The translations under genes were made by a program, and so were the position numbers. The notes under the pieces were generated by a model that saw only the letters and a program-made list of their open reading frames with translations, made no database searches and had not been told where the DNA came from. A stretch of 64,000 bases of DNA from assembly GCF_011761235.1 (NCBI RefSeq), contig NZ_JAAOYW010000001.1, positions 558,781-622,780 on the forward strand, in the 5' to 3' direction. The stretch's first letter is position 1. Each line of letters starts with the position of its first letter. This stretch comes from Frigoribacterium faeni (GTDB lineage Bacteria; Actinomycetota; Actinomycetes; Actinomycetales; Microbacteriaceae). Of the stretch, positions 1-64,000 are shown one piece after another.

Positions 1-503
1 GCCCGCGCCGCCGCCTCGGCCGGGTCGGCGGCGACGTCGTCGACCGACCGGCCCGTGGCCCGCGCGAGCTCGCGGAAGTGCGGCGTGACGACGACCCGCC
101 CCGTCGCCCGCTCGCGCAAGCCGATCGCGCCCGCGTCGAGCACCAGGGGCAGCCCCGAGGAGGCGGCGGTCTCGAATCCGTCGGAGGTCTCGTCGTCGAG
201 GTGGTCCGGGTCCACCCCGGAGCCGAGCAGCCAGGCCTGCACCCGGCCCGGGCTCGTGACGGCCTCCGGGCGGCGGTGCAGCACGAAGTCCGAGGCCCGG
301 GCGGGCCCGAGGTAGCGGAGCATGCCGACCCCCGTGTGCAGCGCCGCCTCTACGCCGAGCACCGCGGCGCCCGGGTAGGCCGTCGAGCCGGTCACGACGC
401 CGAGCACGCCGCGGCTGTACTTGTCGTCGTCCGCGGCGGGCACGGCGATCCAGTCGGCGGCGTCGGCGGGGGTCCAGGGGGCAGGGCGGGAGTCGGTGGT
501 CAC
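1..503 (-). CDS. nnrD: ADP-dependent NAD(P)H-hydrate dehydratase, 3' end cut off by the window edge
   Basis: The enzyme repairs hydrated NADH/NADPH, using ADP to dehydrate the damaged cofactor in the cytoplasm. About 167 N-terminal residues are visible. The reading frame on the complement shows the ribokinase-like NnrD signature: KYSRGVLGVVTGS near residue 28, then YPGAAVLGVEAALHTGVGM, and VVVTPHFRELAR near residue 145, the NnrD/YjeF C-domain fold. The GTG start at 503 is chosen because a TAGCGT -10 hexamer ends six bases upstream, which fits a leaderless transcript. It is divergent from the HAD gene. The C-terminal part, including the ATP-grasping end of the fold, lies outside the window. 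The family assignment is secure; completeness cannot be judged. Confidence 0.85.
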   Translation of the reverse strand, partial: MTTDSRPAPWTPADAADWIAVPAADDDKYSRGVLGVVTGSTAYPGAAVLGVEAALHTGVGMLRYLGPARASDFVLHRRPEAVTSPGRVQAWLLGSGVDPDHLDDETSDGFETAASSGLPLVLDAGAIGLRERATGRVVVTPHFRELARATGRSVDDVAADPAEAAAR

Positions 504-509
504 GCCCCG

Positions 510-515
510 ACGCTA
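510..515 (-). promoter_or_regulatory. -10 hexamer for leaderless nnrD
   Basis: TAGCGT on the complement, six bases before the GTG start at 503. The spacing places the transcription start on or next to the start codon. The -35 region is not recognisable. Confidence 0.5.
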
Positions 516-549
516 GTCGACCGCACCGCGGCGACGTCCACGGCGCCGA

Positions 550-555
550 TACGGT
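550..555 (+). promoter_or_regulatory. -10 hexamer for leaderless HAD phosphatase gene
   Basis: TACGGT, exactly six bases before ATG 562. The intervening GGAGCG resembles a ribosome site but is too close to the start, so leaderless initiation is favoured. Confidence 0.5.
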
Positions 556-561
556 GGAGCG

Positions 562-1197
562 ATGAGCATCTCCCTCCCCGGCCGCACCGTCGTCTTCGAC
601 TACGGCGAGGTGATCTCCCGGTTCCCGGACGACGCCTCGCGACGCCGCATCGAGGACCTCGCGGGCGTCGACCCCGCCGCGCTGTGGGCCAGCTACGGAG
701 CCCACCGGCACGCCCTCGACCACGGCCGCCTCACCGCGACCGCGTACTGGCGCGCGGTCGAGGCCGACACCGGCGCCTCCTGGTCGCGCACGCGCGTCCA
801 CGAGCTGTGGGCCGCGGACTTCCCGTCGTGGTTCGTGCCCGAGCCCGGCACGCTCGACGTGATCGCCGACCTGTCCGACGGCGGCACCCGCCTGGCGATC
901 CTCTCGAACGCCGGCCTCGACTTCTCGTCGCCGTTCCGGCACTCGCCCCTCGGCGACCTGTTCGAGCACGTCTTCGTCAGCGCCGAGCTCGACGATCTCA
1001 AGCCCTCGGCCTCGATCTTCCGCCACGTCCTCGCCGAGCTCGGAACAACCGCGGCCGACACGGTGTTCATCGACAACAGGTCCGACAACGTCGAGGCCGC
1101 CCGGGCGCTCGGCATCACCGGGCACCTGTTCACCGGCCCCGAGCCGCTCCGGCTCTTCGTCGAGGGCCTCGCGGGCCACCCCACCGAAAGGCGATGA
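562..1197 (+). CDS. HAD-IA family hydrolase (phosphatase)
   Basis: 211 residues, cytoplasmic. All HAD motifs are visible: VVFDYGEVI near residue 10 (nucleophile Asp; the second acid position is Gly as in epoxide-hydrolase/YihX-like members), LSNAG near 114 (motif II), DDLKPS near 144 (motif III Lys) and VFIDNRSDNV near 169 (motif IV). The lid region lies between motifs I and II. The missing second Asp resembles the haloacid dehalogenase/YihX group more than classical phosphoglycolate phosphatases, so a sugar phosphate is a plausible but unproven substrate. The stop overlaps the next start as ATGA, so translation of the old yellow enzyme is probably coupled to it. Confidence 0.8.
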   Translation: MSISLPGRTVVFDYGEVISRFPDDASRRRIEDLAGVDPAALWASYGAHRHALDHGRLTATAYWRAVEADTGASWSRTRVHELWAADFPSWFVPEPGTLDVIADLSDGGTRLAILSNAGLDFSSPFRHSPLGDLFEHVFVSAELDDLKPSASIFRHVLAELGTTAADTVFIDNRSDNVEAARALGITGHLFTGPEPLRLFVEGLAGHPTERR

Positions 1198-2351
1198 CCG
1201 CTCTCGTGACCCAGACGGACGCAGCACCCACCACCTCCTCCGCCCCCTCCTCGACGACGGGCGCGGCCGCCGCGCACCTCTTCGACCCGATCAGCCTGCG
1301 CGGCACGACGTTCCGCAACCGGCTCTGGGTCGCGCCGATGTGCCAGTACTCGGCCGACGAGCAGGACGGCGTCGCCACCGACTGGCACCTCGTGCACCTC
1401 GGCTCGCTCGCCCGGGGAGGCGCGGGCGCGGTCATCTCGGAGGCCGCGGCCGTGACGCCCGAGGGCCGCATCTCGCCCCAGGACCTCGGCATCTGGAACG
1501 ACGAGCAGGTCGCCGCACTCGCGCCGATCACCGCGTTCGTCCGGGCCCAGGGCTCGGTCCCCGGCATCCAGCTCGCCCACGCCGGACGCAAGGCGTCGAC
1601 CTTCCGCCCGTGGAGCGAGACGCAGGGCAGCGTGCCCGAGAGCGAGGGCGGCTGGCCGACGGTCGCCCCCTCCGCCGTCGCCTTCGAGGGCTACGCCGAG
1701 CCCCGGGCCATGACGCACGACGAGGTCGTCGAGACCGTCGAGGCGTTCCGGGTCGCCGCCCGCCGCTCGGTCGAGGCCGGCTTCGGGCTCATCGAGCTGC
1801 ACGCCGCCCACGGCTACCTGCTGCACCAGTTCCTGTCGCCGCTCAGCAACCGGCGCACCGACGAGTACGGCGGCTCCCTCGAGAACCGGGCGCGCCTCCT
1901 CGTCGACGTGGTCCGCGCCGTCCGGGCCGAGGTCGGCGACGACCTGCCCCTGCTGGTCCGCTTCTCGGCCACCGACTGGGCCGAGGGCGGGTGGGACGAG
2001 CAGGAGACCGCGACCGTCGCCGCCTGGTCGCGCGACGCCGGCGCCGACCTGTTCGACATCTCGACCGGCGGCCTCGTCGCCGGGGTGACCATCCCCGTCG
2101 GGCTCGGCTACCAGGTGCCCTTCGCCCAGCACGTCCGCGAGACGGCCGAGGTCGACACGGGGGCCGTCGGGCTCATCGTCTCGGCCCGCCAGGCGGAGGA
2201 CGTCGTCGCCGAGGGCCGGGCCGACGTCGTGCTCATGGCGCGGGAGTTCCTCCGCGACCCGCACTTCCCGCTGCGCGCCGCGGCCGAGCTGGGCGTCGAG
2301 CTCGACTACTGGCCCGCCCAGTACCAGCGCGCCCCGTTCCGCACGGCCTAG
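1194..2351 (+). CDS. NADH:flavin oxidoreductase, old yellow enzyme family (YqjM-like)
   Basis: 385 residues. An FMN-dependent TIM-barrel ene-reductase that reduces activated C=C bonds with NAD(P)H. Visible: the FMN-binding start FDPISLRGTTFRNRLWVAPM, a Cys in the MCQYS position typical of YqjM-type (redox-sensing) members, the substrate-anchoring pair in ELHAAHGYLLHQF, the signature SNRRTDEYGGSLENRAR and a C-terminal YQRAPF segment that reaches the neighbouring subunit in this class. The ATG at 1194 is chosen because it overlaps the preceding TGA and follows GAAAGG; the long upstream open frame is not coding. The first 25 residues are low-complexity Ala/Thr/Ser and may be disordered. Physiological substrate unknown. 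Confidence 0.88.
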   Translation: MTALVTQTDAAPTTSSAPSSTTGAAAAHLFDPISLRGTTFRNRLWVAPMCQYSADEQDGVATDWHLVHLGSLARGGAGAVISEAAAVTPEGRISPQDLGIWNDEQVAALAPITAFVRAQGSVPGIQLAHAGRKASTFRPWSETQGSVPESEGGWPTVAPSAVAFEGYAEPRAMTHDEVVETVEAFRVAARRSVEAGFGLIELHAAHGYLLHQFLSPLSNRRTDEYGGSLENRARLLVDVVRAVRAEVGDDLPLLVRFSATDWAEGGWDEQETATVAAWSRDAGADLFDISTGGLVAGVTIPVGLGYQVPFAQHVRETAEVDTGAVGLIVSARQAEDVVAEGRADVVLMAREFLRDPHFPLRAAAELGVELDYWPAQYQRAPFRTA

Positions 2352-2354
2352 CGG

Positions 2355-2411
2355 GCACACGACGACGACGGCCGCGTCGCCCCTCGGGGCGGCGCGGCCG
2401 TCGTCGTGTGC
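2355..2411. terminator. Bidirectional hairpin terminator between convergent genes
   Basis: A long inverted repeat: the left arm starts GCACACGACGACGACGGCC and the right arm is GCGGCCGTCGTCGTGTGC, with a CCCTCGGGG centre. It lies between the convergent oxidoreductase and CNNM genes. There is no clear U-tract, as is usual at this GC content. Confidence 0.7.
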
Positions 2412-2431
2412 ACGACCCGCACCGTGCGGCG

Positions 2432-3469
2432 CTACGAGCGCCGGGTCGCGTCCTGGACCTCGCCGATGAGCTCCTCGAGGATGTCCTCGAGGAACAGCAC
2501 CCCGCGGGTGTCGCCCCGCTCGTCGAACGACCGGGCGACGTGCACGCCGCTGCGGCGCATGGTCGCGAGGGCGTCCTCGAGCTCGGTGCCCTGGTAGATC
2601 GAGATCAGCTGGCGGATGCGCTTCGGCGGCACCGGGTCGCCGAACTCGTCCTCGTCGAGGTCGATGACGTCCTTCAGGTGCAGGTACCCCGTGGGGTCGC
2701 CCGCGTCGTCCACGAGCACGTAGCGCGAGAAGCCGTTGACCGCCACGGCCCGCTCGACGTCGCCGGGCGTGGCGTCCTCGGGCAGGGTGACGAGGCCCGA
2801 CATCGGCACGGCCACGTCGTCGACCGTCTTCTCGGTGAACTCGAACGCCGCCTGCAGCGTGCCGCTGCCGTCGCGCAGGGTGCCCTCGCGCTGCGACTGC
2901 GCCACGATCGTGGCCACCTCGTCGACCGTGTAGGCGCTGGCCGCCTCGTCCTTCGGCTCGACGCGGAACGCCCGCAGGACGGCGTTCGCCGACCAGTTGA
3001 GCGACACCACGACGACGTGCAGGAGGCGCGCCACGGCCACCAGCGGAGGCGCGAGCAGCAGCGCCGCCCGGTCCGGCAGCGAGAACGAGATGTTCTTCGG
3101 CACCATCTCGCCGAGCACCACGTGCAGGAACGACACGAGCAGCAGCGTGATGACGAACCCGACGACGCTCACGAGCTCCTCGCTGAGGCCGGTCAGGCCG
3201 AGCGGGCCCTCGAGGAGGTGGTGGATCGAGGGCTCGGAGACGTTGAGGATGAGCAGCGAGCAGATGGTGATGCCGAGCTGGGTCGTCGCCAGCATCATCG
3301 TCGCGTGCTCCATGGCCCACAACGTGGTCTTCGCGGCCCGGCTGCCTGCCTCGGCCCGCGGCTCGATCTGCGACCGCCTGGCCGAGATGACGGCGAACTC
3401 GGCCGCCACGAAGAACGCGTTGCCCATGAGCAGCACGACGAGCCAGACGATGCCCCACCAGTCGCTCAT
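2432..3469 (-). CDS. CNNM/CBS-domain membrane protein (hemolysin family), downstream paralogue
   Basis: 345 residues. CNNM transmembrane domain (about residues 1-180, with the family motif GEMVPKNISFSLP near 120) followed by a CBS pair (about 205-330) ending in VLFLEDILEELIGEV. CNNM/CorC-type proteins are linked to Mg2+ efflux and metal tolerance; 'hemolysin' is a historical label. There is no C-terminal CorC_HlyC domain, unlike its upstream neighbour, so the protein is shorter than the usual 420-450 residues. The ATG overlaps the stop of the upstream paralogue as ATGA, so the pair is one operon and the two products may form a heteromer. Confidence 0.85.
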   Translation of the reverse strand: MSDWWGIVWLVVLLMGNAFFVAAEFAVISARRSQIEPRAEAGSRAAKTTLWAMEHATMMLATTQLGITICSLLILNVSEPSIHHLLEGPLGLTGLSEELVSVVGFVITLLLVSFLHVVLGEMVPKNISFSLPDRAALLLAPPLVAVARLLHVVVVSLNWSANAVLRAFRVEPKDEAASAYTVDEVATIVAQSQREGTLRDGSGTLQAAFEFTEKTVDDVAVPMSGLVTLPEDATPGDVERAVAVNGFSRYVLVDDAGDPTGYLHLKDVIDLDEDEFGDPVPPKRIRQLISIYQGTELEDALATMRRSGVHVARSFDERGDTRGVLFLEDILEELIGEVQDATRRS

Positions 3470-4893
3470 CGGGTCGCCTCCTTCGCGCGGGCGTCGGAGT
3501 CGCGCATCGACGACGGCGCCCCCGAGCGACCGGTGCGCTCGGAGCGACCGCCGCGCTCGGACCGACCGCCGCCGGCCGCGACCTCGTCGGCGACCTCGTC
3601 CTCGGGCGTCGGGGTGAACCGGACCCGGTCGATCCGGCGGCCGTCGAGGCGCTCGACGCGGAACGTGCCCGCCTCGGCCTCGACGACGTCGCCGACGACG
3701 GGCAGGCGCCCGAGCTCGCTCATGACCCAGCCGCCCACGGTCTCCCACGGGCCCTCGTCGGGGACCTTGACCGAGGCGCGCTCGAGCAGCTCGTCCGGGC
3801 GCAGCAGCCCGGGGAACGTGAGCCAGTTGCGCGAGCGGACCACGTCGACCCGGCTGCGGTCGTGCTCGTCGGAGACCTCGCCCACGAGCTCCTCGATGAG
3901 GTCCTCGAGGGTGACGACTCCGGCCGTGCCGCCGTACTCGTCGACGACGACGGCCATCTGGTAGCCGCGGCCGCGGACCTCGCCCAGCAGGTTGTCGAGG
4001 GTCATGGTCTCGGGCACGCGAACGGCGTCGGTGAGCAGGGCTGAAACGGGCACGTCGGCGCGCTTCTCCCGGGGCACCGAGACGGCCTGCTTCACGTGGA
4101 CGAGGCCGACGACGTCGTCGATGCCGTCGTCGGTGACCGGGAACCGGGACAGGCCGGTGCGCCGAGCCAGCTGCAGCACGGTCTCGGCCGAGTCGGTCCG
4201 GGTGACGGTCGACAGCCGCGGCCGCGGCGTCATCACGTCGGAGGCGGTGTGGTCGCTGAAGGCCAGGGTGCGGGCCAGCAGGGTGGCGGTGTCGAGGTCG
4301 AGGCTTCCCTCGAAGGCGGACCGGCGCACCAGCGACGACAGCTCCTCGGCGGTGCGGGCCCCCGAGAGCTCTTCTTTCGGCTCGATGCCGACGCCGCGCA
4401 GGATCGCGTTGGCCGTGTTGTTGAGCAGCGCGACGGCCGGCTTGAACACGGTCGTGAAGCCGACCTGGAACGGGATCACGAGCTTCGCCGTGCGCAGCGG
4501 CAGCGCGAGCGCGAAGTTCTTCGGCACGAGCTCGCCGACGATCATCGAGAGCAGCGTGGCGACGACGATGGCGACCACGGGCCCGCCCACCGTGACGACG
4601 GGCTCGGGCACGCCGACCGCGAGGAGGGGCGGCGCGAGCAGCCGGGAGATCGCCGGCTCCATCGTGTAGCCGGTCAGCAGGGTCGTCAGCGTGATGCCGA
4701 GCTGCGCGCTCGACAGGTGCGTGGACGTGATGCGGAGGGCGCCGATCGTGGGCGCGAGGCCCTTCTCGCCCTTCGACTGTCGGGCTTCGAGGTCCGAGCG
4801 GTCGAGGTTGACCAGCGAGAACTCGCTGGCCACGAAGAGACCGGTGCCGATCGTGAGGACGATGCCGATGGCGAGCAGGATCCACTCGTTCAC
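3466..4893 (-). CDS. CNNM/CBS/CorC_HlyC-domain membrane protein (hemolysin family)
   Basis: 475 residues. Order: CNNM membrane domain (about 1-190, with MIVGELVPKNFALALP), CBS pair (about 210-330, ending GVVTLEDLIEELVGEV), CorC_HlyC adenosine-binding-like domain (about 345-430, including PVVGDVVEAEAGTFRVERLDG), then a disordered Arg/Gly/Ser tail with repeated (S/T)ERGGRSER-like units. Probable divalent-cation (Mg2+/Co2+) efflux or homeostasis role at the cytoplasmic membrane. The start is GTG at 4893; it overlaps the stop of a 30-codon upstream ORF by GTGA, and no good ribosome site precedes it, suggesting coupled translation. The paralogue downstream overlaps by ATGA. Confidence 0.85.
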   Translation of the reverse strand: MNEWILLAIGIVLTIGTGLFVASEFSLVNLDRSDLEARQSKGEKGLAPTIGALRITSTHLSSAQLGITLTTLLTGYTMEPAISRLLAPPLLAVGVPEPVVTVGGPVVAIVVATLLSMIVGELVPKNFALALPLRTAKLVIPFQVGFTTVFKPAVALLNNTANAILRGVGIEPKEELSGARTAEELSSLVRRSAFEGSLDLDTATLLARTLAFSDHTASDVMTPRPRLSTVTRTDSAETVLQLARRTGLSRFPVTDDGIDDVVGLVHVKQAVSVPREKRADVPVSALLTDAVRVPETMTLDNLLGEVRGRGYQMAVVVDEYGGTAGVVTLEDLIEELVGEVSDEHDRSRVDVVRSRNWLTFPGLLRPDELLERASVKVPDEGPWETVGGWVMSELGRLPVVGDVVEAEAGTFRVERLDGRRIDRVRFTPTPEDEVADEVAAGGGRSERGGRSERTGRSGAPSSMRDSDARAKEATR

Positions 4894-4982
4894 GACGACG
4901 GAGCACCGCCCTCGGTCGTCCGGACGGCGGACGGGGCCGGATGGTGAGGGGGCACGGCGGGCTGAGACGGAGGGTCATCCAT
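4890..4982 (-). CDS. Small leader ORF (30 aa) coupled to the CNNM operon
   Basis: ATG at 4982 opens a Pro/Ser-rich 30-residue frame starting MDDPPSQPAVPP. Its TGA overlaps the GTG of the CNNM gene as GTGA. A TAGGAT -10 hexamer ends nine bases before the ATG, so the ORF would be translated from the very 5' end of the mRNA. The arrangement suggests a leader peptide that feeds ribosomes to the weak CNNM start. No homologue is recognised, and the composition alone does not prove coding. Regulation by Mg2+ or by proline supply is only a speculation from context and the Pro content. Confidence 0.45.
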   Translation of the reverse strand: MDDPPSQPAVPPHHPAPSAVRTTEGGAPSS

Positions 4983-4991
4983 AGGGAGGTG

Positions 4992-4997
4992 ATCCTA
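4992..4997 (-). promoter_or_regulatory. -10 hexamer of the CNNM operon
   Basis: TAGGAT on the complement. It places the transcription start about three bases before the leader ORF at 4982. The 5' region of 4983-5038 holds nothing else that I can recognise. Confidence 0.5.
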
Positions 4998-5038
4998 TCC
5001 GCTGACCGGCCCCTCCGTCACTCGTCTCGAGGTCCCGG

Positions 5039-6475
5039 TCACCAGCTGACGGGGAGCGCCTTGCCCTCTTCGTAGCCGGCCGCCGACTGCACGCCGACGA
5101 GGGCCCGCTCGGCGAACTCGGGCAGCGTGCGGGCGCCGGCGTAGGTGAACGAGCTGCGGACGCCCGAGGTGATCATGTCGAGCAGGTCCTCGACGCCGGG
5201 CCGCAGCGGGTCGAGGTAGATCCGCGACGACGAGATCCCCTCGGCGAACAGCGTCTTGCGGGCCAGCTCGAACGGGTCGAGCCGCCCGAACCTGCCCTGG
5301 ACCGCCTTGGTCGAGGCCATGCCCCAGCTCTCCTTGTACAGGCCGCGCTCGTCGCTCGCGAGCTCGCCGGGCGCCTCGACGGTGCCGGCGAACCACGAGC
5401 CGATCATGACCGACGACGCCCCGGCCGCGAGGGCCAGCGCCACGTCGCGCGGGTAGCGGACTCCCCCGTCGGCCCAGACGTGCGCGCCCAGCGCGCGTGC
5501 CGTGGCGGCCGTCTCGAGCACGGCCGAGAACTGGGGACGGCCCACGGCGGTCATCATGCGGGTGGTGCACATCGCGCCGGGGCCGACGCCGACCTTGACG
5601 ACGTCCGCGCCCGCACCGACCAGGTGGCGCACCGCCTCCTCGGTGACGACGTTGCCCGCGACGATCGGCAGGCCCAGCCGCGCACCCGCCACGGTCTTGA
5701 CCGCGGCCACCATGCCGTCCTGGTCGCCGTGGGCCGTGTCGAGCACGAGCACGTCGACGCCGGCGGCGGCCAGTGCCCGGGCCTTCTGCTCGACGTCGCC
5801 GTTGATGCCGACGGCGGCGGCGACCCGGAGGCGCCCGTCGCGGTCGACCGCGGGCTGGTAGATCGTCGACCGCAGGGCGCCCTTGCGGCTCACCGTGCCC
5901 ACGACCCGGCCGTGCCGCAGCACCGGCGCGAAGTCGATCTCGGCGGCGACCATGCGGTCGAAGGCCGCCCGCGGCGAGTCGACGTCGTCGGCGTCGAGCG
6001 AGGTGAGGGCGCCGTGCAGCAGGTCGCCGAGCACGGCGTCGCGCGGGGCGGTGGCGAGCCGGGAGGCGGCGATGCAGCCGAGGAACGAGCCGTCGGAGTC
6101 GTGCAGCACGATGCCGTGGCCCTCGACGGCGGGCACGCGCGTGAGGGCCGACGCGACGGTCTCGCCCGGGTCGAGCGACCAGGGCGTGTCCCACTCGACG
6201 GGCTGCGACTTGACCCAGCGGATGGCCGCGTCCAGCTCTTGCAGGGGCATGTCCTGCGGCAGCACGCCGAGGCCGCCGCGGCGGGCCAGGGTCGCGGCGA
6301 GGCGGGGGCCGGTGACGGAGTTCATGTTCGCCGAGACGATCGGCACCGTCGCGCCCGTGCCGTCGCCCGGCGCGAGCGACACGTCCAGGCGGCTGGTGAC
6401 CGACGAGCGGCTCGGGACCAGGAAGACGTCGGAGTACGTCAGGTCGTGGGTCGGCGTCGTCTCGTAGAACCTCAT
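5039..6475 (-). CDS. guaB1: GuaB1 family IMP dehydrogenase-related protein (probable GMP reductase)
   Basis: 478 residues. IMPDH/GMPR TIM-barrel with an inserted CBS pair (about residues 95-210). Seen: LTYSDVFLVPSRS near residue 12, the active-site loop GVGPGAMCTTRMMT near 305 (catalytic Cys followed by Thr), and the phosphate-binding segment WADGGVRYPRDVALALAAGA. In actinobacteria the GuaB1 type is distinct from the true IMP dehydrogenase GuaB2; the M. smegmatis member has been reported as a GMP reductase, which would recycle GMP to IMP. ATG 6475 is chosen over a longer upstream frame because the family begins MRFYE and TACCGT lies seven bases before it, consistent with a leaderless mRNA. 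Divergent from kgd. Confidence 0.88.
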   Translation of the reverse strand: MRFYETTPTHDLTYSDVFLVPSRSSVTSRLDVSLAPGDGTGATVPIVSANMNSVTGPRLAATLARRGGLGVLPQDMPLQELDAAIRWVKSQPVEWDTPWSLDPGETVASALTRVPAVEGHGIVLHDSDGSFLGCIAASRLATAPRDAVLGDLLHGALTSLDADDVDSPRAAFDRMVAAEIDFAPVLRHGRVVGTVSRKGALRSTIYQPAVDRDGRLRVAAAVGINGDVEQKARALAAAGVDVLVLDTAHGDQDGMVAAVKTVAGARLGLPIVAGNVVTEEAVRHLVGAGADVVKVGVGPGAMCTTRMMTAVGRPQFSAVLETAATARALGAHVWADGGVRYPRDVALALAAGASSVMIGSWFAGTVEAPGELASDERGLYKESWGMASTKAVQGRFGRLDPFELARKTLFAEGISSSRIYLDPLRPGVEDLLDMITSGVRSSFTYAGARTLPEFAERALVGVQSAAGYEEGKALPVSW

Positions 6476-6482
6476 GGCCCCC

Positions 6483-6488
6483 ACGGTA
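6483..6488 (-). promoter_or_regulatory. -10 hexamer for leaderless guaB1
   Basis: TACCGT on the complement, seven bases before ATG 6475. Confidence 0.55.
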
Positions 6489-6528
6489 ATCCCTGCGGGT
6501 CGTCCAGACGCGGCCCGGCGGACCTTGT

Positions 6529-6534
6529 TAAGCT
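6529..6534 (+). promoter_or_regulatory. -10 hexamer upstream of kgd
   Basis: TAAGCT in the 124-bp gap between divergent guaB1 and kgd. The predicted start near 6541 gives a leader of about 59 bases with GGAGAG before the GTG. Confidence 0.45.
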
Positions 6535-6599
6535 GTCTCCCGGCGGGCGCCGCTGCCCGCCGCGACATCGAACGATCAACGGAGAGTGGGCGATCGGCT

Positions 6600-9500
6600 G
6601 TGACGAGCCACGTGACGGGAACGACCGACGAGGGCGCCTTCGGGGCCAACGAGTGGCTGGTCGACGAGCTCTACGAGCAGTGGGTGGTCGACAAGAACTC
6701 GGTCGACGAGTCGTGGTGGCCCGTGCTCGAGGCGTACACGCCCTCCGACGGAGGCGCGGGCGCTGCCCCCGCGACCTCCTCCGCTCCCGAGGGCGCCGCC
6801 TCCTCGGCCCCCGCCCCTGAGCCCTCGTCCACCGAGGGCGGCCAGGCGCAGATCCCCGACGAGGTGACCGGCGCGCCCGGCCAGAACGAGCCCGCGGCGC
6901 CCGCCCCGGCCCCCGCCGCGCCCGCCGGCAAGAAGGCCGCCAAGACGACGTCGGTCGAGCCGTCGGAGAAGCCCATCCCCGCCGACTCTCCGGCCAAGGC
7001 CCCCGAGAAGCCCCGCACCAGCGCCGAGCCCACGCCGGAGCCCGAGGCCACCGTCGCCCCCCTGCGCGGCATGGCGAAGTCGCTCGCGACGAACATGGAC
7101 GCCAGCCTCAGCGTGCCGACGGCCACCAGCGTCCGCACCGTCGCGGCGAAGCTGATGATCGACAACCGCATCGTCATCAACAACCACCTCAAGCGCGCCC
7201 GGGGCGGCAAGGTGTCGTTCACGCACCTCATCGGCTGGGCGCTCGTGCAGGCCCTGAAGGAGTTCCCGAGCCAGAACGTCTTCTACGACGAGGTCGACGG
7301 CAAGCCCTCGGTCGTCACCCCGGCGCACATCAACCTCGGCCTCGCGATCGACATCCCCAAGCCCGACGGCACGCGGGCGCTGCTCGTGCCCGGCATCAAG
7401 AAGGCCGACGAGATGACCTTCGCCGACTTCCTGTCGGCCTACGAGGACGTCGTCCGCCGGGCCCGTGACAACAAGCTCACCGCCGCCGACTTCCAGGGCA
7501 ACACGATCTCGCTGACGAACCCCGGCGGCATCGGCACGGTGCACAGCGTGCCGCGTCTCATGAAGGGCGCGGGGTCGATCATCGGCGCCGGCGCGCTCGA
7601 CTACCCGGCCGAGTTCCAGGGCACGTCGGCGAAGACGCTCGTCGAGCTCGGCATCGGCAAGACCGTCACCCTGACGAGCACCTACGACCACCGCGTCATC
7701 CAGGGCGCCGGCTCGGGCGAGTTCCTCAAGAAGGTCAACGAGCTGCTCATCGGCCAGCGCCGCTTCTACGAGGACATCTTCTCGGCGCTCCGCATCCCCT
7801 ACGAGCCCATCCACTGGAACCCCGACATCAACGTCAACCTCGCCGAGCGCGTGGGCAAGACGGCCCGCGTGCAGGAGCTCATCAACAGCTACCGCGTGCG
7901 CGGCCACCTCATGGCCGACATCGACCCGCTGCAGTACCGCCAGCGCTCGCACCCCGACCTGGCGATCGAGAGCCACGGCCTGACCTTCTGGGACCTCGAC
8001 CGCGAGTTCGTCACCGGCGGCCTCGGCGGGCACACCTCCGCGCTGCTGCGCGACATCCTCGGCATCCTGCGCGACTCGTACTGCCGCACCATCGGCGTCG
8101 AGTACATGCACATCCAGGACCCGGCCCAGCGCGCCTGGGTGCAGCAGCACGTCGAGGTGCCCTACGTGAAGCCCTCGCACGACGAGCAGATGCGCATCCT
8201 CGCGAAGCTCAACGAAGCCGAGGCGTTCGAGACGTTCCTGCAGACGAAGTACGTCGGCCAGAAGCGCTTCAGCCTCGAGGGCGGCGAGTCGACCATCGCC
8301 CTGCTCGACACGGTCATCCAGCAGGCCGCCCGCGAGGGTCTGGACGAGGTCGCCATCGGCATGGCGCACCGCGGCCGCCTGAACGTGCTCACGAACATCG
8401 CCGGCAAGACCTACGGCCAGATCTTCCGCGAGTTCGAGGGCACCCAGGACCCGAAGACCGTGCAGGGCTCGGGCGACGTCAAGTACCACCTCGGCACGGA
8501 GGGCGAGTTCACCAGCGCCACCGGCGAGACCATCCCCGTCTACCTCGCGGCGAACCCGTCGCACCTCGAGGCCGGCGACGGCGTGCTCGAGGGCATCGTC
8601 CGGGCCAAGCAGGACCGCGGCCCCCGCGGCGCCTTCAACACGCTGCCGATCCTCATCCACGGCGACGCGGCCATGGCCGGCCAGGGCGTCGTCGTCGAGA
8701 CGCTGCAGATGTCGATGCTGCGCGGCTACCGCGTCGGCGGCACCGTCCACGTCGTCATCAACAACCAGGTCGGGTTCACGACTCCCCCGACCGAGTCGCG
8801 CTCGTCGATCTACTCGACCGACGTCGCCAAGACGATCCAGGCGCCGGTGTTCCACGTCAACGGCGACGACCCCGAGGCCGTCGCCCGCGTCGCCGAGCTG
8901 GCGTTCTCGTACCGCCAGCAGTTCAAGCGCGACGTCGTCGTCGACCTCATCTGCTACCGCCGCCGCGGGCACAACGAGGGCGACGACCCCTCGATGACGC
9001 AGCCGCTGATGTACAACCTGATCGAGGCGAAGCGCAGCGTGCGCACGCTCTACACCGAGGCCCTCGTGGGCCGCGGCGACATCACCCAAGATGAATACGA
9101 CGGCGCGCACCGCGACTTCCAGGATCGCCTCGAGCGCGCCTTCGCCGAGACCCACGCGGCGCAGACCGGCTCGATGCCGGTCGTCACCGACGACGCGGGC
9201 GACGTCGAAGACCTGGAGCGACCCCAGTCGCAGCGCGACGACCGCTCGGGCGAGCCCGAGACCACGGGCGTCGACCTCGAGCTCGTCCACGCGATCGGCG
9301 ACGCGCACGACAACCCGCCCGAGGGCTTCTCCGTGCACCCGAAGCTCTCGCAGCTGCTCAAGAAGCGCGTCGACATGAGCCGCAACGGCGGCATCGACTG
9401 GGCCTTCGCCGAGCTGCTCGCCATGGGCTCCGTGCTCACCGAGGGCACGCCGGTGCGCCTCGCCGGCCAGGACAGCCGCCGCGGCACCTTCGTGCAGCGC

Positions 9501-10415
9501 CACTCGGTGCTGCACGACCGCGAGAACGGCCAGGAGTGGCTGCCCCTGCAGAACATCTCCGACGACCAGGCGAACCTCTGGATCTACGACTCGCTGCTCA
9601 GCGAGTACGCGGCCATGGCGTTCGAGTACGGCTACTCGGTCGAGCGGGCCGACGCGCTCGTCATGTGGGAGGCGCAGTTCGGCGACTTCAGCAACGGCGC
9701 CCAGACCGTCATCGACGAGTTCATCTCGAGCGCCGAGCAGAAGTGGGGCCAGCGCTCCAGCGTGGTGCTGCTGCTGCCGCACGGCTACGAGGGCCAGGGC
9801 CCCGACCACTCGTCGGCCCGCATGGAGCGGTTCCTGCAGCTGTGCGCCGAGGACAACATGACCATCGCGCGTCCCTCGACCCCCGCCTCCTACTTCCACC
9901 TGCTGCGCCGCCAGGCCTACGCCCGTCCGCGTCGACCGCTCGTCGTGTTCACGCCCAAGGCGATGCTGCGCCTCCGCGGCGCGACGAGCGGGGTGGAGGC
10001 CTTCACGAGCGGCCGCTTCGAGCCCGTGCTCGACTGCACCCGCGTGCAGGACCCGTCGGCGACGAAGCGCATCGTGCTGCACTCCGGCAAGATCCACTAC
10101 GACCTGACCGCCGAGCTGGACAAGCGCGGCGTGCAGGACGACATCGCGCTCGTCCGTCTCGAGCAGCTCTACCCGCTGCCGCTCGAGCGCATCCGTGAGG
10201 TGCTGTCGCGCTACCCCTCCGCCGAGCTCGTCTGGGCCCAGGAGGAGCCGGAGAACCAGGGCGCCTGGCCGTTCGTCGTGCTCGAGCTGCAGAAGCACCT
10301 CGACCGGCCGATCACGGTCGCCTCGCGCCCGGCGTCCGCCTCGCCCGCGGCCGGCTCGACCAAGGCCAGCGCCGCGCAGCAGGCCGACCTGATCGCCCGG
10401 GCGCTGACGCTCTAG
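6600..10415 (+). CDS. kgd: Multifunctional 2-oxoglutarate decarboxylase/dehydrogenase (E1o with fused E2 domain)
   Basis: 1271 residues, matching mycobacterial KGD/SucA (about 1230). It converts 2-oxoglutarate to succinyl-CoA with the lipoylated E2p, or to succinate semialdehyde, at the TCA/glutamate branch point. Order: short E1 N-segment (ANEWLVDELYEQWV, about 13-26), Ala/Pro-rich linker to about 150, E2 acyltransferase domain (about 155-390, with TYDHRVIQGAG carrying the His), then the ThDP-dependent E1 domain (GMAHRGRLNVL, the thiamine motif region GDAAMAGQG, INNQVGFTT). No lipoyl domain is present, as is normal in this family. GTG 6600 follows GGAGAG by 13 bases, a loose spacing; the ANEWLV segment supports this start. 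In mycobacteria GarA inhibits the enzyme; garA is not in the window. Confidence 0.95.
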   Translation: MTSHVTGTTDEGAFGANEWLVDELYEQWVVDKNSVDESWWPVLEAYTPSDGGAGAAPATSSAPEGAASSAPAPEPSSTEGGQAQIPDEVTGAPGQNEPAAPAPAPAAPAGKKAAKTTSVEPSEKPIPADSPAKAPEKPRTSAEPTPEPEATVAPLRGMAKSLATNMDASLSVPTATSVRTVAAKLMIDNRIVINNHLKRARGGKVSFTHLIGWALVQALKEFPSQNVFYDEVDGKPSVVTPAHINLGLAIDIPKPDGTRALLVPGIKKADEMTFADFLSAYEDVVRRARDNKLTAADFQGNTISLTNPGGIGTVHSVPRLMKGAGSIIGAGALDYPAEFQGTSAKTLVELGIGKTVTLTSTYDHRVIQGAGSGEFLKKVNELLIGQRRFYEDIFSALRIPYEPIHWNPDINVNLAERVGKTARVQELINSYRVRGHLMADIDPLQYRQRSHPDLAIESHGLTFWDLDREFVTGGLGGHTSALLRDILGILRDSYCRTIGVEYMHIQDPAQRAWVQQHVEVPYVKPSHDEQMRILAKLNEAEAFETFLQTKYVGQKRFSLEGGESTIALLDTVIQQAAREGLDEVAIGMAHRGRLNVLTNIAGKTYGQIFREFEGTQDPKTVQGSGDVKYHLGTEGEFTSATGETIPVYLAANPSHLEAGDGVLEGIVRAKQDRGPRGAFNTLPILIHGDAAMAGQGVVVETLQMSMLRGYRVGGTVHVVINNQVGFTTPPTESRSSIYSTDVAKTIQAPVFHVNGDDPEAVARVAELAFSYRQQFKRDVVVDLICYRRRGHNEGDDPSMTQPLMYNLIEAKRSVRTLYTEALVGRGDITQDEYDGAHRDFQDRLERAFAETHAAQTGSMPVVTDDAGDVEDLERPQSQRDDRSGEPETTGVDLELVHAIGDAHDNPPEGFSVHPKLSQLLKKRVDMSRNGGIDWAFAELLAMGSVLTEGTPVRLAGQDSRRGTFVQRHSVLHDRENGQEWLPLQNISDDQANLWIYDSLLSEYAAMAFEYGYSVERADALVMWEAQFGDFSNGAQTVIDEFISSAEQKWGQRSSVVLLLPHGYEGQGPDHSSARMERFLQLCAEDNMTIARPSTPASYFHLLRRQAYARPRRPLVVFTPKAMLRLRGATSGVEAFTSGRFEPVLDCTRVQDPSATKRIVLHSGKIHYDLTAELDKRGVQDDIALVRLEQLYPLPLERIREVLSRYPSAELVWAQEEPENQGAWPFVVLELQKHLDRPITVASRPASASPAAGSTKASAAQQADLIARALTL

Positions 10416-10425
10416 CCCCGGCGCC

Positions 10426-10467
10426 GACGACGGCCGCCCCCTCCTCGCGGAGCGGGCGGCCGTCGTC
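10426..10467 (+). terminator. Terminator after kgd
   Basis: Perfect 14-bp stem: GACGACGGCCGCCC at 10426-10439 and its complement at 10454-10467, loop of 14. It follows the kgd TAG by a few bases. Confidence 0.7.
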
Positions 10468-10512
10468 GTCCCGGCGCACGGTCGGGAGGGTCGCACCACG
10501 TGGGTGAGCGCG

Positions 10513-10572
10513 CGTCAGGTGACGCGACGCGGGCGTCAGGCGCACGTCGAACCCCGCCCCGCGCCACCTGAG
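10513..10572. repeat. Dispersed palindromic repeat, copy A1
   Basis: About 60 bp. Left arm GCGTCAGGTGACGCGACGCG, right arm CGCGCCACCTGAG; the ends pair at 10 of 11 positions (CAGGTGACGCG against CAGGTGGCGCG). It belongs to a five-copy family in this window (see 24348-24639). It lies in the 338-bp gap between kgd and the acetyltransferase gene, which holds no credible ORF. Confidence 0.6.
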
Positions 10573-10604
10573 GTCGACTCAGCCCGGGACGAGCGAGTGA
10601 GGGC

Positions 10605-10665
10605 GCGTCATGTGCCGCGGCGAGGGCGCCGTCTGCACCTCGCGGCCCGTCACGCGACACATGAG
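10605..10665. repeat. Dispersed palindromic repeat, copy A2
   Basis: Left arm TCATGTGCCGCG at 10608-10619 and right arm CGCGACACATGA at 10653-10664 pair at 11 of 12 positions. The left arm is identical to that of copy B1 at 24348, 14 kb away. The remaining 90 bases up to the acetyltransferase gene show nothing further. Confidence 0.65.
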
Positions 10666-10753
10666 CCCGACTCGCGCGGTCGTGAGAGGTCGGGTGCGCG
10701 ACGGGGCGAGCGGACGCCGTCGGGGTGAGGGGGCGCTGTCGGGGCGCCGGGGC

Positions 10754-11194
10754 TCAGACGAGCTTCGAGTAGCGCACGCCCGCCTCGTGGTAGCCGCGCT
10801 TGCGGTAGAAGCGGTGCGCCGAGTCCGTGGCCGCGGCGGAGACGGCCTCGAGGGTGCGGGCGCCGTGCCCGCGCGACCAGTCCTCGAAGTGCTGCAGCAG
10901 GTGCGAGCCCGTGCCGTCGCGGCGGGCCGTCTCGCCGACGACGAGCAGCAGCAGCTGTGCCGTCGGCGCGTCGGCGTTGTAGGCCCAGCGCACGTGGCCG
11001 CCCGCGACGGCCGTCACGCGCCCGTCGGCGCCGCGCACGACCCAGGTCTCGTGGCCGGCGGCGGCCGTCAGGTGCCCGAGCCGGGCCGAGAGCACCTCGG
11101 CGTCGAGCGAGTGGCCGAGCAGCCCGATGAGGGCGACCAGGTCGTCGAGGTCGTCGGCGGTCGGGTTGGCGAGGACTTCCACCGTGGCGGTCAT
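10754..11194 (-). CDS. GNAT family N-acetyltransferase
   Basis: 146 residues, a single GNAT domain. The acetyl-CoA-binding region reads LLVVGETARRDGTGSHLLQHF (about residues 86-106; R-x-x-G-x-G pattern as RRDGTGS), and the C-terminal strand FYRKRGYHEAGVRYSK is typical of the fold. The acceptor substrate is unknown; the length and the AVSAAATDSAHRFYRKRGY region resemble general small-molecule or protein acetyltransferases. The start at 11194 is preceded by TAGCGT six bases upstream, another leaderless arrangement. It stands alone, divergent from the hypothetical gene at 11252. Confidence 0.8.
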   Translation of the reverse strand: MTATVEVLANPTADDLDDLVALIGLLGHSLDAEVLSARLGHLTAAAGHETWVVRGADGRVTAVAGGHVRWAYNADAPTAQLLLLVVGETARRDGTGSHLLQHFEDWSRGHGARTLEAVSAAATDSAHRFYRKRGYHEAGVRYSKLV

Positions 11195-11200
11195 GCGACG

Positions 11201-11206
11201 ACGCTA
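11201..11206 (-). promoter_or_regulatory. -10 hexamer for leaderless acetyltransferase gene
   Basis: TAGCGT on the complement, six bases before ATG 11194. Confidence 0.55.
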
Positions 11207-11237
11207 GCGCAGCTCGACGCCCCGTGACGTCGGCAGA

Positions 11238-11243
11238 TAGGGT
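11238..11243 (+). promoter_or_regulatory. -10 hexamer before hypothetical gene 11252
   Basis: TAGGGT, eight bases before ATG 11252. The transcription start falls at or just before the ATG. Confidence 0.45.
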
Positions 11244-11251
11244 CGAGGACC

Positions 11252-11695
11252 ATGGGTCTCTTCACACGGAACTCGACGCCCGAGCAGCAGGTCGCCGACG
11301 AGGCCGCCCGCTTCGTGCGGTCGGTCGGCAAGGGCGGGCACCGCGACGACGCGGCCGCCCTCGACTTCAGCCCGGCCTCGGTCGACTCGCTCGACGGCGT
11401 CCTCGCCCGCCACCGGGGCGACGTCGACGCCGACGGAGTGCCCGACGCGGTGTCGTTCGGCGCCGCGTGCTACTTCTTCGAGACGGTCCGCCGCGAGTAC
11501 GGCGGCCGGCTCTGCTCCGGCACGGGCGACGACCCCCTGGTGCTGGTCGTCGGCGAGCCCGACTTCCGCCTCTGCGTGCCGGCCGTGTCGAAGGTCGTCC
11601 AGCGCACGGGCGACGCGGGCGACCCCTCGCTGCGGCTGCTCTGGGACGACGTCGTCGAGCACGCACGCCGCCGCGAGGACGCGACCCTGGCCTGA
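11252..11695 (+). CDS. Hypothetical protein, 147 aa
   Basis: I do not recognise a family. The start MGLFTRNSTPEQQVADEAAR is followed by an acidic soluble protein with two Cys (near residues 71 and 90). There is no signal peptide, no membrane segment and no obvious catalytic motif. The predicted strands around DPLVLVVGEPDFRLCVPAVSKVV look like a small alpha/beta domain. Codon use matches its neighbours, with strong G/C at third positions, so it is probably a real gene. It is convergent with the anti-sigma gene and shares a terminator with it. A function cannot be inferred from position. Confidence 0.6.
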   Translation: MGLFTRNSTPEQQVADEAARFVRSVGKGGHRDDAAALDFSPASVDSLDGVLARHRGDVDADGVPDAVSFGAACYFFETVRREYGGRLCSGTGDDPLVLVVGEPDFRLCVPAVSKVVQRTGDAGDPSLRLLWDDVVEHARRREDATLA

Positions 11696-11721
11696 TCCGC
11701 GCGGCCGGCCTCCCGACCGCC

Positions 11722-11743
11722 CGCCAGGCTCCGGGGCCTGGCG
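11722..11743. terminator. Hairpin between convergent genes
   Basis: CGCCAGGC at 11722-11729 pairs with GCCTGGCG at 11736-11743, six-base loop. It serves the hypothetical gene and, in the other direction, the anti-sigma gene. Confidence 0.55.
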
Positions 11744-11744
11744 C

Positions 11745-11987
11745 CTAGTGCGACGCCTGCAGGTCGCGCAGGCGTGCCAGCACGGTCGAGCGCAGGTCCT
11801 CCGGCGCGGTCTCCTTGCAGGCACGCTGCACGGCCTCGGTGAGGACGACGCCCACGTGGTGCTCGCCCGAGCAGTCGGCGCAGGTGCGCATGTGCTCTCG
11901 GATGTCGGCGGCGTCCTCGCGGCAGAGCTCGTCGTGCAGGAACTCCTCGAGCTCGGCCTTCGCCTTGTCGCAACCGCAGTCGGTCAT
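11745..11987 (-). CDS. rsrA: Zinc-binding anti-sigma factor, RsrA/RshA type
   Basis: 80 residues, about 20 shorter than S. coelicolor RsrA. Zinc ligands are visible: an N-terminal Cys pair (DCGC, residues 3-6) and the ZAS motif in HMRTCADC (His, Cys, Cys). In the family the thiols form a disulfide under oxidative stress, zinc is lost and the sigma factor is released. In actinobacteria this controls thioredoxin and mycothiol genes. The ATG overlaps the stop of the sigma gene as ATGA, so equimolar synthesis is likely. The SigR-RsrA identity rests on motif and gene order. A direct test of redox response is not possible from sequence. Confidence 0.85.
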
Positions 11988-12691
11988 TTGTCGCTGCCCT
12001 TCGTCGTCGTGCCGGCCGGCACCGCGATCCCTCGGTCGCGGGCATAGTCGGCGAGTAGTCCCCGCAGGAGTCGGCGACCGCGGTGCAGGCGGCTCATCAC
12101 CGTGCCCACGGGCGTCTTCATGATGTCGGCGATCTCCTGGTACGAGAAGCCCTCGACGTCGGCGAAGTAGACCGCCATGCGGAAGTCTTCGGGGACCTTC
12201 TGCAGCGCGTCCTTGACGGCGCTGTCGGGGAGGTGGTCGATCGCCTCGGCCTCGGCGGAGCGCGTGGACCCGGAGGCGCGGGTCGCCGACTCGGCGCCGC
12301 CCATCTGCCAGTCCTCGAGCTCGTCGATCGTGCCCTGGTAGGGGTCGCGCTGCTTCTTGCGGTACGTGTTGATGAACGTGTTGGTCTGGATCCGGTAGAG
12401 CCAGGCCTTGAGGTTCGTGCCCTGCTGGAACTGCCGGAACGCCGCGAACGCCTTGACGAACGTCTCCTGCACGAGGTCGGAGGCGTCGGCCGGGTTGCGC
12501 GTCATCCGCATCGCCGCCGCGTAGAGCTGGTCCATGAACGGCAGGGCCTGCTCCTCGAAGAGGGCCCGCAGGTCGGGCTCGCCCTCGTCCGACGCCTCGA
12601 CGGCCTCGACGACGGCGGCCTCCGCCTCGTCGACGGCAGGGGCGGTCGCGCTGGTCGCGGGGGTGGGCTCGTGGCCCTCGGGGGTGCTCAT
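11984..12691 (-). CDS. sigR: ECF sigma factor, SigR/SigH type (redox stress)
   Basis: 235 residues. Region 2 (about 45-115) includes [17 protein letters not shown] and [16 protein letters not shown]; region 4 (about 160-215) includes [41 protein letters not shown]. The [15 protein letters not shown] segment is characteristic of the SigH/SigR subgroup. The first 40 residues are acidic and Ala-rich and lie outside the conserved fold. It directs transcription of thiol-redox genes in its family. A TAGAAT -10 lies eight bases before the ATG (five before an in-frame GTG). I could not find the GGAAT/GTT promoter expected for autoregulation. Divergent from aroA. Confidence 0.88.
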
Positions 12692-12699
12692 CACGGCCG

Positions 12700-12705
12700 A
12701 TTCTA
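12700..12705 (-). promoter_or_regulatory. -10 hexamer of the sigma/anti-sigma operon
   Basis: TAGAAT on the complement, eight bases before ATG 12691. It looks like a housekeeping promoter rather than a SigR one. Confidence 0.45.
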
Positions 12706-12772
12706 GTTCGGCCACGGTGATCCGCCTCGGTGCAAGTGCTGTGGGCACGCGTCCTCCAGGTCGTCGCTGCAT

Positions 12773-12778
12773 TACCCT
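12773..12778 (+). promoter_or_regulatory. -10 hexamer of aroA
   Basis: TACCCT, nine bases before ATG 12788. The leader would be at most a few bases long. Confidence 0.4.
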
Positions 12779-12787
12779 GGTGAACCG

Positions 12788-14206
12788 ATGCAGGTGTACA
12801 GGTATTCCGGGCCCGAGTTCTCTCCCTACGACGACGGCGGCGTGCCCCCGGAGGTCGACGACGGGCGCTGGGTCGCGCCCCGTGCCGCCGGCCCGCTGCG
12901 CGCCTCCTTGTCGCTGCCCGGGTCGAAGTCGCTGACGAACCGCGAGCTGGTGCTCTCGGCCCTCGCCGACTCCCCCTCGACCCTGCACGCGCCGCTCCAC
13001 TCGCGCGACACCGCGCTGATGATCGCCGCCCTGCGGGCCCTCGGCACGACGATCGACGAGCTCGAGTCGGGCGAGCCGTTCGGCCCCGACCTCGTCGTCA
13101 CGCCCGGCGAGCTCGCCGGCGGCGCCACCGTCGACTGCGGCCTCGCCGGCACCGTGATGCGGTTCCTGCCGCCGGTCGCGGCGCTCGCCCTCGGGCCGGT
13201 GACCTTCGACGGCGACGAGGCCGCCCGACGGCGCCCCATGCGCGCCACCCTCGACTCGCTCCGCGCCCTGGGCGTCGACGTGTCGGACGACGGCCGGGGC
13301 TCGCTGCCGTTCAGCCTCTACGGCACCGGCGAGGTCGAGGGCGGCGAGGTCGAGATCGACGCGTCGGCCTCGAGCCAGTTCGTCTCGGGCCTGCTGCTCT
13401 CGGCGCCGCGCTTCGCCCGCGGGCTGACGCTGCGGCACACCGGCGACGTGCTCCCCAGCACCCCGCACATCGAGATGACGATCGACGCGCTGGCCCGGCG
13501 CGGAGTGACGGTCGCGACGCCCGAGCCGGGCGTGTGGGACGTCGCGCCGGCCCCGATCGCCGGGCGCGAGCTCACGATCGAGCCCGACCTGTCGAACGCC
13601 GCGCCGTTCCTCGTCGGGGCCCTCGTGGCCGGCGGCACCGTCTCGATCGCGCACTGGCCCGTCGAGACGACGCAGGTCGGGGCCGACCTGATCGAGCTGC
13701 TGCCGCTCTGGGGCGCGACCGTCTCGCTCGACGGCGACGTGCTCACGGTCGACGGCGGGGTCGGCCTCGTCGGCGGCGGCTCGCTGCCCGGCGTCGACGT
13801 CGACCTGTCGCGCGGGGGCGAGCTGGCCCCCGCCCTCGTCGCCCTCGCGGCCCTCGCCTCCGGGCCGAGCACCCTGACGGGCATCGGGCACCTCCGCGGG
13901 CACGAGACCGACCGCCTCGCCGCGCTGGCGAGCGAGATCTCGGCGCTCGGCGGGCTCGTCACCGAGCTCGACGACGGCCTCCGGGTCGAGCCTGCGCCCC
14001 TGCACGCCGGCCAGTGGCGCACCTACGGCGACCACCGCATGGCCCACGCGGCCGCGATCATCGGCCTGGCCGTCGACGGCGTCGAGCTCGACGACGTGCG
14101 GGTCGTCTCGAAGACGCTGCCGCAGTTCGTCGACCTCTGGGACGATCTGCTCGGGCGTCGGGTCGTCGAGCGACCCGCCGACATCGACCTGCTCGGGTTC
14201 CTGTAG
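12788..14206 (+). CDS. aroA: 3-phosphoshikimate 1-carboxyvinyltransferase (EPSP synthase)
   Basis: 472 residues. Sixth step of the shikimate pathway: phosphoenolpyruvate plus shikimate-3-phosphate gives EPSP. Seen: [18 protein letters not shown] near residue 43 (substrate-binding Lys and Arg), [13 protein letters not shown] near 117 in place of the usual GNAGT with Asn changed to Leu, [35 protein letters not shown] and [12 protein letters not shown] near 418. About 30 extra N-terminal residues precede the fold. The GLAGT form is widespread in actinobacterial AroA. It is followed seven bases later by rsgA in a probable operon. Confidence 0.93.
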
Positions 14207-14213
14207 GCCCCCG

Positions 14214-15341
14214 GTGAGCTGGTGGAGCGACGGCGACGACGCCGCGGACGACGAGGCCTGGGGCCAGTACGACGAGAGCTCGGTGCGACAGCGCCCGAAC
14301 CCGAAGGCGAACCGCCCCCGCACCAAGCAGCGGCCCGCCTACGCGGACGCCGAGGAGGGGGTGGTCTGGACCGTCGACCGCGGTCGCTACGGCGTGCTGA
14401 TGGACGCCGGCACCCCCGACGAGCGCGAGATCACGACAGCCCGCGCCCGAGAGCTGGGCAAGAAGAGCGTCGTCACCGGTGACCGGGTGGGGGTCGTCGG
14501 CGACACGAGCGGGTCCGAGGGGTCCCTGGCGCGCATCGTCAAGGTGCACGAGAGAACGACGCTGCTGCGTCGCAGTGCCGACGACAGCGACGCCGTCGAG
14601 CGGGTCATCGTCGCGAACGCCGACCAGATGCTGATCGTCGTCGCGGCCGCCGACCCCGAGCCGCGCCCGAGGCTCGTCGACCGCTACATGGTCGCCGCCT
14701 TCGACGCCGGCGTCGAGCCGGTCCTCTGCATCACGAAGACCGACCTCGCCGACCCGGCCCCGTTCGCGGCGCACTTCGCGTGCCTCGACCTGCGCATCGT
14801 GACCACCACCTCCACGTCGTTCGACGCCCAGGCCGACGGCTCGCCGTCGCCCGTGCTCGACGAGCTGCGCGAGCTGCTCGACGGGCACGTGACCGTCACC
14901 GTCGGGCACTCGGGGGTCGGCAAGTCGACCCTCGTCAACGCCCTCACCGGTGCTCAGCGCGAGGTCGGCGTCGTCAACGCGGTGACCGGACGCGGGCGGC
15001 ACACCTCGTCGTCGACCGTGTCGTTCAAGGTCCCGAGCGGCGGCTGGATCGTCGACACCCCCGGCGTGCGCTCGTTCGGGCTGGGGCACGTCGACCCGGA
15101 GAACATCCTCCGCTCGTTCGCCCGGCACGCCCGCCCCTCCGAGAAGCCCTCCCGCGACGGCATCCCGCTGGCCGAGGCGCACGACTGGGAGATCGTCGAC
15201 CGGGTCGAGGCCGGCGAGCTCGGCGACGTCGGCCGCGAGCGGCTCGCCTCGCTGCAGACGCTGCTCGCCTCGAAGGGCGGCGTCAGCGGCCGCGAGCAGG
15301 CCGCCCGCGACGAGGACGCCCGCTCGGACGAGCAGCCCTAG
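14214..15341 (+). CDS. rsgA: Ribosome small-subunit-dependent GTPase A lacking the zinc-knuckle ligands
   Basis: 375 residues. Circularly permuted GTPase that assists late 30S maturation. Order: N-terminal extension, OB-fold (about 45-120), then G4 (ITKTDL near 178), G1 ([14 protein letters not shown] near 229) and G3 ([10 protein letters not shown] near 282). In typical RsgA a C-terminal knuckle C-x-x-x-x-C-x-H-x(5)-C follows NILRSF. Here the aligned region reads [16 protein letters not shown], and no Cys occurs anywhere after the G-domain. The helix [17 protein letters not shown] is retained. The GTPase fold looks intact, so the protein is probably functional but zinc-free. Start GTG 14214; the gene follows aroA directly. 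Confidence 0.88.
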
Positions 15342-15399
15342 CCCGCGGCACGGGGCCCGGACGAGACGAGGAGGCGCGGTGTCGGCCGGGCGCGCTCGG

Positions 15400-15405
15400 T
15401 ACGCT
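15400..15405 (+). promoter_or_regulatory. -10 hexamer for leaderless hisN
   Basis: TACGCT, six bases before GTG 15412. This decides the start against an in-frame GTG at 15379. Confidence 0.5.
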
Positions 15406-15411
15406 GGCGAG

Positions 15412-16326
15412 GTGACCGACCCGACGCGCGCCTCCTCGTCCGACGCCGACCCGAGCGGGGCCGCCGACCCGAGCGGTGCCGTCGAACCGGGCGAGGCTGT
15501 GCCCGCCGGTGCGCCGTGGGCGGCCGACCTGCGGCTCGCCCTCACGCTCGCCGACGCGGCGGACGCGATCAGCACCGAGCGCTACCGCTCGGCCGACCTG
15601 CACGTGTCGCTCAAGCCCGACCGCACGCACGTGACCGACGCCGACCAGGCCGTCGAGCGGGCGATCCGGGCGGGCATCGAGTCCGAGCGCCCCGGCGACT
15701 CGTTCTACGGCGAGGAGTTCGGGGACGACTCCGCCGGGGACGACGCCGGCGACGACGCGGCCGTTCGCCGCCAGTGGATCGTGGACCCGATCGACGGCAC
15801 GGCGAACTTCCTGCGCGGGGTGCCCGTCTGGGCGACGTTGATCTCGCTCGTCGTCGACGGGGTGCCCGTGCTCGGCGTCGTCAGCGCGCCGGCCCTGGGC
15901 CGCCGCTGGTGGGCCAGCACGGGCGGCGGAGCGTTCTCGACCGAGCACGGCACCGCTCCCCTGCGCGTCTCGGGCGTCCGCGAGCTCGCCGACGCGTCGC
16001 TGAGCTACAACGGCCTCGAGTACTGGCGCGAGGCCGGCCGGCTCGAGCCGCTGCTGGCCCTCACGGAGCAGGTCTGGCGCACGCGCGCCTACGGCGAGTT
16101 CTGGTCGTACCTGCTCGTCGCCGAGGGGGCGCTCGACGTCGCCGGCGAGCTCGGCCTGCAGCCGTACGACATGGCGGCCGTCATCCCGATCGTCGAGGAG
16201 GCGGGCGGCCGGTTCACGAGCGTCGACGGCGACCCGGGCCCCTGGCACGGCAGCGCCCTCGCGAGCAACGGCCTGCTGCACGACGCCGTGCTCGCGGTCG
16301 TGGCGGAGCGCGCCCCCGGGGCCTGA
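15412..16326 (+). CDS. hisN: Inositol-monophosphatase-family histidinol-phosphatase
   Basis: 304 residues. The IMPase fold removes phosphate with two to three Mg2+ ions; actinobacterial members of this length commonly act as histidinol-phosphatase in histidine synthesis. Metal-binding motifs: GEEFGDD near residue 99 (Glu), WIVDPIDGTANF near 122 (Asp-x-Ile-Asp-Gly-Thr) and QPYDMAAVIPIVEEAGG near 249. The first 30 residues are a Ser/Pro/Gly/Asp-rich stretch outside the fold. The stretch ERYRSADLHVSLKPDRTHVTDAD is typical of the HisN branch. An inositol-1-phosphatase (SuhB-like) role is the alternative. The gene has its own promoter, although it follows rsgA closely. Confidence 0.82.
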   Translation: MTDPTRASSSDADPSGAADPSGAVEPGEAVPAGAPWAADLRLALTLADAADAISTERYRSADLHVSLKPDRTHVTDADQAVERAIRAGIESERPGDSFYGEEFGDDSAGDDAGDDAAVRRQWIVDPIDGTANFLRGVPVWATLISLVVDGVPVLGVVSAPALGRRWWASTGGGAFSTEHGTAPLRVSGVRELADASLSYNGLEYWREAGRLEPLLALTEQVWRTRAYGEFWSYLLVAEGALDVAGELGLQPYDMAAVIPIVEEAGGRFTSVDGDPGPWHGSALASNGLLHDAVLAVVAERAPGA

Positions 16327-16669
16327 CCGGCCCACCCGCCGCCGTGGGCAGACGCAGGAGGACGATCTGCCCCGGATGGTCGCTCCGCGCGGCACCGCCC
16401 GGCCGTCCGGGGCACATCGTCCGCCCCCGGCGTGCTCGGGCCGGCGACGCCCCACCTCATCCGCTCGGTGTAGGGCGTGTGTCGTGAACCGGTCCCTTCG
16501 GGCGATGCCGGCGAAACACCCCGTCCACTTGACTGGCCGCAGGTGGTCGCCGTGCCCCGCAGGGGTCCCGTCACGAGACGGGTCGGCGCACCAGGAGCCC
16601 CGCGGCCCGTCGCTCGACGGCGGGCCGCGCGGGCTCCGTCAACTCGACCGTCCCCCAGAGGAGAACACC
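16327..16669 (+). other. Gene-free structured leader before the 50-codon ORF
   Basis: 343 bases without a credible gene. Stems seen: GGGCAGA (16346-16352) with TCTGCCC (16366-16372); CCCCGGA (16370-16376) with TCCGGGG (16406-16412), mutually exclusive with the first; CCCGTC-ACGA-GACGGG at 16567-16582; and a GC-rich GCGGCCCGTCG/GGCGGGCCGC hairpin at about 16602-16628, which ends some 30 bases before the ribosome site. The alternative pairings resemble an attenuator or riboswitch-type leader. I could not match it to a known riboswitch consensus. A TTGACT hexamer at 16529-16534 has no good -10 partner. Confidence 0.4.
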
Positions 16670-16822
16670 ATGCCCGTCGTCACCGCCGCCTCCCTCGTCG
16701 CCGCCCCCGCCGCCTCCTCCTCCACCCGCGTCGACCCCGCCGCCGTCGACCTCGCCGGCACCCACGCCGTCGACATCACGGCCTGGCTCGCGGTCGCGGC
16801 CGCGCAGTCCCCCGCCGCCTGA
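16670..16822 (+). CDS. Small hypothetical protein, 50 aa
   Basis: ATG 16670 follows a strong ribosome site, AGAGGAGA, at a seven-base distance, one of the best in the window. The product begins MPVVTAASLVAAPAASSS and ends DITAWLAVAAAQSPAA. It is Ala/Val-rich, without Cys, without charge clusters and without a clear signal peptide or membrane helix. The long structured leader and the strong ribosome site argue that it is translated. No family is recognised. It might be a regulatory leader peptide or a small structural peptide. It is convergent with the MFS pump gene and shares a short hairpin terminator. Confidence 0.5.
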   Translation: MPVVTAASLVAAPAASSSTRVDPAAVDLAGTHAVDITAWLAVAAAQSPAA

Positions 16823-16824
16823 CG

Positions 16825-16839
16825 CCCGGCTGCGCCGGG
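16825..16839. terminator. Short hairpin between convergent genes
   Basis: CCCGGC-TGC-GCCGGG, a compact six-pair stem between the small ORF and the MFS gene. Confidence 0.4.
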
Positions 16840-16850
16840 GCCTCGAGAGC

Positions 16851-18353
16851 CTAGGAGGCGTCGGCCGCCTCGCCCACCCGCCCCTGCCTGCGCGCCCGCA
16901 GGTCGAGCAGCGCCAGCACGAGCGCTCCCGCCACCAGGGCGATCGTCACGAGGAACCCGCTGCGGTACGCCTCGTGGTAGATGTCGAGGGTCGACCCCTC
17001 GCTGCGGCCGGCGATGACCGAGTAGAAGGTCGACACCGCCGCGGCCGTGCCGATGGCCGTGCCGGCGCGTTGGCCGACCTGGCCCATGGAGCCGGCGACG
17101 CCGCCCATCTCGACCGGCACCTCCGCCAGGGTCAGGGTCTGGTTCGGCGAGATCACGAAGCCGCCGCCGGTCCCGGCGACGAGCATGCCGCCTCCCATCG
17201 CCCACGGGGTGATCTCGGGCGGGGTGAGCGTCGCGGCGAGCAGCAGCACGACGAAGCCCACGCCGACGAGCACGAGGCCGAGCACGACGAGGCTGCGGCC
17301 GTACTTCTCGACGATGCGCCCGCCGTAGAAGGCCGCGACGGCGCTCGTGAGCGCGAAGGGGATGGTCACCATGCCGGCGAAGACCGGCTCGAGCCCGAGG
17401 CCCTGCTGCAGGAACAGCGTCGTCAGCAGGAACGTCGCGGGGAGGGCGCAGAAGTACACCGTCGCGATCAGGGTGCCGTTGCGGTACGACGCGACCGAGA
17501 ACAGCGAGAAGTGCACGACGGGCGACTTGCCCCGGGCCTTGTAGCGCTGCTCCCACCAGACGAAGAGCGCGCCGAAGCCGACGAAGCCGACGAGGAACAG
17601 CCAGCGCAGGGGGTCGTCGCCCTGCCCGGTCGTGAGGACGAACGGGAGCATGAGCGTGAGGATCGTGAGGCCGAGCAGCACGATGCCCATGAGGTCGAGC
17701 TCGTTGTGGCCGCTGGGCGCCGTCGAGGTGCGCGGCAGCAGCTTGAGGGCGAAGACGATGGCGACGATGCCGAGCGGCACGTTCATCCAGAAGAGCAGGC
17801 GCCAGCCGTCCTGCGCCCCGCCGACGGCGATGAGGAGTCCGCCGATCGTGGGGCCGAAGGCCGTCGCGACGCCGATGACGGCGCCGAACAGGCCGAAGGC
17901 ACGGCCCCGCTCGCGGCCCTGGAACAACTGCTGGATCAGGCCGAGCACCTGCGGCATCTGGATGCCCGCGGCGACGCCCTGCAGGATCCGCGCGGCGACG
18001 AGCAGCTCGATGGTGGGCGCGATCGCGCAGAGCACGCTCGCCACCGTGAACGAGCTGAGGCCCACGACGAACATCAGACGTCGCGACTTGAGGTCGCCGA
18101 GTCGGCCCGACGGCACGAGCGACAGGCCGAAGGCGAGCGCGTAGCCCGCGACGATCAGCTGCAGCGCGGTCGGTCCGGCCCCGAGCGACGCCTCGATGCT
18201 CGGCAGCCCCACGTTGACCTTCGAGAGGTCGAGGATGGTCAGGGCGGCCACGCCGACGCAGACCCAGAACGCCTGCCACTTCTGGCGTTCGGCGTCGGGC
18301 CCGTGATCAGCGGGAGTGGTGGGCACGGAGGAGGTGTCGGGCGCGTTCGTCAT
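16851..18353 (-). CDS. MFS transporter, DHA2 family (drug:H+ antiporter-2, 14 TM)
   Basis: 500 residues, integral membrane protein. The N-terminal 30 residues are polar. TM1 holds the DHA2-like signature LDLSKVNVGLPSIEASLG near residue 42 (usual form LDxTIVNVALP). Motif A appears as GRLGDLKSRRLM near 83, motif C-like glycines as VIGVATAFGPTIGGLL near 160. The length fits 14 helices. The family exports drugs, dyes or other amphiphiles by proton exchange; the substrate cannot be told. No TetR or MarR regulator is adjacent. A TAAGAC hexamer lies nine bases before the ATG, a weak hint of a short leader. The stop is next to the small ORF's terminator. Confidence 0.85.
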   Translation of the reverse strand: MTNAPDTSSVPTTPADHGPDAERQKWQAFWVCVGVAALTILDLSKVNVGLPSIEASLGAGPTALQLIVAGYALAFGLSLVPSGRLGDLKSRRLMFVVGLSSFTVASVLCAIAPTIELLVAARILQGVAAGIQMPQVLGLIQQLFQGRERGRAFGLFGAVIGVATAFGPTIGGLLIAVGGAQDGWRLLFWMNVPLGIVAIVFALKLLPRTSTAPSGHNELDLMGIVLLGLTILTLMLPFVLTTGQGDDPLRWLFLVGFVGFGALFVWWEQRYKARGKSPVVHFSLFSVASYRNGTLIATVYFCALPATFLLTTLFLQQGLGLEPVFAGMVTIPFALTSAVAAFYGGRIVEKYGRSLVVLGLVLVGVGFVVLLLAATLTPPEITPWAMGGGMLVAGTGGGFVISPNQTLTLAEVPVEMGGVAGSMGQVGQRAGTAIGTAAAVSTFYSVIAGRSEGSTLDIYHEAYRSGFLVTIALVAGALVLALLDLRARRQGRVGEAADAS

Positions 18354-18433
18354 GGAGGTTCCGTCTTACACCTGCACGGTCTGCACGTCCTCGCCGGCAT
18401 GTCCCCCGCGGCGGACGGAGCACCCTCGCGCAC

Positions 18434-18472
18434 GACGAAGGCCCCCACCCGGAGAGGGAGGGGGCCTTCGTC
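18434..18472 (-). terminator. Strong terminator after tmRNA
   Basis: Perfect 13-bp stem: GACGAAGGCCCCC at 18434-18446 and GGGGGCCTTCGTC at 18460-18472. It lies 38 bases downstream of the tmRNA 3' end and can also insulate the MFS gene. Confidence 0.8.
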
Positions 18473-18509
18473 GCGAGCGACGATCGAACGGAGTGTGACG
18501 ACGGCCCGG

Positions 18510-18887
18510 TGGTGGAGATGGGGGGAATTGAACCCCCGTCCATCGCTGAGATTGCACGCATTCTACGGGCGTAGCCAGATGAGACGTTCTGCTCGGCTCC
18601 GACCTTCGCTACTGGCTTCTAGGTCGACGAGCCCAGCCCGAGTTCGAGTCCCGCGTGACCCTCAGGCGTAGTCACGCAGCGAGCCCTCTAGATGACGTCA
18701 GGCTCTGGTTAGAAGGCGGTCACCAGACTGACGGACTCCATGTGGCTCTACTGCTTACGCAGCGAGAGCGAAGTCAGTGCGCTTGTTATTGGCACTTATT
18801 GTTTTCCAGGGATCGTTCACGAGATGACCCTGGATCCTCGGCCCGCTTCTCGTTCGCACACAGGCGATGTCGAAACCGATCATCCCC
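18510..18887 (-). ncRNA. ssrA: Transfer-messenger RNA (tmRNA)
   Basis: 378 bases on the complement. The 5' GGGGATG pairs with CATCTCC near the 3' end to form the acceptor stem; the T-arm GGGGGTTCAATTCCCCC and an encoded terminal CCA (CTCCACCA) complete the tRNA-like domain. The tag frame at 18793-18755 reads GCC AAT AAC ... TAA and encodes ANNKRTDFALAA, with the LAA end recognised by ClpXP and related proteases. It rescues stalled ribosomes together with SmpB, encoded immediately upstream. The 5' end is set by the acceptor pairing; a TAGACT hexamer at 18932-18937 may be the promoter of a longer precursor that is trimmed by RNase P. Confidence 0.97.
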
Positions 18888-18959
18888 ATGAGGGGGCCGT
18901 CGTCACACTCTGTTGAATTGTCGTCGGTCTCAGTCTACCTGCCCGACGGCTCCGGGGCG

Positions 18960-19436
18960 CTACTCGCCCAGGTGCTTCCGAGCCGACATGGCGGCCTGCG
19001 CCTCGCGGGTCGCGGTGCGCTCGCGCAGGGTCTGCCGCTTGTCGTACTCGCGCTTGCCCTTGGCGACCGCGATCTCGACCTTCGCCCGGCCGTCGCTGAA
19101 GTAGATCTTGAGCGGGATGACGGTGAACCCGCCCTCCTTCGTCTTCTGCCCGATCTTGACGATCTGCTGCTTGTGCAGCAGCAGCTTGCGCTTGCGCCGC
19201 GGCGCGTGGTTGTTCCACGTGCCCTCGGTGTACTCGGGGATGTGCACCGCGTCGAGCCAGGCCTCGCCGGCGTCGACGAAGGCGTAGCCGTCGACGAGCG
19301 ACGCCCGCCCCTGCCGCAGAGACTTCACCTCGGTGCCGCTCAGCACGATGCCGGCCTCGTAGGTGTCCTCGATCAGGTAGTCGTGGCGCGCCCGTCGGTT
19401 GGTGGCCACGACCTTCTCGCCGCGTTCTCTCGCCAC
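18960..19436 (-). CDS. smpB: SsrA-binding protein
   Basis: 158 residues. It binds the tRNA-like domain of tmRNA and delivers it to stalled ribosomes. Seen: [20 protein letters not shown] near residue 13, [20 protein letters not shown] near 34, [32 protein letters not shown] and the C-terminal basic tail [20 protein letters not shown] that enters the mRNA channel. Full family length. Start GTG 19434-19436 with GGAGG nine bases upstream. The order smpB-ssrA downstream of ftsX-ftsE-prfB is the classical actinobacterial arrangement. A hairpin terminator separates ftsX from smpB, so smpB probably has its own promoter. Confidence 0.97.
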
Positions 19437-19514
19437 GCTGTGCCTCCGGTCGTTCGTGGGTTGGTGCGCCTGCGATCAGGCAGCCTGTCAGTCTACACGA
19501 GGCGAGAGACCGAA

Positions 19515-19551
19515 GGAGGCGCGGTGCAGGGACGACCTGCACCGCGCCTCC
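19515..19551 (-). terminator. Hairpin terminator after ftsX, built from an inverted GGAGGCGCGG pair
   Basis: Perfect 16-bp stem GGAGGCGCGGTGCAGG (19515-19530) with its complement (19536-19551), loop GACGA. The core decamer is over-represented in the window, and the same core forms the terminator at 21327-21360. Confidence 0.75.
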
Positions 19552-19584
19552 TCGGGGCGCCCGCCCCGCGACGCCGGGGCGTCG

Positions 19585-20499
19585 CTACACCTTGAGGTAC
19601 CGCCGGATCGCGACGTTGGCCGACAGCGCCGCCAGGGCGATGCCGATGACGATCACCAGGGGCACGACGATCGCGGTCTCGCGCAGCCCGATGAACGGGG
19701 TCGAGGCGAACGTCGTCACGAGGTAGCCCTTGACGAAGAAGTTGACGATGGCGATCAGCGCCCCGCCGGCGAGTACCGACCCCACCAGGGCGGCGATCAC
19801 CCCCTCGAGGATGAACGGCGTCTGGATGAACCGGTTCGACGCTCCCACCAGCCGCATGATGCCGAGTTCGCGCCGTCGGCTGAACGCGCTCAGCCGGATC
19901 GTGGTCGCGATGAGCAGCACGGCGGCGATGAGCATCAGGACGGCGATGCCGATGGCGGTGTAGCTCGCCGCGTTGAGCACGGAGAAGATCGGGTCGAGGT
20001 AGCCGCGCTGGTCGACGACGCTCTGCACCCCCGCCAGGCTCGACAGGCTCTCGGTGAGGACGTCCGACTGCGTCGGGTCCTTGAGGTTCACCCAGAAGGT
20101 CTCGTTGAGGTACGACGGCTGCACGAACTCGGTCGCCGGGCTGTCGGCGAACTGGGTCGTGAAGCGCTGGTACGCCTCGTCCTGCGTCTCGAAGTACGAG
20201 CGGTCGACGAACGGGGCGAGCACCTGGCTGCTGAGCTGGGCCTCGACGCCGTCGATCTGGTCCTGTGTGGCCTTGGCGCCCGTGCAGTTGCCGGTCGTGT
20301 CGGTCTCGGTGCAGAGGTAGACGGCCACCTGGGCCTTGTCGTACCAGTAGCCCTTCATCTGGTTGATCTGCAGCTGCAGCAGGGCCGCCGTGCCGACGAA
20401 GGTGAGCGAGATGAAGGTGACGAGCACGACGGCGACGACCATCGAGACGTTGCGGCGGAGGCCGCTGCCGACCTCGCCCAGGACCAGTCCGAGCCTCAT
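19585..20499 (-). CDS. ftsX: Cell division permease-like protein FtsX
   Basis: 304 residues, typical length. The membrane partner of FtsE couples septal assembly to peptidoglycan hydrolases; in mycobacteria FtsX activates RipC. Topology: short cytoplasmic N-end, TM1 (about 22-45), large extracellular domain (about 46-175) with a Cys pair in [14 protein letters not shown], then three TM helices (about 177-200, 225-255, 270-295), including the FtsX-family [25 protein letters not shown] overlaps the ftsE stop as ATGA. The extracellular Cys pair probably forms a disulfide. Confidence 0.95.
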
Positions 20500-21239
20500 T
20501 CGTCCGCTCCCCTCAGGCTGAGGTCCTCGACCCCGATGGCCTGGATCGGCACCGCCTGCGTCTGGTAGCCGCCGTGGCGCTCGTCGCGGAGGATGTTGCC
20601 CGCGCTCAGCTCGATGACGCGGCGCTGCATCTGGTCGACGATCCCCGCGTCGTGCGTGGCCATGATCACCGTGGTGCCGCCCGCGTTGATGCGCTCGAGC
20701 AGCGTCATGATGCCGGCGCTGGTCGAGGGGTCGAGGTTGCCCGTGGGCTCGTCGGCGAGCAGGATCGACGGCTTGTTGACGATGGCGCGGGCGATGGCCA
20801 CGCGCTGCTGCTCACCGCCCGAGAGCTCGTGCGGCAGCCGCTGCTGCTTGCCCACGAGGCCGACCATCTTGAGGACATCGGGCACCGCCTCCTGGATGAA
20901 GCCCTTGCTCTTGCCGATCACCTGGAGGCTGAAGGCGACGTTGTCGAAGACGCTCTTCTGCGGCAGCAGGCGGAAGTCCTGGAACACCACCCCGAGGTTG
21001 CGACGGAAGTAGGGCACCTTGCGGCTCGACAGCGTGCCGAGCTTCTGCCCGAGCACGTGGATCTGCCCCTTCGAGGGCTTCTCCTCCTTGAGCACGAGGC
21101 GCAGGAAGCTGGACTTGCCGGAGCCGGAGGCGCCGACGAGGAACACGAACTCGCCCTTGAGGATCTCGAGGGTGACCGAGTTCAGCGCCGGCCGGGGGTT
21201 GCCGGAATACACCTTGGTGACTTCATCAAAACGGATCAT
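20496..21239 (-). CDS. ftsE: Cell division ATP-binding protein FtsE
   Basis: 247 residues. ABC ATPase partner of FtsX. Walker [13 protein letters not shown] near residue 37, signature [16 protein letters not shown] near 140, Walker [14 protein letters not shown] near 160, and the switch His in MATHD. The C-terminus is about 20 residues longer than E. coli FtsE. The ATG at 21239 ([13 protein letters not shown]) is chosen over the GTG twelve bases upstream because TAGGGT at 21250-21255 overlaps that GTG and would place the transcription start only about three bases before the ATG. Confidence 0.95.
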
Positions 21240-21249
21240 GACGGGGATC

Positions 21250-21255
21250 ACCCTA
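21250..21255 (-). promoter_or_regulatory. -10 hexamer of ftsE-ftsX
   Basis: TAGGGT on the complement, ten bases before ATG 21239. It overlaps the alternative upstream GTG and so argues against that start. Confidence 0.45.
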
Positions 21256-21326
21256 AGCGCGCCCCGCCCCGATCGCGGGCGCGACTCGCCCCCCGAGCGG
21301 GCCTATGGAACCGCTGGGAGGACGAC

Positions 21327-21360
21327 AGGAGGCGCGGTGCCGTCGTGCACCGCGCCTCCT
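21327..21360 (-). terminator. Hairpin terminator after prfB, built from an inverted GGAGGCGCGG pair
   Basis: Perfect 14-bp stem AGGAGGCGCGGTGC (21327-21340) with GCACCGCGCCTCCT (21347-21360), loop CGTCGT. The core sequence is the same as the ftsX terminator 1.8 kb away. Confidence 0.75.
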
Positions 21361-21381
21361 CGGCCTCGGGTCTCGCCCGGC

Positions 21382-22488
21382 CTAGTCGTCGTCGCGCTTG
21401 CGCCAGCGGATGCCCGCCGAGATGAAGCCGTCGAGGTCGCCGTCGAAGACGTTCGACGGGTTGTTGACCTCGTGCTCGCTGCGCAGGTCTTTCACCATCT
21501 GGTACGGGGCGAGGACGTAGCTGCGGATCTGGTCGCCCCAGCTGGCCGTGATGGTGCCGGCGAGCTCTTTCTTCTTGGCGTTCTCGGCCTCCTTCTGCAG
21601 CAGGAGGAGGCGGGACTGCAGCACCCGCATCGCCGCGGCCCGGTTCTGGATCTGGCTCTTCTCGTTCTGCATCGAGACGACGGTGCCGGTCGGGATGTGC
21701 GTGAGGCGGACCGCGGAGTCGGTCGTGTTGACGCTCTGGCCGCCGGGGCCCGACGAACGGAAGACGTCGACCCGGATGTCGTTCTCGGGGATGTCGATCG
21801 ACTCCGTCTCTTCCATCAGCGGGATGACCTCGACGGCGGCGAAGCTGGTCTGGCGCTTGCCCGCGGCGCCGAACGGGCTCATCCGCACGAGGCGGTGGGT
21901 GCCGGCCTCGACGCTCAGGGTGCCGAACGCGTAGGGCGCGTCGATCTCGAAGGTCGCGCTCTTGATGCCAGCCTCTTCTGCGTAGCTCGTGTCCATGACC
22001 GTGGCCGACATGCCGTGCTTCTCGGCGTAGCGCAGGTACATGCGCAGCAGCATCTCGGCGAAGTCGGCCGCGTCGACGCCGCCGGCCCCGGCCCGGATCG
22101 TGATGACAGCGGGGCGGGGGTCGTACTCGCCGTCGAGCAGGGTCTGCACCTCGAGCGTGTCCATCATCGCCTGCAGGCTCTTCAGCTCGGCCTGGGCCTC
22201 GTCGGCGCTCTCCTGGTCGTCGCCGTCGTTGGCCATCTCGACGAGCACCTCGAGGTCGTCGAGGCGCTGCTCGGTCGTCTCGAGCTTCTCGAGCTCGGAC
22301 TGACGGTGGCTGAGGGCGCTCGTGACCTTCTGCGCGTTCTCGGTGTCGTCCCACAGGTCGGGGGCGGACGCCTGCTCGCTGAGCTGGGCGATCTCGGCGA
22401 CGAGGCGCTCCTGCCCGATCACGGCCCGGATGTCCTCGAACGTGGCCCGGAGGGCGGCAATCTGCTCAGAGAAGTCCAGTGCGATCAT
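21382..22488 (-). CDS. prfB: Peptide chain release factor 2
   Basis: 368 residues. It releases peptides at UGA/UAA. Seen: the anticodon-like SPF tripeptide in [14 protein letters not shown] (near residue 205) and the catalytic GGQ in [18 protein letters not shown] (near 250). The reading frame is continuous, so there is no programmed +1 frameshift of the E. coli kind. A TAAGCT hexamer lies eight bases before the ATG. The gene heads the prfB-ftsE-ftsX-smpB-ssrA series typical of actinobacteria, but each part seems separately promoted. Confidence 0.96.
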
Positions 22489-22496
22489 GGTGCCCG

Positions 22497-22502
22497 AGCT
22501 TA
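22497..22502 (-). promoter_or_regulatory. -10 hexamer of prfB
   Basis: TAAGCT on the complement, eight bases before ATG 22488. Confidence 0.4.
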
Positions 22503-22552
22503 CCGGGCCGGGCCGGGCGGGGGCTGCGCGCCCGGGGGCGGGGTCGGCGGGG

Positions 22553-22584
<32 letters not shown>

Positions 22585-22593
22585 CGATCGGGG

Positions 22594-23214
22594 TCAGCGG
22601 GGCTGGGCGGCACGCGGCCGGGCGACGCCGGACTCGCGGAGGGCCACGTCGGCGAGCCGCCGCACGACCTCCGGGTCGCCCGCGCGCCAGGCGGCCACCG
22701 CCTCGGGCGACACGGCGAGCGCCGCGCGGGCGTCGGGGCCGGCGAGCGCGCGGAGGGCGAGCAGGTCGTCGCCGCCGGGCAGAGCGAGCAGGCCCCTGAC
22801 CGAGGAGGCGCGGCGCACGAACGCGACGCGCCCGCGCAGCCAGACCCACAGCACCACCACGCTCGGCAGCCCGCCGACGAGCAGCCCGGCCACCACGGCG
22901 GCGCGCGCCACGTCGTCCTGCTGCCGGCGTCCGGCGTCGACGAGCGCCTGCCCCGCCCCGGACGCCCCGTCGAACGGGGCCGACGCGGCGCCGCCCAGCA
23001 GCGGGATGCCGCCCAGGACGCGCGAGGCGTCGTCCATGGTCCCCTGGAACCCGGCGCCCGCCTCCTCGATCTGTCGCCCGAGCTCGGCGAGGCCGCCGAC
23101 GAAGGCGGCGACGGCCAGGCCCAGCGCGACGAACACGACGACGAGCGCCACGGCGACGACGTCGCCGGCGACCTGGCGGGCACGGACGGCGGACGACGCC
23201 GAGTAGATCTGCAT
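22594..23214 (-). CDS. Hypothetical membrane protein, 206 aa
   Basis: Two membrane helices are evident, at about residues 17-42 (VAVALVVVFVALGLAVAAFV) and 108-128 (AVVAGLLVGGLPSVVVLWVWL). The loop between them holds an amphipathic segment with glycines and would lie outside the cell; the C-terminal 75 residues (after RGRVAFVRRASS) are soluble, helical, Ala/Arg-rich and cytoplasmic, with the segment SPEAVAAWRAGDPEVVRRLAD. Similar small two-helix proteins are common next to prfB in Microbacteriaceae, but I know of no function. The 100 bases between it and prfB contain a (GGGCTC)n run and no gene. Start ATG 23214 with a weak CAGACT six bases upstream. Confidence 0.65.
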   Translation of the reverse strand: MQIYSASSAVRARQVAGDVVAVALVVVFVALGLAVAAFVGGLAELGRQIEEAGAGFQGTMDDASRVLGGIPLLGGAASAPFDGASGAGQALVDAGRRQQDDVARAAVVAGLLVGGLPSVVVLWVWLRGRVAFVRRASSVRGLLALPGGDDLLALRALAGPDARAALAVSPEAVAAWRAGDPEVVRRLADVALRESGVARPRAAQPR

Positions 23215-23281
23215 CCCGCCAGTCTGCCCTCTCCCCCGTCGCGCCCTGTCTCCTTGTTGTCGGCTCGTCTTCCGCGCGAGC

Positions 23282-24211
23282 TCACCGTCGACGACGATCG
23301 CCGGGAGCGCCCAGCTCTCGGTCGAGACGGGCGAGGAAACGACCCCACTGCGGCGGGCGCAGGTGCCGGTCGGTCACCCGGAGGTACGCCCATCCGTCGT
23401 CGACGAACCGCTCGCGGCGGTCGACGTCCGCCTCCCACTGGCGGCGGTCGGTCCGGTGGGCGTCGCCCTCGAAGTCGACGGCGACCTTCTCGTCGGGGTA
23501 GCTCAGGTCGGGCCGGCCGAGCACGGAACCGTCGCCGGCCCGGCGCCTCACGTTGACCTCGGGCTCAGGGCGGCCCGCCCGCACGATGGCGAGGCGCAGG
23601 ACGGTCTCGCGCGGGGAGTCGACCCGTTCCCGGACGTGCGTCATCGCCTCGCCCAGGAGCACGGCTCCCGGTCGGCGACGTGCTCGGGCGATCCGCACCG
23701 TGTCGGCCAGCACGGCCAGGGGCACTCGCCGCGCGGCGGCGTGCGGTGACCAACGGCCGGCCAGCGCGTCGCCGACCTGGATCAGCTCGTCCAGCCCGAG
23801 GAGACGCGCTGACTCGACCCACGCCTGGACCGGCGAGGACACCGGCATCCCCCGCACGGACCCGCGGGGCGGCTGCCGCACAGGCCTATGCCCGACGATG
23901 CCGGGACGACGGAGCTGTCGCCGGACCGTGCCGGCAACGTGCAGATCGGCGGACTCCCACCGGGTCGAGAGCGGGAGCCCCCAGAGCTGGAGCGCGGTGA
24001 CGTGGCTGAACCACTCGCCCTGCTGCAGCAGGGGAAGCGCGTCGGCCGCACGCCCGGCGATCGAGGAGGTGCTGGTCGTCGATCGCACGCCGCGGTGCGG
24101 CACGAGGAGGTCGCCCGCGCGCAGCCTGTCCGGCGTGACACCGAGCTCGAGGGCACGCCGCCGGCTGAACGGCAAGGTGAGGAGTTCGCGGGGCAGGGGT
24201 CGGGGGCGCAT
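23282..24211 (-). CDS. DUF559-type endonuclease-fold protein with AbiEi-like N-terminus
   Basis: 309 residues from ATG 24211 (an in-frame ATG lies at 24223). The N-terminal part (about 1-110, with FSRRRALELGVTPDRLRAGDL and WFSHVTALQLWGLPL) resembles the winged-helix/AbiEi region found in many actinobacterial proteins. The C-terminal 100 residues are DUF559-like, of the PD-(D/E)xK fold: GRPDLSYPDEKVAVDFEGDAH, with Asp and Glu at the expected catalytic positions, then W-x-x-D-x-x-R. Such proteins are numerous in actinobacterial genomes and have been proposed to be DNA nucleases or toxin-antitoxin relatives, without proof. It borders the repeat cluster at 24348-24639. Confidence 0.65.
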   Translation of the reverse strand: MRPRPLPRELLTLPFSRRRALELGVTPDRLRAGDLLVPHRGVRSTTSTSSIAGRAADALPLLQQGEWFSHVTALQLWGLPLSTRWESADLHVAGTVRRQLRRPGIVGHRPVRQPPRGSVRGMPVSSPVQAWVESARLLGLDELIQVGDALAGRWSPHAAARRVPLAVLADTVRIARARRRPGAVLLGEAMTHVRERVDSPRETVLRLAIVRAGRPEPEVNVRRRAGDGSVLGRPDLSYPDEKVAVDFEGDAHRTDRRQWEADVDRRERFVDDGWAYLRVTDRHLRPPQWGRFLARLDRELGAPGDRRRR

Positions 24212-24347
24212 GCCCACCACCATCGCGGACCGGGCCGTCGAGGGGGCGCGTGTGGCTGGCGGGCCTGGGGACACCTCCTCTCCCCCTCCGCCCGTGGGGG
24301 GGCCCACCGTCACCACGGCTGTGGACCGCGGCCGAGGCGAGAAGGAG

Positions 24348-24405
24348 TCATGTGCCGCGTCAGAGCCTCTCAGGCGCCCGCGCAACCCACGTCACGCCAC
24401 ATGAG
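24348..24405. repeat. Dispersed palindromic repeat, copy B1
   Basis: Left arm TCATGTGCCGCG at 24348-24359 (identical to copy A2), right arm CGCCACATGAG ending at 24405. It is in the 543-bp gap 24212-24754, which holds no credible gene. Confidence 0.6.
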
Positions 24406-24436
24406 TGGCCGTCAGCCCGACGGCGCCGGGCGGCGG

Positions 24437-24478
24437 CGCCGGGCGCCGGGCGCCGGGCGCCGGGCGCCGGGCGCCGGG
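24437..24478. repeat. Six tandem heptamers CGCCGGG
   Basis: Six uninterrupted copies of CGCCGGG at 24437-24478, with one separate copy at 24424-24430. A simple-sequence repeat with a unit not divisible by three, in noncoding DNA between two palindromic repeats. It is likely to vary in length between strains. Confidence 0.85.
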
Positions 24479-24485
24479 CGAGGAA

Positions 24486-24546
24486 GCGTCACATGACGAG
24501 ACGCGGGGCGTTCCGACGAAGGAGGCGCCACCACGCGACACATGAC
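24486..24546. repeat. Dispersed palindromic repeat, copy B2
   Basis: Left side GCGTCACATGACGAGACGCG, right side CACGCGACACATGAC ending at 24546. The same layout as the other copies, arms less well paired. Confidence 0.55.
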
Positions 24547-24578
24547 CATTCGTCATCGTGCATGGGCCCGCTGAGGAC

Positions 24579-24639
24579 GCGTCAGGTGACGAGACTCGGG
24601 GTGCCCACACCGAAGAGGGCCCGCGACGCGACACATGAG
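24579..24639. repeat. Dispersed palindromic repeat, copy B3
   Basis: Left side GCGTCAGGTGACGAGACTCG, close to copy A1; right side CGCGACACATGAG, close to copy A2. About 61 bp. The following 110 bases up to the cysteine desulfurase stop are an imperfect (GCGGGCACGCG) GC-run with nothing recognisable. Confidence 0.6.
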
Positions 24640-24754
24640 CCGCCCTCGTGCAGGAACGCGGGGGCGCGGCACGGGCGAGGGCGCACGCCACGGGCGCGGG
24701 CGCGGGCACGCGGTGCGGGCACGCGGCGCGGGTTAGCGGCGCGCGCGGCGCGGG

Positions 24755-25921
24755 CTAGCGGGCGCCGAGGGTGGGCGTGCGGGCGGCGTAGCCGGCGCGG
24801 GCCGCGCGGGCCACCGCGTCGGGCAGCGCGGCGAGGAGGGCGTCGACGTCGGCCTCGGTGCTCGTGTGGCCCACGGTCATGCGGAGCGCGCCCCGCGCCT
24901 CGTCGTCGGTCAGCCCCATGGCGAGCAGCACGTGCGACGGCTCGGGGATGCCCGCCTGGCAGGCCGACCCGGTCGAGACGGCGACGCCGGCCGCGTCGAG
25001 GAGGAACAGCAACGAGTCGCCCTCGCACCCGGGGAACGTGAAGTGCGCGTTGCCGGGCAGCCGGTCGACGGGGTCGCCGCGCAGCACGGCCGACGGCACG
25101 GCGGCGCGCACGCCGGCGACGAGACGGTCGCGGAGGGGCTCGTACGCGGGGTGCGGCTGCTCGGCCGCGACGGCGAACGCGACGGCGGCGGGGGCGTCCT
25201 GCGTGCCCGAGCGGACCTGGCGCTGCTGCCCGCCCCCGTGGATCAGCGGCTCGACGGTCGCGGTGCGCGCGAGCACGAGCGCCCCGATGCCGAGGGGCCC
25301 GCCGATCTTGTGCGCGCTCACGCTCAGCGCGGCGAGCCCGCTGGCCCGGAAGTCGATCGGCACCTGCCCGTAGGCCGCCACCGCGTCGCAGTGCACGGGC
25401 ACGCCGTGCGCGGCGGCGAGCGCGACGACCTCGTCGACGGGCTGCATCGTGCCGACCTCGTTGTTGGCCCAGAGCAGGCTGACGAGGGCGACGTCGTCGT
25501 GCTCGTCGAGGGCCGCGGCGAGCGCGTCGACCCGCAGGCGGCCGTGCTCGTCGAGGGGCAGCCAGGTGACGACGGCCCCGTCGTGCCGCTCGAGCCACTC
25601 GACGGCGTCGACGGTGGCGTGGTGCTCGCCGGCGGGCACGAGGAGGCGCGGGCGCGGCCGGTCGGCCTGCCTCGCCCACCAGAGGCCCTTGACCCCGAGG
25701 TTGACCGACTCGGTGCCGCCGGAGGTGAAGACGACCTCGATCGCGTCGCAGCCGAGGGAGGCGGCGACGCGCTCCCGGGCCTGCTCTAGCACGCGCTTGG
25801 CGCCCTGCCCGGCGGAGTGGATCGACGAGGGGTTGCCCACGCCGGCGAGCGCGTCGGCGTACGCGGCGATGGCCGCGGGGTGCATCGGCGTCGTCGCGGC
25901 GTGGTCGAGGTAGACGACCAT
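24755..25921 (-). CDS. Cysteine desulfurase, NifS/IscS family
   Basis: 388 residues. PLP enzyme that moves sulfur from cysteine to acceptors for Fe-S clusters or tRNA thiolation. Seen: YLDHAATTPMHPAAI at the start, GNPSSIHSAGQGAK, GGTESVNLGVKG, SAHKIGGPLGIG near residue 200 (PLP Lys) and the catalytic Cys in STGSACQAG near 324. This short form, lacking long insertions, fits the class that often sits beside mnmA in actinobacteria; mnmA is not within the visible neighbourhood. ATG 25921 is chosen because AGGAGG lies eight bases before it. Divergent from glgX. A role in tRNA 2-thiolation or in general Fe-S supply cannot be distinguished. Confidence 0.9.
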   Translation of the reverse strand: MVVYLDHAATTPMHPAAIAAYADALAGVGNPSSIHSAGQGAKRVLEQARERVAASLGCDAIEVVFTSGGTESVNLGVKGLWWARQADRPRPRLLVPAGEHHATVDAVEWLERHDGAVVTWLPLDEHGRLRVDALAAALDEHDDVALVSLLWANNEVGTMQPVDEVVALAAAHGVPVHCDAVAAYGQVPIDFRASGLAALSVSAHKIGGPLGIGALVLARTATVEPLIHGGGQQRQVRSGTQDAPAAVAFAVAAEQPHPAYEPLRDRLVAGVRAAVPSAVLRGDPVDRLPGNAHFTFPGCEGDSLLFLLDAAGVAVSTGSACQAGIPEPSHVLLAMGLTDDEARGALRMTVGHTSTEADVDALLAALPDAVARAARAGYAARTPTLGAR

Positions 25922-25975
25922 GGGTGCGCCTCCTGACTCGTCCGTCTGCGTCACGGGCCCGTCTCGGCCCTCATC

Positions 25976-25981
25976 TACTGT
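25976..25981 (+). promoter_or_regulatory. -10 hexamer for leaderless glgX
   Basis: TACTGT, seven bases before GTG 25989. It supports that start over longer upstream frames. Confidence 0.5.
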
Positions 25982-25988
25982 AGGTGCC

Positions 25989-27995
25989 GTGTCCGACATC
26001 GATCCCCTCGCCGACCTCGGCGTGCGCCCGACGTCGGCGGGTCCGACCCTCCGCGTGTTCTCGTCCTCGGCCGAGCGCCTCGAGCTCGTGGTCGACGACG
26101 CCCCGCGCCCCCGCGTCGTCGAGATGACCCGTGACGAGCACTCCGTGTGGAGCGCCGTCGACCCCGCCCTGACGCCCGGGCGCCGCTACTGGCTGCGGGT
26201 CGACGGCGACGACCGACAGGCCCTGCTCGACCCCTGGGCCCGGGGCCTCGGCCGCACGGGCCGCGGCGAGCACCGGGCGACCGTCGTCGACGAGTCGTTC
26301 GACTGGGGCGGCGTCGAGAAGCCGCGCACCCCGCTCGACCGCGTCGTCGTCTACGAGGCGCACGTGCGCGGCCTCACCCGCCTCGCCCCGTTCGTGCCCG
26401 ACGAGCTGCGCGGCACCTACGCGGGCCTGGCCGCCGACACGACCATCGCGTACCTGAAGGAGCTCGGCGTCACGGCCGTCCAGCTGCTGCCGGTGCACCA
26501 GCACGTCGACGAGCAGCGGCTCGTCGCGCAGGGCATCGAGAACTACTGGGGCTACAACACGCTGTCGTTCTTCGCCCCCCACGCGGCGTACGCGAGCCGG
26601 GACGCCCAGCTGGCGGGCGCCTCCGCCGTCGTGCGCGAGTTCAAGGGCATGGTGCGCCTGCTGCACGAGGCGGGCATCGAGGTCTGGCTCGACGTCGTCT
26701 ACAACCACACCGCCGAGGAGGGCGAGGACGGCGGGCCGGTGACGAGCCTGCGCGGGCTCGACTCGTCGGCCTACTACCGGCACGACGCCGAGGGCCGCCC
26801 CGTCGACGTCACCGGCTGCGGCAACTCGCTCGACACGAGCCACCCCGCCGCGCACCGGCTCGTCATGGACTCGCTGCGCTACTGGGCGACCGAGATGCAG
26901 ATCGACGGCTTCCGCTTCGACCTCGCGGCGACCCTCGGCCGCGACGCGGGCCACGTCTTCGACCCGGAGCACCCGCTGCTGCACGAGATCGTGAACGACC
27001 CGGCGCTGGCCGGGGTGAAGATGGTCGCCGAGCCGTGGGACGTGGGCGCCGGCGGCTGGCAGACCGGGGCATTCCCCGACGGGTGGATCGAGTGGAACGA
27101 CCGGTTCCGCAACCGGGCCCGCGACTTCTGGCTGACCGACGTCGCCACGGCCCGCTCGCACGGCACGCCGCCCACCGGCGTGGGCAGCCTCGCCTCGAAG
27201 CTCAGCGGGTCGAGCAACGTCTTCGCCCACCGCCGCGGCCCCCTCGCCGGCCTCAACTTCGTCACCGCCCACGACGGCTTCACGCTGCTCGACCTCGTCT
27301 CGCACGACGCCAAGCACAACCTCAGCAACGGCGAGCAGAACCGCGACGGCACCGACGACAACCGGTCGTTCAACCACGGCGTCGAGGGCCACAGCGACAA
27401 CCCGTGGATCAGCGACGCCCGCCGCCGCTCGATGCGGAACCTGCTCGGCACCCTGTTCACGTCGTCGGGCGTGCCCATGCTCACCGCCGGCGACGAACGC
27501 GGCCGCACCCAGCGCGGCAACAACAACGGCTACTGCACCGACAGCGAGCTGACCTGGGTCGACTGGGCGACGGAGCCCTGGCAGCAGGGCCTGCACGACG
27601 ACGTCGCGACCCTCGCCCGCATCCGGCGGGAGAACCCCGCGCTCCGCCCCGTGCGCTTCGGCCTCGACGGCGCCTGCACCCTCAGCGCGAACGAGATCAG
27701 CTGGGCGGACGCGGCGGGCGAGGACATGCGCCCCGACGAGTGGGACGACCCGCACGTGCGCACCGTCCAGTACGTCGCCCGCTCGACGCCCGAGCACGAG
27801 GGGCCGAACACCGTGCTGGTGCTCGTGCACGGCGCCGAGACGACCGCCGCCGTCGCGCTCGCCTCCCTCGAGGGAGTGGCCCGGTGGGAGCCGCTCTGGA
27901 CGAGCGACGACTCCGCCGAGCTCGTCGCGCTCGAGCCGGGCGCCGAGGTGCTCGTGTCGGGGCCCACGGTCGCCGTCTGGCGGGCCGCCTCGTGA
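25989..27995 (+). CDS. glgX: Glycogen debranching enzyme, GlgX/TreX type
   Basis: 668 residues. GH13_11 isoamylase-type enzyme that hydrolyses alpha-1,6 branches of glycogen or limit dextrins. Domain order: N-terminal CBM48 (about 1-110), catalytic barrel with VYEAHVRGLT near 118, YWGYNTLSFFAPHAAYAS near 180, DVVYNHTAEEGE near 235, nucleophile Asp in IDGFRFDLAATL near 307, acid Glu in KMVAEPWD near 342 and the third acid in FVTAHDGFTLLDL near 425, then a beta C-domain. All catalytic residues are intact. It overlaps the next gene by GTGA. With glgE and glgB 11-15 kb away it covers glycogen turnover. Confidence 0.92.
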   Translation: MSDIDPLADLGVRPTSAGPTLRVFSSSAERLELVVDDAPRPRVVEMTRDEHSVWSAVDPALTPGRRYWLRVDGDDRQALLDPWARGLGRTGRGEHRATVVDESFDWGGVEKPRTPLDRVVVYEAHVRGLTRLAPFVPDELRGTYAGLAADTTIAYLKELGVTAVQLLPVHQHVDEQRLVAQGIENYWGYNTLSFFAPHAAYASRDAQLAGASAVVREFKGMVRLLHEAGIEVWLDVVYNHTAEEGEDGGPVTSLRGLDSSAYYRHDAEGRPVDVTGCGNSLDTSHPAAHRLVMDSLRYWATEMQIDGFRFDLAATLGRDAGHVFDPEHPLLHEIVNDPALAGVKMVAEPWDVGAGGWQTGAFPDGWIEWNDRFRNRARDFWLTDVATARSHGTPPTGVGSLASKLSGSSNVFAHRRGPLAGLNFVTAHDGFTLLDLVSHDAKHNLSNGEQNRDGTDDNRSFNHGVEGHSDNPWISDARRRSMRNLLGTLFTSSGVPMLTAGDERGRTQRGNNNGYCTDSELTWVDWATEPWQQGLHDDVATLARIRRENPALRPVRFGLDGACTLSANEISWADAAGEDMRPDEWDDPHVRTVQYVARSTPEHEGPNTVLVLVHGAETTAAVALASLEGVARWEPLWTSDDSAELVALEPGAEVLVSGPTVAVWRAAS

Positions 27996-28513
27996 ACGCC
28001 CGCAGGTCCGGCAGCGGCGGCGGCCGGCCGGGCGACGCCGGACCGGGCACGCCCGCGACGCTGGCGCTGACCCGAGCGGGCGTCCCGTTCACGGCGCACG
28101 CCTACGAGCACCACGACACCGCGACGAACTTCGGCGAGGAGGCGGCGGCCGAGCTGGGCCTGTCGGAGGACCGCGTCTTCAAGACGCTCGTGGTCGCTGC
28201 GGACGACGCCCTCGTCGTCGCCGTCGTGCCCGTCTCCCGGCGCCTCGACCTCAAGGCCCTCGCGGCCGCCGTCGGCGCCAAGAAGGCCCAGCTCGCCGAC
28301 CCCGCCGTGGCCGAGCGGCGCACGGGCTACGTCGTCGGGGGCATCAGCCCGGTGGGGCAGCGCACGACGCTCGAGACCGTCGTGGACGCGAGCGCCGCCT
28401 CCTTCGCCACCGTGTTCGTCAGCGGAGGGAGGCGCGGCGTCGACCTCGAGATCGCCCCCGACGACCTGCTCCGCGCCACCGGAGGACGGCTGTCGCCGAT
28501 CGCCCGTGACTGA
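27992..28513 (+). CDS. ybaK: YbaK/ProX-type aminoacyl-tRNA deacylase (Cys-tRNA(Pro) editing)
   Basis: 173 residues. A trans-editing enzyme that hydrolyses mischarged Cys-tRNA(Pro). Seen: the YbaK motif FGEEAAAELGLSEDRVFKTLVV near residue 48 (catalytic-site Lys in VFKTLV), RRLDLKALAAAVGAKKAQLADP near 82 and GYVVGGISPVGQRTTLETVVD near 112 (G-G-x-S-P). The first 22 residues are a Gly/Arg/Ser-rich extension and depend on the GTG start that overlaps glgX; a later start is possible but no alternative with a ribosome site is evident. The next gene overlaps its last codons by eight bases. Confidence 0.88.
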   Translation: MNARRSGSGGGRPGDAGPGTPATLALTRAGVPFTAHAYEHHDTATNFGEEAAAELGLSEDRVFKTLVVAADDALVVAVVPVSRRLDLKALAAAVGAKKAQLADPAVAERRTGYVVGGISPVGQRTTLETVVDASAASFATVFVSGGRRGVDLEIAPDDLLRATGGRLSPIARD

Positions 28514-28814
28514 CCCGACGACCGCGTGGGCCGTGGCGGCCGTGGTCGCCGCGGCGCTGGCCCTGAACGGCCTCACCGTGCTCGCCTACGCCCTCGACAA
28601 GCGGGCGGCCCGCCGCGGTCGTCGGCGCGTGTCGGAACGGACCCTGCTGACGCTCGGCCTGGCCGGCGGCTGGCCCGGCGCGCTCGTCGCGCAGCGCCGG
28701 CTGCGGCACAAGACGCGCAAGCAGTCGTTCCAGCGGTCGTTCCGCCTCTCGGTGGTGCTCAACCTGGCCGTGGTCGCGGTCGTCGTGCTGGTCGTGCTGT
28801 CGCCGCTCGGCTGA
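28506..28814 (+). CDS. DUF1294 small membrane protein
   Basis: 102 residues, two to three membrane segments (about 8-28 and 82-100, with a hydrophobic stretch near 50). The DUF1294 core is clear: YALDKRAARRGRRRVSE near residue 28, LLTLGLAGGWPGALVAQRRLRHKTRKQSFQRSF near 47. In other bacteria the domain follows a cold-shock domain; here it stands alone. Function unknown. It starts at GTG 28506 inside the ybaK end, so glgX-ybaK-DUF1294 are one coupled transcription unit. Confidence 0.82.
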   Translation: MTDPTTAWAVAAVVAAALALNGLTVLAYALDKRAARRGRRRVSERTLLTLGLAGGWPGALVAQRRLRHKTRKQSFQRSFRLSVVLNLAVVAVVVLVVLSPLG

Positions 28815-28892
28815 CGCCAGGGGCGCCCCGCCGCTCGTCCGACGCCAGGGGCGCCCCGCCGCGCGGCCGATGCCAGGGGCGCCCCCCGCCGC

Positions 28893-28893
<1 letters not shown>
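28813..28893. repeat. Three tandem 28-bp repeats with a GGGGCGCCCC palindrome
   Basis: Copies start at 28813, 28841 and 28869 with the core GACGCCAGGGGCGCCCCGCC. The third begins GATGCC and has two extra Cs. The array fills the entire gap between two convergent genes, from the DUF1294 stop to the ABC ATPase stop. Each copy contains the self-complementary GGGGCGCCCC, so the array may act as a tandem terminator. Confidence 0.8.
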
Positions 28894-31009
<2,116 letters not shown>

Positions 31010-31013
<4 letters not shown>

Positions 31014-32074
31014 CGGGTCTCCCCCGTGGGTCGGGTCGGGACGGGTGCGGAGGCGGCGTCCTCGGACAGGGCGGCGGCGCGGCCGACGGGCGCCGCGCCT
31101 CCTCGTCCTCGACCGCCCGCGCGCAGACGGCGACGGCGACCGGTGCGACCGGCCGTCGAGGTCGGGTCGAGGGCGTCGCGGAGGCCGTCGCCGAGCAGGT
31201 TGCTGGCGAGGGCGAAGACGATGAGGGCGCCCGCGGCGAAGAAGAACAACCAGGGCTTCGTCGTCGCGACGTTCTGGTTCTGGGCGATCAGCGTGCCCAG
31301 CGAGACGTCGGGCGGCTGCACGCCGAAGCCGAAGTACGACAGCCCGGACTCGGTCAGCACCGCGGCGCCGATGGCGATCGTCGCGTCGATGACGAGGAAC
31401 GAGGCCACGTTGGGGAGGATGTGCCGCGTGATGATGGTGAAGTGGCCGATGCCCATGTAGCGGGCGGCGCGGATGAACTCGCGCTCCTTGATGCTCAGGG
31501 TGAGCGAGCGCACGACGCGGGCCGTGATCATCCAGCCGAAGAGGGCGAGCAGGGCGACCAGGATCAGCCAGCCGAACTGCTTGAGCCGCGGCGACAGGAT
31601 CGCGATGATGAGGAACGACGGCAGCACGAGCAGCAGGTCGACGAAGATCATGACGAGCCGGTCGACCCAGCCGCCGAAGTAGCCGGCCATGGCGCCGAGG
31701 AACCCGGCGATCGCGGTCGAGAACAGCGCCACGAGCAGGCCGATCAGCAGCGACTTCTGCATGCCGCGGGCCGTCTGCGCGAAGACGTCCTGGCCGATGT
31801 TGTTGGTGCCGAACCAGTGGGCGCCGGTCGGGGGCGACGACAGGGCGGTGTAGTCGATGTAGTCGTACGACCACGGCGACACGAGCGGGCCGAGGAACGC
31901 GAAGGCGAACAGCAGCAGCACGGTGACGAGGCCCACGGAGGCGCCCCGGTTGGCGAAGAGCCGGCGCACGGTGAGCACGAGGCGGTTCGGCGAGCTCGTC
32001 GCCGTCTCCTCGCGCGTGGCGGGCAGCACGTCGTCGGCGCCGCCGTCGAGCAGCTCGGGACTGAACCTGGTCAT
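31010..32074 (-). CDS. Peptide-type ABC transporter permease, OppC/DppC family
   Basis: 354 residues, longer than the usual 300 because of a 40-residue N-terminal polar part and a 50-residue Arg/Gly/Ala-rich C-tail. Core from about residue 35: TM1 at VGLVTVLLLFAFAFLGPLV, the OppC N-domain WSYDYIDYTALSSPP and HWFGTNNIGQDVFAQTARGM, then the binding-protein-dependent permease EAA loop near EREFIRAARYMGIGHFTIITRHILPN. About six membrane helices. It is in an operon with the oppB-like gene and the fused ATPase. The start follows GGGGAGCCACC. Confidence 0.92.
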
Positions 32075-32085
32075 GGTGGCTCCCC

Positions 32086-33072
32086 TTACTTCTGGCTGCG
32101 CACGCGCGGGTCGAGGACGGCGTTCAGCACGTCGCTGACGAAGCCGGCGAAGAGCACGACGACGGCGCTGTAGAGCGTGTAGGCCACGACGACGTTGACG
32201 TCGTTGCCCTGGACGGCGTCGATGAACCAGGCGCCGAGGCCGTTCCAGCCGAAGATCTTCTCGGTGAAGGTCGCGCCGGTGAGCACCCCGAGGAACGCGA
32301 AGGCGAACAGGGTCGTCATCGGGATGAGGGCGGTGCGCAGGCCGTGCTTGACGATGGCGGGGCGCCTCCTCAGGCCCTTCGCCCGCGCGGTGCGGATGAA
32401 GTCGGCCTGGAGCACGTCGAGCATCGTGGACCGCTGGTACCGGCTGTAGATGGCGATCAGGCCGACCGCGATCGAGATGGTGGGCAGCAGGAGGTGCACG
32501 GCACGGTCGCCGACGACGGTCGCGAAGCCGCCCCCGAGGCCGGGCGTCGCCTCGCCCGTGAAGCTGATCAGCTGGAACCCGAGCACGCTGTTGAGCTGCG
32601 TGGCGCCGATCTTGAGCAATACCGCCGACAGGAACACCGGCGTCGAGATCAGGATGAACGACAGCACCGCGGAGACCCGGTCGGACAGCTTGTACTGGCG
32701 GATCGCGTTCCACGTGCCGACCGCGATCGCGAGCACGATGCCGATGACCGAGCCGGCGAGGAGGAGGCGGAGGCTGACCCCGAGGCGAGGCCAGAACTCG
32801 GCGTCCACCGGCTTGTCCTGGATGGTCTGCCCCAGGTCGCCGGTCACGGCGCCGCCGAGCCAGGTGGCGTAGCGCTCGACCACGGGGACCTTGTCGTTCA
32901 CGCCGATCGAGTCGAGCTTCGCGTCGATCACCTGCTCGGTGGGGCGCGGGTTGCGCTCGGCGTACGCGGACCGGGGGGTGAACGTCGCCGACGCCAGGAA
33001 GTACGTCAGCGACGTGGCGATGAAGACGAGAGCGACGTAGTACACCAGCCGCCGCGCGAGATAGCGGGCCAT
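32086..33072 (-). CDS. Peptide-type ABC transporter permease, OppB/DppB family
   Basis: 328 residues. TM1 at about 9-29 (RLVYYVALVFIATSLTYFLA), followed by a variable loop with DKVPVVERYATWLGGAVTGDLGQTIQDKPV typical of OppB, then five membrane helices and the EAA loop QADFIRTARAKGLRRRPAIVKHGLRTALIP. It forms the pore with the oppC-like partner, which follows eleven bases downstream. ATG 33072 has no ribosome site, but TATGTT lies eight bases upstream, so the operon mRNA may be nearly leaderless. It is divergent from the substrate-binding lipoprotein gene. Confidence 0.92.
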   Translation of the reverse strand: MARYLARRLVYYVALVFIATSLTYFLASATFTPRSAYAERNPRPTEQVIDAKLDSIGVNDKVPVVERYATWLGGAVTGDLGQTIQDKPVDAEFWPRLGVSLRLLLAGSVIGIVLAIAVGTWNAIRQYKLSDRVSAVLSFILISTPVFLSAVLLKIGATQLNSVLGFQLISFTGEATPGLGGGFATVVGDRAVHLLLPTISIAVGLIAIYSRYQRSTMLDVLQADFIRTARAKGLRRRPAIVKHGLRTALIPMTTLFAFAFLGVLTGATFTEKIFGWNGLGAWFIDAVQGNDVNVVVAYTLYSAVVVLFAGFVSDVLNAVLDPRVRSQK

Positions 33073-33080
33073 GGAAGAAC

Positions 33081-33086
33081 AACATA
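33081..33086 (-). promoter_or_regulatory. -10 hexamer of the ABC permease operon
   Basis: TATGTT on the complement, eight bases before ATG 33072. Confidence 0.45.
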
Positions 33087-33106
33087 GACGTACCCCGGGG
33101 GCCGAC

Positions 33107-33118
33107 CGTCACGTGACG
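33107..33118. promoter_or_regulatory. Perfect 12-bp palindrome CGTCACGTGACG, possible operator
   Basis: It is centred about 40 bases upstream of the predicted start of the permease operon and overlaps where its -35 would be. It also precedes the divergent receptor promoter by about 35 bases. A dimeric regulator could control both. Confidence 0.35.
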
Positions 33119-33149
33119 TTTCGGGCGTGTAACGAAGTGGCAGAAAAGT

Positions 33150-33177
33150 TTGTACCGACTGCACACATCCGTAGCGT
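33150..33177 (+). promoter_or_regulatory. Promoter of the substrate-binding protein gene
   Basis: TTGTAC at 33150-33155 and TAGCGT at 33172-33177, 16-base spacing. The predicted leader is about 105 bases and includes a CCCGGCT/AGCCGGG hairpin near 33205-33229. The ribosome site CGGAG is five bases before the ATG. Confidence 0.5.
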
Positions 33178-33289
33178 GGCACTCGTCGGTCCCGGAACAG
33201 GGGGACCCCGGCTCGTGATCACCAGCCGGGAACGCACCTCGGACACCTGGGATGACCGGCGTTTTTCACACCATCTAGTTCGGAGTGCC

Positions 33290-34963
33290 ATGAAGAACAC
33301 GAAGAAGGCCGGCGTCGTCGCGGGCCTCGCCGCACTCGCTCTCGTCGTCACGGCGTGCAGCAGCGGCGGCGGCCAGGGCGGCGACAGCGCACCCAAGGAC
33401 GGCGTGCTGTCCCCCACCGGCGACATCAACGCCACGGCGGCCGCCGACGTGCAGCAGGGCGGCACGCTCACGCTGCCGCTCACCCAGCTGCCCTCGCAGT
33501 GGAACTACGGCCAGCTCGACGGCGCGCTCGTCGACGCGAACCTCGTCGAGACGGCGATCCTGCCGCAGCCGTTCCGCATCGACGAGGACGGCGTGCCGCA
33601 GCTCGACGAGGACTTCGTCACGAGCGCCGAGGCGACGAGCGACGACCCCCTGGTCGTCACCTACGACATCAACCCCGACGCCACCTGGAACGACGGCACG
33701 CCGATCACCGTCGCCGACTTCCAGGCGTGGTGGACGGCCCTCAAGGGCACGAACGCCGAGTACCTCGTCGGCAGCACGCTCGGCCCCGACCGCATGGCCA
33801 GCGTCGAGCCCGGCACGAGCGACAAGCAGGTCGTCGTGACGTACTCCGAGCCCTTCTCCGACTGGAAGTCGATGTTCGCGCCGCTCTACCCGGCGAAGAT
33901 CTACAACGACCCGACGGCCTTCAACACCGCCTACGTCGACGCGGTGCCGATCTCGGCCGGCCCGTACAAGATCGACGCCATCGACCAGACGGCCCAGACC
34001 GTCACGATGGTGCCCGACGAGAACTGGTGGGGCGACGCCCCCAAGCTCGACAAGGTGATCTTCCGAGCCCTCGACGGCGACGCCGACATCGACGCCTACC
34101 TGAACGGCGAGATCGACCAGGTCTACGCGAACTCGTCCGACCGCTACGACCGCGTCAAGAACGCGGACGGCAGCGAGCTGCGCGCCGCGCCCTCGGCCCG
34201 CTACACGCACGTCGACTTCAGCACCAAGGGCCTGTTGGCCGACGAGTCGGTGCGCCAGGCGATCCAGCACGCGGTCGACCGGGACGCCCTCGGCAAGGTC
34301 ATCACAGGCACCCTGCCCTACGAGGTCACGACCCTGAACAACCACCTGTACCTCAGCACCGACGGCGCGTACAAGGACAACGCGGGCGAGTACGGGAACT
34401 ACGACGTCGACGAGGCAGGCAAGATCCTCGACGACGCGGGCTGGGAGATGGACGGCGACGTCCGCGCGAAGGACGGCGAGCAGCTCGCCATCTCGGTCAC
34501 CATCCCGTCGTCGGCGCCCGTGTCGCAGCAGCTGGCCGAGGTCATGCAGAGCCAGCTGGCCGCGGTCGGCATCAAGCTCGACATCAACGCGGTCGGCACC
34601 GACGCCTTCTTCGAGGACAACGTCACGCCCGGCAACTACGACATGACGATCTTCGTCTGGGCCGGCACCGGCTACCAGGCGTCCGCCGTCAGCATCTACA
34701 ACCAGGACGAGCAGGGCCAGAACTACGGCCGCGTCTCGAACGACGAGATCAGCTCGCTGCTCGACGAGGCCGTGGCCGAGGGCGACCCCGACACCGCCGC
34801 CGACCTGTACAACCAGGCCGACGAGGCCATCTGGCAGATCGGGCACTCCATGCCGATCATCCAGCAGCCCCTCGTCTCGGCGCAGAGCCCGGAGCTGGCG
34901 AACTACGGCGCCCGCGCCGGGGCCACCGACCTCGACTGGACGATCGTCGGCTTCACGAAGTAG
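33290..34963 (+). CDS. ABC transporter substrate-binding lipoprotein, family 5 (peptide/oligopeptide)
   Basis: 557 residues. Signal peptide of lipoprotein type: MKNTKKAG, a hydrophobic core, then lipobox VTAC with Cys23 as the lipidated residue; a Gly/Ser linker follows. The mature protein has the SBP_bac_5 fold: DPLVVTYDINPDATWNDGTPITVADFQAWW near residue 125, YLNGEIDQVY near 273 and VRQAIQHAVDRDALGKVI near 320. It captures the substrate outside the membrane for the divergent OppBC-ATPase system. The ligand cannot be read from sequence; peptides are most likely. It has its own promoter, so receptor levels may exceed transporter levels. Confidence 0.9.
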   Translation: MKNTKKAGVVAGLAALALVVTACSSGGGQGGDSAPKDGVLSPTGDINATAAADVQQGGTLTLPLTQLPSQWNYGQLDGALVDANLVETAILPQPFRIDEDGVPQLDEDFVTSAEATSDDPLVVTYDINPDATWNDGTPITVADFQAWWTALKGTNAEYLVGSTLGPDRMASVEPGTSDKQVVVTYSEPFSDWKSMFAPLYPAKIYNDPTAFNTAYVDAVPISAGPYKIDAIDQTAQTVTMVPDENWWGDAPKLDKVIFRALDGDADIDAYLNGEIDQVYANSSDRYDRVKNADGSELRAAPSARYTHVDFSTKGLLADESVRQAIQHAVDRDALGKVITGTLPYEVTTLNNHLYLSTDGAYKDNAGEYGNYDVDEAGKILDDAGWEMDGDVRAKDGEQLAISVTIPSSAPVSQQLAEVMQSQLAAVGIKLDINAVGTDAFFEDNVTPGNYDMTIFVWAGTGYQASAVSIYNQDEQGQNYGRVSNDEISSLLDEAVAEGDPDTAADLYNQADEAIWQIGHSMPIIQQPLVSAQSPELANYGARAGATDLDWTIVGFTK

Positions 34964-34990
34964 CACCGTCGCCCCTCGGGGCACGACCAC

Positions 34991-35034
34991 GAGCCCCGCT
35001 CGGACCGCGCCACGGCGCGGGACGGGCGGGGCTC
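34991..35034. terminator. Nested hairpin terminator after the binding-protein gene
   Basis: Outer arms GAGCCCCGC (34991-34999) and GCGGGGCTC (35026-35034); inner arms CCGCGCC and GGCGCGG at 35005-35011 and 35014-35020. It can work in both directions and would also end minus-strand transcription from the 35334 promoter. Confidence 0.7.
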
Positions 35035-35327
35035 CGTGCTGTCGGGCCGACGCTCTTGCCTGACCGACGTCCGCCGGGAGCCGACGATCTCCACCGGCCG
35101 GCGTTCGGCTCGAACCGTCGCGGGCACCATGCCGGGCCACGGTGGCCCCTGCTCGCGACCGGACCCGTTCGGGCCGGGTCCGGGCGCGCTGCAGCAGAGT
35201 CCCGGGGTCGGCCCCGCGGCGATCGACCGCGGGGACGGCAGGACGGTGTCCGTCCGAGGGACGAGCGTGTCGAGGGCGCCGGGCTCTCGGGGCGGATCGC
35301 ACCCCGGGCGGGCAGGCCGCGTCGACG
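35035..35327 (-). ncRNA. Candidate structured small RNA downstream of the duplicated promoter
   Basis: About 290 bases on the complement, between a promoter at 35334-35339 and a terminator at 34991-35034, with no convincing gene. Strong hairpins: CCCCGCGG/CCGCGGGG at 35213-35234, CGGACCCG/CGGGTCCG at about 35159-35182, and GGGCCAC/GTGGCCC at 35134-35148. Its first 55 bases resemble the leader of the SipW operon, including GAGCCCGGCGCCC. An open frame of 166 codons crosses it but begins upstream of the promoter and has no ribosome site or recognisable protein, so I favour RNA. Transcription is not proven. Confidence 0.4.
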
Positions 35328-35407
35328 TCTCCGACACTACCGGTCCCCCACCTGGCGGACAAGACATCTCCATGCGAGTGCATGCACCCAGTTGGAGGGG
35401 CATCCGG
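35271..35407 (-). repeat. Duplicated promoter/leader block, copy S2
   Basis: It matches 38320-38452 in the same orientation. Shared parts in minus-strand order: TGCCCC, TGGGTGCATGC (35380-35390), a second GCATG (35371-35375), GGACCGG, a -10 hexamer (TAGTGT, 35334-35339), GTCGAC (35321-35326), GGCCTGCCCGCC and GAGCCCGGCGCCC (35274-35286). A possible -35 is TTGTCC, 17 bases before the -10. Confidence 0.7.
35334..35339 (-). promoter_or_regulatory. -10 hexamer of the S2 promoter
   Basis: TAGTGT on the complement with TTGTCC 17 bases upstream and the conserved TGGGTGCATGC box 40 bases upstream. It drives no recognisable gene. Confidence 0.5.
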
Positions 35408-35447
35408 CCCGACCGGGCTCGGCCTCAGCCCGACGGAGCCGGCGGGC

Positions 35448-36086
35448 TCAGGCCGAGGAGGCGGCCGACCGGCGGCCGTGACCGGTCCCGCCCTCGTGCC
35501 CGCGCCTCCTGCGTCGCAGCCCCGCCGCGAGCGCCCACACCGCGTAGAGGCAGAGGCCGACGCCCGCGGCGCTGGCGACCCAGCCGCGCCCCTCGCCCCC
35601 GACGGCCTGCGCCGCCCAGCCCACCAGCGGCAGGCTGTACCAGACGGCGCCCCGCACCTGGACGGGCATGACCGCCTCGGCGTCCGCGGCGTCGTTGGCG
35701 TCGCCCCGCATGACGAACGCGCGCGTGCCGTCGGACGACGACACGACCTGGACGACCCGGTGGGTGACGACGGCGGCCTCGCCCGACTCGAGCTGGTAGG
35801 TGAGGACGTCGCCCGGCTCGACGCGGTCGGTGTCGACCGGCCGCACGACGAGCAGGGTCCCCGGCGGGAAGGTGGGCTCCATCGAGCTCGTCAGCACCGT
35901 GAGCGGCGTCGAGCCCGTCGCCTTGGGCACGACGACGAGCAGGGCCGCGAGGCCCAGGACGAGTCCGAGCACGCCCACGCTCAGGCCGAGCGACACGGCC
36001 CGCAGGAGTCCCCCGCGGCCGGACGCGCGCGCCTCGCGACGCGAGGGCTCCCGGCCGACCCTCGCCGCGCCTCCCCCGTCGCTCAC
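35448..36086 (-). CDS. sipW: SipW-type signal peptidase I (Ser/His)
   Basis: 212 residues from GTG 36086, which overlaps the upstream stop as GTGA (another in-frame GTG is six bases earlier). N-terminal helix at about 29-53, then TSSMEPTFPPGTLL with nucleophile Ser68, VVTHRV with His109 where bacterial type I peptidases have Lys, and MRGDANDAAD with the conserved Asp129. A Ser-His pair is the ER/archaeal form, used in bacteria by SipW. The C-terminal helix is at about 165-195, followed by a basic tail. It would cleave the alternate-type signal peptides of the three proteins encoded upstream in the same operon. Confidence 0.9.
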   Translation of the reverse strand: MSDGGGAARVGREPSRREARASGRGGLLRAVSLGLSVGVLGLVLGLAALLVVVPKATGSTPLTVLTSSMEPTFPPGTLLVVRPVDTDRVEPGDVLTYQLESGEAAVVTHRVVQVVSSSDGTRAFVMRGDANDAADAEAVMPVQVRGAVWYSLPLVGWAAQAVGGEGRGWVASAAGVGLCLYAVWALAAGLRRRRRGHEGGTGHGRRSAASSA

Positions 36087-37021
36087 GCGCACGACACCTG
36101 ACGCTGGCCGGACGCGCTCGGCCCGACGACGACGGCGCCCGTCCAGGCGACGGGACCCGGCTCGGCGCCGGCCACCGACCGGACGTCGACGGTCACCCGG
36201 CCGTCGGGCACGAGCGACGCGGGCACCATGTCGCGCGTCACGTCGTGGGACTTCGTGGGCGCCTGGCCCGACACGGTGTTGCCGACGCGTCGCCCGCCGA
36301 CGAAGATCCCCCACTGGTCGGAGTCGACCGGGGCGTCCCACGAGACCGTGGCGTACGACGTGCCGTCGCCCGTGTCGACGGTCCGGCAGCTGAGCGCCCG
36401 GGCCGTGGGCGTCGTGGGGGCGGCCGTCGTGTACCGGGTGTTCTGGTAGAAGTCCTCGATGCTGGCCCAGTCGGTCCAGCCGTGCGAGCCTCCCGAGACC
36501 TCGAAGACCGGGTTGACGGTGACCCCGTCGGGCGCCGAGGAGGCGGCGGTCGACCGCCAGCACCAGGTCACCCGGGACGAGGCGGGCGCGCTGCCGGCCG
36601 CGACGGGGGGCGAGGCCCAGGTGCCGCCGGGCGAGCCCGCGGGCACGTCGGAGTCGCAGGAGGCGGTCGTCGTCGGCCACACGCGGACGTCGACCCGCTC
36701 GGAGAGCTCGCGCGAGACGGCGCCGGTCGTGCCGGCGGCGGCGGTGAGCCGGTAGTCGACGGGCACGGTGCTGCCGTTGAAGACGGTGATCGCGGTCGTG
36801 AACGACTGCCCGGGCGCCGTGTAGTCCACGGCGCGCGGGCTCGAGGACTCGAGCTCGAGGTCCACCTTGGCGAGGATCGTCCGGGCCGGCGCCTCCGCGG
36901 AGGCCGTCCAGAGCGCCCAGCCCGTGCCGGTGCCCGTGCCCACGAGGGCGACGACCAGGGCCACGAGCGCGGCCGTCCTGCCGAGCCCGCGAGCGCGCCG
37001 CGACGAGGCCGCCCCGGTCAC
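36083..37021 (-). CDS. SipW-dependent exported protein, large (312 aa)
   Basis: GTG 37021 overlaps the preceding stop as GTGA. Signal region: basic MTGAASSRRARGLGR, a hydrophobic core to about residue 33, then GTGWALWTASAEAPA, matching the G-x-x-(A/F)-x-W-x-(S/A)-S-A pattern of its two siblings. The mature part is a beta-rich, Ser/Thr/Ala-rich secreted protein with the segment TAPGQSFTTAITVFNGSTVPVDYRL near 67 and a C-terminal fibronectin-III-like region (ATVSWDAPVDSDQWGIFVGGRRVG near 225). Four Cys in the mature region could form disulfides. Probably a cell-surface or fibre-associated protein; no enzymatic motif. It is coupled to sipW. Confidence 0.75.
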   Translation of the reverse strand: MTGAASSRRARGLGRTAALVALVVALVGTGTGTGWALWTASAEAPARTILAKVDLELESSSPRAVDYTAPGQSFTTAITVFNGSTVPVDYRLTAAAGTTGAVSRELSERVDVRVWPTTTASCDSDVPAGSPGGTWASPPVAAGSAPASSRVTWCWRSTAASSAPDGVTVNPVFEVSGGSHGWTDWASIEDFYQNTRYTTAAPTTPTARALSCRTVDTGDGTSYATVSWDAPVDSDQWGIFVGGRRVGNTVSGQAPTKSHDVTRDMVPASLVPDGRVTVDVRSVAGAEPGPVAWTGAVVVGPSASGQRQVSCA

Positions 37022-37620
37022 GACGCCACCTGCGTGCCCTCGAGGCGCACGGACCAGTCGCCGACCCCGCCCTGGACCGTCTGGGGCGCGTCGGCGTCGA
37101 GCAGCACCTCGACGCACACCGTCGCCGAGGAGCCCGGCTCGAGCCGCGGCAGCACGTCGGCCCGGAACCCGACGAGGCGGGAGGGCGCGACGTCGGCGAG
37201 GGCGGACGCGCACGACCCGCCGGCAGGGAGGGGCGCGACCCTGAGCCGCAGCTCGTCGAGCGAGGCCCCGGCCGTCGGCCCGTCGAAGGCGGCGCTGACG
37301 TCGTCCGTCGTCGCCGCGACCGAGAGCGGGACGACGCCGGTGTTCCTCAGGACGAACGACCCGGCGGCGCCCGTGCCCGGGAGCAGGCCCCGGGAGCTGA
37401 GCCCCGTCGCCTGCGAGACGGCGAGCGCCGCCGTGCCGGTGGTCACGACGCCGCCGACGCGAGCCGGCGCCGACGAGCTCCAGAGGGCGTACGACCCGCC
37501 GGTGGCGACCAGGCCGAGGGCGACGGCGCCGACCACGACGGCCGTGGCCGCCCAGACACGGCGGAGGGCGCCGCGCCGCAGGGCGGCGTGGCGTGCTCCG
37601 GGGTGCGGGCGGCGCGACAC
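37018..37620 (-). CDS. SipW-dependent exported protein, 200 aa
   Basis: Start GTG 37620, 13 bases after the stop of the first exported protein, with no clear ribosome site, so reinitiation is likely. Basic N-terminus of about 22 residues (SRRPHPGARHAALRRGALRR), core AATAVVVGAVALGLVATGG and the signal end GSYALWSSSAPARVG. The mature domain is beta-rich: GTGAAGSFVLRNTGVVPLSVAATTDD near 83 resembles the TasA/camelysin-like 'average repartition' of short strands, and there are two Cys (near 138 and 172). No catalytic motif. It is probably a structural surface protein processed by the SipW encoded in the operon. Confidence 0.75.
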   Translation of the reverse strand: MSRRPHPGARHAALRRGALRRVWAATAVVVGAVALGLVATGGSYALWSSSAPARVGGVVTTGTAALAVSQATGLSSRGLLPGTGAAGSFVLRNTGVVPLSVAATTDDVSAAFDGPTAGASLDELRLRVAPLPAGGSCASALADVAPSRLVGFRADVLPRLEPGSSATVCVEVLLDADAPQTVQGGVGDWSVRLEGTQVAS

Positions 37621-37633
37621 GGGTGGGGCCCCG

Positions 37634-38197
37634 CTACTCGACCTGGGTCAGGGTGAAGACGACCTTGGTCAGGTCGAGCGTCTTGTCCTGCGTGCTGTTG
37701 TCCGCGTCGGTCGGCACCGACACCCCGAGCCGGGCGACGGCCGTCGTGCTCGAGGTGGACGGCGTCACCGAGAAGGCGTTCGCGCGGCCCGAGACGGGGG
37801 CGAAGCCGGCGGGCGACGCCGTGTCGGTCCGGCTGGTCTGGACCGTGAGGACCGGGACCACGCTGGTCAGCGTGCTCGTGGTCGCGCCGAGGTCGTACGA
37901 GAAGACGGCCTTGAGGCCGGTGCCCGAGGCGGTGACCGTGACGGGGACGGTGTACTCGAGCTGGGTTCCGGGGATCATCCGGTACGACGACAGCTCGGCG
38001 TCGCTGAGCAGGGAGCCGGTCCGCAGGTCCTTCCACTGCCCGGTGCCGGGCGTGGTCGCGAGGCTGAGCTGTCCGGTGCGCAGCACGCCCGCCGAGGCGG
38101 AGGCCGAGCTGTTCCAGACGGCGAAGGTGCCGGCGCCCCCCAGCAGGAGGGCGATGCCGGCGGCGCCGGCGACGGCGCTCTTGACGAAGGCGTTCAT
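37634..38197 (-). CDS. SipW-dependent exported protein (alternate-type signal peptide, RER_14450-like), 187 aa
   Basis: First gene of the operon. ATG 38197 has GGACAG upstream. The signal MNAFVKSAVAGAAGIALLL then GGAGTFAVWNSSASASAG has the form known from alternate signal-mediated exported proteins of actinobacteria. The mature protein is about 150 residues, Thr/Ser-rich, without Cys, with YTVPVTVTASGTGLKAVFSYDL near 85 in the predicted beta-sandwich. By analogy with Bacillus TasA (also SipW-processed) it may form surface fibres or matrix, but sequence similarity to TasA itself is not evident to me. It is preceded by a 180-base leader. Confidence 0.78.
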   Translation of the reverse strand: MNAFVKSAVAGAAGIALLLGGAGTFAVWNSSASASAGVLRTGQLSLATTPGTGQWKDLRTGSLLSDAELSSYRMIPGTQLEYTVPVTVTASGTGLKAVFSYDLGATTSTLTSVVPVLTVQTSRTDTASPAGFAPVSGRANAFSVTPSTSSTTAVARLGVSVPTDADNSTQDKTLDLTKVVFTLTQVE

Positions 38198-38319
38198 GAT
38201 CTGTCCTGTCCGCGCTCGGGCGCGTCGAACGTCGCCCGGGTCGCCGTGGGATGCCGCCGGCTCGGGTGACGCGTGTCGGGTGCAGTGCCGCGTCGGGGAG
38301 TTCGGGCCCGCGACGCCGC

Positions 38320-38452
38320 CGACGGGCGCCGGGCTCGCGGGGTTCGGGTCCCGCGGCGGGCTGGCCTGTCGACTCGTGCGACGGTACCCGGTCCTCCGAA
38401 ATGCCGACAGGGTTCTCATGCATCCGCATGCACCCAATCCGGGGGGCACCGG
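38320..38452 (-). repeat. Duplicated promoter/leader block, copy S1 (SipW operon)
   Basis: It matches 35271-35407. Contains TGGGTGCATGC (complement of 38426-38436), a second GCATG (38418-38422), the -10 hexamer at 38381-38386, GTCGAC at 38368-38373 and GAGCCCGGCGCCC at 38324-38336. The rest of the gene-free stretch 38198-38319 is the operon leader, GC-rich and without a recognised motif. Confidence 0.7.
38381..38386 (-). promoter_or_regulatory. -10 hexamer of the SipW operon promoter
   Basis: TACCGT on the complement, with CTGTCG 18 bases upstream as a weak -35 and the TGGGTGCATGC box 39 bases upstream. The predicted leader before ATG 38197 is about 180 bases. Confidence 0.5.
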
Positions 38453-38538
38453 CACGGCCGACCGCTCGAGGAGCCTCCCGAGGCGGCCACCACGGGCTCC
38501 GAGCCCGAGGAGGCGGTACGCCGGGCCCGGAGACCGGG

Positions 38539-38544
38539 TAGCGT
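38539..38544 (+). promoter_or_regulatory. -10 hexamer for leaderless glgE
   Basis: TAGCGT, seven bases before GTG 38552. Confidence 0.5.
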
Positions 38545-38551
38545 CGCCACC

Positions 38552-40552
38552 GTGGCGACAGCATACGAACCCAGAGTCGGGCGGATCCCCGTCACGGCGC
38601 TCTCCCCGACCACCCCCGACCGGGACTTCCCGACGAAGGCCTTCGCCGGAGAGGTCGTGCCGTTCGGCGCGACCGTCTTCCGCGAGGGGCACGACGTCGT
38701 CGGCGCGGACCTGGTCCTGACCGACCCCTCCGGCACCGAGTCGCGACACCCGCTCGCGGCCGGCCTCCCCGGCACCGACCGCTGGACGACGGAGGTGCAG
38801 CTCGAGACGGAGGGCGACTGGACCTGGCAGGTCGAGGCGTACACCGACGACTGGGCGACCTGGCTGCACACCGCCGAGATCAAGGTGCCCGCCGAGCAGG
38901 ACGTCGAGGTGACGTTCGCCCTCGGCAGCCGCCTCCTCACGGCCGCCGCCCCCGGCTACCCGGACACGACGCTGGTGCGCGACGCCGCCAAGGCGCTGTC
39001 GAACGAGGCCCTCTCGCCCGGCTCCCGCCTGCGCGTGGCCACCGACCCGCGCCTGGCCGCCGTCTTCGCGGCGAAGCCGATGGCCAGCCTCGTCACGCGG
39101 AGCGCCCCGGAGGAGCTGCGCGTCGAGCGCACGCGCGCCGCCGTCGGCAGCTGGTACGAGTTCTTCCCCCGCAGCGAGGGCGCGAAGAAGCAGCCCGACG
39201 GCACGTGGAAGAGCGGCACGTTCCGCACCGCCGCCCGGCGACTGCCCGCCATCGCACGGATGGGCTTCGACGTGGTCTACATCCCGCCGGTGCACCCCAT
39301 CGGCACGACGTTCCGCAAGGGCCCCAACAACACGCTCACCGCGGGCCCCGACGACCCGGGGTCGCCCTACGCGATCGGCTCGCCGGACGGCGGCCACGAC
39401 GCGGTGCACCCCGACCTCGGCACGCTCGCGGACTTCCGCTGGTTCGTCGACACGGCCAAGAACACCGGCCTCGAGCTGGCGCTCGACCTGGCGCTGCAGT
39501 GCTCGCCCGACCACCCCTGGGTCACCGAGCACCCCGAGTGGTTCACGACGCTCCCGGACGGCACCATCGCCTACGCCGAGAACCCGCCGAAGAAGTACCA
39601 GGACATCTACCCCCTGAACTTCGACGACGACTACGAGGGCGTCAGCCGCGAGGTGCTGCGCATCGTGCGGCACTGGATCGAGCTCGGCGTCACGATCTTC
39701 AGGGTCGACAACCCGCACACGAAGCCGGTGCGCTTCTGGGAGTGGCTGCTGCACGAGGTGCGCGAGACGAACCCCGAGGTGGTGTTCCTCTCGGAGGCCT
39801 TCACGAAGCCCGCCATGATGCAGGCGCTGGCCCGCGTCGGGTTCCACCAGTCGTACACGTACTTCACCTGGCGCAACGAGAAGTGGGAGCTCGAGGAGTA
39901 CCTGCACGAGCTCTCGAAGGAGACGAGCGCCTGGCTGCGCCCGAACCTCTTCGTGAACACGCACGACATCCTCACGCCGTACCTGCAGTACGGCGGCCGA
40001 CCCGCCTACAAGGTGCGCGCCGCGATCGCCGCCACGGCGTCGCCGACCTGGGGCGTCTACTCGGGCTACGAGCTCTTCGAGGACGTCGCGCGGCCGGGCT
40101 CCGAGGAGAACATCGACAACGAGAAGTACGAGTACAAGCCGCGCGACTGGGCCGGGGCGGAGGCGGAGGGCGCCACCCTCGCGCCGTACCTGACCCAGCT
40201 CAACCGCATCCGTGCCTCGCACCCGGCGCTCCGCCAGCTGCGCAACCTCGACCTGCACTCGAGCGACGACGACGCCGTCCTCGTCTACTCGAAGTACCTC
40301 TCGCGGGCGCACACCCGCAGCGGCCGGGCCGACGCGATCATCGTCGTGGCCAACGTCGACCCGCACTCGGCCCGCGAGACCACCGTCCACCTCGACGTCA
40401 CGAAGTTCGGCCTCGCGCCGGGCGGCACGTACACGGTGCGCGACCTCGTCACGGGCCAGTCGTGGACCTGGGGCGACGACAACTACGTCCGCCTCGACGC
40501 CTTCGTCGAGCCCGTCCACGTGCTGTCCGTCGACCTCACCCGAGCGCCGTAG
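38552..40552 (+). CDS. glgE: Alpha-1,4-glucan:maltose-1-phosphate maltosyltransferase
   Basis: 666 residues, full length. A GH13_3 enzyme that adds maltosyl units from maltose-1-phosphate to alpha-glucan. Order: N-terminal DUF3416 domain (about 10-120), then the barrel with SWYEFFPRSEG near 195, GFDVVYIPPVHPIGTTFRKG near 237, nucleophile Asp in IFRVDNPHTKP near 387, acid Glu in VFLSEAFTKP near 416, FVNTHDILTPYLQYGG near 468, and a beta C-domain. GTG 38552 is supported by the -10 spacing. It is followed 13 bases later by glgB. The partner enzymes TreS and Pep2/Mak, which make maltose-1-phosphate, are not in this window. Confidence 0.95.
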   Translation: MATAYEPRVGRIPVTALSPTTPDRDFPTKAFAGEVVPFGATVFREGHDVVGADLVLTDPSGTESRHPLAAGLPGTDRWTTEVQLETEGDWTWQVEAYTDDWATWLHTAEIKVPAEQDVEVTFALGSRLLTAAAPGYPDTTLVRDAAKALSNEALSPGSRLRVATDPRLAAVFAAKPMASLVTRSAPEELRVERTRAAVGSWYEFFPRSEGAKKQPDGTWKSGTFRTAARRLPAIARMGFDVVYIPPVHPIGTTFRKGPNNTLTAGPDDPGSPYAIGSPDGGHDAVHPDLGTLADFRWFVDTAKNTGLELALDLALQCSPDHPWVTEHPEWFTTLPDGTIAYAENPPKKYQDIYPLNFDDDYEGVSREVLRIVRHWIELGVTIFRVDNPHTKPVRFWEWLLHEVRETNPEVVFLSEAFTKPAMMQALARVGFHQSYTYFTWRNEKWELEEYLHELSKETSAWLRPNLFVNTHDILTPYLQYGGRPAYKVRAAIAATASPTWGVYSGYELFEDVARPGSEENIDNEKYEYKPRDWAGAEAEGATLAPYLTQLNRIRASHPALRQLRNLDLHSSDDDAVLVYSKYLSRAHTRSGRADAIIVVANVDPHSARETTVHLDVTKFGLAPGGTYTVRDLVTGQSWTWGDDNYVRLDAFVEPVHVLSVDLTRAP

Positions 40553-40565
40553 GAAGGCGACCACC

Positions 40566-43145
40566 ATGAGCATCTTCTCCCGCCACGGCGCCTCGCGCGA
40601 CGAACCCGCCCGCGAGCCCGCCGCCCCGCAGCCCCCCGTCGAGGCCGACGCGGCCGTCGAGGCCGATGCGGCCGTGGAGCGCCCCGACGAGCAGCGCCCC
40701 GTCGAGCAGCCGCCCGTCGAGCAGCCGCCCGTCGTCCTCGACGAGGCCGACCCGCCGGTGACGGCCGAGCCGCCCCTCCCGGCCGACGTCCCGGCGACGA
40801 CCGACGAGCCGACCACGGCCGACGAGCCGACCACGGCCGACGCCCCGACCACGACCGACGAGCCGACCACGGCCGACGGGCCGGACGAGGGCACCGACCC
40901 CGCCGAGGCCGACGAGCCCGCCGACGTCGCCCCCGTGCGGCACGAGGACCCGACGCCTCCCGACGTCCGCCGCGACCCCGTCGTCACGGCGCCGTCTCTG
41001 CCCGGCCTCGACGACGCCGAGGTCCAGGCCGCGGCCGAGGGCCGGCACTCCCACCCTCACGCGCTGCTCGGCGAGCACACGGCCGACGGCGTCACCGTCG
41101 TGCGCGTCGTCCGGCCCCTGGCCGGTGCCGTCTCGGTCACCGGCGCCTCGGGCGAGAGCGTCGTCCTCGAGCACCTCGCGCACGGCCTCTGGCAGGGCGC
41201 CGCGTCGTCGCCCCTCGGCGGCTACCAGGTCACGGCCGAGTACGAAGGAGGCGCCCCCTGGGTCGCCGACGACCCGTACCGGTTCTCCCCCACCGTCGGC
41301 GACCTCGACCTGTACCTCTTCGGCGAGGGCCGCCACGAGCAGCTCTGGACGGTGCTGGGCTCCCACGTGCGCGAGCACGAGGGCGCGAGGGGAACCTCCT
41401 TCGCGGTCTGGGCGCCGCACGCGCAGGCCGTCCGCGTCGTCGGCGACCTCAACGGCTGGTGGGGCGAGCGGCACGCGATGCGCCGCCTGGACGGCAACGG
41501 CGTGTGGGAGCTCTTCGTGCCCGGGCTCGACGAGGGCTCGTACAAGTACCAGATCCTCACGCCCGACGGCGAGTGGGTGGAGCGGGCCGACCCGATGGCG
41601 CGCCGTTCCGAGGTGCCGCCGGCCACCGCCTCCGTCATCACCGAGGCCGGCCACGACTGGAGCGACGACGCCTGGCTCGAGCGCCGCGCGGCGTCCGACC
41701 AGCACGCCGGCCCGATGAGCGTCTACGAGCTGCACGTCGGCTCGTGGCGTCCGGGCCTCGGCTACCGCGAGCTCGCCGACCCGCTCGTCGACTACGTGAC
41801 CGCGCTCGGCTTCACGCACGTCGAGTTCATGCCCCTGGCCCAGCACCCGTTCGGCGGCTCGTGGGGCTACCAGGTCACCGGCTACTACGCGCCGCAGAGC
41901 ACCTGGGGCTCCCCCGACGACCTGCGCTACCTGATCGACCGCCTGCACCAGGCCGGCATCGGCGTCATCGTCGACTGGGTGCCCGGGCACTTCCCCAAGG
42001 ACGAGTGGGCACTCGGCCGGTTCGACGGGCGCAGCGTCTACGAGCACTCCGACCCGCGCCGGGGCGAGCAGCCCGACTGGGGCACCTACGTGTTCAACTT
42101 CGGCGACTCGCAGGTGCGCAACTTCCTCGTCGCGAACGCGCTGTACTGGTTCGAGGAGTTCCACGTCGACGGGCTGCGGGTCGACGCGGTCGCCTCGATG
42201 CTCTACCTCGACTACAGCCGCAACGACGGCGAGTGGCTGCCCAACGAGCACGGCGGCCGCGAGGCGACCGAGGCGATCTCGTTCCTGCAGGAGACCAACG
42301 CGACGGCCTACCGCCGCAACCCCGGCATCGTCATGATCGCCGAGGAGTCGACCAGCTGGCCGGGCGTCTCGCGGCCGACCAGCGAGGGCGGCCTCGGGTT
42401 CGGCCTCAAGTGGAACATGGGCTGGATGCACGACACCCTCGACTACGTCGAGAAGGACCCGCTGTACCGCTCGTACCACCACGGCGAGATCACCTTCTCG
42501 TTCCACTACGCGTGGAGCGAGAACTTCATGCTGCCGATCAGCCACGACGAGGTCGTGTACGGCAAGGGCTCGCTCTTCGAGAAGATGCCCGGCGACGACT
42601 GGCAGAAGCGGGCCAACCTGCGCGCCTACCTCGCGTACATGTGGGGGCACCCCGGCAAGCAGCTGCTGTTCATGGGCTCCGAGTTCGGCCAGCCCACCGA
42701 GTGGAGCCAGGAGCTCGGGCTCGACTGGTCGGTGCTCGACCGGCCGCAGCACCAGCAGGTCTTCGACCTCGTCAGCCGCCTCAACCAGGTCTACCGGTCG
42801 GAGAGCGCCCTCTGGGCGCACGACTTCGACACCGACGGCTTCGAGTGGATCGACGGGGGCGCCGCCGAGCAGAGCGTCGTCGCGTTCCTGCGCAAGTCGG
42901 GGTCGGGCGACTCGGTCGCCGTGCTGGCGAACTTCTCGGGGCAGCCGCAGCGCATGCGCTTCGGCCTGCCCGAGGCCGGCACGTGGGACGAGGTGCTCAA
43001 CACCGACGCGACGATCTACGGCGGGTCGGGCGTGGGCAACTTCGGGGCCGTCACGGCCGTCGACAGCCCCTGGGCCGGTCGGCCTGCCTCGGCCGACGTG
43101 CAGCTGCCGCCGCTGGGCGTCGTCTGGCTCAAGCTCCGCCGCTGA
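40566..43145 (+). CDS. glgB: 1,4-alpha-glucan branching enzyme with a repetitive acidic N-terminal extension
   Basis: 859 residues against the usual 730. It transfers glucan chains to alpha-1,6 positions. Residues 1-140 are an unusual Pro/Glu/Asp/Thr-rich tail with four DEPTTA-like units and EQPPV repeats. After it come the N1 domain (about 145-250), CBM48 (about 255-360), and the catalytic barrel: EFMPLAQHPFGGSWGYQVTGYYAP near 420, nucleophile Asp in GLRVDAVASMLYLDYSR near 537, acid Glu in MIAEESTSWPGVSRP near 594, ISHDEVVYGKGSL near 658. ATG follows AGGAAGG by eight bases. Catalytic residues are intact. The tail may set localisation or interactions; this is inference. Confidence 0.95.
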   Translation: MSIFSRHGASRDEPAREPAAPQPPVEADAAVEADAAVERPDEQRPVEQPPVEQPPVVLDEADPPVTAEPPLPADVPATTDEPTTADEPTTADAPTTTDEPTTADGPDEGTDPAEADEPADVAPVRHEDPTPPDVRRDPVVTAPSLPGLDDAEVQAAAEGRHSHPHALLGEHTADGVTVVRVVRPLAGAVSVTGASGESVVLEHLAHGLWQGAASSPLGGYQVTAEYEGGAPWVADDPYRFSPTVGDLDLYLFGEGRHEQLWTVLGSHVREHEGARGTSFAVWAPHAQAVRVVGDLNGWWGERHAMRRLDGNGVWELFVPGLDEGSYKYQILTPDGEWVERADPMARRSEVPPATASVITEAGHDWSDDAWLERRAASDQHAGPMSVYELHVGSWRPGLGYRELADPLVDYVTALGFTHVEFMPLAQHPFGGSWGYQVTGYYAPQSTWGSPDDLRYLIDRLHQAGIGVIVDWVPGHFPKDEWALGRFDGRSVYEHSDPRRGEQPDWGTYVFNFGDSQVRNFLVANALYWFEEFHVDGLRVDAVASMLYLDYSRNDGEWLPNEHGGREATEAISFLQETNATAYRRNPGIVMIAEESTSWPGVSRPTSEGGLGFGLKWNMGWMHDTLDYVEKDPLYRSYHHGEITFSFHYAWSENFMLPISHDEVVYGKGSLFEKMPGDDWQKRANLRAYLAYMWGHPGKQLLFMGSEFGQPTEWSQELGLDWSVLDRPQHQQVFDLVSRLNQVYRSESALWAHDFDTDGFEWIDGGAAEQSVVAFLRKSGSGDSVAVLANFSGQPQRMRFGLPEAGTWDEVLNTDATIYGGSGVGNFGAVTAVDSPWAGRPASADVQLPPLGVVWLKLRR
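40803..40874 (+). repeat. Four 18-bp in-frame repeats in the glgB 5' end
   Basis: Units of GACGAGCCGACCACGGCC at 40803, 40821, 40839 (diverged: GACGCCCCGACCACGACC) and 40857. They encode six-residue DEPTTA units. Length variation between strains is likely. Confidence 0.85.
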
Positions 43146-43180
43146 GCCGCTGAGCCGCCCGCCCCGGCGGGCGGACACGG

Positions 43181-43215
43181 AGAGGGCCCCGACGACCAGG
43201 TCGTCGGGGCCCTCT
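43181..43215. terminator. Bidirectional terminator between glgB and the thioredoxin gene
   Basis: AGAGGGCCCCGACGACC at 43181-43197 and its exact complement at 43199-43215, separated by one base. It serves both convergent genes. Confidence 0.85.
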
Positions 43216-43241
43216 GCTCGTGGCCGGCGTGGCCGGCGGAC

Positions 43242-44228
43242 TCAGTAGAGCAGCATCGTGAGCCGACGACGGGCCGCCGCCACGCGGGGGTCGTCGAGGC
43301 CGACGATCTCGAAGTAGTCGAGCAGGCGCGTGCGGGCGGCGTCCTTGCCCGCGGCGTCGAGGGACGGGAACACCGTGAGGACCCGGTCGAAGGCGTCGTC
43401 GACGTGGCCGCCGCTGACGTCGAGATCGGCAACGGCGAGCTGCGCCTCGACGTCGGTCGGCGCGGCGGCCGCCGCGCCCCGCACGTCGGCGATCGTCACG
43501 CCCTGCAGCCGCGCGATGAGCGAGACCTGGGCGAGGCCCGCGACGGCCAGCTGGTCGCGCGGATCCTGCGCGATCGCCGTGCGGTACGCCGTGATCGCGG
43601 CGTCGTAGTCGCCGCGGTCGATGGCGTCGTAGGCGTCCTGGTGGTGAGGGGGCAGCGGCTCGGGCTCGGGCTCGGCCTGCTCGCCGTCGACCTCGGGAGC
43701 GCCGTCGACGACCGCGCGCCCGGTGACGCCGTTCTGGGCCGCGAGCTCGAGCACCTGCTCGAAGACGTCGCGCACCTGGGCCTCGGGGAGCGCCCCGACG
43801 AACAGCTGCACGGGGCGACCGCCGATGACGGCGGCCACGGCCGGGATCGACTGCGCCTGGAAGGCCTGGGTCAGCTGCGGGTTCGCGTCGACGTCGACCT
43901 TGACGAGCAGCAGCCGGCCCGCGTACTCGGACACGAGCTTGTCGAGCACGGGCGAGAGCTGCTTGCACGGCCCGCACCACTCGGCCCACAGGTCGACGAT
44001 CACGGGGACCGTGTTGCTGAGCTCGAGCACCTGCGAGAACGTCGCGTCGGTCGCGTCGACGACCAGCGCGGGCACGGCGACGTCGCCGGGCTGCGAGCCC
44101 GCGGCCGCGGGCGGCTGCCCGGGCTCGCCGGGCGCGGCCGCGGGGGCGGGCGGGGCCGGCCGGTTCACGAGCGACGACAGGTCGACGGCCCCTCGCAGGC
44201 CGGCGGGGACGGGGGGAAGGCCGGTCAC
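43242..44228 (-). CDS. ybbN: Thioredoxin-domain co-chaperone, YbbN/CnoX-like
   Basis: 328 residues. N-terminal Pro/Ala-rich linker (about 1-55), thioredoxin domain (about 56-165) with the active site WAEWCGPCKQLSP, and a C-terminal TPR region (about 200-320) with YDAIDRGDYDAAITAYRTAIAQDP. The WCGPC site is intact, unlike E. coli YbbN where the Cys pair is lost, so oxidoreductase activity is plausible. In E. coli the family (CnoX) protects proteins from hypochlorous stress and hands them to chaperones. GTG 44228 overlaps the stop of the upstream hypothetical gene as GTGA, so the two are co-translated. Confidence 0.88.
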   Translation of the reverse strand: MTGLPPVPAGLRGAVDLSSLVNRPAPPAPAAAPGEPGQPPAAAGSQPGDVAVPALVVDATDATFSQVLELSNTVPVIVDLWAEWCGPCKQLSPVLDKLVSEYAGRLLLVKVDVDANPQLTQAFQAQSIPAVAAVIGGRPVQLFVGALPEAQVRDVFEQVLELAAQNGVTGRAVVDGAPEVDGEQAEPEPEPLPPHHQDAYDAIDRGDYDAAITAYRTAIAQDPRDQLAVAGLAQVSLIARLQGVTIADVRGAAAAAPTDVEAQLAVADLDVSGGHVDDAFDRVLTVFPSLDAAGKDAARTRLLDYFEIVGLDDPRVAAARRRLTMLLY

Positions 44229-46027
44229 GGCAGCTCCTTCGCATTGATGAGTGCCTGGCTGAAGCCGAGCAGGACGATCTTGTCGTCGCTGCCCACGGGA
44301 GGCACCTGGAACAACAACTGGACACCGTACGTCGCCTCGATGCCCTTGGTCGACGTGTCGAGCCCGAGCAGCGACTTGACGACGCCCTGGGGCTCGACGC
44401 TGGCACCGGCGGCGGTGGGCTTGACGGTCTCGACCTCGTTCAGCGCCACCGAGACCAGGGCCCCGGCGTCGTTGGTCGCGAAGGCCACGGCCTCGTCCTC
44501 GACCGGGGTCGACGTGAAGTCGATGGAGGCGGTGGTCGGCAGCGCCGCGCGCTTGCCGTCCTTGTAGGCCTTGCCGATCTTCTCCCGCAGGGTGTCGCCC
44601 TCGGACTGGAACTGCGGGGCCCACTGGCTCTCGTCGCCGTTGCGCAGGATGTCGCCGTAGGCCTCGGCCAGCTGGTCGGGTCGCAGGGTCAGCAGCTTGA
44701 CGTCGGGCGCGAGGCGCGCGGCCCCGACGGACGCGGGGGCGACCGTCGGCAGAGTGGCCTGGGCCTCGAGCGACTGCGCGTACTCGACGCGGTACGGGTC
44801 GCGCGCGGTCTCCTGCAGCAGGGTCAGCGCCACGGGGGCCTTCGTCGCGTCGGCGTCCTGCACGACGACGAAGACCGTCCGCGGCCACGTGTCGGACTGC
44901 TGGGGCAGGGTCAGCGTGACGTCGCCCGCCGGGATCGCCAGGGGCCCCGCGGCCGCGGCGTCCTTCGCGCGGATCACGTAGGCCGCCTGGCGCTGCTGCA
45001 GGGCAGGGCCGGTGAAGCGCGTCTCGGCGAGGGTCGCGTCGAGCGCGCCGTCGGCCTGGGAGGCGACCGCCGAGATGCGCTCGACGATGCGGGCGGCCTG
45101 GGCCTGCGTCACGACGGGAGGCTGCACGCTGGGCGCCTCGGCGTCGTCGGCCCCCTCGGTCGACGTGGGCGTCGGGGTGGCCGTCGCGGAGGCGTCGGCC
45201 CCCTCGGCGGGCGCGGGCCAGTAGTCGGAGGAGCAGCCCGCGAGGGCGAGGGAGCCCACCAGCAGGACGGGCAGCACGGCCACGGACCGTCGCGCCCTGC
45301 CCCGGCGGGGGCCGGAGCCGCCCTGGGGAGCGTCGATCGACGCCGGGGTGCCCGCCTTGAGCGCCCGACGGCGGGGCGGACGCGGCAGCTTCGGACGCGA
45401 CCCGTCGCTCGAGGTGCGGCGGGGGCCGCGCGTGCGGCGGTGGTGGAGGATCGCCCAGACGTAGAGGAGGACCCCGATCAGCAGGACGACGAGGCCGCCC
45501 ACGATCAGGGGGCCGGCGGCGGGCGTGGCGGTGGAGAGCGGCCAGGTCACCGTGATGTCGGACGGGGCCGCGGCGGTGCCGTCGGAGACGACGAGCAGCG
45601 ACACCTCGTCGGGAGCGTCGAGCGAGAAGGTGAGCGGGCTGCCCGTGTACTGGTCGTACCAGAGGTCGGACTCGGCGGGGTCGGGCACGGTCGTCTCGTC
45701 GCCCGACACGGTGCGGGAGACGAGCTCGCCGGCGTCGGCGTCCCACTCGACGAGGTTGTAGTCGGCGTCGCCGACCCAGCCGAGCACGTCGGAGGTGCGA
45801 CCGGTCGCCGCGAACACGGTGTCGGCCCCGTCGACCGAGACCGCCTGCCTGCCCTCGTGCCCGTGCAGCGCGCTGGCCGGGACCACGGTGACGGTCGCCT
45901 CGGACGAGCTCGTGGAGACCGACGACGACACGCTCGACGGCGGCGCGAAGACGGTGCGCTGCGCGAACCCGAGGGCCACCATCACCGCCGCGAGCACGAC
46001 GACGACGACCGCGATGATGAAACGCAC
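44225..46027 (-). CDS. Hypothetical two-part membrane protein with an internal lipobox-like segment
   Basis: 600 residues, no family recognised. TM1 at about 3-22, an extracytoplasmic Ser/Thr/Asp-rich domain (about 30-165), TM2 at about 173-194, a basic Pro/Arg-rich linker (about 195-248), then VLPVLLVGSLALAGCSSDYW with a perfect-looking lipobox Cys at residue 265. The C-terminal 330 residues read like a secreted lipoprotein, with an acidic Thr-rich spacer first. The frame has no stop between the halves. GTG start 46027 has a strong GGAGGGAG site. It may be a fusion of a membrane protein and a lipoprotein, or two genes with an unseen internal start near residue 250. It overlaps the thioredoxin gene. 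Confidence 0.6.
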   Translation of the reverse strand: MRFIIAVVVVVLAAVMVALGFAQRTVFAPPSSVSSSVSTSSSEATVTVVPASALHGHEGRQAVSVDGADTVFAATGRTSDVLGWVGDADYNLVEWDADAGELVSRTVSGDETTVPDPAESDLWYDQYTGSPLTFSLDAPDEVSLLVVSDGTAAAPSDITVTWPLSTATPAAGPLIVGGLVVLLIGVLLYVWAILHHRRTRGPRRTSSDGSRPKLPRPPRRRALKAGTPASIDAPQGGSGPRRGRARRSVAVLPVLLVGSLALAGCSSDYWPAPAEGADASATATPTPTSTEGADDAEAPSVQPPVVTQAQAARIVERISAVASQADGALDATLAETRFTGPALQQRQAAYVIRAKDAAAAGPLAIPAGDVTLTLPQQSDTWPRTVFVVVQDADATKAPVALTLLQETARDPYRVEYAQSLEAQATLPTVAPASVGAARLAPDVKLLTLRPDQLAEAYGDILRNGDESQWAPQFQSEGDTLREKIGKAYKDGKRAALPTTASIDFTSTPVEDEAVAFATNDAGALVSVALNEVETVKPTAAGASVEPQGVVKSLLGLDTSTKGIEATYGVQLLFQVPPVGSDDKIVLLGFSQALINAKELP

Positions 46028-46216
46028 GTTGCTTCTCCCTCCGTGCCGCCATCCCGGTCGGGTGGGAACGCCGCGGCAGACGCCGACGGCGCTCGCGCGG
46101 GCCTGGCCGGGAGGCCGGGCACGGCGGCAGGTATTTAAGACGGCTCAGCGTATCCGACCAGGCTGGGAGCCGCACCCTGGTCCCCGAGGCGGAGGCTGCG
46201 GGGGTCCGGCGGCCGC

Positions 46217-46222
46217 TAAAAT
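46217..46222 (+). promoter_or_regulatory. -10 hexamer of the coiled-coil DivIVA gene
   Basis: TAAAAT, the most AT-rich -10 element in the window. The predicted leader is about 45 bases and contains a palindrome. Confidence 0.5.
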
Positions 46223-46231
46223 CGGCGCTCC

Positions 46232-46250
46232 GGGCACGTCGGACGTGCCC
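46232..46250. promoter_or_regulatory. Palindrome GGGCACGTCGGACGTGCCC in a 5' leader
   Basis: Perfect 9-bp arms around one base. It lies between the predicted transcription start and the AAGGAG ribosome site of the gene at 46274. It could be an operator or an RNA hairpin that limits expression. Confidence 0.4.
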
Positions 46251-46273
46251 GCCACCGACGTGAAGGAGACACA

Positions 46274-48025
46274 GTGGCTGCTGACGAGGCGGAATTCGGG
46301 ACCGAGCTGCGCGGCTACCGCAAGGACGACGTCGACCGGGCCCTCGGCGACCTGCGGCGCGAGCTCATCAAGGCCAACGCCGACCGCGCCGAGATGGCCG
46401 GCTCGGTGAAGCAGCTGCAGTCCCGCCTCGACGACCTGCAGAGCGAGCTCGAGGAGGCGGGCACACCCACCTACTCCGGCCTCGGCAGCAAGCTCGAGCG
46501 GACCCTCCGCCTCGCCGAGGAGCAGGCGACGGCCCTCGTCAGCAAGGCCGACATCGACGCAGAAGAGCTCCGCACCTCGTCGACCGCCCAGGCCCGCGAG
46601 CTGCTGTCGGACTCCCGGGAGCGCGCCGACGCGATCCTCGAGGACGCACGGGGACGCGCCGCCGCCCAGGTCGCCGAGAGCACCGGCGAGGCGGACCGGA
46701 TGGTGGCCCGCGCACGCGCGGAGGCACGGGCCCTGCTCCAGGAGGCCCAGCGCGACTCCAGCGCCATGCGCGGCGCGGCCGCCACCGAGTCGGCCGAGAA
46801 CGTCAGCACGGCCCGGCACGAGGTCGCGGCCCTGCACGCCACGGCCGAGCGCGAGGTCGCCGAGCTGCGCGCCCAGGTCGAGCGCGAGGTCGCCGACGCC
46901 CGCGACGGCGCCGCCGCCCTCGCCCGCGACACCGAACAGGCCCGGGCCGAGTTCGTCGCCGAGGACGAGCGGGTGCGCGCCGACCTGGCGCGCGAGTCCG
47001 AGACCGTCCGGGCAGAGCTCGCCCGCCTCGACGAGACCACGCGGGCCGACCTCGAGCTCGAGGTCGCCACGCGCCGCGACGACCTGGCCCGCGAGGTCGA
47101 GGCCGCCCGCGCCGACCTCGACGACGACGTCGAGAACGGCCGGGCCGAGCTCGCGGAGCACGTCGAGCGCACCAGGGCCGAGCTGGACGCCCACGTCGTG
47201 TCCACCCGCGCGGCCCTCGAGCGCGAGGTCGACGAGGCGCGTCGAGCCGCCCAGCACGACGTCGACGCCGCCCGGGCCGAGCTCGAGCTCGAGCTGGGCG
47301 CCGCGCGCGACGCCCTCGCGGCCGAGGTCGCGGCGACGCGCGAGCGACTCGACCGCGACGTCGAGCAGCAGCGCGACCGGCTCGACCGCGAGGCGGAGGA
47401 GGCGCGTGCGGTCGTCGAGGCCGAGACCGCGAACGCCCGCGCCGACCTCGACGCCGAGGTCGCCGAGAGCCAGGCCCAGCTGGTCGACGACGAGGAGGCC
47501 CAGCGGGTCCGGCTCGCCGCCGAGGCGGCGACGCAGCACGCCCGGCTCGTCGCGGAGCGCGAGGCCGCCGTCTCCGAGCTCGCCCGCGAGCTCGAGCAGG
47601 GCCGCAGCGACGCGGAGGTCGAGCTGCGCACGCGTCGCGACGAGGCCGAGCGCGAGCTCGTGCAGCGCCACCACGCAGCCGTGGCCGAGACGCAGGGCTA
47701 CCTCGACGACGCGGCGGGGCAGCTCGAGGAGGCGCGCCAGCGGGCGGTCGAGACCCGACGCGAGGCCGACGAGCTCGAGCGCACCTCGCACGAGCACGCC
47801 CGCCGGGTCCGCTCCGAGGCCGACGCGACCGCGCACGAGGTGCTCACGAACGCCGAGGAGCGCTCCTCGAGCCTCGTCGCCGACGCGGAGCGCCGGTCGG
47901 CGGAGCTCACCGACGACGCCGAGCGACGCCTCGCCGAGATCCGCGAAGAGCGCGACGCCGTGGCCGGGTACCTCGAGAACCTGCGCGCCGTGCTGGCCCC
48001 GCAGGCGCAGGGTGCGTCAGAGTAG
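46274..48025 (+). CDS. Long coiled-coil protein with a DivIVA-like N-terminus (Scy/FilP-like)
   Basis: 583 residues. The N-terminus AEFGTELRGYRKDDVDRALGDLRRELI has the DivIVA lipid-binding helix-turn pattern. From about residue 30 to 575 the protein is almost entirely helical and highly charged (Glu, Arg, Ala, Asp), with 11- to 18-residue quasi-repeats such as EVEAARADLDDDVENGRAELAEHVER. It ends in a RLAEIREERDAVAGYLENLR segment. Long DivIVA-related coiled coils organise polar growth in Streptomyces (Scy, FilP). GTG start 46274 with AAGGAG. It is likely to act at the cell pole or septum, from family features only. The next gene, an AI-2E family protein, follows 55 bases later. Confidence 0.75.
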   Translation: MAADEAEFGTELRGYRKDDVDRALGDLRRELIKANADRAEMAGSVKQLQSRLDDLQSELEEAGTPTYSGLGSKLERTLRLAEEQATALVSKADIDAEELRTSSTAQARELLSDSRERADAILEDARGRAAAQVAESTGEADRMVARARAEARALLQEAQRDSSAMRGAAATESAENVSTARHEVAALHATAEREVAELRAQVEREVADARDGAAALARDTEQARAEFVAEDERVRADLARESETVRAELARLDETTRADLELEVATRRDDLAREVEAARADLDDDVENGRAELAEHVERTRAELDAHVVSTRAALEREVDEARRAAQHDVDAARAELELELGAARDALAAEVAATRERLDRDVEQQRDRLDREAEEARAVVEAETANARADLDAEVAESQAQLVDDEEAQRVRLAAEAATQHARLVAEREAAVSELARELEQGRSDAEVELRTRRDEAERELVQRHHAAVAETQGYLDDAAGQLEEARQRAVETRREADELERTSHEHARRVRSEADATAHEVLTNAEERSSSLVADAERRSAELTDDAERRLAEIREERDAVAGYLENLRAVLAPQAQGASE

Positions 48026-48080
48026 GCAGTCGGTGGCGCCGAGCTGAACGGCTCACCGGATCCCGACAGGAGCCGCCCGA

Positions 48081-49139
48081 GTGAAGATCCACGACCCGTT
48101 CCGCCTCGGCCTGCTCGCGGGCCTCGGCGTGATCGCCGCCCTCGTCATCGGCGGGGCGCTCAGCGAGCTCTCGACCATCCTCACCTACGTGGGCGCGGCG
48201 ATCTTCATCGCCCTCGGCCTCGACCCCGTCGTCTCGTGGCTCGAGAACCGGTCCGTGCCGCGCTGGCTCGCCATCGTCATCGTCTTCACCGTCGCGCTCG
48301 GCGCCTTCGTGGGGGTCGTCTTCGCCATCGTGCCGGTGATCGTCAGCCAGGCCACCGCGCTGATCACGAACCTCGTCACCTACCTGCAGAGCGTCACCAC
48401 CCAGGAGTTCGTCGACAACCTGCAGGCGCTCGTGCCGCAGAACGTCTTCGACGTGCAGCAGGCCCTCGACGCGGTGCTCGACTTCCTCACCAACCCCGAC
48501 AACGTCGTCACCATCGGCGGAGGGGTGCTCGCGGTCGGCGTCGCCATCGGCAACGGCGTCTTCGCCACGATCGTCGTGCTGATCCTGGTGCTCTACTTCA
48601 CCTCGTCGATCAACACCTTCAAGGCCGGCGTGTACCAGCTCGTCCCGGCCTCCAAGCGGGTGGCGTTCGCCGACATCGCCGAGCAGATCAGCCAGAGCGT
48701 CGGACGATACGTCATCGGCCAGTTCACGCTCGCGGCCACGAACGGCGTGCTGAGCTTCGTGTTCCTCAGCTCGATCGGCGCGCAGCAGCCGGCGGTCTTC
48801 GCGTTCATCGCGTTCCTCGGGTCGATCATCCCCCTGGTCGGCACCATCAGCGGGTCGGCGATCATCGTGCTGGCGCAGATCGTGCTGCTGCCCGACTCCC
48901 CCGCCACGTGGATCACGGCGGCGATCTGGTACCTCGTCTACATGCAGGTCGAGGCGTACGTGCTGAGCCCCCGCATCATGCGCCGTGCCGTCAAGGTCCC
49001 GGGCGTGGTGGTCGTCATCGCGGCGCTGACCGGGGGCACCCTGCTCGGCGTGCTCGGCGCGCTCATCGCCATCCCCGTGGCCGCGGCGGTGCTGCTCGTC
49101 ATCCGCCAGGTCGTCGTGCCCCGGCAGAACGCCCGCTAG
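48081..49139 (+). CDS. AI-2E (YdiK/TqsA) family transporter-like membrane protein
   Basis: 352 residues, about eight membrane helices. Hallmarks: N-terminal paired helices (GLLAGLGVIAALVIGGAL, LTYVGAAIFIALGLDPVVSWLENR), a soluble amphipathic middle with EQISQSVGRYVIGQFTLAATNGVLSF near 212, and the C-terminal LGSIIPLVGTISGSAIIVL and LGVLGALIAIPVAAAVLLV. Members act in autoinducer-2 export, Na+/H+ exchange or bulk efflux; the substrate is not predictable. GTG start 48081, GGAG about 10 bases upstream. Its stop overlaps the convergent hydrolase gene's end by four bases, so no terminator fits between the two. Confidence 0.85.
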   Translation: MKIHDPFRLGLLAGLGVIAALVIGGALSELSTILTYVGAAIFIALGLDPVVSWLENRSVPRWLAIVIVFTVALGAFVGVVFAIVPVIVSQATALITNLVTYLQSVTTQEFVDNLQALVPQNVFDVQQALDAVLDFLTNPDNVVTIGGGVLAVGVAIGNGVFATIVVLILVLYFTSSINTFKAGVYQLVPASKRVAFADIAEQISQSVGRYVIGQFTLAATNGVLSFVFLSSIGAQQPAVFAFIAFLGSIIPLVGTISGSAIIVLAQIVLLPDSPATWITAAIWYLVYMQVEAYVLSPRIMRRAVKVPGVVVVIAALTGGTLLGVLGALIAIPVAAAVLLVIRQVVVPRQNAR

Positions 49140-49894
49140 ACGGTCGTGGCGCCGTCCGCCACGGGCGGCCAGGTGACGGGCAGCGGCAGGGCCTGCGGCG
49201 CCGCCCGCGTCACGATCTCGTCCAGCACCCGGGAGGTCTGCTTCTCGCCGACCCAGAGGTGCTTGCCTCCCTCGACCGCGACGACCTCGGCCCGAGGCAC
49301 GACCGAGAACCGGGCCCGCGCCTCCTCGGGCTGCAGGTAGTCGTCGTGCTCGGGCACGACGGCGACGATCGGCACGTCCGACCCGTTCCAGGCGGCGAGC
49401 TCGGCGTCCGAGGTGCGGTGCAGCGGCGGGGACAGCAGGAGGAGCCCCGCCGTGTCGACGCTGCGCCCGTGCTTCAGGGCGACCTCGGTGCCGAACGACC
49501 AGCCGAGCAGCCACGGACGGGGCAGTCCGGCCGCCCGGACCAGGTCGACCGCCGCGCGGAGGTCGGCCGCCTCGGCCTCGCCCTCGCCGAACGACCCCTC
49601 GGACCGGCCCCGGGGCGAGGACACGCCCCGGAAGTTGAAGCGGAGCACGGCCACGTCGGCGAGGGCCGGGAGGCGCGCGGCCGCCTTGCGGATAACGTGC
49701 GAGTCCATGAACCCGCCCGCCGTCGGCAGGGGGTGCAGGGTGACGAGCGTCGCGACCGGGTCGCGGTCCAGGGGCAGGGCGAGCTCGCCGACGAGGGCGA
49801 GGCCGTCGGAGGTGTGCAGCTCGACGTCGGACCGGCGGGCCGGGAGCTCGACCCCGCCTCGGACGTCGACGGGTGCGGCGGGGGGCAGGGTCAT
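49136..49894 (-). CDS. Alpha/beta hydrolase
   Basis: 252 residues from ATG 49894, chosen because GGAGG is five bases upstream and the ATG overlaps the preceding stop as ATGA. Alpha/beta hydrolase fold with nucleophile Ser in LLGWSFGTEVAL near residue 118, acid Asp in VVPEHDDYLQPEEA near 187 and His in EGGKHLWVGE near 218. The oxyanion/cap region reads RFNFRGVSSPRGRSEGSFGEG, typical of the YsgG/YuxL-like serine hydrolases of unknown substrate. N-terminal beta segment ARRSDVELHTSDGLALVGEL. Catalytic triad complete. Substrate unknown. Confidence 0.85.
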   Translation of the reverse strand: MTLPPAAPVDVRGGVELPARRSDVELHTSDGLALVGELALPLDRDPVATLVTLHPLPTAGGFMDSHVIRKAAARLPALADVAVLRFNFRGVSSPRGRSEGSFGEGEAEAADLRAAVDLVRAAGLPRPWLLGWSFGTEVALKHGRSVDTAGLLLLSPPLHRTSDAELAAWNGSDVPIVAVVPEHDDYLQPEEARARFSVVPRAEVVAVEGGKHLWVGEKQTSRVLDEIVTRAAPQALPLPVTWPPVADGATTV

Positions 49895-50193
49895 GAGATC
49901 CTCCAGCAATGCGTGTGCCAGTGTCGGCGGGCGGCGAGGTCGTCCTGCTCGCCGAACAGGCCGTCTGCCCGCCAGACGACGACGTGCGGGGTGCCGGGCG
50001 ACACGACGAGCGCGCAGCCGGGGCAGGTGTACTCCTTCAGGGCCGCCGACGCCGAGACGGTCTGGACGACGAACTCGCGCCCCCGACGGGTCTCGGTGCG
50101 GGGACCGCCGAAGATCGACCGGGCGAGGTCGCGCTCGTCACGAGCGTCTTCCGCTCGGTCGCGGGGACGACGCGGGCGGTTGCTGCGGGGCAT
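49891..50193 (-). CDS. Small Cys/His protein, 100 aa (putative zinc-binding)
   Basis: A basic N-terminus (SNRPRRPRDRAEDARDERDLAR) and a C-terminal domain with TCPGC near 56 and HWHTHCW near 92, so one CxxC and a His/Cys cluster that could bind zinc. In relatives it is often annotated, without support, as an ATP/GTP-binding protein; no P-loop is present here. The VVQTVSASAALKEYTCPGCALVVSPGTPHVVVW segment suggests a small treble-clef-like domain. It has its own promoter with TACGCT seven bases before the ATG, and is coupled to the hydrolase gene by ATGA. Function unknown. Confidence 0.65.
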   Translation of the reverse strand: MPRSNRPRRPRDRAEDARDERDLARSIFGGPRTETRRGREFVVQTVSASAALKEYTCPGCALVVSPGTPHVVVWRADGLFGEQDDLAARRHWHTHCWRIS

Positions 50194-50200
50194 GTCGACC

Positions 50201-50206
50201 AGCGTA
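50201..50206 (-). promoter_or_regulatory. -10 hexamer for leaderless gene at 50193
   Basis: TACGCT on the complement, seven bases before ATG 50193. Confidence 0.5.
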
Positions 50207-50229
50207 GCCGTGACCCGGAGGTCGGGGGC

Positions 50230-51018
50230 TCAGTACCAGCCGGAGGACTGCGAATGGCCCCAGGCACCGCAGGGCGTGGAGTAACGACCCTGGATGTAGC
50301 CCAGGCCCCAGGTGATCTGGGTCGCCGGGTTGGTCTGCCAGTCGGCGCCGGCCGAGGCCATCTTGCTGCCGGGCAGGGCCTGCGGGATGCCGTGGGCACC
50401 GCTCGAGGCGTTGTGGGCGTTGATGTTCCAGCCCGACTCCCTGTTCCAGAGCGAGACCAGGCAGTCGTACTCGCCGGTGCCCCAGCCGCGGGCCGCCACC
50501 ATCTCGGCGGCGATGGCCTTGGCGGTGCCCGGGTCGGGGACGCCCGCCACCGGCGCGGCCGCGGTGCTCTTCTTGGTCGAGGTGCCCGAGGTGTCCGACG
50601 TGGCGGTCGCGTCGTCGGCGGCCTCCTCGACGACCGGCGCGGGCGGCGGAGGAGGCGGGGGCAGGGTCACGCCGTACTGGTCGCGGTCGGCTGCGAGCAC
50701 GACGCCGGCGCCGACCACGAAGGTCTGGCCCGGGGCGACCAGCGCGGCGGCGCCGCCGACGCCCGTGGTCGCGGCCTCGGCGCCCGACAGGGGGTTGACC
50801 AGGGACGCCGACAGGAACGCGAAGGTGGTGGCGAAGCCCAGCAGCGGCAGGACGTGGCGTCGACCGACTGAGGGCCGAGGACGAGGAGCGGGAGCTGCCG
50901 GGCGCACGAGCTGCGACGCCGGGACGCGGCGGCGGGCCACCGTGCGGGGTCGACTGACGACCGCCCGCTGCTCGGAGAGAGTGGAGCCCGTGGTCGAGTT
51001 CGCTGAGTGCCTGCCCAT
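50230..51018 (-). CDS. Secreted lytic transglycosylase-like protein
   Basis: 262 residues. Long signal region: basic Arg/Ser/Pro-rich first 50 residues, hydrophobic VLPLLGFATTFAFLSASLV near 56-75, then a putative cleavage after SGAEA. A linker with PPPPPPPAPVVEEAADDATATSD follows, and the C-terminal 90 residues carry the transglycosylase SLT-like fold: YDCLVSLWNRESGWNINAHN with the catalytic Glu, GAHGIPQALPGSKM and NPATQITWGLGYIQGRYSTPCGAWGHSQ. It resembles actinobacterial RPF-like or Slt peptidoglycan hydrolases. It likely remodels the wall during growth. It is a single gene, downstream of the small DivIVA gene. Confidence 0.8.
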   Translation of the reverse strand: MGRHSANSTTGSTLSEQRAVVSRPRTVARRRVPASQLVRPAAPAPRPRPSVGRRHVLPLLGFATTFAFLSASLVNPLSGAEAATTGVGGAAALVAPGQTFVVGAGVVLAADRDQYGVTLPPPPPPPAPVVEEAADDATATSDTSGTSTKKSTAAAPVAGVPDPGTAKAIAAEMVAARGWGTGEYDCLVSLWNRESGWNINAHNASSGAHGIPQALPGSKMASAGADWQTNPATQITWGLGYIQGRYSTPCGAWGHSQSSGWY

Positions 51019-51126
51019 GAGTCCGTCCAGGGTAACGGATCCGTCACGGAACGGCCAGGGTCCGCCTCCTGCGTGTCGCGGGCGCGGCAGGACGGGACGT
51101 GCCGCGGACCGCCCCGGAGCGGAGCG

Positions 51127-51690
51127 TCAGCGGACGGCGAGCATGACGTCGACGACCGCGTCGAGCAGCACGTCGACCTGCGCCTCGCGGTACCCGCCGC
51201 GCTTCGGCCGGAAGACCGACCCACGGACGTCGTCGATGCTGAGGGGCTTGCCGTCGGTGAAGTAGCCCTGCAGGCGCCGGGCCAGCCGGTCGACGTCCTT
51301 GGGGTGGTAGCCGACGGTGAGGACGCTCACGCGGTCGAAGCGGTGGCCGAGCGGACGGTCGAGCCGGGAGACGATCTCCTCCGCCGCGCTGCGGGCCTCG
51401 CCGTACCAGCCCTCGTCGCCGGACCGCGAGACGGCCTTGTCGCGCTCTCGGCTCGCGAACGCGTCCTCGAGCCGCTCCAGCGCCTGGTCGACGTGGGCCG
51501 TCGAGTACCCGCCCTTGCGCATGGTGAAGGCCGTGCGCCGGATGCGGGCCGCGTCGATCGACGACGAGCCGTCCGCTCCGCCCGTGTAGGCGGCACGTGC
51601 CTCGGCGAGGAAGTCCTCGACCTCGGACACGTCGTAGCCGCGTCGACCCTTGGGCACCGTCGGGAATGTTGAGCTCACGGCGTCCATCAT
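51127..51690 (-). CDS. Small DivIVA-domain protein with four motif copies
   Basis: 187 residues. The first motif TFPTVPKGRRGYDVSEVEDFL near residue 8 is the DivIVA N-terminal signature. Related motifs recur: FTMRKGGYSTAHVDQALERLED near 53, VGYHPKDVDRLARRLQGYF near 125 and VFRPKRGGYREAQVDVLLDAVVDVM near 158. The protein has hardly any coiled coil, unlike classical DivIVA/Wag31. Multiple DivIVA-like motifs in a short protein suggest a scaffold or lipid-sensing adaptor at curved membranes. It precedes cdsA at 85 bases. Start ATG 51690; the following ATG codon is equally possible. A division/polarity role is inferred from the family. Confidence 0.75.
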   Translation of the reverse strand: MMDAVSSTFPTVPKGRRGYDVSEVEDFLAEARAAYTGGADGSSSIDAARIRRTAFTMRKGGYSTAHVDQALERLEDAFASRERDKAVSRSGDEGWYGEARSAAEEIVSRLDRPLGHRFDRVSVLTVGYHPKDVDRLARRLQGYFTDGKPLSIDDVRGSVFRPKRGGYREAQVDVLLDAVVDVMLAVR

Positions 51691-51775
51691 GCCGCATGCA
51701 CCGGGGACCCCTGCGGCGACGCGGCCCGAGGGCCCGCCGACCGGCCTGCCCCGCAGGGCGCGGCGGGCGGGCGCG

Positions 51776-52774
51776 TCAGGTGACGACGAGGTACAGGGCG
51801 TACGCGGCCGCGGCCGACGGCAACGTGCTGTCGAGCCGGTCGAGGAACCCGCCGTGGCCCGGCAGCCAGGTGCTGATGTCCTTGATGCCGAGGTCGCGCT
51901 TGATGAGCGACTCGGACAGGTCGCCGATCGTGGCCGTGACGATGATGACGCCGCCCAGCACGAAGCCGAACCACCAGGGCTCGTCGAGCATCAGCCACGA
52001 CGTGAGGACGGCGGCGATCAAGCTGGCCGCCACCGACCCTGCGAAGCCCTCCCAGGTCTTCTTCGGGCTGATGCGCGGGGCCATCGGGTGCTTGCCGAAG
52101 TTCAGGCCCGTCGCGTAGGCGCCCGTGTCGACCGCGATGACGATGATCAGCGTCGCCAGGGTCCAGTTCGCACCGTTGGGCTCGGCCGCGAGGACGAGCA
52201 TGAAGCTGCCGAGGAACGAGCAGTAGATCTGCACGAACGCGCCGGCGCCGATGTCGCGCCAGACCACGGAGGCGGGCTTGCGGTGCGAGGGACGCACCAG
52301 CTCGACGACCCGCCACGCCGACACGAGGACGACTCCCCCGACGAGCGCCAGCCACTGGCCCTGGGCGCCGAAGTAGAAAGCCGCGGGCACCATGGCCAGG
52401 CCCACGAGCACGCTCGGCAGGCGCGGGACGTCACGCCCCGCGAAGCGGAGCGCGCTGGTCAGCTCGAAGCAGAGGGAGCCGATGAGGGCACCCGCGACGA
52501 TCATGAAGAACGCCGGCTCGAAGATCAGGCTGAGCAGCACGGCCGCGCCGAGCCCGACGCCCACGGCGATGGCGGCCGGCAGGTTGCGCCCCGTCCGGGC
52601 CGTCAGCGCCTCGTTCCGGGCGCCGAGCTGGGCCCGTCGACTGCGGATCTGGCTCTCGAGGTCGTGCCGAGCGGCCTGGGCCCGGGCGTCGAAGTCGGCG
52701 CGACGGCTGCCGGGGGTGGTCTTGGGTGTCGGCACCGACTCGTCGGGACGTGCGCCGTCGGGTGCGTCGCTCAT
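51776..52774 (-). CDS. cdsA: Phosphatidate cytidylyltransferase (CDP-diacylglycerol synthase)
   Basis: 332 residues. It makes CDP-diacylglycerol from phosphatidate and CTP for phospholipid synthesis in the membrane. A 60-residue polar N-extension precedes about eight helices. The CDS signature is clear: IAVDTGAYATGLNFGKHPMAPRISPKKTWEG near 224 and GDLSESLIKRDLGIKDIS then PGHGGFLDRLDS near 285 (Asp residues bind Mg2+). It begins immediately after the frr stop, so frr-cdsA are co-transcribed. Confidence 0.95.
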   Translation of the reverse strand: MSDAPDGARPDESVPTPKTTPGSRRADFDARAQAARHDLESQIRSRRAQLGARNEALTARTGRNLPAAIAVGVGLGAAVLLSLIFEPAFFMIVAGALIGSLCFELTSALRFAGRDVPRLPSVLVGLAMVPAAFYFGAQGQWLALVGGVVLVSAWRVVELVRPSHRKPASVVWRDIGAGAFVQIYCSFLGSFMLVLAAEPNGANWTLATLIIVIAVDTGAYATGLNFGKHPMAPRISPKKTWEGFAGSVAASLIAAVLTSWLMLDEPWWFGFVLGGVIIVTATIGDLSESLIKRDLGIKDISTWLPGHGGFLDRLDSTLPSAAAAYALYLVVT

Positions 52775-53332
52775 CTAGACCTCGAGCAGCTCGGCTTCCT
52801 TCTTCTTCAGGGCGTCGTCGATCTGGTCGATGTAGCCCTTCGTGACCGCCTCGAGCTCCTTCTCGCCGCGCGCCACCTCGTCGTCGCCGACCTCGGTCTT
52901 GAGCGCGTCGAGGGACTCCTTCGACTTGCGACGGATGTTGCGGATCTGCACCTTGGCGTCCTCGCCCTTGCCGCGGACGATCTTGACGAACTCCTTGCGG
53001 CGGTCCTGGGTGAGCTCGGGGATCGTGACACGGACGAGCGTGCCGTCGTTCGTGGGGCTCGCGCCGAGGTTCGGGAACGTGGCGATGGCCCGCTCGATCT
53101 CCTTCAGGGCCGACTTGTCGTAGGGCGTCACGATCATCGTGCGCGCCTCGGGCACCTGCAGCGACGCGAGCTGCGCGAGCGGCGTCGGGGTGCCGTAGTA
53201 GTCGACCGGGATCTTCTGGAACAGCGCCGGGTTGATGCGCCCCGTCCGCACCTGCCCGAAGTCCGTCTTGGCCGAGTCGAGCGCCCGGTCCATCTTCTCG
53301 CGTGTCTCGGTCAGTACGTCAGTGATCGTCAC
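52775..53332 (-). CDS. frr: Ribosome recycling factor
   Basis: 185 residues, typical length. With EF-G it splits post-termination ribosomes. Seen: [21 protein letters not shown] near residue 19, [15 protein letters not shown], the domain II segment IETPEAR-like [24 protein letters not shown] near 65, [26 protein letters not shown] near 112 and a long C-terminal helix. Start GTG 53332 with GGGAGC. It sits in the pyrH-frr-cdsA order standard in most bacteria; 33 bases follow the pyrH stop. Confidence 0.97.
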
Positions 53333-53365
53333 GATGCTCCCTTGGTTCGTCGTCGAGCTTAGTCG

Positions 53366-54085
53366 TCAGTTGCTGACGAGGGTCCCGATGCGCTCGCCCC
53401 GGATGGCGCGAGCGATGTTGCCCTCCCCCTCCATGCCGAACACGTGCATGGGCATGCCGTTGTCCATGCAGAGGCTGAAGGCGGTGGAGTCGACCACCTT
53501 GAGGCCCTGCACGAGCGCCTCCTGGTAGGTCAGGCGGTCGAGCTTGACGGCCGACGGGTCGTGGCGCGGGTCGGCCGAGTAGACGCCGTCGACGCCGTTC
53601 TTCGCGACGAGCACCTCGGCCGCGCCGATCTCGAGCGCCCGCTGGGCGGAGACCGTGTCCGTCGAGAAGTAGGGCAGTCCGGCGCCGGCGCCGAAGATGA
53701 CGACGCGGCCCTTCTCGAGGTGGCGCTCGGCGCGACGCGGGATGTACGGCTCGGCGACCTGGGTCATCTCGATGGCCGACTGCACGCGGGTGGCGGCACC
53801 GGCCTGCTCGAGGAAGTCCTGCAGGGCGAGCGCGTTCATGACGGTGCCCAGCATGCCCATGTAGTCGGCCCGCCCGCGGTCCATGCCGCGCTGGCTGAGC
53901 TCGGCGCCGCGGAAGAAGTTGCCGCCGCCGACGACGATGGCGATCTCGACGTCCTTCGCCGCGTCCGCGATCTCGCGGGCGATGGCGCCCACCACGTCGG
54001 GGTTCACGCCGAGCTGGCCGCCCCCGAACGCCTCTCCCGAGAGCTTGAGCAGGACGCGTCGTCGGGTGGTCGTGTCTGTCGTCAT
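53366..54085 (-). CDS. pyrH: UMP kinase
   Basis: 239 residues. It phosphorylates UMP with ATP (hexameric, amino-acid-kinase fold). Seen: [12 protein letters not shown] near residue 11, [39 protein letters not shown] near 52, [30 protein letters not shown] near 118 and [17 protein letters not shown] near 162. Catalytic residues are intact. ATG 54085 has GGGAGA before it at a good distance. The longer upstream frame is not coding. Followed by frr at 33 bases. In some bacteria it also moonlights as a pyrimidine regulator; there is no evidence here. Confidence 0.97.
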
Positions 54086-54225
54086 GCGTGGTCTCCCTCG
54101 TGTCGTGGCCGTAGCCAGGGTATCGAGTCGCGGCGGACGTGCCGCTCCTCGGGGTGCCCGCCGCGCCTCCTCGACGGGGCCCCGCGCGCCGTGACGGTCA
54201 GGCGGGGACGGGGGCGGGCACACGA

Positions 54226-54259
54226 ACGGGGCCCGGGACGCGTGCGTCCCGGACCCCGT
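54226..54259 (-). terminator. Terminator after tsf
   Basis: ACGGGGCCCGGGACG at 54226-54240 and CGTCCCGGACCCCGT at 54245-54259 pair at 14 of 15 positions; on the minus-strand RNA the exception is a G-U pair, so the stem favours that direction. It lies just beyond the tsf stop. Confidence 0.75.
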
Positions 54260-54270
54260 CCTGTGGCTGG

Positions 54271-55098
54271 CTAGGCGCCGACCTTGATCCGGGCGAAGCC
54301 CTGGATCTCGATGCCGGCCTGCTCGACGACCTTGGCGACGGACAGCTTGCTGTCCTTCGCGTAGGCCTGGTCGAGCAGCGCGATCTCCTTGAAGAAGCCG
54401 GTGAGGCGACCCTCGATGATCTTCGGCAGGGCGGCCTCGGGCTTGCCCTCGTTCTTCGCGGTCTCCTCGACGATGGCGCGCTCCTTGGCGACGTCCTCGG
54501 CCGGGACCTCGTCGCGCGACAGGTACGTCGGCGCGGCGAAGGCCACGTGCTGGGCGATCGAGCGGGCGGTCTCGGCGTCGGAGCCGGTGTAGCCCACGAC
54601 CACGCCGACCTGCGGGGGCAGGTCCTTCGAGGTCTTGTGCAGGTAGATCGCGAACTCGGAGCCCTCGACACGGGCGACCGTGCGGAGCTCGACCTTCTCG
54701 CCCATGAGGGCGGCCTCGTCGTTGACGAAGGCCTCGACGGTCTGGCTGCCGATGGCGGCCGCGTTGCCCTCGGCGGCGTCCTTCGCGCCGGAGGCCGCGA
54801 CGGCCTCGAGCACGGAGTCGGCCAGCGCGATGAACTTCTCGTTCTTCGCGACGAAGTCGGTCTCGCTGGCGAGCTCGATCAGGGTGGCGTAGCCGCCCGA
54901 CGCCTTGGCGGCGACGAGGCCCGCGGTGGTCTGACGGCCCTCGCGCTTGGCGACGCCCTTCAGGCCCTTGACGCGGAGGATCTCGACGGCCTTCTCGATG
55001 TCGCCGTCGGCCTCGACGAGCGCGTTCTTGCTGTCCATCATGCCCGCGCCGAGGCGGTCACGGAGGGTCTTGACGTCAGCGGCGGTGAAATTCGCCAT
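54271..55098 (-). CDS. tsf: Elongation factor Ts
   Basis: 275 residues. It exchanges GDP for GTP on EF-Tu. Seen: [47 protein letters not shown] (N-terminal UBA-like domain, about 8-55), [16 protein letters not shown] near 79 with the conserved TDFVAKN, and the C-terminal EF-Tu-binding core. ATG 55098 follows AAAGGAAG. It comes 41 bases after rpsB in the rpsB-tsf operon and is closed by a terminator before pyrH, whose promoter must lie in 54086-54225. Confidence 0.97.
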
Positions 55099-55139
55099 GG
55101 TCTGACTTCCTTTCGTGGAGTCGGAAGGGGGGTGGGGTC

Positions 55140-56090
55140 TTACTTCGAGTCGGCGGCGGCGTCGGCGTCGGCCGGCTCCGCAGCGGTCTCGTCGCGGGGC
55201 TCGGCGACGGGCTCGGCGACCGGCTCGCCCAGGGGCTTGGCGGCGACCTGCGCGTCGGCGTCGTTCTCCTCGACCGGGGCCTCGGCGACGGGCGCCGACT
55301 CGGCGGGAGCGGACTCGGCGGCCTTGGCCTCGCCCTGCGCGAGCAGCTCGGCCTCCCACTCGGCGAGGGGCTCGACGGGGGCGTCGGCGTCCTCGGGCTT
55401 CTGGTGACGCTGCACCAGGCCCTCGGCGGCGGCGTCGGCGACGATGCGGGTCAGCAGGCCGACGGAGCGGATGGCGTCGTCGTTGCCGGGGATCGGGAAG
55501 TTGATCTCGTCGGGGTCGCAGTTCGTGTCGAGGATGCCGATGACCGGGATGCCCAGCTTCTTGGCCTCGTCGATCGCGAGGTGCTCCTTCTTGGTGTCGA
55601 CGACCCAGAGGGCCGACGGCGTCTTCGTGAGGTTCCGGATGCCGCCGAGCGTCTTGTGCAGCTTGTCGAGCTCGCGCTTCTTGATCAGGAGCTCTTTCTT
55701 GGTGAAGCCCTGGGTCGTGTCGTCGAAGTCGATGTCCTCGAGCTCCTTCATGCGGGCGAGGCGCTTCGAGACCGTCTGGAAGTTGGTCAGGAGGCCGCCG
55801 AGCCAGCGCTGGTTCACGAAGGGCTGGCCGACGCGGTTCGCCTGCTCGGCGATGGAGCCCTGGGCCTGCTTCTTGGTGCCGACGAAAAGGACCGTGCCGC
55901 CGTGGGCGACCGTCTCCTTGACGAAGTCGTAGGCCTGGTCGATGTAGCCCAGCGACTGCTGCAGGTCGATGATGTGGATGCCCGAGCGCTCGGCGAGGAT
56001 GAAGCGCTTCACCTTCGGGTTCCAGCGGCGGGTCTGGTGTCCGAAGTGGACGCCGCTGTCGAGCAGCTGGCGGATGGTGACGACGGCCAT
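55140..56090 (-). CDS. rpsB: 30S ribosomal protein S2 (bS2/uS2)
   Basis: 316 residues; the core ends near 235 and an acidic Ala/Glu/Pro tail of about 75 residues follows, a feature of many actinobacterial S2 proteins but long here. Seen: [23 protein letters not shown] near residue 9, [39 protein letters not shown] near 91, [35 protein letters not shown] near 170. ATG 56090 with AAGGAG 13 bases upstream. First gene of rpsB-tsf. The tail has repeated EPVAEP-like units and is disordered. Confidence 0.97.
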
Positions 56091-56334
56091 GGTCGTTCTC
56101 CTTGTTCTGTGGCGCGCGCGGAGGCGCACCCGGTGTCGGTTGTCCAGGACGACCGGTCGGTCGTCCGTGCCTGGTGCCCGGGCGCGCATCCGCCGCCCGT
56201 GCCGGAGCACGGTCGGACCGAGTGGATGCGGAGGCCGGTGTCACGCCGCGGGCAGCGAGGCTGCGAGGGCGAGGTGCGTCGAGACGCACGGGCACGCGAA
56301 GTCAGCCTGCTGGGCAGGCTGCGTGCTCATGGTA
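56091..56334 (-). promoter_or_regulatory. Promoter and long leader of rpsB-tsf
   Basis: TACCAT on the complement at 56329-56334 is a good -10; the leader to ATG 56090 is then about 230 bases. It contains the hairpins GCCTGCC/GGCAGGC near 56310-56322, GTGCGTC/GACGCAC at 56274-56289 and CGACCGACCGG/CCGGTCG near 56150-56164. S2 autoregulates its own leader in E. coli; a similar device is possible here but not shown. The GGGGCGCCCC-bearing stretch 56344-56380 also offers a weak terminator for the transporter gene. I see no gene in 56091-56411. Confidence 0.4.
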
Positions 56335-56411
56335 GCACCGACGAGGGGCGCCCCGGAGGTGCGGGACGCCCCGGTGGGTCGGGCGGCGGGGCGGGTCGTC
56401 GCCCCCGCCGG

Positions 56412-58133
56412 TCAGCGTGGGCGGCGCCTCGGGAAGCCGAGCGGGCCGCGGCGCGGGCGGACCGCCTCCTCGAGTCCGAAGTGGTCGCCGATGCTGTCGC
56501 GGAACTGTCGACGCTGCGCCCGCAGGAACCGCCGGTGCTCGGTGTCGAAGGCCCGGAACGTGGCGACGCAGATGCCGATCATGACGACGCTGAACGGCAG
56601 TGCCGTGATGATCGCCGCCGTCTTGAGGGCGTCCAGGCCGCCGGTGAGCAGGAGCGCGATCGCGACGAGGGCCGTGACGACGGCCCAGAACACGCGGACC
56701 CAGGCCTTCGGCTCGGTGTCGCCGCCGGTCGAGATCATGCCGAGCACCAGGGAGCCGGAGTCGGACGAGGTGATGAAGAAGAGGCCGATCAGGAGGATCG
56801 CCCCGAAGACAGCCACCGACCCGCCCGGCAGCCCCTGCAGCATCTCGAACAGGGCGCCCTCGGTGTCGACCGACCCGTCGGACGAGACCAGGCCTCCCCC
56901 GCCGAACACCTCGCGGTACAGGGCCGCGCCGCCCATCACGCTGAACCAGAGGAACGTGAGGACCGTGGGCACGACGAGCACGCCGACGACGAACTCGCGC
57001 ACCGTGCGCCCCTTGGAGATGCGCGCGATGAAGATGCCGACGAACGGCGCCCAGGACATCCACCAGCCCCAGTAGAAGGTCGTCCAGCTGCCCTGCCAGG
57101 CCTCGCCCTCCGCCCCGGAGAAGGCGCTGACCGTGAAGGTCAGGCCGACGACGTTCTGCAGGTAGGCCCCGAGCGACTGCACGAAGTCGCGCAGGAGGAA
57201 CAGGGTCGGCCCGCTGACGAGCACGAAGACGAGCAGCAGGGCGGCGAGCACGATGTTCGTGTTCGACAGCCACTTCATGCCCTTGGTCACGCCGCTGACG
57301 AGCGAGAAGATCGTGACGCCGGTGATGGCGGCGATGAGGACGACCTGCACCACGATGGTGGGCTCCGCGATGCCGGTGGCGGCGAGGCCGGCCGAGATCT
57401 GCAGCACGCCGAGGCCCAGCGAGGTGGCGACGCCGAAGAGCGTGCCGACGACCGACACGACGTCGATGACGTTGCCCCAGACGCCCTTGACCCGGTCGCC
57501 GAGGAGCGGCTCGAGGGCCCAGCGGATCGACACCGGCCGGCCGCGGCGGTGGATCGCGTAGGCCATGCCCAGCCCCACGACGATGTAGATGGACCAGGCG
57601 TGGACGCCCCAGTGCAGGTAGGTCTGGCTGAGCGCCTGGCCGGCGAGCTCGCTGTCGTCGCCCGTGACGCCGGGCCGGGGGCTGGCGTAGTGGCTGAGCG
57701 GCTCGGCGACGCCGTAGAAGACGAGGCCGATGCCCATCCCCGCGGCGAAGAGCATCGACAGCCACGACCCGCGGGAGAACTCGGGGTCGTCGTCGTCCTT
57801 GCCGAGCTTGATGTCGCCGTACCGGCTCAGGCCCATCCAGAGCGCGAAGACGACGAAGACCGCGGCGAGCAGCACGTAGTACCAGCCGAAGGCCCCGACG
57901 ATGCCGGCCTGCACGGCGCCGAACAGGCCCTCGGCGACCGTCGGGAACGCCATGGCGAAGGCCACGAACGCGAGGATCACCCCGGCCGCGGGCCAGAAGA
58001 CCCACGGGGCGAACGCGTGCCTCCTCGGGGAGGCGGCGGCCGCCTCCTCGTCCCGGGTCGCGACCGAGGTCGTGCCCTCCGTCGCGGGTCCGTCGGCAGG
58101 CTCGACCGGGGTCGAGTCGTCGGCGTGGCTCAT
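56412..58133 (-). CDS. BCCT family betaine/carnitine/choline transporter
   Basis: 573 residues, 12 membrane helices. It takes up a compatible solute (glycine betaine, proline betaine, choline or similar) with Na+ or H+. Seen: SRGSWLSMLFAAGMGIGLVFYGVAEPLSHY near residue 120, the BCCT signature TFYWGWWMSWAPFVGIFIARISKGRT near 355 with its aromatic cage Trp residues, and SSDSGSLVLGMISTGG near 455. The GMGIGL stretch with two glycines is the usual Na+-linked TM3 pattern. N-terminal 35 residues are polar and acidic; the C-tail is Arg-rich, as in osmosensing members such as BetP. ATG with AAGGACG upstream. Confidence 0.9.
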   Translation of the reverse strand: MSHADDSTPVEPADGPATEGTTSVATRDEEAAAASPRRHAFAPWVFWPAAGVILAFVAFAMAFPTVAEGLFGAVQAGIVGAFGWYYVLLAAVFVVFALWMGLSRYGDIKLGKDDDDPEFSRGSWLSMLFAAGMGIGLVFYGVAEPLSHYASPRPGVTGDDSELAGQALSQTYLHWGVHAWSIYIVVGLGMAYAIHRRGRPVSIRWALEPLLGDRVKGVWGNVIDVVSVVGTLFGVATSLGLGVLQISAGLAATGIAEPTIVVQVVLIAAITGVTIFSLVSGVTKGMKWLSNTNIVLAALLLVFVLVSGPTLFLLRDFVQSLGAYLQNVVGLTFTVSAFSGAEGEAWQGSWTTFYWGWWMSWAPFVGIFIARISKGRTVREFVVGVLVVPTVLTFLWFSVMGGAALYREVFGGGGLVSSDGSVDTEGALFEMLQGLPGGSVAVFGAILLIGLFFITSSDSGSLVLGMISTGGDTEPKAWVRVFWAVVTALVAIALLLTGGLDALKTAAIITALPFSVVMIGICVATFRAFDTEHRRFLRAQRRQFRDSIGDHFGLEEAVRPRRGPLGFPRRRPR

Positions 58134-58204
58134 GAGTTCGTCCTTCCACAGCGCGAACGCCCCGCCCGGGAGCCGGACAGGGCGTTCGTCGATGGTGCCA
58201 CAGA

Positions 58205-59671
58205 TCAGGCGCGGGCGCCCCCGGAGCGCCCGCCGGGCGTCGCCCCGACGGCGGAGACGCCCATCTCCTCGAGGCTGCGGCCCTTGGTCTCGGGGATCTT
58301 CGCCAGCACGAAGAAGAACGAGATCAGGGCGAAGGCCGCGAAGATGCCGTACGACAGCGTGAGGCTGTAGGCGGCCAGCGACGGGAACGACACCGTCACG
58401 ACGAAGTTCGCGATCCAGTTGGCCATGCTGCCGACGCCGAGGGCGGTCGCACGGATGCTGTTCGGGAACATCTCGCCGAGCAGCACCCACATGAGCGGGC
58501 CCCACGTGGCGCCGAACGACACGACGAAGAGGTTGGCCGCGACGAGGGCGACGGGGCCCCACGCGCCGGGCAGCTGCGGGTCGCCGTTCGCGCCCGGGAC
58601 GGACTGGCTGAAGGACAGCGCCGTGACGGCGAGGCTGACGAACATGCCGATCGAGCCGGCGAGCAGCAGCGGCCGGCGGCCGACCTTGTCGACGAGGCCG
58701 ATGGCGACGAAGGTGACGACGACGTTGACGATGGCAGTGATCGTCGAGATGGTGAACGAGTCGCTCTCCTGGAAGCCGACGGCCTGCCAGAGCGTGGTCG
58801 AGTAGTAGAAGATCACGTTGATGCCGACGAACTGCTGCAGCACGGCGAGGATGATGCCGACCCAGACGATGGGCTGCAGGCCGAAGCGGTCGCCGCGGAT
58901 GGTCGACTTCTTGTCGAGGGCGGCCTCGGTGGCGATCGAGTCGGTGATCTCCTTGAGGCTCGTGTCGACGGTGTCGGCGGGCACGATGCTCTTGAGCACG
59001 TCCTTCGCCTCGTCCTCCCGCCCCTCGCCGGCGAGGTAGCGCGGCGACTCGGGCAGGCGCCACGCGAGGAACCCGTAGACGACCGAGGGCACGATGCCGA
59101 CGAGGAACATCCAGCGCCAGGCGTCGAGGCCGAAGAGCGAGGGCTCGGAGGCGCCGCCGGCCGTGCTGGCGAAGAGCTGGTCGGAGAGCAGCGCGGCGAA
59201 GATGCCGAGCGTGATGGCGAGCTGCTGGAACGACGCGAGCCGGCCGCGGATCGCCTTGGGCGAGACCTCCGAGATGTAGGCCGGGGCGATCACCGAGGCG
59301 ATGCCGATGCCGAGGCCGCCGATGACGCGCCAGAGCACGAGGTCCCAGACGGCAAAGGCGAACGCGGCGCCGATCGAGCTGATGAGGAACAGGGCCGCGC
59401 CGAGCAGCATGACCTTGATGCGGCCCATCTTGTCGGCGAGACGGCCGGCGACGTAGGCGCCGATCGCGCAGCCGATCAGGGCCGAGGCGACGGCGAAGCC
59501 CGAGGCGAACTCGGTCAGCCCGAACTCGTCGGTGATGCTCTGGACCGCCCCGTTGATGACGGACGAGTCGAAGCCGAAGAGGAAGCCGCCGACGGCCGCG
59601 GCCACCGCCAGGCCCGTCACCCGTCTGTTCAGGCTCTTGGTCGTCTCTGTTGATCGCGCCGCGTTCGACAC
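58205..59671 (-). CDS. Sugar porter family MFS transporter
   Basis: 488 residues, 12 membrane helices. Sugar-porter signatures: GGFLFGFDSSVINGAV near residue 28, GRLADKMGRIKVM near 78 (motif A), RVIGGLGIGIASVIAPAYISEVSPKAIRGRL near 115 (R-x-x-x-G-x-G-x(n)-PxYxxE), LPESPRYLAGEGR near 215, QQFVGINVIFYYS near 290 and the C-terminal PETKGRSLEEM. Closest to the XylE/GlcP/IolT group, so a hexose, pentose or inositol with H+. GTG 59671 follows GGAGACACA. No sugar-metabolism gene is adjacent. It is divergent from the M23 peptidase gene. Confidence 0.9.
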   Translation of the reverse strand: MSNAARSTETTKSLNRRVTGLAVAAAVGGFLFGFDSSVINGAVQSITDEFGLTEFASGFAVASALIGCAIGAYVAGRLADKMGRIKVMLLGAALFLISSIGAAFAFAVWDLVLWRVIGGLGIGIASVIAPAYISEVSPKAIRGRLASFQQLAITLGIFAALLSDQLFASTAGGASEPSLFGLDAWRWMFLVGIVPSVVYGFLAWRLPESPRYLAGEGREDEAKDVLKSIVPADTVDTSLKEITDSIATEAALDKKSTIRGDRFGLQPIVWVGIILAVLQQFVGINVIFYYSTTLWQAVGFQESDSFTISTITAIVNVVVTFVAIGLVDKVGRRPLLLAGSIGMFVSLAVTALSFSQSVPGANGDPQLPGAWGPVALVAANLFVVSFGATWGPLMWVLLGEMFPNSIRATALGVGSMANWIANFVVTVSFPSLAAYSLTLSYGIFAAFALISFFFVLAKIPETKGRSLEEMGVSAVGATPGGRSGGARA

Positions 59672-59803
59672 TGTGTCTCCATTCCACTGCTCGGGGAGCC
59701 GGCTCGTGTCCTCGCTCCCCCACATACGTCGTGCACAGGTGTTCGTGCACGCGTGAACAGTACGCCCGGTCCGGGATCGCTGCACACCCGGCAGAGTCGC
59801 CCC

Positions 59804-60424
59804 ATGGACACCGCCCTCGCGCCCCGCCGGCCGACGCTCCCCGGGCGGCGGGCGCCGGCCTCACGCCGCTCCGCCCGACGTCGCGCCCGGGCCGTCTCGC
59901 GCGCCGTCGTCGGGGCGCTGTTGACGACCGGGGTGCTGGTCTCCGTGCCGACGCCCGCCTGGCCCGCCCCCGCTCCCGGCGTCGGCGCCCGCGGGTCCGT
60001 CCCGGCCGTCCCGTGGTCGTGGCCGGTCGGGGCGCCGCACCCGGTGGTGCGCGGGTTCACGGCGCCGGAGCACCCGTGGTCGCCCGGGCACCGCGGCGTC
60101 GACGTCGGCACCCCGGCGGGCTCGCCGGTGACGGCCCCGGACGACGGGGTCGTGCACTTCGCGGGCGTCGTGGTCGACCGTCCCGTGCTGTCGATGCGCC
60201 ACGCCGACGGCGTCCTCAGCAGCCTCGAGCCCGTCTCGAGCGACCTGGTCGCCGGCGACGTCGTCGTGCGGGGGCAGACCGTCGGCACGGTCCTGCCGGG
60301 GCACTGCGCCGAGCTCGACTGCGTGCACCTCGGGGCGAGGATCGACGGCGAGTACGTCTCGCCCCTGCTGGCGCTCGGGCTCGGTCGACCGGCCGTGCTG
60401 CTGCCCACGCGCCGGTCGGGGTGA
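59804..60424 (+). CDS. Secreted M23 family (LytM-type) metallopeptidase
   Basis: 206 residues from ATG 59804; a GTG 51 bases earlier in frame is an alternative. Basic N-terminus (RRSARRRARAVSRAV), hydrophobic VVGALLTTGVLVSVPT and a cleavage near AWPAPA. The catalytic domain has PWSWPVGAPHPVVRGF, HRGVDVGTPAGSPVTAPDDGVV (first zinc His and Asp), HADGVLSSLEPV, and CVHLGARIDGEYVSP at the HxH position, with the first His replaced by Cys. It cleaves or binds peptidoglycan cross-links. In actinobacteria it commonly sits between rpsB and dprA; here two transporter genes intervene. Confidence 0.78.
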   Translation: MDTALAPRRPTLPGRRAPASRRSARRRARAVSRAVVGALLTTGVLVSVPTPAWPAPAPGVGARGSVPAVPWSWPVGAPHPVVRGFTAPEHPWSPGHRGVDVGTPAGSPVTAPDDGVVHFAGVVVDRPVLSMRHADGVLSSLEPVSSDLVAGDVVVRGQTVGTVLPGHCAELDCVHLGARIDGEYVSPLLALGLGRPAVLLPTRRSG

Positions 60425-60487
60425 CCGGTCGGGCGGGCGACCGCGGCGCCGTCCGGCCACGGCGCGGGTCGTCAGGCCAGGGCGCCG

Positions 60488-61429
60488 TCAGGCCCGGGGG
60501 TGCGCCGTGCGGTAGCTCTCGCGAAGCCGCTCGGTCGAGACGTGGGTGTAGATCTGCGTGGTGCCGAGGCTCGCGTGGCCGAGCAGCTCCTGCACGGCGC
60601 GGAGGTCGGCCCCGCCGTCGAGAAGGTGCGTCGCCGCGGTGTGGCGCAGGGCGTGCGGGCCTGCAGGGCCGCTGCCCGGCAGGTCGACGAGCAGGCCCGC
60701 CACCAGCCGGTGGACGGCCCGCGTGCCGAGCCGCGCCCCGCCCGACCCGAGGAAGAACGCGCGGCGTGCGTCGCCGTCGCCGACGCCGTCGGTGGTCGTC
60801 AGCGCGGCGAAGGCGGGCCTCGCGAGGGTGACCCAGCGGTCGAGAGCCTCGGCCGCCGGGACCCCGAAGGGCACGACGCGCTGCTTGCCGCCCTTGCCGG
60901 TGACGCGGACGGTCAGCCGCTCGAGGTCGACGTCGCCGAGGTCGGTGCCCACGAGCTCGGACACCCGCAGCCCCGACCCGTAGAGCAGCTCGACCACGGC
61001 GAGGTCGCGCCGGGCCGACGGCTCGCCCGTGTCGGCCCGGACGACGAGCGACCGGAGCAGCCCGTCGACCTGCGGCGAGGTGAGGACCCGGGGCAGGTGG
61101 CTCTCGGCCTTCGGCGCCCGCAGCCGGACCCCGACGTCGTCGGTGGTGCGGCCCGTCTCGTCGAGCCAGCGGGTGAAGGCGCGGGCGCTCGAGGCGCGGC
61201 GGGCGAGCGTGGTGCGGGCGAGGCCCGACTCCGTCGACCGCCAGAGCCAGTCGCGGAGCAGCTCGAGGTCGAGGTCGGCGGTGACCGGCGGCCTGCCCGC
61301 CCGCTCGGCCGCGTGGGCGTCGAGGGCGTCGAGGTCGGAGGCGTACGCGCGGACGGAGTGGTCGCTGAGCCCGCGGGCGTCGCGCAGGTGCGCCAGGAAC
61401 CGCTCGACGTCGCCGAGGAGGCGCGTCAC
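60488..61429 (-). CDS. xerC: Site-specific tyrosine recombinase XerC
   Basis: 313 residues. It resolves chromosome dimers at dif with XerD. SAM-like N-domain (about 1-95, with FLAHLRDARGLSDHSVRAYASDL) and catalytic domain with Arg in YGSGLRVSEL near 160, Lys in TGKGGKQR, HALRHTAATHLL near 255 (His-x-x-Arg), GHASLGTTQIYTHVS near 280 with the catalytic Tyr. Complete active site. GTG 61429. It is 80 bases after dprA in the usual dprA-xerC arrangement; those 80 bases show nothing further. Confidence 0.93.
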   Translation of the reverse strand: MTRLLGDVERFLAHLRDARGLSDHSVRAYASDLDALDAHAAERAGRPPVTADLDLELLRDWLWRSTESGLARTTLARRASSARAFTRWLDETGRTTDDVGVRLRAPKAESHLPRVLTSPQVDGLLRSLVVRADTGEPSARRDLAVVELLYGSGLRVSELVGTDLGDVDLERLTVRVTGKGGKQRVVPFGVPAAEALDRWVTLARPAFAALTTTDGVGDGDARRAFFLGSGGARLGTRAVHRLVAGLLVDLPGSGPAGPHALRHTAATHLLDGGADLRAVQELLGHASLGTTQIYTHVSTERLRESYRTAHPRA

Positions 61430-61509
61430 GGTCGTGCCTGCCTGCCCCGGTCGTCGGCGGCCGGGCTCGGCGCCCCGGGGTCGCTCGTCGTCGCTCGCAC
61501 GTGGCCAGG

Positions 61510-62760
61510 CTACCCACGCCCCGACCGGGCTCGCCGTCGCCACCCGGCGGGCCGCCGCTCGACGAGCCCGTCGGCGTCCAGCTCGGCGAGGACCGTCCGC
61601 ACCGTCGCGAGCGACAGCCCGGACGCGGCCGCCACTTCGTCGGTGCTGCGGTCGACCCTGGTGCTGAGGGCGTCGGAGACGCGGACGGCGTGGACGTCCT
61701 CCTCCGCCTGCCACGCCTGGTCGACGAGGTCGTCCTGGCCGCCGAGCAGCTCGACGACGTCGGCCGGGCTCGTGACGCACGCCGCGAGCTGAGACCGCAG
61801 GAGCGCGTGGCACCCCGCCGACATCGGCGACGTGACCGGGCCCGGCACCACCCCGACGGGACGGCCGAGCGCGTTCGCGTGGGCCGCCGTGTTGAGCGAG
61901 CCGGAACGACGACCGGCCTCGACCACGACCACTGCCCCGCTCAGGGCCGCGATCAACCGGTTGCGCGACAGGAACCGGAAACGGTGGGGCATCGTGCCGC
62001 ACGGCGACTCGGAGACCATCGCCCCGTCGCGGAGGACGGCCCGCAGGAGGTCGTCGTGCCCGGTCGGGTAGAAGCGGTCCACCCCTCCCGCCATCACGGC
62101 GACGGTGCTCGCGGCCGAGGCCACGGCCGCCCGGTGGGCCATGCCGTCGACGCCGTAGGCACCGCCCGACACGACGACCAGGCCCCGGTCCGACAACCCG
62201 CTCGAGAGGTCGGCGGCGACCTGCTCGCCGTACGACGTGGCCGCGCGTGCCCCGACGATCGCGACGCCGCCGCCCTGGCGGGGCAGCCCGCCGCCTCCCC
62301 TCACCCAGAGCGCAGGAGGCGCGTGGTCGCCGAGGTCGTCGATCGCCGTCGGCCAGGACGCGTCGCCGGGCACCACGACCCGGACGCCCAGCGCCGTCGC
62401 CGACCGGAACCAGCCGGTGACCGTCCCGGACGCGACGCGAGGCGCCCACCGGCTCAGCGCCGCGTGCAGCTCGAGCCGTTCCACGTCGGGCACCCCGGCC
62501 GCGACCATCCGCTCGGCCAGGACCCCGCCGTCGGACTCCGAGCGACGGGCGGCCACCGACTCCATCACGAGGCGCAGCGAGACCGCGGGGCCGAGCGCCC
62601 GACGGCACGCCCCGGCGGCGGCGTCGCCGTCGGAGGCGACGCCGCTCCAGGCCGCGAGGCCGAAGGCGTCGATCGGGTCGCAGCGGGACGGCTCGTCGGC
62701 CCGCACGCCGGCGGCCAGGTCGACGAGGTCGGCCGTCGAGGCCCTCAGCAACGCGTTCAC
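61510..62760 (-). CDS. dprA: DNA processing protein DprA
   Basis: 416 residues. It binds incoming single-stranded DNA and loads RecA during transformation; it is widely kept in non-competent bacteria too. Rossmann domain (about 120-340): VAIVGARAATSYGEQVAADLSSGLSDRGLVVVSGGAYGVDG near 163, FRFLSRNRLIAALSGAVVVVEAG near 250 and SGSLNTAAHANALGRPVGVVPGP near 275. A C-terminal winged helix (about 360-410: DEVAAASGLSLATVRTVLAELDADGLVERR) is present, and a SAM-like N-region. GTG 62760 overlaps the comM stop as GTGA. Confidence 0.93.
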   Translation of the reverse strand: MNALLRASTADLVDLAAGVRADEPSRCDPIDAFGLAAWSGVASDGDAAAGACRRALGPAVSLRLVMESVAARRSESDGGVLAERMVAAGVPDVERLELHAALSRWAPRVASGTVTGWFRSATALGVRVVVPGDASWPTAIDDLGDHAPPALWVRGGGGLPRQGGGVAIVGARAATSYGEQVAADLSSGLSDRGLVVVSGGAYGVDGMAHRAAVASAASTVAVMAGGVDRFYPTGHDDLLRAVLRDGAMVSESPCGTMPHRFRFLSRNRLIAALSGAVVVVEAGRRSGSLNTAAHANALGRPVGVVPGPVTSPMSAGCHALLRSQLAACVTSPADVVELLGGQDDLVDQAWQAEEDVHAVRVSDALSTRVDRSTDEVAAASGLSLATVRTVLAELDADGLVERRPAGWRRRARSGRG

Positions 62761-64000
62761 AGCGACCGCCTGAGGCCGAGGGCGCGCGCCACGTGTCCGT
62801 GGCCGGGCACGGGCACGTCGTCGAGGTCGGCGAGCGTCCAGGCGACCTTGAGCACCCGGTCGTAGCCCCGCATCGTCAGCGCGCCCGACTCGAGCGCCCG
62901 GTCGACGGAGCGCGTGACGGACACGGGCAGACGTCGTTCGGGCGACCGCAGCCAGGTGCCCGAGACCTCGGAGTTGAGCCGCCACGAGGTGTCCGCGAGC
63001 CGCGCGGCCGACCGACGCCGCGCCTCCTCGACCCGGGCTCTCGCCGAGGCCGTGGTCACCGCCGCGGCGGTGTCGGCGAGCCGGAACTGCGCCGAGCTGA
63101 TGCGTGCCACCTGCAGCTGGACGTCGATGCGGTCGACGAGCGGCCCGGACAGCTTCGCGTGGTAGCGGCGTCGCTGGATCGGCGTGCACACGCAGTCGCC
63201 GTCGCGCGTGCCGTGCTGACCGCACGGACACGGGTTCGCGGCGGCCACGAGCTGGAACCGGGCCGGGAACCGCGCGACGGCGCGCGACCGGTGGATGACG
63301 ACCTGGCCCGACTCGAGCGGCTGGCGCAGGCAGTCGAGGACCGACTGCGAGAACTCGGGCGCCTCGTCGAGGAACAGCACGCCCCGGCTGGCACGCGAGA
63401 CGGCGCCCGGACGGATGACGCTGCTGCCGCCGCCGACGAGGGCCGCCGCGCTCGACGTGTGGTGAGGGTCCTCGAAGGGCGGGCGGCGCTCGAGCTCGCC
63501 GGCCACGGGGCGGCCCGAGAGGGAGCGCACCGAGCTGACCTCGAGGGCCTCGTCGACGCCGAGGTCGGGCAGCAGGCCGGGGAGGCGGGCGGCCAGCATG
63601 CTCTTGCCAGCGCCGGGCGGACCGACCATGAGCAGGTGGTGACCGCCCGCCGCCGCGACCACCAGCGCCTCGACCGCGTCGGAGTTGCCGATGACGTCGC
63701 TGAGGTCGGCGTCGTCGTGCACCGGCTCGGCCGCCCGCGGCCGACGGATCGGCTCGACGGGCTCGGGGAGCAGGTCCGCGCCGTGACGGATGGCCGCCTC
63801 GCGGAGGCTCGCGACGCCCACCACCCGGATGCCCGGCACGAGCGACGCCTCGTCGACGGCGTCCACCGGCACGACGACGGTCTCGACGCCGGCCCGCCGG
63901 GCCGCGAGCACGGCGGGCAGCACCCCGTCGACGGGGCGGACCCGGCCGTCGAGCCCGAGCTCGCCCAGGTGCACGGCCTCGGCGACCGACTCGGCCGACA
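62757..64000 (-). CDS. comM: Mg-chelatase-like AAA+ ATPase, YifB/ComM family, 5' end cut off by the window edge
   Basis: At least 414 C-terminal residues. ComM is a branch-migration helicase that helps integrate transforming DNA. Visible: HLGELGLDGRVRPVDGVLPAVLAARRAG (N-terminal Lon-protease-like domain end), Walker A MVGPPGAGKSMLA, GRPVAGELERRPPFEDPHHTSS, Walker B GVLFLDEAPEFSQ, the Mg-chelatase zinc-like cluster CPCGQHGTRDGDCVCT and a C-terminal helical domain with SGTWLRSPERR and LTMRGYDRVLKVAWTLADL. The reading frame continues past 64000, so the start is not visible. It is coupled to dprA. Confidence 0.93.
   Translation of the reverse strand, partial: SAESVAEAVHLGELGLDGRVRPVDGVLPAVLAARRAGVETVVVPVDAVDEASLVPGIRVVGVASLREAAIRHGADLLPEPVEPIRRPRAAEPVHDDADLSDVIGNSDAVEALVVAAAGGHHLLMVGPPGAGKSMLAARLPGLLPDLGVDEALEVSSVRSLSGRPVAGELERRPPFEDPHHTSSAAALVGGGSSVIRPGAVSRASRGVLFLDEAPEFSQSVLDCLRQPLESGQVVIHRSRAVARFPARFQLVAAANPCPCGQHGTRDGDCVCTPIQRRRYHAKLSGPLVDRIDVQLQVARISSAQFRLADTAAAVTTASARARVEEARRRSAARLADTSWRLNSEVSGTWLRSPERRLPVSVTRSVDRALESGALTMRGYDRVLKVAWTLADLDDVPVPGHGHVARALGLRRSL

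Follow-up and report, generated by a model that had tools for sequence, protein, structure and literature searches.

The SipW-type operon of Frigoribacterium faeni carries related promoter-plus-leader blocks at both of its ends, and the one at the far end (copy B) is very probably a genuine gene for a small RNA and a paralogue of the leader at the front (copy A), as judged by sequence comparison across the genus. We infer that copy B is transcribed, and we put the chances of the whole account, in which a duplicated small-RNA gene is under shared promoter control and acts as a decoy, at about even. All positions refer to the window, the entire 64,000-nucleotide stretch of this genome that was analysed.

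Copy A (38316-38436, minus strand) provides the SipW/TIGR04089 operon with its promoter and leader, and the initial annotation was correct in holding that one of its two blocks drives these genes. The features at the front of the operon and within it are the following:

38426-38436, minus strand: upstream box of copy A, TGGGTGCATGC, with a second GCATG at 38417-38421
38381-38410, minus strand: promoter A, with a -35-like CTGTCG (38405-38410) and a -10-like TACCGT (38381-38386)
38198-38375, minus strand: 5' leader predicted for the TIGR04089 gene, from a putative start site
38316-38374, minus strand: P1 hairpin of the leader, from a covariance model match (48.5 bits) and folding, with apical loop ACCCGAAC
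37634-38197, minus strand: operon gene 1, a SipW-dependent alternate-type signal peptide protein (TIGR04089, 110.3 bits against a cut-off of 60)
37018-37620, minus strand: operon gene 2, 200 amino acids, with tblastn matches in genus relatives
36083-37021, minus strand: operon gene 3, 312 amino acids
35448-36101, minus strand: SipW-like signal peptidase I (TIGR02228, 75.9 bits against a cut-off of 51.85)

The operon is classed as SipW-type on the strength of a TIGR02228 peptidase and a TIGR04089 protein that both score above their cut-offs; against NF046067, the profile for SipW of bacilli, a score of 68.3 bits was obtained, under the cut-off of 190. Searches of Pfam and NCBIfam returned no match for either gene 2 or gene 3. 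A second hairpin loop in the copy A leader again contains CCCGAA (38301-38306, minus strand).

Copy B has the gene for the SipW-type peptidase on one side and that for a substrate-binding protein on the other. The features at and beside it are:

35153-35390, minus strand: the whole block, made up of promoter, P1 and a noncoding stretch
35380-35390, minus strand: upstream box of copy B, TGGGTGCATGC, with a second GCATG at 35371-35375
35334-35362, minus strand: promoter B, with a -35-like TTGTCC (35357-35362) and a -10-like TAGTGT (35334-35339)
35153-35327, minus strand: small RNA B as predicted from conservation among B copies, roughly 175 nt long, with putative ends
35266-35327, minus strand: P1 hairpin of small RNA B (covariance model match, 65.9 bits)
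35158-35185, minus strand: P4, the 3' hairpin of small RNA B, whose loop has GCCCGAAC
34991-35034, no strand assigned: inverted repeat I21, 86% complementary, which separates B from the convergent substrate-binding gene

Both duplicated blocks were found where the initial annotation had placed them, in the same orientation on the minus strand, with their boxes, -10 elements and the common leader string GAGCCCGGCGCCC. In each copy 4 nt separate the two boxes, and the promoter spacer (18 nt in A, 17 nt in B) includes a conserved GGAGGAC in A and GGGGGAC in B; a sigma-70 consensus scan of the region, promoter A included, gave no match. The view that the duplication is old and under selection proved right, and the similarity reaches past the extent first noted, into a leader domain of some 60 nt that can fold and that A and B have in common. 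A regulator-binding site, as proposed, is likely, but just 7 of 13 A copies and one of nine B copies carry TGGGTGCATGC-N(4-5)-GCATG exactly. With these exact boxes present in just 8 of 22 copies, we rejected them as the selected element. Common to all 22 copies (13 A and 9 B) are CCCC-N(1-5)-(C/T)TGGG and the promoter spacer motif TGTC-N-G(C/T)-N(4-6)-GG(A/G)GGAC. The expectation that the boxes would be conserved in orthologous loci therefore held for the locus as a whole and only partly for the boxes named.

Genome-wide, GCATGC-N(2-8)-GCATG occurs at 24 places, compared with 11 for the reversed control. The exact TGGGTGCATG occurs at seven places, among which only A and B also belong to those 24, and a third TGGGTGCATGC (L004, C1:1375006) is followed by GTATG instead of GCATG. 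The combination GCCCGCC-N(8-30)-GAGCCCGGCG was found at 8 places including A and B, against 4 in the control. Among the 650-nt stretches searched upstream of TIGR04089-like genes of other genera, the promoter patterns were present in L063 and absent from L065-L067 and L069.

The leader domain P1 was detected by its covariance model in 16/16 genus genomes, with 22 copies in all shared between operon leaders and B. Its core consists of 22 invariant columns flanked by changing stems, and in the alignment fitted to the model 8 of 21 stem pairs have changes on both sides, with 22 covarying cells against 5.9 in shuffles, more than in any of six slid registers. In an unfitted alignment the signal is weaker, with 6 pairs where shuffles give 6.0 and 14 cells where they give 8.8, and RNAalifold reported no covarying pairs on the plain alignment. 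Isolated P1 sequences (n=6) folded with z-scores from -0.18 to -3.80, one alone lying beyond -2, while P1 was present, judged by eye, in 17 of 21 minimum-energy folds of whole transcripts, the exceptions being G003_B, G001_A, G003_A and G011_A. At the level of sequence, P1 is a conserved and covarying RNA domain, present in both A and B.

Outside the genus, none of 388 other genomes sampled from the family had P1 in a search with strict filters. The P1 core pattern was found in 62 stretches across 84,980 species genomes, 13 of them from Frigoribacterium and 49 scattered over several phyla with scores of at most 43.3 bits. The core alone is no proof of P1, since this best unrelated score exceeds that of the weakest genus copy (38.1 bits) and comes near the next (43.9 bits). 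We took that best unrelated match, which lies within open reading frames on both strands, as chance; the gene is presumably that of a cobalamin adenosyltransferase. With Rfam at gathering cut-offs, tmRNA (18510-18887) was the sole match in the window; relaxing the threshold to E<=10 gave a pair of sub-threshold matches in 34900-38600 that covered neither A's P1 nor B, and at E<=5 the B copies of L093-L095 had no match. Known RNA families, including known riboswitches, were rejected for P1 and B on the grounds that no Rfam family matches.

Past its promoter, copy B continues with conserved non-coding sequence, roughly 175 nt long, that opens with P1 and closes with P4. Compared with the window copy, the 8 other B copies have a mean identity of 0.85-0.90 in the P1 region and 0.73-0.84 around P4, which drops to 0.28-0.46 just past +175. 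The P4 pattern occurs once per genome in 8 of 16 genomes, always downstream of B, and in altered form in the ninth B copy (G004). Six of the nine P4 copies are identical, the window copy is one base off, and those of G007 and G004 have changed, the latter with one A-U to U-A exchange and one further pair broken; covariation in P4 amounts to a single cell, equalled by 56 of 500 shuffles. A T-tract terminator consensus scan of the region gave no match, and I21 is a possible terminator shared by B and the convergent substrate-binding gene. Among the 16 Frigoribacterium genomes, six have both A and B, seven have A only and three have B only, and TIGR04089 has no match in these last three. The claim that the second copy drives no gene is probably wrong, in the light of the conserved non-coding RNA domain and 3' hairpin that follow B and of B's retention in three genomes where TIGR04089 has no match. 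Neighbours of B were identified as lepB, an SBP_bac_5 protein gene or glgE, the last in three relatives. Antisense control of the substrate-binding gene was rejected as a conserved role of B because stretches from the B-keeping genomes G002, G003, G006, G004, G007 and G012 have no match to that gene.

The predicted A and B transcripts are also rich in the loop motif CCCGAA, which occurs 28 times in the 3,797 nt of 21 transcripts, where shuffles average 3.2 with a maximum of 9 in 500, and 7 times in six transcripts from four tree groups (shuffle mean 0.8, maximum 6). A predicted unpaired probability of at least 0.95 was obtained for 19 of the 28 occurrences, and 5 of the 28 lie inside the P1 stem. 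Seven of nine B copies, like the leaders of G002 and G003, lack the motif in their P1 loops, and the G003 leader lacks it altogether. Elsewhere in the same genome, a sugar-transferase gene (PF02397) is preceded by three copies of ACCCGAAC in a span of 41 nt. Clustered CCCGAA was found at six places: two make up the L167 leader, L175 immediately precedes a lipoprotein-like gene, and L176-L178 look coding. ANTAR sites are paired hairpins with six-base loops; they were considered for the CCCGAAC loops, which in the A and B RNAs are mostly 7-9 nt, and rejected.

In the mechanism that we propose, B would have arisen long ago, when the SipW/TIGR04089 operon had its promoter and leader duplicated, and the same promoter type would switch on A and B, leading to co-expression, with a regulator that may touch CCCC...CTGGG and, between -35 and -10, the palindrome-like GTC...GGGGGAC. 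Each predicted RNA would begin with P1 and bear CCCGAAC-type hairpin loops. A factor acting in trans, probably a protein that binds RNA, would read P1 and/or these loops in the leader and so set operon expression. Small RNA B, offering the same sites, would compete for the factor and, as a decoy, tune the operon and perhaps further leaders that have a CCCGAAC loop. At the level of sequence, the conserved promoter, the P1 RNA domain in A and B and B's persistence without the operon are well established. The factor and the decoy action are a tentative proposal that we consider possible, with the balance somewhat against it. The seven genomes with A that manage without B count against the account as a whole.

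The main rival of decoy action is base-pairing in trans: small RNA B would pair with mRNAs as its targets, P1 would be an inherited 5' stabiliser, and P4 a terminator with a loop seed. B's size, lone promoter and 3' hairpin suit an ordinary small RNA, as does the P4 loop GCCCGARC, which is kept in 9/9 copies and predicted to be unpaired (probability 1.00 in seven of nine, 0.67 in G007 and G004). Yet P1, the best-conserved part, is mostly paired and also sits in an mRNA leader, where no seed is needed, and TTCGGG, which would pair with the P4 loop, occurs 0 times in the 4,400 nt of A and B transcripts that define the scope of this count; we regard pairing in trans as rather unlikely. That P1 is a ligand-sensing, riboswitch-like element used before both the operon and the small RNA would account for an invariant core with covarying stems in a leader and a lone RNA. 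We hold it improbable, given that P1 is a small single hairpin of about 60 nt seen in a single genus, that it matches no Rfam riboswitch and that unsystematic inspection recognised no terminator/antiterminator pair.

Similarly poor prospects attach to P1 as a mere 5' mRNA stabiliser in both transcripts with no regulatory partner: its place at the 5' end predicted for each RNA fits, but a stabiliser requires a stem, not 22 invariant columns beside freely changing stems. The initial annotation's own view of a duplicated promoter with selected boxes, in which B works as DNA or is a relic, draws on promoter elements kept in all 22 copies. It is very improbable when set against a P1 that is better conserved than the promoter and covaries as RNA, and a B that outlasts the operon in three genomes. 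Least credible, to the point of being scarcely conceivable, is that B encodes a very small protein, for although long open frames span B in this GC-rich DNA, the nine B copies share no ATG, GTG or TTG position and range in total length from 175 to 202 nt.

Known systems offer partial parallels. According to PMC8079631, Listeria Rli55 is a lone small RNA by the eut operon that has the same protein-binding element as the operon transcripts, an ANTAR element, titrates EutV and is governed by a B12 riboswitch. B likewise shares a structured element, P1, with the leader of the adjacent operon; unlike Rli55, B and A share another hairpin and also the promoter, and B has no match in Rfam to a known riboswitch, the B12 type included. 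Like Ms1 and 6S RNA, B would be a structured actinobacterial small RNA with its own, predicted, promoter. Ms1 has been traced by synteny with a HAD-IB hydrolase gene and other neighbours (PMC9130861), whereas B's identified neighbours are those named above, with no HAD-IB hydrolase gene among them. As in SipW/TasA-type matrix operons, a SipW-like signal peptidase accompanies a protein predicted to be matured by the peptidase; a search of literature listings found no description of the leader RNA or of a lone copy thereof.

More speculatively, and with considerable doubt on our part, the locus may belong to a dedicated post-transcriptional circuit of Frigoribacterium for surface-matrix genes, formed by a putative RNA-binding regulator and a decoy small RNA derived from leader duplication. 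The regulator would read P1/CCCGAAC in SipW operon leaders and perhaps in exopolysaccharide gene leaders, the decoy, its duplicated promoter included, would set the amount of free regulator, and the copy would have grown independent enough to outlive its parent operon. If the account is true, this would be a clear case of the birth of a small-RNA gene, in which an operon's promoter and leader were copied to its other end, and the three arrangements within one genus (both, leader only, small RNA only) make the steps of this birth testable. It would also point to a factor that binds these leaders, and would offer a way into how actinobacteria may control their SipW-dependent surface proteins post-transcriptionally.

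Two promoter-plus-leader blocks flank an operon encoding a SipW-like signal peptidase, as the initial annotation had claimed:

38316-38436, minus strand, block A, promoter and leader of the operon
35266-35390, minus strand, block B, a second such promoter with the 5' part of a candidate small RNA

The first gene behind A encodes a SipW-dependent surface protein (TIGR04089, 110 bits), and the rest of the operon consists of two genes without family hits and the peptidase gene (TIGR02228). The glgE gene lies upstream of the operon and is divergent, and a family-5 substrate-binding protein gene lies downstream and is convergent, so that B has the peptidase gene on one side and the substrate-binding protein gene on the other. 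Between B and the latter is an inverted repeat (window 34991-35034, 21-nt arms, 86% complementary), present also in G001 and G008, which is possibly a shared terminator. The window also carries a tmRNA gene (18510-18887, minus strand).

Searching the 3.2 Mb genome for TGGGTGCATGC-N(2-8)-GCATG returned A and B only; a third TGGGTGCATGC (L004, G000:C1:1375006-1375015, minus strand) is followed by GGGC and by GTATG instead of GCATG. The exact box pair, taken earlier to be the selected element, is found in just 8 of the 22 promoter copies from the genus, but other patterns recur in all 22: CCCC-N(1-5)-(C/T)TGGG, then the palindrome-like TGTC-N-G(C/T)-N(4-6)-GG(A/G)GGAC, located between -35 and -10, with a -10-like TANN(G/A)T behind it. 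TGGGTNCATG is present in 13 of the 22. A sigma-70 consensus scan did not call the promoter hexamers, which are too distant from consensus. In another genus, a similar arrangement precedes a TIGR04089-gene homologue (L063), and the two promoter patterns were not found ahead of the homologues of L065-L067 and L069. At L063, upstream of 11892 (minus strand), there are two successive promoter-like arrays, and the leader of the gene holds several ACC(C/T)GAA repeats; P1, the leader hairpin common to A and B, was not found in that genome (G021). A GTCC/GGAC palindrome with CCCCCC...ACTGGG boxes (L102 ~1438-1519, G000:C2:1158583) also precedes a glycosyltransferase gene (DUF1972, Glycos_transf_1), which is perhaps in the same regulon.

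Syntenic loci were fetched from relatives, and a P1 model built from 17 copies found P1 in every one of the 16 genomes of the genus, our own included (22 copies). A and B occur together in six genomes (G000, G001, G008, G002, G003, G006), A without B in seven (G005, G009, G010, G011, G013, G014, G015) and B without A in three (G004, G007, G012). These three are exactly the genomes without a TIGR04089 match, and in them B adjoins glgE, a pattern that loss of the operon with retention of B would produce. A glgE tree, fully supported at only 6 of its 13 inner branches, places the A-only genomes together (support 94/100); B is found in the remaining genomes. The simplest history would start from an ancestor with both copies, followed by a single loss of B and by loss of the operon together with A on two occasions. 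Under strict filters, with only 13 candidates scored per genome, P1 had no match in the remaining 388 of the 398 genomes sampled from the family. Five genomes (G003, G005, G009, G011, G015) carry at least one further TIGR04089 match at another locus, and the P1 model search found no extra P1 in them.

Compared with the window copy, the eight other B copies have mean identities of 0.36-0.42 upstream of -75, 0.67-0.72 in the promoter, 0.85-0.90 across P1, 0.47-0.68 through the middle part and 0.73-0.84 around the 3' hairpin P4, falling to 0.28-0.46 directly past +175 (0.00 to 0.55 farther out). P4 (GCCCGGACC-loop-GGTCCGG) has one match in each of 8 of the 16 genomes, always behind B, and none in the seven A-only genomes. 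Six copies are identical, the window copy is one base off, G007 is more changed, and G004 has one pair altered on both sides and one broken. Counted from P1 through P4, B is 175 to 202 nt long, and no start codon position is common to the nine copies. B is best read as a putative small RNA that arose from the promoter and leader of the operon itself; the earlier promoter view accounts for no more than the DNA part.

P1 has the layout GTC... GGCC(N)GCCCGCC - variable hairpin - GAGCCCGGCGCC ...GAC, from which single copies depart slightly, with 22 invariant columns in the 17-copy alignment. Its core pairs prove nothing, as they hardly vary; its outer and inner stems are variable and tend to maintain pairing. 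In the model-fitted alignment (22 copies, 16 distinct), 85.3% of cells are paired (36-45% in six slid registers), with both-side changes at 8 pairs and in 22 cells, where shuffles average 5.9 (sd 2.1). The signal is weaker in an alignment not fitted to the model (79.5% paired vs 77.7% in shuffles, 6 pairs vs 6.0, 14 cells vs 8.8), and RNAalifold counted zero covarying pairs. Six single P1 folds were mostly of ordinary stability for sequence this GC-rich, and by eye P1 could be made out in 17 of the 21 minimum-energy folds of whole transcripts.

Many of the hairpin loops share a motif. The A/B strand (22 related copies, 4,400 nt) contains CCCGAA 31 times and TTCGGG not once; the 64-kb window has 28 CCCGAA on its two strands together, three of them A and B themselves. 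In 21 transcripts (that of G015 being omitted as a duplicate of G013's) there are 28 against 3.2 in shuffles, and in six transcripts of four groups 7 against 0.8. Of the 12 A leaders examined, 10 have the motif in the P1 loop, and 7 of 9 B copies have it in the P4 loop, the other two having CCCGAG; it is absent from the G003 leader. Elsewhere in the window's own genome, three ACCCGAAC (L167 1151-1191, G000:C1:105650-105690) and then more CCCGAA precede a sugar-transferase gene (PF02397, 217.7 bits), a stretch we infer to be its leader; C/G-rich palindromes and then a TTAGAGT -10-like site are also present at this locus.

A promoter-like TTGTCGGCAAATATGCGGACTCATAGAGT, similar to promoters A and B, was seen at G000:C1:1343704-1344059 (L172 1205-1560; L100), with ~330 nt without evident gene behind it, between a tRNA and a LytR-CpsA-Psr gene. 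As this stretch is matched in all 16 genomes (70-87% identity outside our own, G003 partial only), it is a candidate for a second small RNA.

An mRNA leader and a stand-alone RNA have retained the same core, which suggests a partner common to both. The B RNA might then act as a decoy for that partner, a model drawn from the common core and from the precedent of Rli55 (PMC8079631). The main rival is that B instead acts in trans, by base-pairing with targets. Rfam gave no family matches for A's P1 or B in the window or for the B copies of L093-L095, and searches of open-licence papers for small RNAs of Frigoribacterium or Microbacteriaceae, or for SipW combined with small RNAs, turned up nothing relevant. 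Leader-related structured small RNAs are already known as a kind; the arrangement, a duplicated promoter with alternate retention of its copies, would be a new variation on it.
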